A stretch of DNA of 12,710 nt from positions 1 to 12,710 of the forward strand of contig JAJYGO010000325.1 of NCBI GenBank assembly GCA_021785115.1, given 5' to 3'. The DNA comes from Chloroflexota bacterium. GTDB taxonomy: Bacteria; Chloroflexota; Limnocylindria; Limnocylindrales; CSP1-4. Position numbers and translations under genes: made by a program. Positions 1 to 12,710 of the stretch are shown here, piece by piece. The stretch's first letter is position 1. Every line of letters begins with the position of its first letter. The notes under the pieces are model-generated. The model worked only from the letters and a program-made list of their open reading frames with translations. It was not told the DNA's origin and did not search any database.

Positions 1-80
1 CCGGCGCGCGCCTCTCCGGAGTCGAGCAGGTGACGCCAGGCGGTGCCGCCGTCGTGCGGTGCGAGGACGAGGTGGAGCAT
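1..80 (-). CDS. Possible N-terminal start of a gene leaving the window (partial)
   Basis: Reading leftwards from an ATG at 80 there are 26 open codons to the window edge, beginning MLHLVLAPHDGG and continuing with a TAWRHLL segment. A GGAG lies about 12 bases upstream of the ATG, which is a usable but distant ribosome site. A hydrophobic first strand followed by a Gly-rich turn looks like the start of a cytoplasmic alpha/beta protein, but 26 residues do not allow a family call. It is divergent from the membrane-protein gene at 373. The open frame could also be chance in GC-rich DNA. Confidence 0.3.
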   Translation of the reverse strand, partial: MLHLVLAPHDGGTAWRHLLDSGEARA

Positions 81-372
81 GCGCGGGGGTCTCCGGGGAA
101 AATCAGCATACGGTCCGGGCGGACATGGAGTCGTTGACGGGGCTCAGCGGGTACTCATCGCACACGCGGAGCGGTGCTGTATCGCGGGTGACTGGCCCCC
201 CTTCGACGCGTGCCGCACGGTGCAGTCGTCACCGATTCCGACACGGCAGTCGTCAGATCCCGACGACGCTGCGGGGAACCCCGCGAGATCACGTGCTCCT
301 CGTCCTGGCAGGCCCGATGCAAAACCTGGTGGCGTGCCGGGAACGAGCCCGGAGAAAGCCGAGGAGGACGCC
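81..372 (+). other. Gene-poor leader upstream of the small membrane protein
   Basis: I see no convincing coding frame here; long frames on both strands lack protein-like composition. Visible structure: a 10-base direct repeat GCAGTCGTCA at 222-231 and 246-255; a tight GCGGG/CCCGC hairpin at 271-284; a CCGGG/CCCGG hairpin at 337-352; and complementarity between CTCCTCG (296-302) and CGAGGAG (360-366). The last covers the ribosome site of the gene at 373. The stretch probably holds the promoter and 5' leader of that gene and the promoter of the leftward partial gene. I could not place a clear -35/-10 pair. Confidence 0.35.
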
Positions 373-678
373 ATGACCCGCAAGAACGCCACCCTGATTG
401 GAACCGCAGTTGGCCTCACCCTCTTCCTCGCCCTCGCCCTGCTGCCGTCGCTCCTCTACGGTGGCTACGCGGGGGTGCTGCTCGCGGGCGGGATCTTCGG
501 GACGCCCATCCACGCGACCATCGCCGTCCGTGCCCTCATCGTCTTCGGGATGGCCCTCGGCGTCTCCGGTGTCGGCGCGCTCTTCGCCGTCGGCGGAGCG
601 GTCGCCGGCGCCGCGGTGGCGGTCCTCAGCGGCGCGCCCGAGATGGTGGCGACGGGGAAGGCGGGCGCAAAGGCGTAG
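373..678 (+). CDS. Small integral membrane protein, unknown function
   Basis: 101 residues starting MTRKNATLIG. The ATG at 373 is preceded by GAGGAGGA at 361-368, a strong ribosome site that fixes this start over the longer open frame upstream. The protein has a short positive N-terminus, a first hydrophobic helix at about residues 7-25, a Gly-rich GGYAGVLLAGGIFG connector, and one or two further helices at about 45-90 rich in Ala, Gly and Val. It ends in a short Ala/Lys/Gly tail. No catalytic motif or lipobox is visible. The composition resembles the many uncharacterised 2-3 helix inner-membrane proteins of this size. It appears to stand alone, with a hairpin after the stop. I do not recognise a family; the call rests on SD, hydrophobicity and length. 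Confidence 0.7.
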   Translation: MTRKNATLIGTAVGLTLFLALALLPSLLYGGYAGVLLAGGIFGTPIHATIAVRALIVFGMALGVSGVGALFAVGGAVAGAAVAVLSGAPEMVATGKAGAKA

Positions 679-708
679 CCCAGCTCCGCTCGACACGAGT
701 CGGCCGAG

Positions 709-734
709 GGGGCGCTCCGACAACGGGGCGCCCC
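709..734 (+). terminator. Stem-loop after the small membrane protein gene
   Basis: GGGGCGC (709-715) pairs perfectly with GCGCCCC (728-734) across a 12-base loop, 30 bases after the stop at 678, followed only by TT. The stem is strong and correctly placed between two separately started genes, but the U-tract is minimal. It may be a weak intrinsic terminator or simply a 3'-end stabilising hairpin. Confidence 0.45.
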
Positions 735-773
735 TTCGTGCGTCATCGTTCGTTGCTGGCGTACACTCGCGCG

Positions 774-1862
774 ATGAGATGGAAGCGCCTCGGACTCCGG
801 ATCGCCGTGGCCATCGCGGTGCTGCTTGCGGGCGTGGTCGCGGTCGTCCGGCTCACCACCTTTCATCCACCGCCGCTCCAGGAGGAGCGGGTCTTCTGCT
901 CCGGTAACGTCCCTTCGCTCGCGCCCGGGCAACGGCTCAAGATCCTGACGTGGAACGTCCAGTTCATGGCGGGCAAGGATCACGTCTTCTTCTTCGACCT
1001 GCTCGACGGCAGCGGGCCGGACGAGAGGCCCAGCGCCGCCGACGTGACGCGGACGCTGGATGAGGTGGCGCGTGTCCTTCGGGACGAGGCACCCGACATC
1101 GTGCTCCTGCAGGAAGTGGACGATGGCGCGGCGCGCACCGATCGAAAGGACCAGCTCGCGGCGCTGCTGGAGCGGCTCCCGCCCGGGGCGTTCCCGTGCC
1201 ACGCGTCCGCCTTCTACTGGAAGGCCGCCTACGTCCCGCACCCCCGGATCCACGGTGCGGTGGGCATGAAGCTCGCCGTCCTCTCCCGGTACCGCATCGG
1301 GAGTGCGGTCCGCCACCAGCTCGCCGTGATTCCGCAGGACCTCGTCACGAGGCAGTTCGCCCTGAAGCGCGCCATTCTCGAGACACGGCTGCCGGTCGCG
1401 GGGGGAGGCACCTTCGCCGTGCTGGACACGCACCTGGACGCGTTCGCCCAGGGAACGGACACCATGGCCCGGCAGGTCAGGGAGGTCGATGCGACGCTGA
1501 TGGCCCTCTCGTCCAAGGGCGTGCCCTGGGTCATCGGTGGGGATTTCAATCTGCTGCCGCCGGGGGGAGCGTACCAGCGGCTCGCGCCCGCCCAGCGCGC
1601 GTACTTCAATCCGGAGACGGAGATCACGCTGCTCTTCGATCACCACCAGGTGGTCCCCACGTTCGCCGAGGTGAACGGAGGAGAGCGGGAGCGCTGGTTC
1701 ACCCATTTCCCGAACGACCCGTCGGTGGGACACCCGGACCGGACGATCGATTACCTCTTCTTCGGTGGAGCGGTCCGCGTCGGCGACCACCACGTTCGGC
1801 AGTGGGACGCGCGTGCCATCTCGGACCACTTCCCGCTGGTGGCGGAGGTGCAGCTCCCGTAG
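774..1862 (+). CDS. Membrane-anchored endonuclease/exonuclease/phosphatase-fold protein
   Basis: 362 residues. The N-terminus MRWKRLGLRI is followed by one hydrophobic helix (about 9-27), either an uncleaved anchor or a signal, so the enzyme should lie on the periplasmic side. The catalytic domain fills residues 55-362 and carries the full EEP (DNase I/exonuclease III-like) set: TWNVQF with Asn61, LLQEVDDG with Glu114, DTHLDAF with His220, GGDFNLLP with Asp257 and Asn259, DRTIDYLFF with Asp326, and ISDHFPL with Asp351-His352. This superfamily hydrolyses phosphodiester or phosphomonoester bonds with a divalent metal. Substrates range from DNA to sphingomyelin and inositol phosphates, and nothing here picks one. 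The start is the ATG at 774; the ribosome site is poor, so a nearby alternative start is possible. All catalytic residues are intact. Confidence 0.88.
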   Translation: MRWKRLGLRIAVAIAVLLAGVVAVVRLTTFHPPPLQEERVFCSGNVPSLAPGQRLKILTWNVQFMAGKDHVFFFDLLDGSGPDERPSAADVTRTLDEVARVLRDEAPDIVLLQEVDDGAARTDRKDQLAALLERLPPGAFPCHASAFYWKAAYVPHPRIHGAVGMKLAVLSRYRIGSAVRHQLAVIPQDLVTRQFALKRAILETRLPVAGGGTFAVLDTHLDAFAQGTDTMARQVREVDATLMALSSKGVPWVIGGDFNLLPPGGAYQRLAPAQRAYFNPETEITLLFDHHQVVPTFAEVNGGERERWFTHFPNDPSVGHPDRTIDYLFFGGAVRVGDHHVRQWDARAISDHFPLVAEVQLP

Positions 1863-1910
1863 GCATCGGCGACCCTGGTGCTCTTCCTCCTCTTTGGACT
1901 GCAACGGCGC

Positions 1911-1937
1911 CCTTGGACGGGCTGTGTCCGTCCAAGG
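1911..1937. repeat. Perfect 10-bp inverted repeat between two genes
   Basis: CCTTGGACGG (1911-1920) and CCGTCCAAGG (1928-1937) are exact reverse complements around a 7-base loop. The hairpin lies 48 bases after the stop of the EEP gene and 35 bases before the ATG at 1973. It lacks a T-run, so it is either a non-canonical terminator for the upstream gene or a leader structure for the downstream one. Confidence 0.6.
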
Positions 1938-1972
1938 ATTACCTTCCTCTGGCATCCTCGGGGAGGAGCGCC

Positions 1973-2248
1973 ATGAGACGCGTCCTGATTGCCGTCATCG
2001 CTCTCGCCGTTGCCGCTCCTGCCGCCGCCGACTGCATCTGCGAGTGCGTGAACGGGCACATGCGCCCGATCTGCTCGAGTGCCATCGACCTGCCGCCCAT
2101 CTGTCCACCGGCGGTCTGCCCGCTGGCACCGCCCTCCATCCCGCCCATCCAGCCGCCAGTCATTCCTCCGGTTGGGACGACGGAGTGCCGTCAGAAGCGC
2201 GTGTGCGACCTCTACGGGAACTGCGTGTGGCGGACGATCTGTGAATGA
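1973..2248 (+). CDS. Small exported Cys/Pro-rich protein
   Basis: 91 residues; the ATG at 1973 follows GGGGAGGAG (about 1960-1968), a strong ribosome site. A signal peptide (MRRVLIAVIALAVAAPAAA) ends in an AAA|D-type cleavage site near residue 19/20; Cys21 is not in a proper lipobox. The mature part of about 72 residues has ten cysteines (21, 23, 25, 34, 44, 49, 72, 78, 84, 90) and a central Pro-rich stretch (about 41-66). The cysteines form an N-terminal CxCxC cluster and a C-terminal set spaced C-x5-C-x5-C-x5-C. An even number of cysteines in an exported protein suggests disulfide cross-linking. I do not recognise a named family. It could be a cell-surface or matrix component or a metal-binding peptide, but nothing proves either. 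Confidence 0.75.
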   Translation: MRRVLIAVIALAVAAPAAADCICECVNGHMRPICSSAIDLPPICPPAVCPLAPPSIPPIQPPVIPPVGTTECRQKRVCDLYGNCVWRTICE

Positions 2249-2289
2249 GGGGCGCCGCTCGAGGACGGGAACGACGGCGGCGGACGGTG

Positions 2290-3072
2290 TCAGAGGAACA
2301 CGACGGGCTCACGTCGCTCCGCGCACTTCGAGGCGATGAACTCCCGCTTGGCCGCGATCGTCGGGTGCGAGGCCACCCGCGCGCCCGCGGGGCAGCTCTT
2401 CACGCAGGCGCAGCAGAGGATGCAGCCGGCCGTGTCGGTGGTCACCTCGGCGTCGATGTGGATGACGCCGGAGGGGCAGGCCTCCGCGCACGTGCCGCAG
2501 CGCGTGCAGCGGTCGGCGTTCGACTCGGGCGCGACGCCCGCGGGTGCCGGCCGGTCACGGTAAGGGACGGTCCCGGGGAGCTCGACCGCCGCGACGCGCG
2601 CCGGCCCCTCGAGCCGGGCCCTCACGGACGCGCCCAGATCGCGCGCCACGCCGAGGTGCGCCGCGTCGGGCCGGCCTGCGGCGATGGGGCGCTCGGGCGT
2701 CGAGTACGAGTGCTCGGCGACGAACGCGCCCGCGCCGACGACAGAGAAGCCCTTCGCGGCGACGAGGTCGCGCAGCTCGACGAGCGCGTCGTCGAACGCG
2801 CGGTTCCCGTAGACGGCCACGAGGACCGTCGCCACGCCGGCGGCGGAGAGCCCGCGCATCCGCGCGATGGCGACCTCGGGCACGCGGCCGTAGTGGACGG
2901 GGACGCCGACGACCGCGACCCCGCTGGCGAGCGCCAGCTCCGTGGCGGCCCCGGGCAGCGTCAGGTCGTGGTGGACGACCTCGCGGGCGCCGAGCCCGGC
3001 GGCGACCTGCTCGAGGATCTTCCGGGTGGTCCCGGTGGGCGAGAAGTAGACGAGGTGGACGGTGGCGAGCAT
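2290..3072 (-). CDS. EFR1-type ferredoxin (flavodoxin-like domain fused to 2x[4Fe-4S])
   Basis: 260 residues from an ATG at 3072. The first half is flavodoxin-like: a beta strand LVYF then the phosphate-binding loop SPTGTTRK (11-18), and later VAVYGNRAFDD (86-96), which would contact the flavin. The C-terminal third has two ferredoxin motifs: CTRCGTCAEACP (Cys189, 192, 195, 199) and CILCCACVKSCP (Cys217, 220, 223, 227). The second contains an additional Cys221 next to ligand 220. EFR1-family proteins are cytoplasmic single-chain electron carriers that pair FMN with two 4Fe-4S clusters; partners here are unknown. The gene converges on the one at 1973-2248, and its ribosome site is weak. Family membership is clear; the physiological partner is not. 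Confidence 0.88.
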   Translation of the reverse strand: MLATVHLVYFSPTGTTRKILEQVAAGLGAREVVHHDLTLPGAATELALASGVAVVGVPVHYGRVPEVAIARMRGLSAAGVATVLVAVYGNRAFDDALVELRDLVAAKGFSVVGAGAFVAEHSYSTPERPIAAGRPDAAHLGVARDLGASVRARLEGPARVAAVELPGTVPYRDRPAPAGVAPESNADRCTRCGTCAEACPSGVIHIDAEVTTDTAGCILCCACVKSCPAGARVASHPTIAAKREFIASKCAERREPVVFL

Positions 3073-3137
3073 GTCGAGGGCCCAACGTAGCACGCGTCCG
3101 CTCGGCGGCGCCGTCCGCGTCGAGCCACCCGCGGTGA

Positions 3138-3758
3138 CTACGGGTTCCTCGTGGTGAACCGGGCCTCCAGCTCGTCCACGCCGTCGAGCGCTGCGGCGGC
3201 AGCGCTGTGGAGCGCGAGGAAGTCGTTGTCCTTGGCAGCGCGCTCGATGGCAGCCAGTTGCGTGTTGAACGAACCCTCGACCGGGGAGCCGGCAACGGGA
3301 GCCTTCGCGGCGAGACCGTTCCAGATGGCCCACACCCGGTCGATGGCCACACGCGCTTCGCCTGGGCGAGCGGCGATGGCAGCCAGGTCCACGGTCCTCA
3401 ACAGCACGTCGAGCCGCATGACGGAAATCGGAACGGAAGGCTTGAGCGGCTCGAAGAGGTCCACGACGGCATCAGCAAGGGTATTCGCTGCGACCCTGGT
3501 CCCCAGTGCATCGCGCGCCCGCGTGGCTGCTCGGGCCCGGTCGAGCGCTTCAGCGGCACGGTGGCTGGCGGCGCCGTCGGTCTCGAGCCTGTGGACGGCC
3601 CGCCGCCCCTCTACCTCCAGCCTCTCGACCTTGGTCCAGTCGCCCGCCACGACAGCATCGTCGATGTCTTCGGCCACACGCTCCAGGGTCGCGAGCGGCG
3701 CCGGGACCTGGGAGCCGGCCGTCAGCATGAGGGTGCAGGCGAGGGAGAGGGCCATCAT
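3138..3758 (-). CDS. Exported alpha-helical protein, unknown function
   Basis: 206 residues. There are two consecutive ATGs at 3758 and 3755; GAGG about ten bases upstream suits either. The N-terminus MMALSLACTLMLTAGS is a short hydrophobic signal without the usual positive residues. Cys8 is not in a good lipobox (residues 5-7 are S-L-A). The rest is Ala/Arg/Asp/Glu-rich and predicted helical throughout, with segments such as LERVAEDIDDAVVAGDWTKV and AAEALDRARAATRARDAL that look like a periplasmic helical bundle. A 3-4 helix bundle resembling cytochrome b562-like or imelysin-like folds is possible, but I see no heme-binding CxxCH or metal motif. It lies 65 bases upstream of the EFR1 gene on the same strand, so co-transcription is possible. 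Confidence 0.65.
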   Translation of the reverse strand: MMALSLACTLMLTAGSQVPAPLATLERVAEDIDDAVVAGDWTKVERLEVEGRRAVHRLETDGAASHRAAEALDRARAATRARDALGTRVAANTLADAVVDLFEPLKPSVPISVMRLDVLLRTVDLAAIAARPGEARVAIDRVWAIWNGLAAKAPVAGSPVEGSFNTQLAAIERAAKDNDFLALHSAAAAALDGVDELEARFTTRNP

Positions 3759-3980
3759 GCTGTCATCCTCGGACCGGCGAGCATAACTCGCACGGCCAGC
3801 GTCGTCGGCTGGAACCGGGCGGGGTGGTCACCTCTCGGGGGCCCGACCAGGACAGCCGAGTTGGGTGAGACGGGCGGCCGACCTCCTCGGCCGGCTCGTC
3901 GTCGCGTCGTGAACATCGGGGCACGGCGCATCACCGCGGCATCGAGAACGCGTTCCCGTCGGCGCTTACGGTGACGACGA
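3759..3980. other. Intergenic stretch without a recognisable gene
   Basis: Roughly 220 bases between the helical protein's start and the 3' end region of the lipoprotein gene. Both neighbours are read leftwards, so it should hold the promoter of the gene ending at 3138. A 10-bp palindrome GAACGCGTTC lies at 3946-3955. No clear -35/-10 pair and no coding frame of protein-like composition were found. Confidence 0.35.
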
Positions 3981-4020
3981 CAGGCTCGGCTGCTCGCGCC
4001 GGAAGCCGGTGGGCAGCCTG
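3981..4020 (-). terminator. Compound hairpin after the lipoprotein gene
   Basis: Starting 9 bases beyond the stop at 4029, the minus-strand transcript can pair GGCTGC with GCAGCC (4013-4018 with 3988-3993), enclosing a small CCGG/CCGG hairpin. CAGGCT and AGCCTG (3981-3986 with 4015-4020) offer an alternative register. There is no T-tract, so this is a likely 3'-end structure rather than a proven terminator. Confidence 0.35.
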
Positions 4021-4028
4021 GCGACGCC

Positions 4029-4412
4029 CTACGAGCAGGTGCAGTTGCCGGGGATGTACTGCTGGCACCACTGCGCGCAGGTCTGGCCCGGCGCGAACTG
4101 GCACTGCACGCCGGACGAGGCGCCCATCACCGACGCGCACTGCGAGGACGTGCCGCACGACCAGTGCGCGCACGGTCCGGAGCCTCCACTGCCTCCGCCA
4201 CACAGGATGGAGCCGATGCAGGCGGTTCCATCGGCGGGGCCGTAGGGGTAGCAAGCAGGGGTGACGCCGTTCGAGCAGTAGTACGGGGTCGAGGTGGGGC
4301 AGCACTGCCCGTTGCCGCAGTCGAGCGGCGCGTTGCTGGGACAGGAGCCTCCTCCGCTGCTACCACACCCAGCGAGGACTGCGAGTAGTCCGACGAGGAT
4401 GAAGGTCTTCAA
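4029..4412 (-). CDS. Cys-rich lipoprotein
   Basis: 127 residues. The start codon is TTG at 4412, supported by a near-perfect ribosome site AGGAGGG five bases upstream (4424-4418 on the minus strand). A short signal peptide MKTFILVGLLAVLAGC ends in the lipobox L13-A14-G15-C16, so Cys16 should be lipidated. A Gly/Ser linker (17-23) leads into a domain with 16 further cysteines (24, 32, 37, 38, 46, 54, 65, 71, 81, 86, 92, 104, 112, 116, 124, 126), enough for eight disulfides. The Gly/Ser/Pro/Tyr-rich, low-complexity spacing (CGNGQCCPT, CSNGVTPACYPYG) recalls the secreted Cys-rich surface proteins frequent in Myxococcota and related groups. The function is unknown. It appears to be a single-gene unit with its own promoter. 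Confidence 0.78.
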   Translation of the reverse strand: MKTFILVGLLAVLAGCGSSGGGSCPSNAPLDCGNGQCCPTSTPYYCSNGVTPACYPYGPADGTACIGSILCGGGSGGSGPCAHWSCGTSSQCASVMGASSGVQCQFAPGQTCAQWCQQYIPGNCTCS

Positions 4413-4417
4413 GGGTT

Positions 4418-4467
4418 CCCTCCTGCTGGCGACCTATTTTGTAGCATGCGGCCCCAGCCCGGGTCAT
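4418..4467 (-). promoter_or_regulatory. Promoter and strong SD for the lipoprotein gene
   Basis: On the minus strand, ATGACC (4467-4462) and TACAAA (4443-4438) are separated by 18 bases. Each matches four of six consensus positions of a sigma70-type promoter. The SD AGGAGGG (4424-4418) follows and decides the TTG start at 4412. The short AT-rich patch around 4431-4443 stands out from the GC-rich surroundings. Confidence 0.45.
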
Positions 4468-4514
4468 CCCACGGCTCAGGGGTACGCCCACGAGTGGCCT
4501 CTCACGCAACGCCG

Positions 4515-5849
4515 TCAGCGGTCGCCGAGATACACCCCGCGCTGGCGCAGCGTCGTCTGCAGCTTCGCGACGTCGAGCGTGGGCGCGGTTCCACCCTGCG
4601 CCGCGAGCTGGGCGGCCGCCACGCCCGCCGCCTCGCCGCTGACGAGGCACGGCGCCATGTTCCGCGTCGCGCCGTGCGCGAAGGATGTCGCGGAGATGCA
4701 GCGCCCACCCACCAGGACGTTGTCGACGCCTCTCGGGACCAGGGCGCGATACGGGATGTCGAACGCGCCGTCGTCACCGATCTCGTGGAACGTCGCCTGC
4801 CCGCTCCCGGGATCGTGGATGTCGACAGGGAAGCAGACCTGCCCGACGGCGTCCTCGAACTTGCGACCGGCGTGAACGTCGGCGTCGGCGATCTGGTACA
4901 GCCCCTCGATCGTGCGCGTCTCCCGGACGCCCGCGATCGCCGCGGGGGTGTAGTAGCCGTTCTCGAACCCCGGCACGTGGTCCTTGAGGAACTCGCCGAT
5001 GCGCGCGCACTGGCGGGTCAGCTCGACCGTCGCGCGCGAGAGCGCCAGCGTGTCCGTGCCGTCCACCTCGGTGGCCGCGGAGGTGTTGACGTTGAGCTGG
5101 TCGGGCCAGACCGTGTTGAAGAAGACGTTCCGATCCTCGTTGGGGAACACGTGCTGCTGCCGGACGATGCGGTTCCAGCGGCTGAACGCACCGTTGAAGT
5201 AGACCGGGAACGGTCGCGGATGGTCGGGCCGGGTCGCCATCGCGGGTGGTGAGACGGCGATCTCATCCGCCACCCGCTGCGTGTCCACGCGGTGAAAATG
5301 CAGCAGCATGGACACGGGCTGCATCTTGCCCGTCGCTTCCTTGCCCTTGCGGAACGGCGCACCGGCGAAGGCCGCGACGTCGGCGTCACCGCTTGCGTCG
5401 ACGATCGCCTTCGCACGCATCGCGCGCACGCCGCCCTTCATCGCGACCTGCAGGCCGGACACGCGCCCACCATCCTGGTCGACGCCGACGACGCTCACGC
5501 CGTACAGGACCTCGACGGTGGCCTCGGCGAGCAGTTCGGTCGCCATGATGCGGAAGCGGTCGCCGTCGACCGGCGTGACCGAGTGGGCGAACCCACCGAA
5601 CGGTACGTGTCCGACGGCGCCGCCGATGCGGATCAGGCGATCGATGCACTCCTGCGCGATGCCGAAGACGTGCTGCTTCCCGAGGCGGCTCCTGTAGGCG
5701 TGGATGCACAGGCCGGTGGTCGCGTTACTGCCCACGAACGGCCGCAGCTCGAGGAGCGCCGTCCGCGCCCCGCCGCGCGCCGCCGCGATGGAAGCTGCGA
5801 GGCCCGCCACTCCTCCGCCGACCACCACCACGTCGTATTCCAGGTTCAC
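4515..5849 (-). CDS. FAD-dependent oxidoreductase, divergent copy
   Basis: 444 residues with a GTG start at 5849 and a GGAGAGGA ribosome site at 5861-5854 (minus strand). The N-terminus YDVVVVGGGVAGLAAS is the Rossmann GxGxxG dinucleotide site (Gly11, Gly13, Gly16), with Glu34 as the likely ribose-binding acid. The second FAD motif is DASGDADVAAFAGA (151-164). A GVRETR motif lies at 307-312 and the C-terminal FAD-contact region NVLVGGRCISATSFAHG at about 377-393. This order fits the 'FAD-dependent oxidoreductase' family of soluble flavoenzymes (PF12831-like); their substrates are mostly undefined. It is divergent from the gntR operon, whose second gene is its paralogue. The shared control region suggests joint regulation. 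No truncation is seen. The reaction is unknown. Confidence 0.88.
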   Translation of the reverse strand: MNLEYDVVVVGGGVAGLAASIAAARGGARTALLELRPFVGSNATTGLCIHAYRSRLGKQHVFGIAQECIDRLIRIGGAVGHVPFGGFAHSVTPVDGDRFRIMATELLAEATVEVLYGVSVVGVDQDGGRVSGLQVAMKGGVRAMRAKAIVDASGDADVAAFAGAPFRKGKEATGKMQPVSMLLHFHRVDTQRVADEIAVSPPAMATRPDHPRPFPVYFNGAFSRWNRIVRQQHVFPNEDRNVFFNTVWPDQLNVNTSAATEVDGTDTLALSRATVELTRQCARIGEFLKDHVPGFENGYYTPAAIAGVRETRTIEGLYQIADADVHAGRKFEDAVGQVCFPVDIHDPGSGQATFHEIGDDGAFDIPYRALVPRGVDNVLVGGRCISATSFAHGATRNMAPCLVSGEAAGVAAAQLAAQGGTAPTLDVAKLQTTLRQRGVYLGDR

Positions 5850-5874
5850 GTCGTCCTCTCCGCTCGGGTGCGAC

Positions 5875-5903
5875 TTGACTTCACTGTAGCCGCCCGGTAG
5901 ACG
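5875..5903 (+). promoter_or_regulatory. Candidate promoter of the gntR operon
   Basis: TTGACT (5875-5880, five of six matches to the -35 consensus) is followed after 17 bases by TAGACG (5898-5903), a poor -10. Transcription would begin near 5910, inside the operator repeats, and the SD GAGGAA (5927-5932) sits seven bases before the GTG at 5940. The weak -10 keeps confidence moderate. Confidence 0.35.
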
Positions 5904-5912
5904 CGATGTCTA
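5883..5912 (-). promoter_or_regulatory. Candidate promoter of the divergent FAD oxidoreductase
   Basis: On the minus strand TAGACA (5912-5907, five of six -35 positions) and TACAGT (5888-5883, four of six -10 positions) are 18 bases apart. The -35 box lies inside the left operator octamer, so a bound repressor would block it directly. Confidence 0.45.
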
Positions 5913-5925
5913 CACGATGTATACA
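5897..5925. promoter_or_regulatory. Putative tandem GntR/FCD operators
   Basis: Two octamers, TGTCTACA (5907-5914) and TGTATACA (5918-5925), differ at one base and are spaced 11 bp start to start, so they face the same side of the helix. The second is a perfect palindrome. In addition GTAGAC (5897-5902) and GTCTAC (5908-5913) form a perfect inverted repeat with a 5-bp gap. Palindromes with a GTATAC or GTNNAC core are typical of FadR-subfamily GntR operators. Location next to the regulator's own start supports autoregulation; binding itself is inferred. Confidence 0.55.
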
Positions 5926-5939
5926 CGAGGAACCCGGGC

Positions 5940-6701
5940 GTGACGGACAGGCGAGCGAGGCGAAGGACGACGCCGAGGCGGGCGGGCGGCGTGCCGCGCG
6001 CCGCGAGGGGCTCGACGCTCCGGGCGAGGCGCGGCACGGCGGCGGACGGCCTCACCACCCAGGCATACCAGCAGGTCCGCAACGCCATCCTGCGCGGCGA
6101 CCACCCTCCCGGCGAGGTGCTGCTGGAGACGCATCTCGCGGGCGAGTTGGGGATGAGCCGCACGCCGGTCCGCGAAGCGCTCCAGCTGCTGGCGCGCGAA
6201 GGGTTCCTGGAGATCGTGGCCAACCGGGGGTACTTCGTGCCGCGGCTGTCGATGTCCGACATCCGAGAGTTCTACGAGCTGCGCGAGGTGCTGGAAGGCT
6301 TCGCCACCCGTTGCGCGGCCACGCACGCGGCGGACGCGGACATCGAGGACCTCGAGCAGCTGATGCGCCACTACGAGCGCGCGCCGTCATGGGAGGCCTG
6401 GGCTCGCATCGGTACCGAATTCCACAACCGCATCATCGCGCTCGGCGCCAATCGGCGGCTGAGCAGCCTGCTCGGCTCGCTGAAGGCCCAGATCGGCCTC
6501 ACGCGGGAGACGCAGCTCCGCGAGGTCAGGGGTCGCCGCGACGAATCCGCCGTCGAGCACCGGGCCATCCTCGACGCCATCCGCAAGCGCGATCCCGAGG
6601 AGGCGGAGCGGGAGGCGAGAGCACACGTCCGGCTCTCGTACGAGGCCATCCTGCAGGCCTTCCACCCGGGGCGGCGGCCGGGTGGCCGCCGCGATGGATG
6701 A
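5940..6701 (+). CDS. GntR family transcriptional regulator, FCD (FadR) subfamily
   Basis: 253 residues from a GTG at 5940 with SD GAGGAA. The winged-helix DNA-binding domain covers about residues 37-104: LTTQAYQQVRNAILRGDHPPGE, the recognition helix region MSRTPVREALQLLAREG (72-88), and the wing NRGYFV. The FCD ligand domain follows (about 106-240), with RxxLE at 115-119 and histidines at the usual metal positions: FHNRII (His162), EHRAIL (His207) and HVRLSY (His229). The usual Asp four residues before the first His is Gly158 here. The first 36 residues are an Arg-rich, low-complexity extension, so a later start (for example GTG at 5991) is possible. FCD regulators usually repress catabolic or transport genes and release DNA on binding an organic acid. 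Neighbours imply control of the flanking oxidoreductases and the importer. Confidence 0.9.
   Translation: MTDRRARRRTTPRRAGGVPRAARGSTLRARRGTAADGLTTQAYQQVRNAILRGDHPPGEVLLETHLAGELGMSRTPVREALQLLAREGFLEIVANRGYFVPRLSMSDIREFYELREVLEGFATRCAATHAADADIEDLEQLMRHYERAPSWEAWARIGTEFHNRIIALGANRRLSSLLGSLKAQIGLTRETQLREVRGRRDESAVEHRAILDAIRKRDPEEAEREARAHVRLSYEAILQAFHPGRRPGGRRDG
6671..6692 (+). repeat. Perfect 9-bp hairpin at the 3' end of gntR
   Basis: GCGGCGGCC (6671-6679) and GGCCGCCGC (6684-6692) are exact complements around a GGGT loop. The hairpin is inside the last codons of gntR, ends eight bases before the SD (AAGGAG, 6701-6706) of the next gene and has no T-tract. It could tune the ratio between regulator and downstream genes, or be a by-product of Arg/Gly-rich codons. 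Confidence 0.5.
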
Positions 6702-6710
6702 AGGAGCACG

Positions 6711-8162
6711 ATGAGCGCAAACGGCACCGGAGGGTACGTCATCGAGCCGGCGCGCAAGACTCCTGTGGTGAGCGAGGTGGACGTGCTGGTCTGTGGAGGC
6801 GGCGTGTCGGGGGTCGGGGCGGCGCTGGGTGCCTCGCGCCTGGGGGCGCGGACGATCGTGCTCGAGCGCAACGCCTTCCTCGGCGGAGCGGCGACCGCCG
6901 TCATCATGAACACCTGGAACGTGCCGGTCGATCGGATGACCGGCGTCGCGCGCGAGATCGCGCTCGCGCTGGAGGCACGCGGAGCCGGCGTGACCACCGG
7001 ACCGACGTTCCCGTTCGATTCGGAGGCCTTCAAGGAGCTCGCCCTCGAGCTGCTGCGGGAGCAGGACGTCGAGCTCCTCAACTACACCTGGGTCGCCGAT
7101 CCGATCATGGATGGGCAGCGCATCCGCGGCGTGATCGTCCAGAACAAGTCCGGCCGCCAGGCGATCCTTGCCCGCACCGTCGTGGACACGACCGGCGACG
7201 CCGACGTCGCGGCGGCGGCTGGCGCCGAGTACGTCAAGGGCCGCGAGAACGACGCGAAGATGCGGCCTATGAGCGTGCTGTTCCGGCTCGGCGGTGTGGA
7301 CGTGCGGAAGGCGGTCGAGAGCTGCCTGCGCCACCCGGAGCACTACACCGCCGACCCGAACTTCCATGTCCTCGATCCCGACCAGGGCCTCGTCCGCATG
7401 TCGGGGTTCTTCGACGTCGTGGAGAAGGCGCGCGCGGCGGGGGAGCTCCCGGACGAGATCCACTACATCCGGTTCGAAGGCGTCAGCGTGGACCGCGGGA
7501 TCGTGACGGTCAACAACTCGCGCGTCTACGGCGTGGACGGGACGAACGCGGCGGACCTCACCCGGGCCGACATCGAGGCGCGGCTCCAGAATCGCAAGCT
7601 CTTCGCCGTCATCAAGAAGTACATCCCGGGGTTCGAGAACGCGTTCGTCCTCGACTCGTCCGCGACGGTCGGCGTCCGTGAGACCCGGCGCGTGCGCGGG
7701 CCGCACGTCCTCTCCGAGCAGGATCTGGTGGCGCACCGCACGTACCCGAACAGCGTCGCCCGGATCTGGCGGCACATGGCCGAGGGCACCGACTGGCACA
7801 AGGCCGACGGTGGCGAAGGGGCGCCGGGCGATGCGGTCTACCGGACGGCGACGACGAGCCTGACCTGGTTCGAGATTCCATGGGGCGTCTTCACGCCCAA
7901 CCACGTCGAGGGGATGACCATCGGCGGGCGGACCATCTCTGCCACGCACGAGGCGGAGATGTGGTGCCGCGCGCAGTACTCGTGCCTCGTCACCGGCCAG
8001 GTGGCCGGCACGGCGGCAGCGCTGGCCGCGGCGTGCGGCGTGTCGCCGTCGTCGCTCGACGTGGCGGCGCTGCAGCGGGCGCTCGTGGCAGCGGGGGTGG
8101 ACATCGGGGAAGCTGGCGAGCGGGTGGCAGCGCAGCGCCGGAGCGCCAGCGCGACGCCGTGA
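6711..8162 (+). CDS. FAD-dependent oxidoreductase, operon copy
   Basis: 483 residues; the ATG at 6711 follows AAGGAG (6701-6706) with nine bases between the gntR stop and this start. The GxGxxG site is at DVLVCGGGVSGVGAALG (Gly29, Gly31, Gly34) with Glu52 as the ribose acid. The second motif is TGDADVAAAAGAEY (161-174), GVRETRRVRG lies at 321-330, and the C-terminal MTIGGRTISATHEAEMWCRA (402-421) closes the FAD site. The same motif order and spacing as the divergent enzyme at 4515-5849 make the two paralogues, but the sequences differ through most of the middle, where substrate specificity should lie. Cytosolic flavoenzyme, reaction unknown. Position between regulator and importer suggests it acts on the imported compound. 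Confidence 0.9.
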   Translation: MSANGTGGYVIEPARKTPVVSEVDVLVCGGGVSGVGAALGASRLGARTIVLERNAFLGGAATAVIMNTWNVPVDRMTGVAREIALALEARGAGVTTGPTFPFDSEAFKELALELLREQDVELLNYTWVADPIMDGQRIRGVIVQNKSGRQAILARTVVDTTGDADVAAAAGAEYVKGRENDAKMRPMSVLFRLGGVDVRKAVESCLRHPEHYTADPNFHVLDPDQGLVRMSGFFDVVEKARAAGELPDEIHYIRFEGVSVDRGIVTVNNSRVYGVDGTNAADLTRADIEARLQNRKLFAVIKKYIPGFENAFVLDSSATVGVRETRRVRGPHVLSEQDLVAHRTYPNSVARIWRHMAEGTDWHKADGGEGAPGDAVYRTATTSLTWFEIPWGVFTPNHVEGMTIGGRTISATHEAEMWCRAQYSCLVTGQVAGTAAALAAACGVSPSSLDVAALQRALVAAGVDIGEAGERVAAQRRSASATP

Positions 8163-8187
8163 TCAACGTGGGGCCGAGGGATCTCTC

Positions 8188-9216
8188 ATGGACGCGCGAT
8201 TGAGGAAGCTGTGCCTGATGCTGGCCTGCACGGTCGCCGCGACGAGCACGCGGGCGGAGACGCAGGGCATCGAGAAGCGCGACGTCAAGATCGCGGTGGG
8301 CAGCAAGGTCGGCCTCTTCTTCCTGCCGACGATGCTCGCGGAGTACCTCGGCTATTACAAGGACGAGGGGCTGAACGTCCAGATCGTCGATCTCGGCTCG
8401 GGGGGCAAGGCGCTCGAGGCGCTCGTCGGCAAGAGCGTCGACGTGACCAGCGGCGCGTACGACCACACCGTCCAGCTGAACGCGAAGAACATTCCGCTCG
8501 AGGCGTTCGTGCTCCAGGCGAAGCTCGCGGACTACGCCGTCGGGACCGTCAAGGGGAAGATCCCCGACTACAGATCGCCGAAGGACCTCAAGGGCAAGAA
8601 GATCGGCATCTCGTCACCCGGCGCGGGCAGCGACATGTTCCTGAAGCTGGTCCTGGCCAAGTCCGGCGTGAAGCCCGAGGACGTCAGCGTCATCAGCGTC
8701 GGGCTGGGCTCGGCCGCGGTCGCGGCCGTACAGCGAGGCGAGCTCGACGCCATCGCCAACAACGACCCGGTGCTCACGGTCCTGCAGGAGAGCGGCGACA
8801 TCAGGGTCATCGCCGACGCGCGCACGCCGGAAGGCTCCAAGGAGTACTACGGGAGCGAGACGTACCCCGCCGGCTGCTTCTTCGCATACTCCGACTTCAT
8901 CAAGGACAACCCCAACACGGTCCAGGGGCTGACCAACGCCATGGTCCGGACGCTTCGATGGCTGCACCAGGCCACGCCCGACCAGGTCATGAAGGTGCTC
9001 CCGAAGGAGTTCGCCGGCGGACACCCTGCGATCCTGCGGAAGATGCTGCTGAAGCTGCTGCCGACGTACTCGCCGGATGGCGTGTTCCCCGCCGACGGCG
9101 GCGAGGTCGCCTATCGCGCGCTCGCCCAGTTCTACCCGAGCGTCCGCGCCGCGAAGATCGACGTGAGCAGGACGTTCACCAACGCGTTCGTCCAGAGGGC
9201 GCTCGCCAACAAGTGA
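8188..9216 (+). CDS. ABC transporter substrate-binding protein, NMT1/THI5-SsuA-like
   Basis: 342 residues; ATG at 8188 with SD GAGGGA (8176-8181), 25 bases after the oxidoreductase stop. Signal peptide MDARLRKLCLMLACTVAATS, likely cleaved at TRA|E (23/24), so the protein is periplasmic. The mature protein starts with a strand VKIAVGSKVGLFFLP and the helix AEYLGYYKDEGL that open NitT/TauT-class binding proteins. GSGGKALEALVGKSVDVTSGAYDH lines domain I, and DLKGKKIGISSPGAGSDMFLKLVL begins domain II. This family binds aliphatic sulfonates, taurine, nitrate, pyrimidine precursors or aromatic acids; the ligand cannot be told from sequence. It forms one importer with the two genes that follow. Confidence 0.9.
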   Translation: MDARLRKLCLMLACTVAATSTRAETQGIEKRDVKIAVGSKVGLFFLPTMLAEYLGYYKDEGLNVQIVDLGSGGKALEALVGKSVDVTSGAYDHTVQLNAKNIPLEAFVLQAKLADYAVGTVKGKIPDYRSPKDLKGKKIGISSPGAGSDMFLKLVLAKSGVKPEDVSVISVGLGSAAVAAVQRGELDAIANNDPVLTVLQESGDIRVIADARTPEGSKEYYGSETYPAGCFFAYSDFIKDNPNTVQGLTNAMVRTLRWLHQATPDQVMKVLPKEFAGGHPAILRKMLLKLLPTYSPDGVFPADGGEVAYRALAQFYPSVRAAKIDVSRTFTNAFVQRALANK

Positions 9217-9246
9217 TTCCCAGACCCCGTTCGCGCCCCACGACAG

Positions 9247-9258
9247 GCTCGCGCGAGC
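9247..9258. repeat. 12-bp palindrome between binding-protein and ATPase genes
   Basis: GCTCGCGCGAGC is a perfect palindrome in the 73-base gap after the substrate-binding protein gene. Hairpins here often protect binding-protein mRNA and keep it in excess over the ATPase and permease; that role is inferred only. Confidence 0.4.
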
Positions 9259-9289
9259 GGGCGCGCCGGCCGCAAGCCGTGGAGGTGAA

Positions 9290-10147
9290 ATGGCGCTCAT
9301 GGAGTTGCACACGGCCCTGCCGCCCCGCCGCGCGGATTCGCCCGTCCCCGCCGTGGCGTTTCGCGGGATCACCTGCCGCTTCCCAGGCGCCGGAGCGACG
9401 CCCGCGACGTACACCGCGGTCGAGAACACCACTCTCGATGTCGCGGAGGGTGAGTTCGTCTCGGTCGTAGGGCCGACCGGCTGCGGGAAATCGACCCTGC
9501 TCAACGCGGCGGCCGGCCTGCTCGAGCCGGCCGCTGGCACCGTGGAGATCTTCGGCAAGCCGCTGGTGGGCGTGAACACCGCCGCCGGATACCTGTTCCA
9601 GGCGGAGTCGCTCATGCCGTGGCGCTCCGCGCTCCGGAACGTCACCGCCGGGCTCGAGTACCGCGGCGTGCCGAAGGCAAGGGCCGTCGAGCAGGCCACG
9701 CTCTGGCTCGAGCGCGTCGGCCTCACCGGGTTCGAGCATCGCTACCCCCACCAGCTCTCGGGTGGCATGCGGAAGCGCGTCGCGCTGGCGCAGACGCTCA
9801 TCCTGGACCCGCACATCCTGCTCATGGACGAGCCGTTCAGCGCGCTCGACGCGCAGACGCGCGTGCTGATGGAGAACGAGCTGCTCGAGCTGTGGGGCGC
9901 CAACCGCAAGTCGGTGCTGTTCATCACCCACGATCTCGAGGAGGCCATCTCGATGTCCGATCGCGTCATCGTCCTGTCGGCCGGCCCCGGGAGCCACCCC
10001 ATCGGCGAGTTCGTCGTCGACCTCGCTCGCCCGCGCGACGTCTCGGAGATCCGTCACACCAAGCGCTTCGTCGAACTCCATCGCGACATCTGGACCGTCT
10101 TGAAGGAAGAGGTGCTGAAGGCCTATGCCCACACTCGACAGAGGTGA
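9290..10147 (+). CDS. ABC transporter ATP-binding protein, NitT/TauT family
   Basis: 285 residues; ATG at 9290 after GGAGGTG (9281-9287), with a second ATG nine bases on. All nucleotide-binding motifs are intact: Walker A GPTGCGKST (61-69), Q-loop Gln104 in YLFQAESLMPW, signature LSGGM (156-160), Walker B ILLMDEP (176-182), D-loop SALD (184-187) and switch His214 in FITHDLEEA. The FQxxxLMPW form of the Q-loop and the short length without a regulatory domain are typical of SsuB/TauB/NrtD-type proteins. The dimer should power import on the cytoplasmic face. Its last 23 bases overlap the permease gene, implying translational coupling. Confidence 0.93.
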   Translation: MALMELHTALPPRRADSPVPAVAFRGITCRFPGAGATPATYTAVENTTLDVAEGEFVSVVGPTGCGKSTLLNAAAGLLEPAAGTVEIFGKPLVGVNTAAGYLFQAESLMPWRSALRNVTAGLEYRGVPKARAVEQATLWLERVGLTGFEHRYPHQLSGGMRKRVALAQTLILDPHILLMDEPFSALDAQTRVLMENELLELWGANRKSVLFITHDLEEAISMSDRVIVLSAGPGSHPIGEFVVDLARPRDVSEIRHTKRFVELHRDIWTVLKEEVLKAYAHTRQR

Positions 10148-10949
10148 CGGAAGGCGCCGCCTGCGCGCTCGCGGTGCCAGGCTCCGCCTGTATCAGCTGG
10201 TCGTATTCGTGGCGCTCGTCCTGCTCTGGTACGCGCTGACAGAGGCGGCGGTCCTGCCCAAGTTCTTCTTCGGCGAGCCGGTCGCCGTCGCCAGCCGGCT
10301 CCGGGACTGGCTCGGCGCGGGCGAGATCTATCACCACGTCGGGGTCACGCTCGTCGAGACGCTCCTCGCGTTCGCGCTCGGCTCGACGCTCGCCCTCGTC
10401 ATCGGCCTGTGGCTCGCGTTGAACCCGACCGCATCCGCGCTGGCGGACCCGTACATCAAGGGACTGAACTCGATGCCACGCGTGATCCTGGCGCCGATCT
10501 TCGCCGTCTGGTTTGGGTTGGGGATCTGGTCGAAGGTGGCGCTCGGGATCACCCTGGTCTTCTTCGTCGTCTTCTTCAACGTGTATCAGGGCATCCGCGA
10601 CGTCAGCCCGGTGGTGCTGGCGAACTCGCGCATGCTCGGCGCCAACAAGCGGCAGCTCCTCCGCACGGTCTACCTGCCGTCGGCGACGACCTGGGTCTTC
10701 TCGAGCCTGCACACCTCTGTCGGGATGGCCTTCGTCGGCGCCGTCGTCGGCGAATACCTCGGCTCCTCGGCGGGGGTGGGATACCTCATCCTCCAGGCTG
10801 AGGGCGTCTTCGACATCAACACCGTCTTCGCGGGCATCATCGTCTTGACGGTGTGTGCCCTCGTGCTCGATGCCGTCGTCGGCGCGGTGGAGGAGCGCCT
10901 CCTCTTCTGGCGCCCGTCACAGCCGACGGGCGAGGCTCACGCGACGTGA
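10125..10949 (+). CDS. ABC transporter permease, SsuC/TauC-like
   Basis: 274 residues from an ATG at 10125 inside the end of the ATPase gene. The Arg-rich N-terminus (residues 8-21) is cytoplasmic. Hydrophobic helices are seen at about 22-40, 75-98, 118-132, 137-154, 195-212 and 233-253, the six-helix plan of binding-protein-dependent permeases. The cytoplasmic coupling loop is ANSRMLGANKRQLLRTVYLP (166-185), matching the EAA-loop consensus at the Gly and the final LP, with ANS in place of EAA as is common in this subfamily. GYLILQAEGVFDINTVFAGII near the C-terminus is also characteristic. It should form the homodimeric channel of the importer. The TGA overlaps a possible GTG start of the next open frame. 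Confidence 0.92.
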   Translation: MPTLDRGDGRRRLRARGARLRLYQLVVFVALVLLWYALTEAAVLPKFFFGEPVAVASRLRDWLGAGEIYHHVGVTLVETLLAFALGSTLALVIGLWLALNPTASALADPYIKGLNSMPRVILAPIFAVWFGLGIWSKVALGITLVFFVVFFNVYQGIRDVSPVVLANSRMLGANKRQLLRTVYLPSATTWVFSSLHTSVGMAFVGAVVGEYLGSSAGVGYLILQAEGVFDINTVFAGIIVLTVCALVLDAVVGAVEERLLFWRPSQPTGEAHAT

Positions 10950-11101
10950 CGGGCACGGCCATGTTCGACGGTTTCACGCACAGCGAGGTCCGTACCGCCG
11001 GCGCGACGATCAACGTCCTTCGCGGCGGCGAAGGGCCGCCGCTGCTGCTGCTGCACGGTTATCCGCAGACGCTCGCGATGCTTCGGCGAAGAAGGGTCTG
11101 A
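10946..11101 (+). pseudogene. Truncated alpha/beta-hydrolase (haloacetate-dehalogenase-like)
   Basis: From the ATG at 10961 (or a GTG at 10946 overlapping the permease stop) 40 residues match the start of alpha/beta-hydrolases of the haloacetate/fluoroacetate dehalogenase type: an F-x-GF opening, a central strand AGATINVLRGGEGPPLLLLHG and the oxyanion motif HGYPQT. Intact members run to about 290 residues and continue with a Trp after this motif. Here the sequence changes after Met40 (nucleotide 11081) to LRRRRV and a stop at 11101. No nucleophile-elbow or later hydrolase segment is found downstream. The position makes it the former last gene of the importer operon. The homology is from family knowledge; the truncation is seen. 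Confidence 0.7.
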
Positions 11102-11272
11102 TTCACGGGAGCTGGGATGATCCCAGCGACATCGTTGTCGCCGCCGCGGCGAGAGTCAGGCAGAGGTTTGCCGCAGTGGAATATCCAGCCAATCGAGGAA
11201 TGCCGGGTCGTACCGCTCCTCGACAATTTTGGTGCCGGACGAAATAAGCTCCGAGAACCGGGAGCTTAGGAG
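11081..11272. other. Foreign-looking insert between hydrolase break and tRNA fragment
   Basis: This 192-base stretch has more A+T than its neighbours. It opens at the hydrolase break with CTTCGGCGAAG (11081-11091), an 11-bp inverted repeat. GCTGGGA/TCCCAGC follows at 11111-11127. On the minus strand about 37 codons are open before a TGA at 11158-11156, including a protein-like ERYDPAFLDWLDIPLRQ segment, which may be the tail of a gene that has lost its start. I do not recognise it. A plus-strand frame ending at 11247 (KKGLIHGSWDDPSDIV) overlaps it, and at most one is real. Confidence 0.3.
11245..11268 (-). terminator. Hairpin with short T-run, downstream of the tRNA-like 3' end
   Basis: Read leftwards, TAAGCTCC and GGAGCTTA form a perfect 8-bp stem with an 8-base loop, followed by TTTC. 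It starts four bases past the discriminator of the tRNA-like fragment, where a tRNA or tmRNA terminator would sit. Confidence 0.45.
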
Positions 11273-11297
11273 TGGAGGTGCCGGGAATCGAACGCGG
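11273..11297 (-). other. tRNA/tmRNA 3'-end fragment, putative integration (att) scar
   Basis: On the minus strand the bases read as the 3' part of a tRNA domain: a T-arm with the standard loop TTCGATT (11292-11286), stem strands CCGCG and CCCGG (four pairs and one C-C mismatch), the acceptor 3' strand CACCTCC (11280-11274) and discriminator A (11273). No CCA is encoded. I looked for the matching 5' acceptor strand (GGAGGTG or similar) within tRNA and tmRNA distance upstream and found none, nor D- and anticodon arms. A lone 3' end of this kind is what site-specific integrases leave when elements enter a tRNA or tmRNA gene. Confidence 0.55.
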
Positions 11298-11565
11298 TTC
11301 TATGTGTGGAGACGATCTCGTGGAAGCGCGGGATCTCGCCCGAGATAGGCGCGGTTGCGGATGCTAGCATGCATTCGGCGCGACGCATCCACACGGCTCC
11401 GATACAGGCTCCTGCTGGAAGACGTGTAGCCCCGGAGACCCGAGAAGACCGGCCGTCCCGAGCCTGGCCACCAGCGGCGACCTGGGCCTTCACGCCCGAC
11501 GGGCCCGGTGAGCGTTGCGGCTCCCGGGGTCCGCGGGCGCGGCCACGAGGGACCTCCAGGAGCGG
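11298..11565. other. Gene-free stretch with small palindromes
   Basis: Between the tRNA-like fragment and the 3' end of the selenoprotein gene. ATCTCG/CGAGAT (11333-11346) and the perfect palindrome ATGCTAGCAT (11361-11370) are visible. Open frames exist on both strands, but none has a start with SD or a composition I trust. No recombinase gene is seen. Confidence 0.35.
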
Positions 11566-12369
11566 TCAGGCGGGCGTGGACGGGGCCGGCGCGAAGGTCT
11601 CGTCGAGCACGACGGGCGGGAGCGGCGCCGGGCGGGTGAGGAGCGCGAGCGTCGCCTCGAGCACCCGCCGCTGCTGCGTCCCGTCGCCGGGGGCGCCGAT
11701 GGGCGCGCCGCGCGGCAGGCGCGTGAACGTGACGCGTGGCGGGTTGACGAGCCGGGCCACCGCGTCGCGCCAGGTCGTCATCGTGGTGGCGATCCCCTCG
11801 ACCTGGAGCGCGCGGGCGAGCAGGCTCACGGCCTGCGTGCAGAGCGGTCAGACGGGGACGAGCAGGGCGGCGTCGGCCTCCTGCCGGCGGGCCAGGGCGA
11901 GGAGCGGCGGTGCGACCTCGTCGACGACCCGGCGCACGTCGGGGAGGTAGCCGCTGAAGCTGAAGGCGGTCGGCGCCAGCTCGCCGACGGCGCCCTCGCG
12001 GACGAGCGCCTCCAGGTGGCGAAGCGGCAGGACCGCCTGCACGTCCCGGTCGACGAAGGCGTGGTCGTAATGGTCGTGCGCGAAGGCGAGCCGCTCGAGC
12101 GGGAGCGACACCGGGAAGGTGCGGTGCGACGGGTCCCCGAGCGGGTTGGGGGCGTCGAAGGGCGGCTGCTCGCCGCGGACGTAGGCCCCCGAGGAGGTGA
12201 CGACCAGGAGGCGCGAGCGGGCCAGGGCGACGGGCGCGCCGGGGACGGGCGCCTCGTTCCGGGCGTACTGGTACTGCTTCCAGTCGAACTCACCCGTGGC
12301 CCGCTGCCGCGCGAGCCAGCCCGCCTCGAACTGCTCACCCCAGGCCGTCCGCCGCTCGAGGATCTCCAT
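11566..12369 (-). CDS. GrdB/PrdB-like selenoprotein (in-frame UGA read as selenocysteine)
   Basis: Read as one gene, 267 residues: 173 codons from the ATG at 12369, UGA at 11850-11848, then 93 more codons. The N-terminal part shows family hallmarks of the glycine/sarcosine/betaine/D-proline reductase selenoprotein B group: LLVVTSSGAYVRGEQPPFD (54-72), LAFAHDHYDHAFVDRD (94-109), a GAVGELAPTAFSFSGYLPD block (126-144) and DAALLVPV before the redox centre. The centre is then Sec174-Pro-Leu-Cys177, in place of the Cys-Pro-Leu-Cys found in non-seleno homologues. After the UGA the family sequence resumes without a shift (TQAVSLLARALQVEGIATT, then RLPRGAPIGAPGDGTQQRRVLEATLALL). GrdB and PrdB use Sec to attack amino-acid C-N bonds; stand-alone homologues like this have no assigned substrate, and no PrdA/GrdE partner is in the window. 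The ribosome site is weak. Confidence 0.82.
11820..11836 (-). promoter_or_regulatory. Candidate bacterial SECIS hairpin
   Basis: In the mRNA, 11 bases after the UGA, GCAGGC-CGUGA-GCCUGC forms a perfect 6-bp stem with a 5-base loop. The loop begins 17 bases after the UGA and has G as its second base. Bacterial SECIS elements recognised by SelB lie inside the coding region just after the UGA, with the apical loop about 16-37 bases away and a G among the first loop bases, so position and shape both fit. Confidence 0.7.
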
Positions 12370-12449
12370 GGCGCCGAGTCTAAACCAAGGTTCGTGAATC
12401 GCGATCGGCGGCGAGGCCGTGGACCGCAGGAAGAAAGTTGAAAGGGAAG

Positions 12450-12601
12450 TGACCTGCCTGGGTTCTTCGGACCACGGGAACCTAGAGAACGGCCTCTCCC
12501 AGGTGGTGTGGTGCTGACTGCTCGTGAAGCGTCTTGAACTCCAGGGGCGTGAGGTAGCCCAGGCTCGAGTGCGGGCGGACCTCGTTGTAGTGCTGCCTGC
12601 T
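12450..12601 (-). mobile_element. IS3-family remnant (transposase 3' end plus terminal sequence)
   Basis: The minus strand from 12601 to the TAG at 12484-12482 encodes RQHYNEVRPHSSLGYLTPLEF followed by a short tail. This is the C-terminal end of the rve integrase domain of IS3-family OrfB transposases (consensus YNxxRPHSSLGYxTPxEF). Beyond the stop, the plus strand begins TGACCTGCCTGGGTTCTT at 12450, a TG-start terminal sequence of IS3 type, so 12450 is a likely element boundary. The catalytic DDE residues and the rest of the transposase are missing, because homology stops near 12601 at the adjoining repeats. The copy is dead. Confidence 0.75.
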
Positions 12602-12646
12602 CGGCGACAATTACACCTCCCCACCGGCGACAACTACACCTCCCCA
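12602..12646. repeat. Tandem 22-bp repeats, likely IS21-like element end
   Basis: Two copies of a 22-base unit (12602-12623 and 12625-12646) lie 23 bases apart and differ at a single base (T versus C at the tenth position, in GACAATTAC versus GACAACTAC). They start exactly where IS3 transposase homology stops. IS21-family ends carry such tandem transposase-binding repeats. No istA or istB is visible before the window ends. Confidence 0.55.
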
Positions 12647-12710
12647 TCACTGAGGCCCGCCGGAACCTAGCCCCACCCACGTGCTTTCGCGGCAGAACGT
12701 GGCCGGGTGA
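12647..12710. other. Window-edge sequence, no gene recognised
   Basis: Presumably inner sequence of the element whose end is marked by the 22-bp repeats. CCACGT and ACGTGG are complementary across about 14 bases near 12677-12703. Nothing more can be said from 64 bases. Confidence 0.2.

Follow-up and report, generated by a model that had tools for sequence, protein, structure and literature searches.

An orphan PrdB-like gene of Chloroflexota with an in-frame UGA that is very probably decoded as selenocysteine

The window analysed here is a stretch of 12,710 nucleotides from a Chloroflexota bacterium (contig JAJYGO010000325.1), and towards its end, on the reverse strand, lies a PrdB-like gene with an in-frame UGA, the features of which are collected in Table 1. 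Translation of the frame 12369-11566 (−) gives 173 residues, a UGA as codon 174 (11850-11848), a further 93 codons and a second UGA (11568-11566). The context of the internal UGA is LLVPV-U-PLC-TQ. A preliminary description of this DNA had claimed that a 173-codon frame ends at this UGA and continues for 93 codons, and that the UGA falls within a Sec-Pro-Leu-Cys motif with Cys177 present, and both claims were confirmed by translation. The 173-aa ORF reported by gene callers (database protein P0002) is the first part of this gene. Among nine window genes checked, the PrdB-like gene is alone in having an internal in-frame TGA.

Just upstream of the gene, at 12482-12644 (−), lies what remains of the C-terminal part of a transposase (rve_3, 32 bits, 12482-12598), preceded by two stretches of GGAGGTGTARTTGTCGCCG that are near-identical as judged by eye, and mobile DNA may have carried the gene along. 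At about 11270-11300 (−) the sequence resembles by eye the 3′ end of a tRNA with no 5′ half, at which ARAGORN reports no tRNA; it is possibly an integration scar. The region 4515-10949 has the look of a cluster for uptake and catabolism and holds two FAD_oxidored enzymes at 4515-5849 (−) and 6711-8162 (+), a GntR/FCD regulator at 5940-6701 (+) and an NMT1-type ABC transporter trio of binding protein, ATPase and permease at 8188-10949 (+). Searches of the window returned nothing from Rfam at gathering scores, nor from ARAGORN. In two database searches with neighbouring genes, most of the 120 best matches listed for each were unnamed proteins, and those with a name were a mixture in which Proteobacteria predominated.

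Table 1. Positions of the PrdB-like gene and of its predicted functional elements in the window.
Feature	Position	Strand	Remarks
PrdB-like gene, predicted selenoprotein	11566..12369	−	267 aa with Sec174; stop codon counted in coordinates
In-frame UGA, predicted Sec174 of Sec-Pro-Leu-Cys motif	11848..11850	−	UGA in 49/49 loci, Cys in 18/18 stop-free relatives
Cys177 codon, predicted resolving partner of Sec174	11839..11841	−	Cys in 21/21 rows of alignment A4 reaching the column
AHDHYDH segment, conserved His/Asp stretch	12061..12081	−	residues 97-103; alignments A1 and A4
SECIS-type hairpin CAGGC-CGUGA-GCCUG	11821..11835	−	spans 16-30 as numbered from the U of UGA, with GU at 22-23

The best match of the joined product among NCBIfam models is TIGR04483 (PrdB), with 88 bits and an E-value of 6.1e-25 over residues 49-245, corresponding to model positions 27-219. 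The equivalog cut-off, at 300 bits, lies far above this score, and PF07355 gives the window protein 17.6 bits against a gathering cut-off of 22; PF07355 is precomputed on many of the relatives in the database. The gene had been called GrdB/PrdB-like; the resemblance to PrdB stands, with scores below the cut-offs of PF07355 and of the PrdB equivalog. The AHDHYDH segment is invariant in the six rows of alignment A1, and H98 is found in 29 of 32 rows of alignment A4. An AlphaFold2 model of the protein (pLDDT 96.3, pTM 0.93) has a strand at 167-171 followed by a helix at 175-190, which would place Sec174 at the start of the helix and Cys177 within its first turn. Searching the PDB by sequence gave two matches (E-values 0.0083 and 0.81), which were taken as chance, and comparison of folds gave no match outstanding enough for naming a function, so that none of the relatives of solved structure, by fold or by sequence, points to a substrate.

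D-proline and glycine reductases require a pyruvoyl subunit, PrdA or GrdE respectively, the processing of which was reportedly the subject of a study from 2001. The GrdE-type subunit (PF09338) was absent from 38 of 39 genomes of relatives with the UGA gene; the exception, G276, has two PF09338 genes and also a GrdB with UGA, beside GrdE. This genome documents that the PF09338 search works, and none of 14 control genomes matched. PrdA (TIGR04480) exceeded its cut-off in none of the 39 genomes, a result that has no positive control since none of the 14 control genomes matched either, and its single weak match, of 22 bits, was again in the GrdE-bearing G276. The 39 genomes are of unknown completeness, for which single absences mean little, and 38 of them together mean more. 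No neighbouring family was common to more than two of 17 loci besides the gene itself and antisense frames, as found with a crude ORF caller. Ten neighbours scanned at the six closest loci carried PSD/PSCyt domains, ATP-grasp, GFO/IDH/MocA, xylose isomerase-like, Usp, DNA alkylation repair, APH and lactate/malate dehydrogenase, and two were without match. The earlier view of the protein as stand-alone is supported by the absence of the GrdE-type subunit in nearly all of these 39 genomes.

These data bear directly on whether the gene product is a genuine PrdB, acting as Sec subunit of D-proline reductase together with a PrdA pyruvoyl subunit. TIGR04483 is the best model, and relatives are called PrdB by several database sources. 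Against this stand the score of 88 bits, the near absence of PF09338 and of TIGR04480 in relatives and the lack of a neighbour family common to more than two of the 17 loci, and a true D-proline reductase, which we regard as very unlikely, was rejected on the score and on the missing PrdA/GrdE in relatives. As the partner subunits are missing from nearly all of the relatives' genomes searched and the score is 88 rather than 300 bits, D-proline reductase is best taken as describing a resemblance and not a function. Since 38 of 39 carriers lack the subunit that the known reductases need, the PrdB-like protein most likely acts without a pyruvoyl partner and on another substrate.

About 200 residues align with clostridial D-proline reductase PrdB (TIGR04483), from which the window gene differs in falling far under the equivalog cut-off, in the lack of PrdA over cut-off in the 39 relatives and in having no conserved neighbours. 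The selenoprotein B of glycine, sarcosine and betaine reductases (GrdB/GrdF/GrdH; PF07355, TIGR01917/01918, NF040794/5) gives a weak C-terminal match at residues about 92-230, but all of these models remain under their cut-offs, the match begins only at about position 267 of the models, and the GrdE-type subunit of these enzymes is the one lacking in the relatives. A GrdB-like selenoprotein of a monofluoroacetate operon in Synergistota (PMC10838667) is by description similar in being GrdB-like, in having Sec with a SECIS and in not being a standard glycine reductase; it is part of a multi-gene operon, unlike the window-type gene, which is without conserved neighbours.

A selenoprotein family that carries a UxxC motif has been published under the name 'Proline reductase (PrdB)'. 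It is represented by 42 Sargasso Sea sequences in the relevant passage of PMC1088965 and, for the GOS data, by 235 sequences with Sec and 110 with Cys in that of PMC2398784. The window gene fits this family, described from ocean DNA as early as 2005, and shares with it, by description rather than by alignment, the relationship to PrdB, the UxxC motif and the occurrence of Sec beside Cys forms in metagenomes. 'Proline reductase' is also given as a selenoprotein of Anaeromyxobacter and of Geobacter in passages from 2006 (PMC1794560) and for 110 organisms in one from 2016 (PMC5029168), and D-proline reductase (TIGR04483, UxxC) appears in the lists of two reviews from 2022 (PMC9312934) and 2026 (PMC13188914). 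In its passage on PrdB, PMC1088965 gives the function as D-proline ring cleavage, from which the window-type gene differs in that the partner subunits were not found in 38 of the 39 relatives carrying it. The passages on PrdB in these publications hold no mention of carriers lacking partner subunits, and the GOS paper PMC2398784 does not use the word PrdA in its main text. Titles and abstract openings in the literature, including few from subscription journals, reported no function for orphan PrdB-like selenoproteins. The gene had been presented as a hidden selenoprotein, which holds for the gene calls but not for the literature, where, in the passages cited, PrdB with UxxC was already described (PMC1088965, PMC2398784).

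The UGA column was followed across relatives at the level of both protein and DNA. A protein database search with the joined product, in which scoring was limited to the 7,999 candidates with the most words in common, found 96 proteins including the window's own, and 94 of these, the window's own counted, terminate at the residue directly preceding the UGA column. The two exceptions, both known as protein only, have Trp (P0003) and Ser (P0004) in the column, and the Trp of P0003 is perhaps a translated TGA. P0004 is a full-length relative with Ser for Sec and Met for Pro (ASMLC) in which the second Cys is retained, and is perhaps a Sec-loss variant. Six loci emerged from a genome scan, in records of Myxococcota, Anaerolineae, Chloroflexi, Neomarinimicrobiota, Anaerolineales and Acidimicrobiales. 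They are 27-61% identical to the window protein, and each has TGA at the same place; the frame of one of them (L006) reads VPL-stop-PVC at the column. Phylum-wide searches found a match in 99 of 400 Chloroflexota genomes and 29 of 193 Myxococcota genomes. Most of the matches listed from these two phyla contain one TGA and some contain none or two, and an extra TAA or TAG occurs in three of those listed (G246, G549 and G420).

The best-scoring loci from the searches were extracted and read as DNA, and TGA was found at the column in all 49 distinct relative loci. Cys was found in all 18 stop-free relatives fetched (of 24 stop-free rows), and the column is accordingly UGA (49) or Cys (18) in all 67 relatives read as DNA. 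In alignment A4, where Sec is written as Cys, 20 of the 21 rows reaching the column have Cys and the remaining one, P0004, has Ser. The UGA/Cys exchange at this one column spans records of Myxococcota, Chloroflexi/Anaerolineae, Neomarinimicrobiota and Acidimicrobiales in addition to the two phylum-wide searches, and judged from these sequences the column is a classic Sec/Cys exchange. That members of the family have Cys or Sec at this site, as previously claimed, was borne out in the 67 relatives read as DNA, with the Trp of P0003 and the Ser of P0004 as exceptions among the protein-only entries.

The predicted SECIS-type hairpin starts 12 nt past the UGA and has GU in its loop. It was evaluated in an alignment of 42 of 50 distinct sequences, from which eight Myxococcota loci (L060-L067) were left out as their inverted repeat is in another register. 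The five-pair stem (16-20/26-30, counted from the U of UGA) has standard pairs in 99.5% of cells in the 42 sequences, and two of its pairs show double-sided changes, from U-A to G-C or A-U and from G-C to A-U. Of 500 shuffles, the real value was reached by none for the covariation score, by 3 for the number of double-change pairs and by 10 for the number of pair types, a control that is inflated by the relatedness of the sequences. Pairing was lost when the partner was slid by 1 to 3 columns, a control that keeps relatedness yet favours a structure derived from the same sequences. Stem and GU at 22-23 are kept together in 41 of the 42 aligned sequences, the window among them, the exception being L059, and the alignment thereby has a hairpin with G/GU in the apical loop after the UGA. 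Across the window and ten family-gene regions of 17.6-19.9 kb, 11 stretches with 5,858 TGAs in all, such a stem with GU follows 14 TGAs, of which 10 are those of family genes and 4 are others; the family gene of G354 is without the pattern. The stem encodes Ala-Val-Ser in the window and Ser-Val-Gly in most relatives, and the amino acids therefore vary together with the base pair. Folding of the window sequence on its own showed no excess stability (z +1.30 and +0.22), and the hairpin was present in one centroid and in neither minimum-energy structure. This folding null is the weakest point of the SECIS evidence.

The subfamily of the L060-L067 loci has RLCHRTVV after the UGA, and several of its members have a longer inverted repeat, GCACGGTGGTCACCGTGC, in the other register, which is perhaps a variant SECIS.

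Selection after the UGA was assessed by comparing the window with six relatives. Identity after the UGA was at least as high as before it in all six comparisons, being 42% before and 64% after for L003 and 61% on both sides for L001. Values of pN ranged from 0.25 to 0.42 before the UGA and from 0.24 to 0.35 after it, and were lower after the UGA in five of the six, L001 being slightly higher (0.28 after and 0.25 before). In the comparison with L001, pN after the UGA was 0.28 with a pS of 0.62, and third-position GC was 0.97 before and 0.99 after the UGA. There is no sign of decay after the UGA, and relaxed substitution downstream of it, named in the preliminary description as the mark of a pseudogene, was not observed in these comparisons. 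The substitution pattern indicates that the sequence after the UGA is under purifying selection. A pseudogene or sequencing error, in which the UGA would be a true stop and the remainder decays, agrees with the 173-aa ORF given by gene callers and with the transposase remnant just upstream, but is highly improbable and was rejected on the UGA conserved in 49 of 49 distinct relatives read, the conserved hairpin and the unrelaxed downstream sequence.

A genome-wide sense reading of UGA, as Trp or Gly, for which the Trp of P0003 is the one database entry in favour, is the least probable alternative of all and was rejected. A TGA=Trp code does not explain the internal TGA, since of the eight other window genes checked seven have TGA as their stop and would overrun it by 26 to 923 codons, and internal TGAs are absent from all eight. 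The column, moreover, holds Cys in all 18 stop-free relatives fetched.

From the conserved UGA column, the hairpin and the unrelaxed sequence downstream, we conclude with high confidence that the intact gene would encode a selenoprotein of 267 residues in which UGA 11850-11848 is decoded as Sec174. A gene split by annotation is thereby supported as a real selenoprotein gene, and the same division affects the 94 of 96 database proteins found that end at the UGA. In the proposed mechanism, SelB bound to the hairpin just past the UGA would deliver Sec-tRNA-Sec, and the UGA would be read as Sec174, as its conservation suggests. Sec174 would then attack the substrate, Cys177 would resolve the selenenyl-sulphide, and a cellular thiol reductant would recycle the Sec174/Cys177 pair. 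Selenol/thiol oxidoreductase chemistry is on balance favoured by the UxxC motif and the placement of Sec174, and an oxidoreductase of one subunit using Sec174 and Cys177 is the best mechanism. Working without a PrdA/GrdE pyruvoyl partner, the protein would probably have a substrate different from those of D-proline and glycine reductases.

The orphan PrdB-like selenoproteins, present in many Chloroflexota and Myxococcota genomes, rather probably form a separate enzyme class with Sec-dependent reductive chemistry that does without a pyruvoyl subunit. If this is true, the label 'D-proline reductase' is wrong for abundant environmental sequences of the orphan type, and these would represent a new selenoenzyme activity. 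That most genomes of relatives with the UGA gene are without the needed partner subunit suggests that the name PrdB misleads. For the discovery of such an activity, a family that is common and has no reaction assigned to it offers a practical target.

The machinery for Sec was searched for in relatives' genomes. Over their respective cut-offs, selB was found in 4 of 6 relatives' genomes and 2 of 14 control genomes, the tRNA-Sec model in 5 of 6 and 5 of 14, and selA and selD in 6 of 8 relatives' genomes each, five of the six selD having a TGA of their own. In a larger set, selA exceeded its cut-off in 33 of 34 UGA carriers, picked mainly from the best-scoring ones, and in 15 of the 17 carriers of a Cys form, as well as in 15 of 20 Chloroflexota genomes that lack the gene and in 1 of 14 controls. 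Since selA is so frequent in genomes without the gene and the tRNA-Sec model passes in 5 of 14 controls, presence of the machinery discriminates weakly, and for the former reason it documents a capacity of the relatives rather than a specific linkage to the gene. In a passage of PMC1794560 from 2006, three selenoproteins are listed for Chloroflexota, and, given the selA genes of the 15 Chloroflexota genomes lacking the gene, the use of Sec in this phylum may be far commoner than that list conveys.
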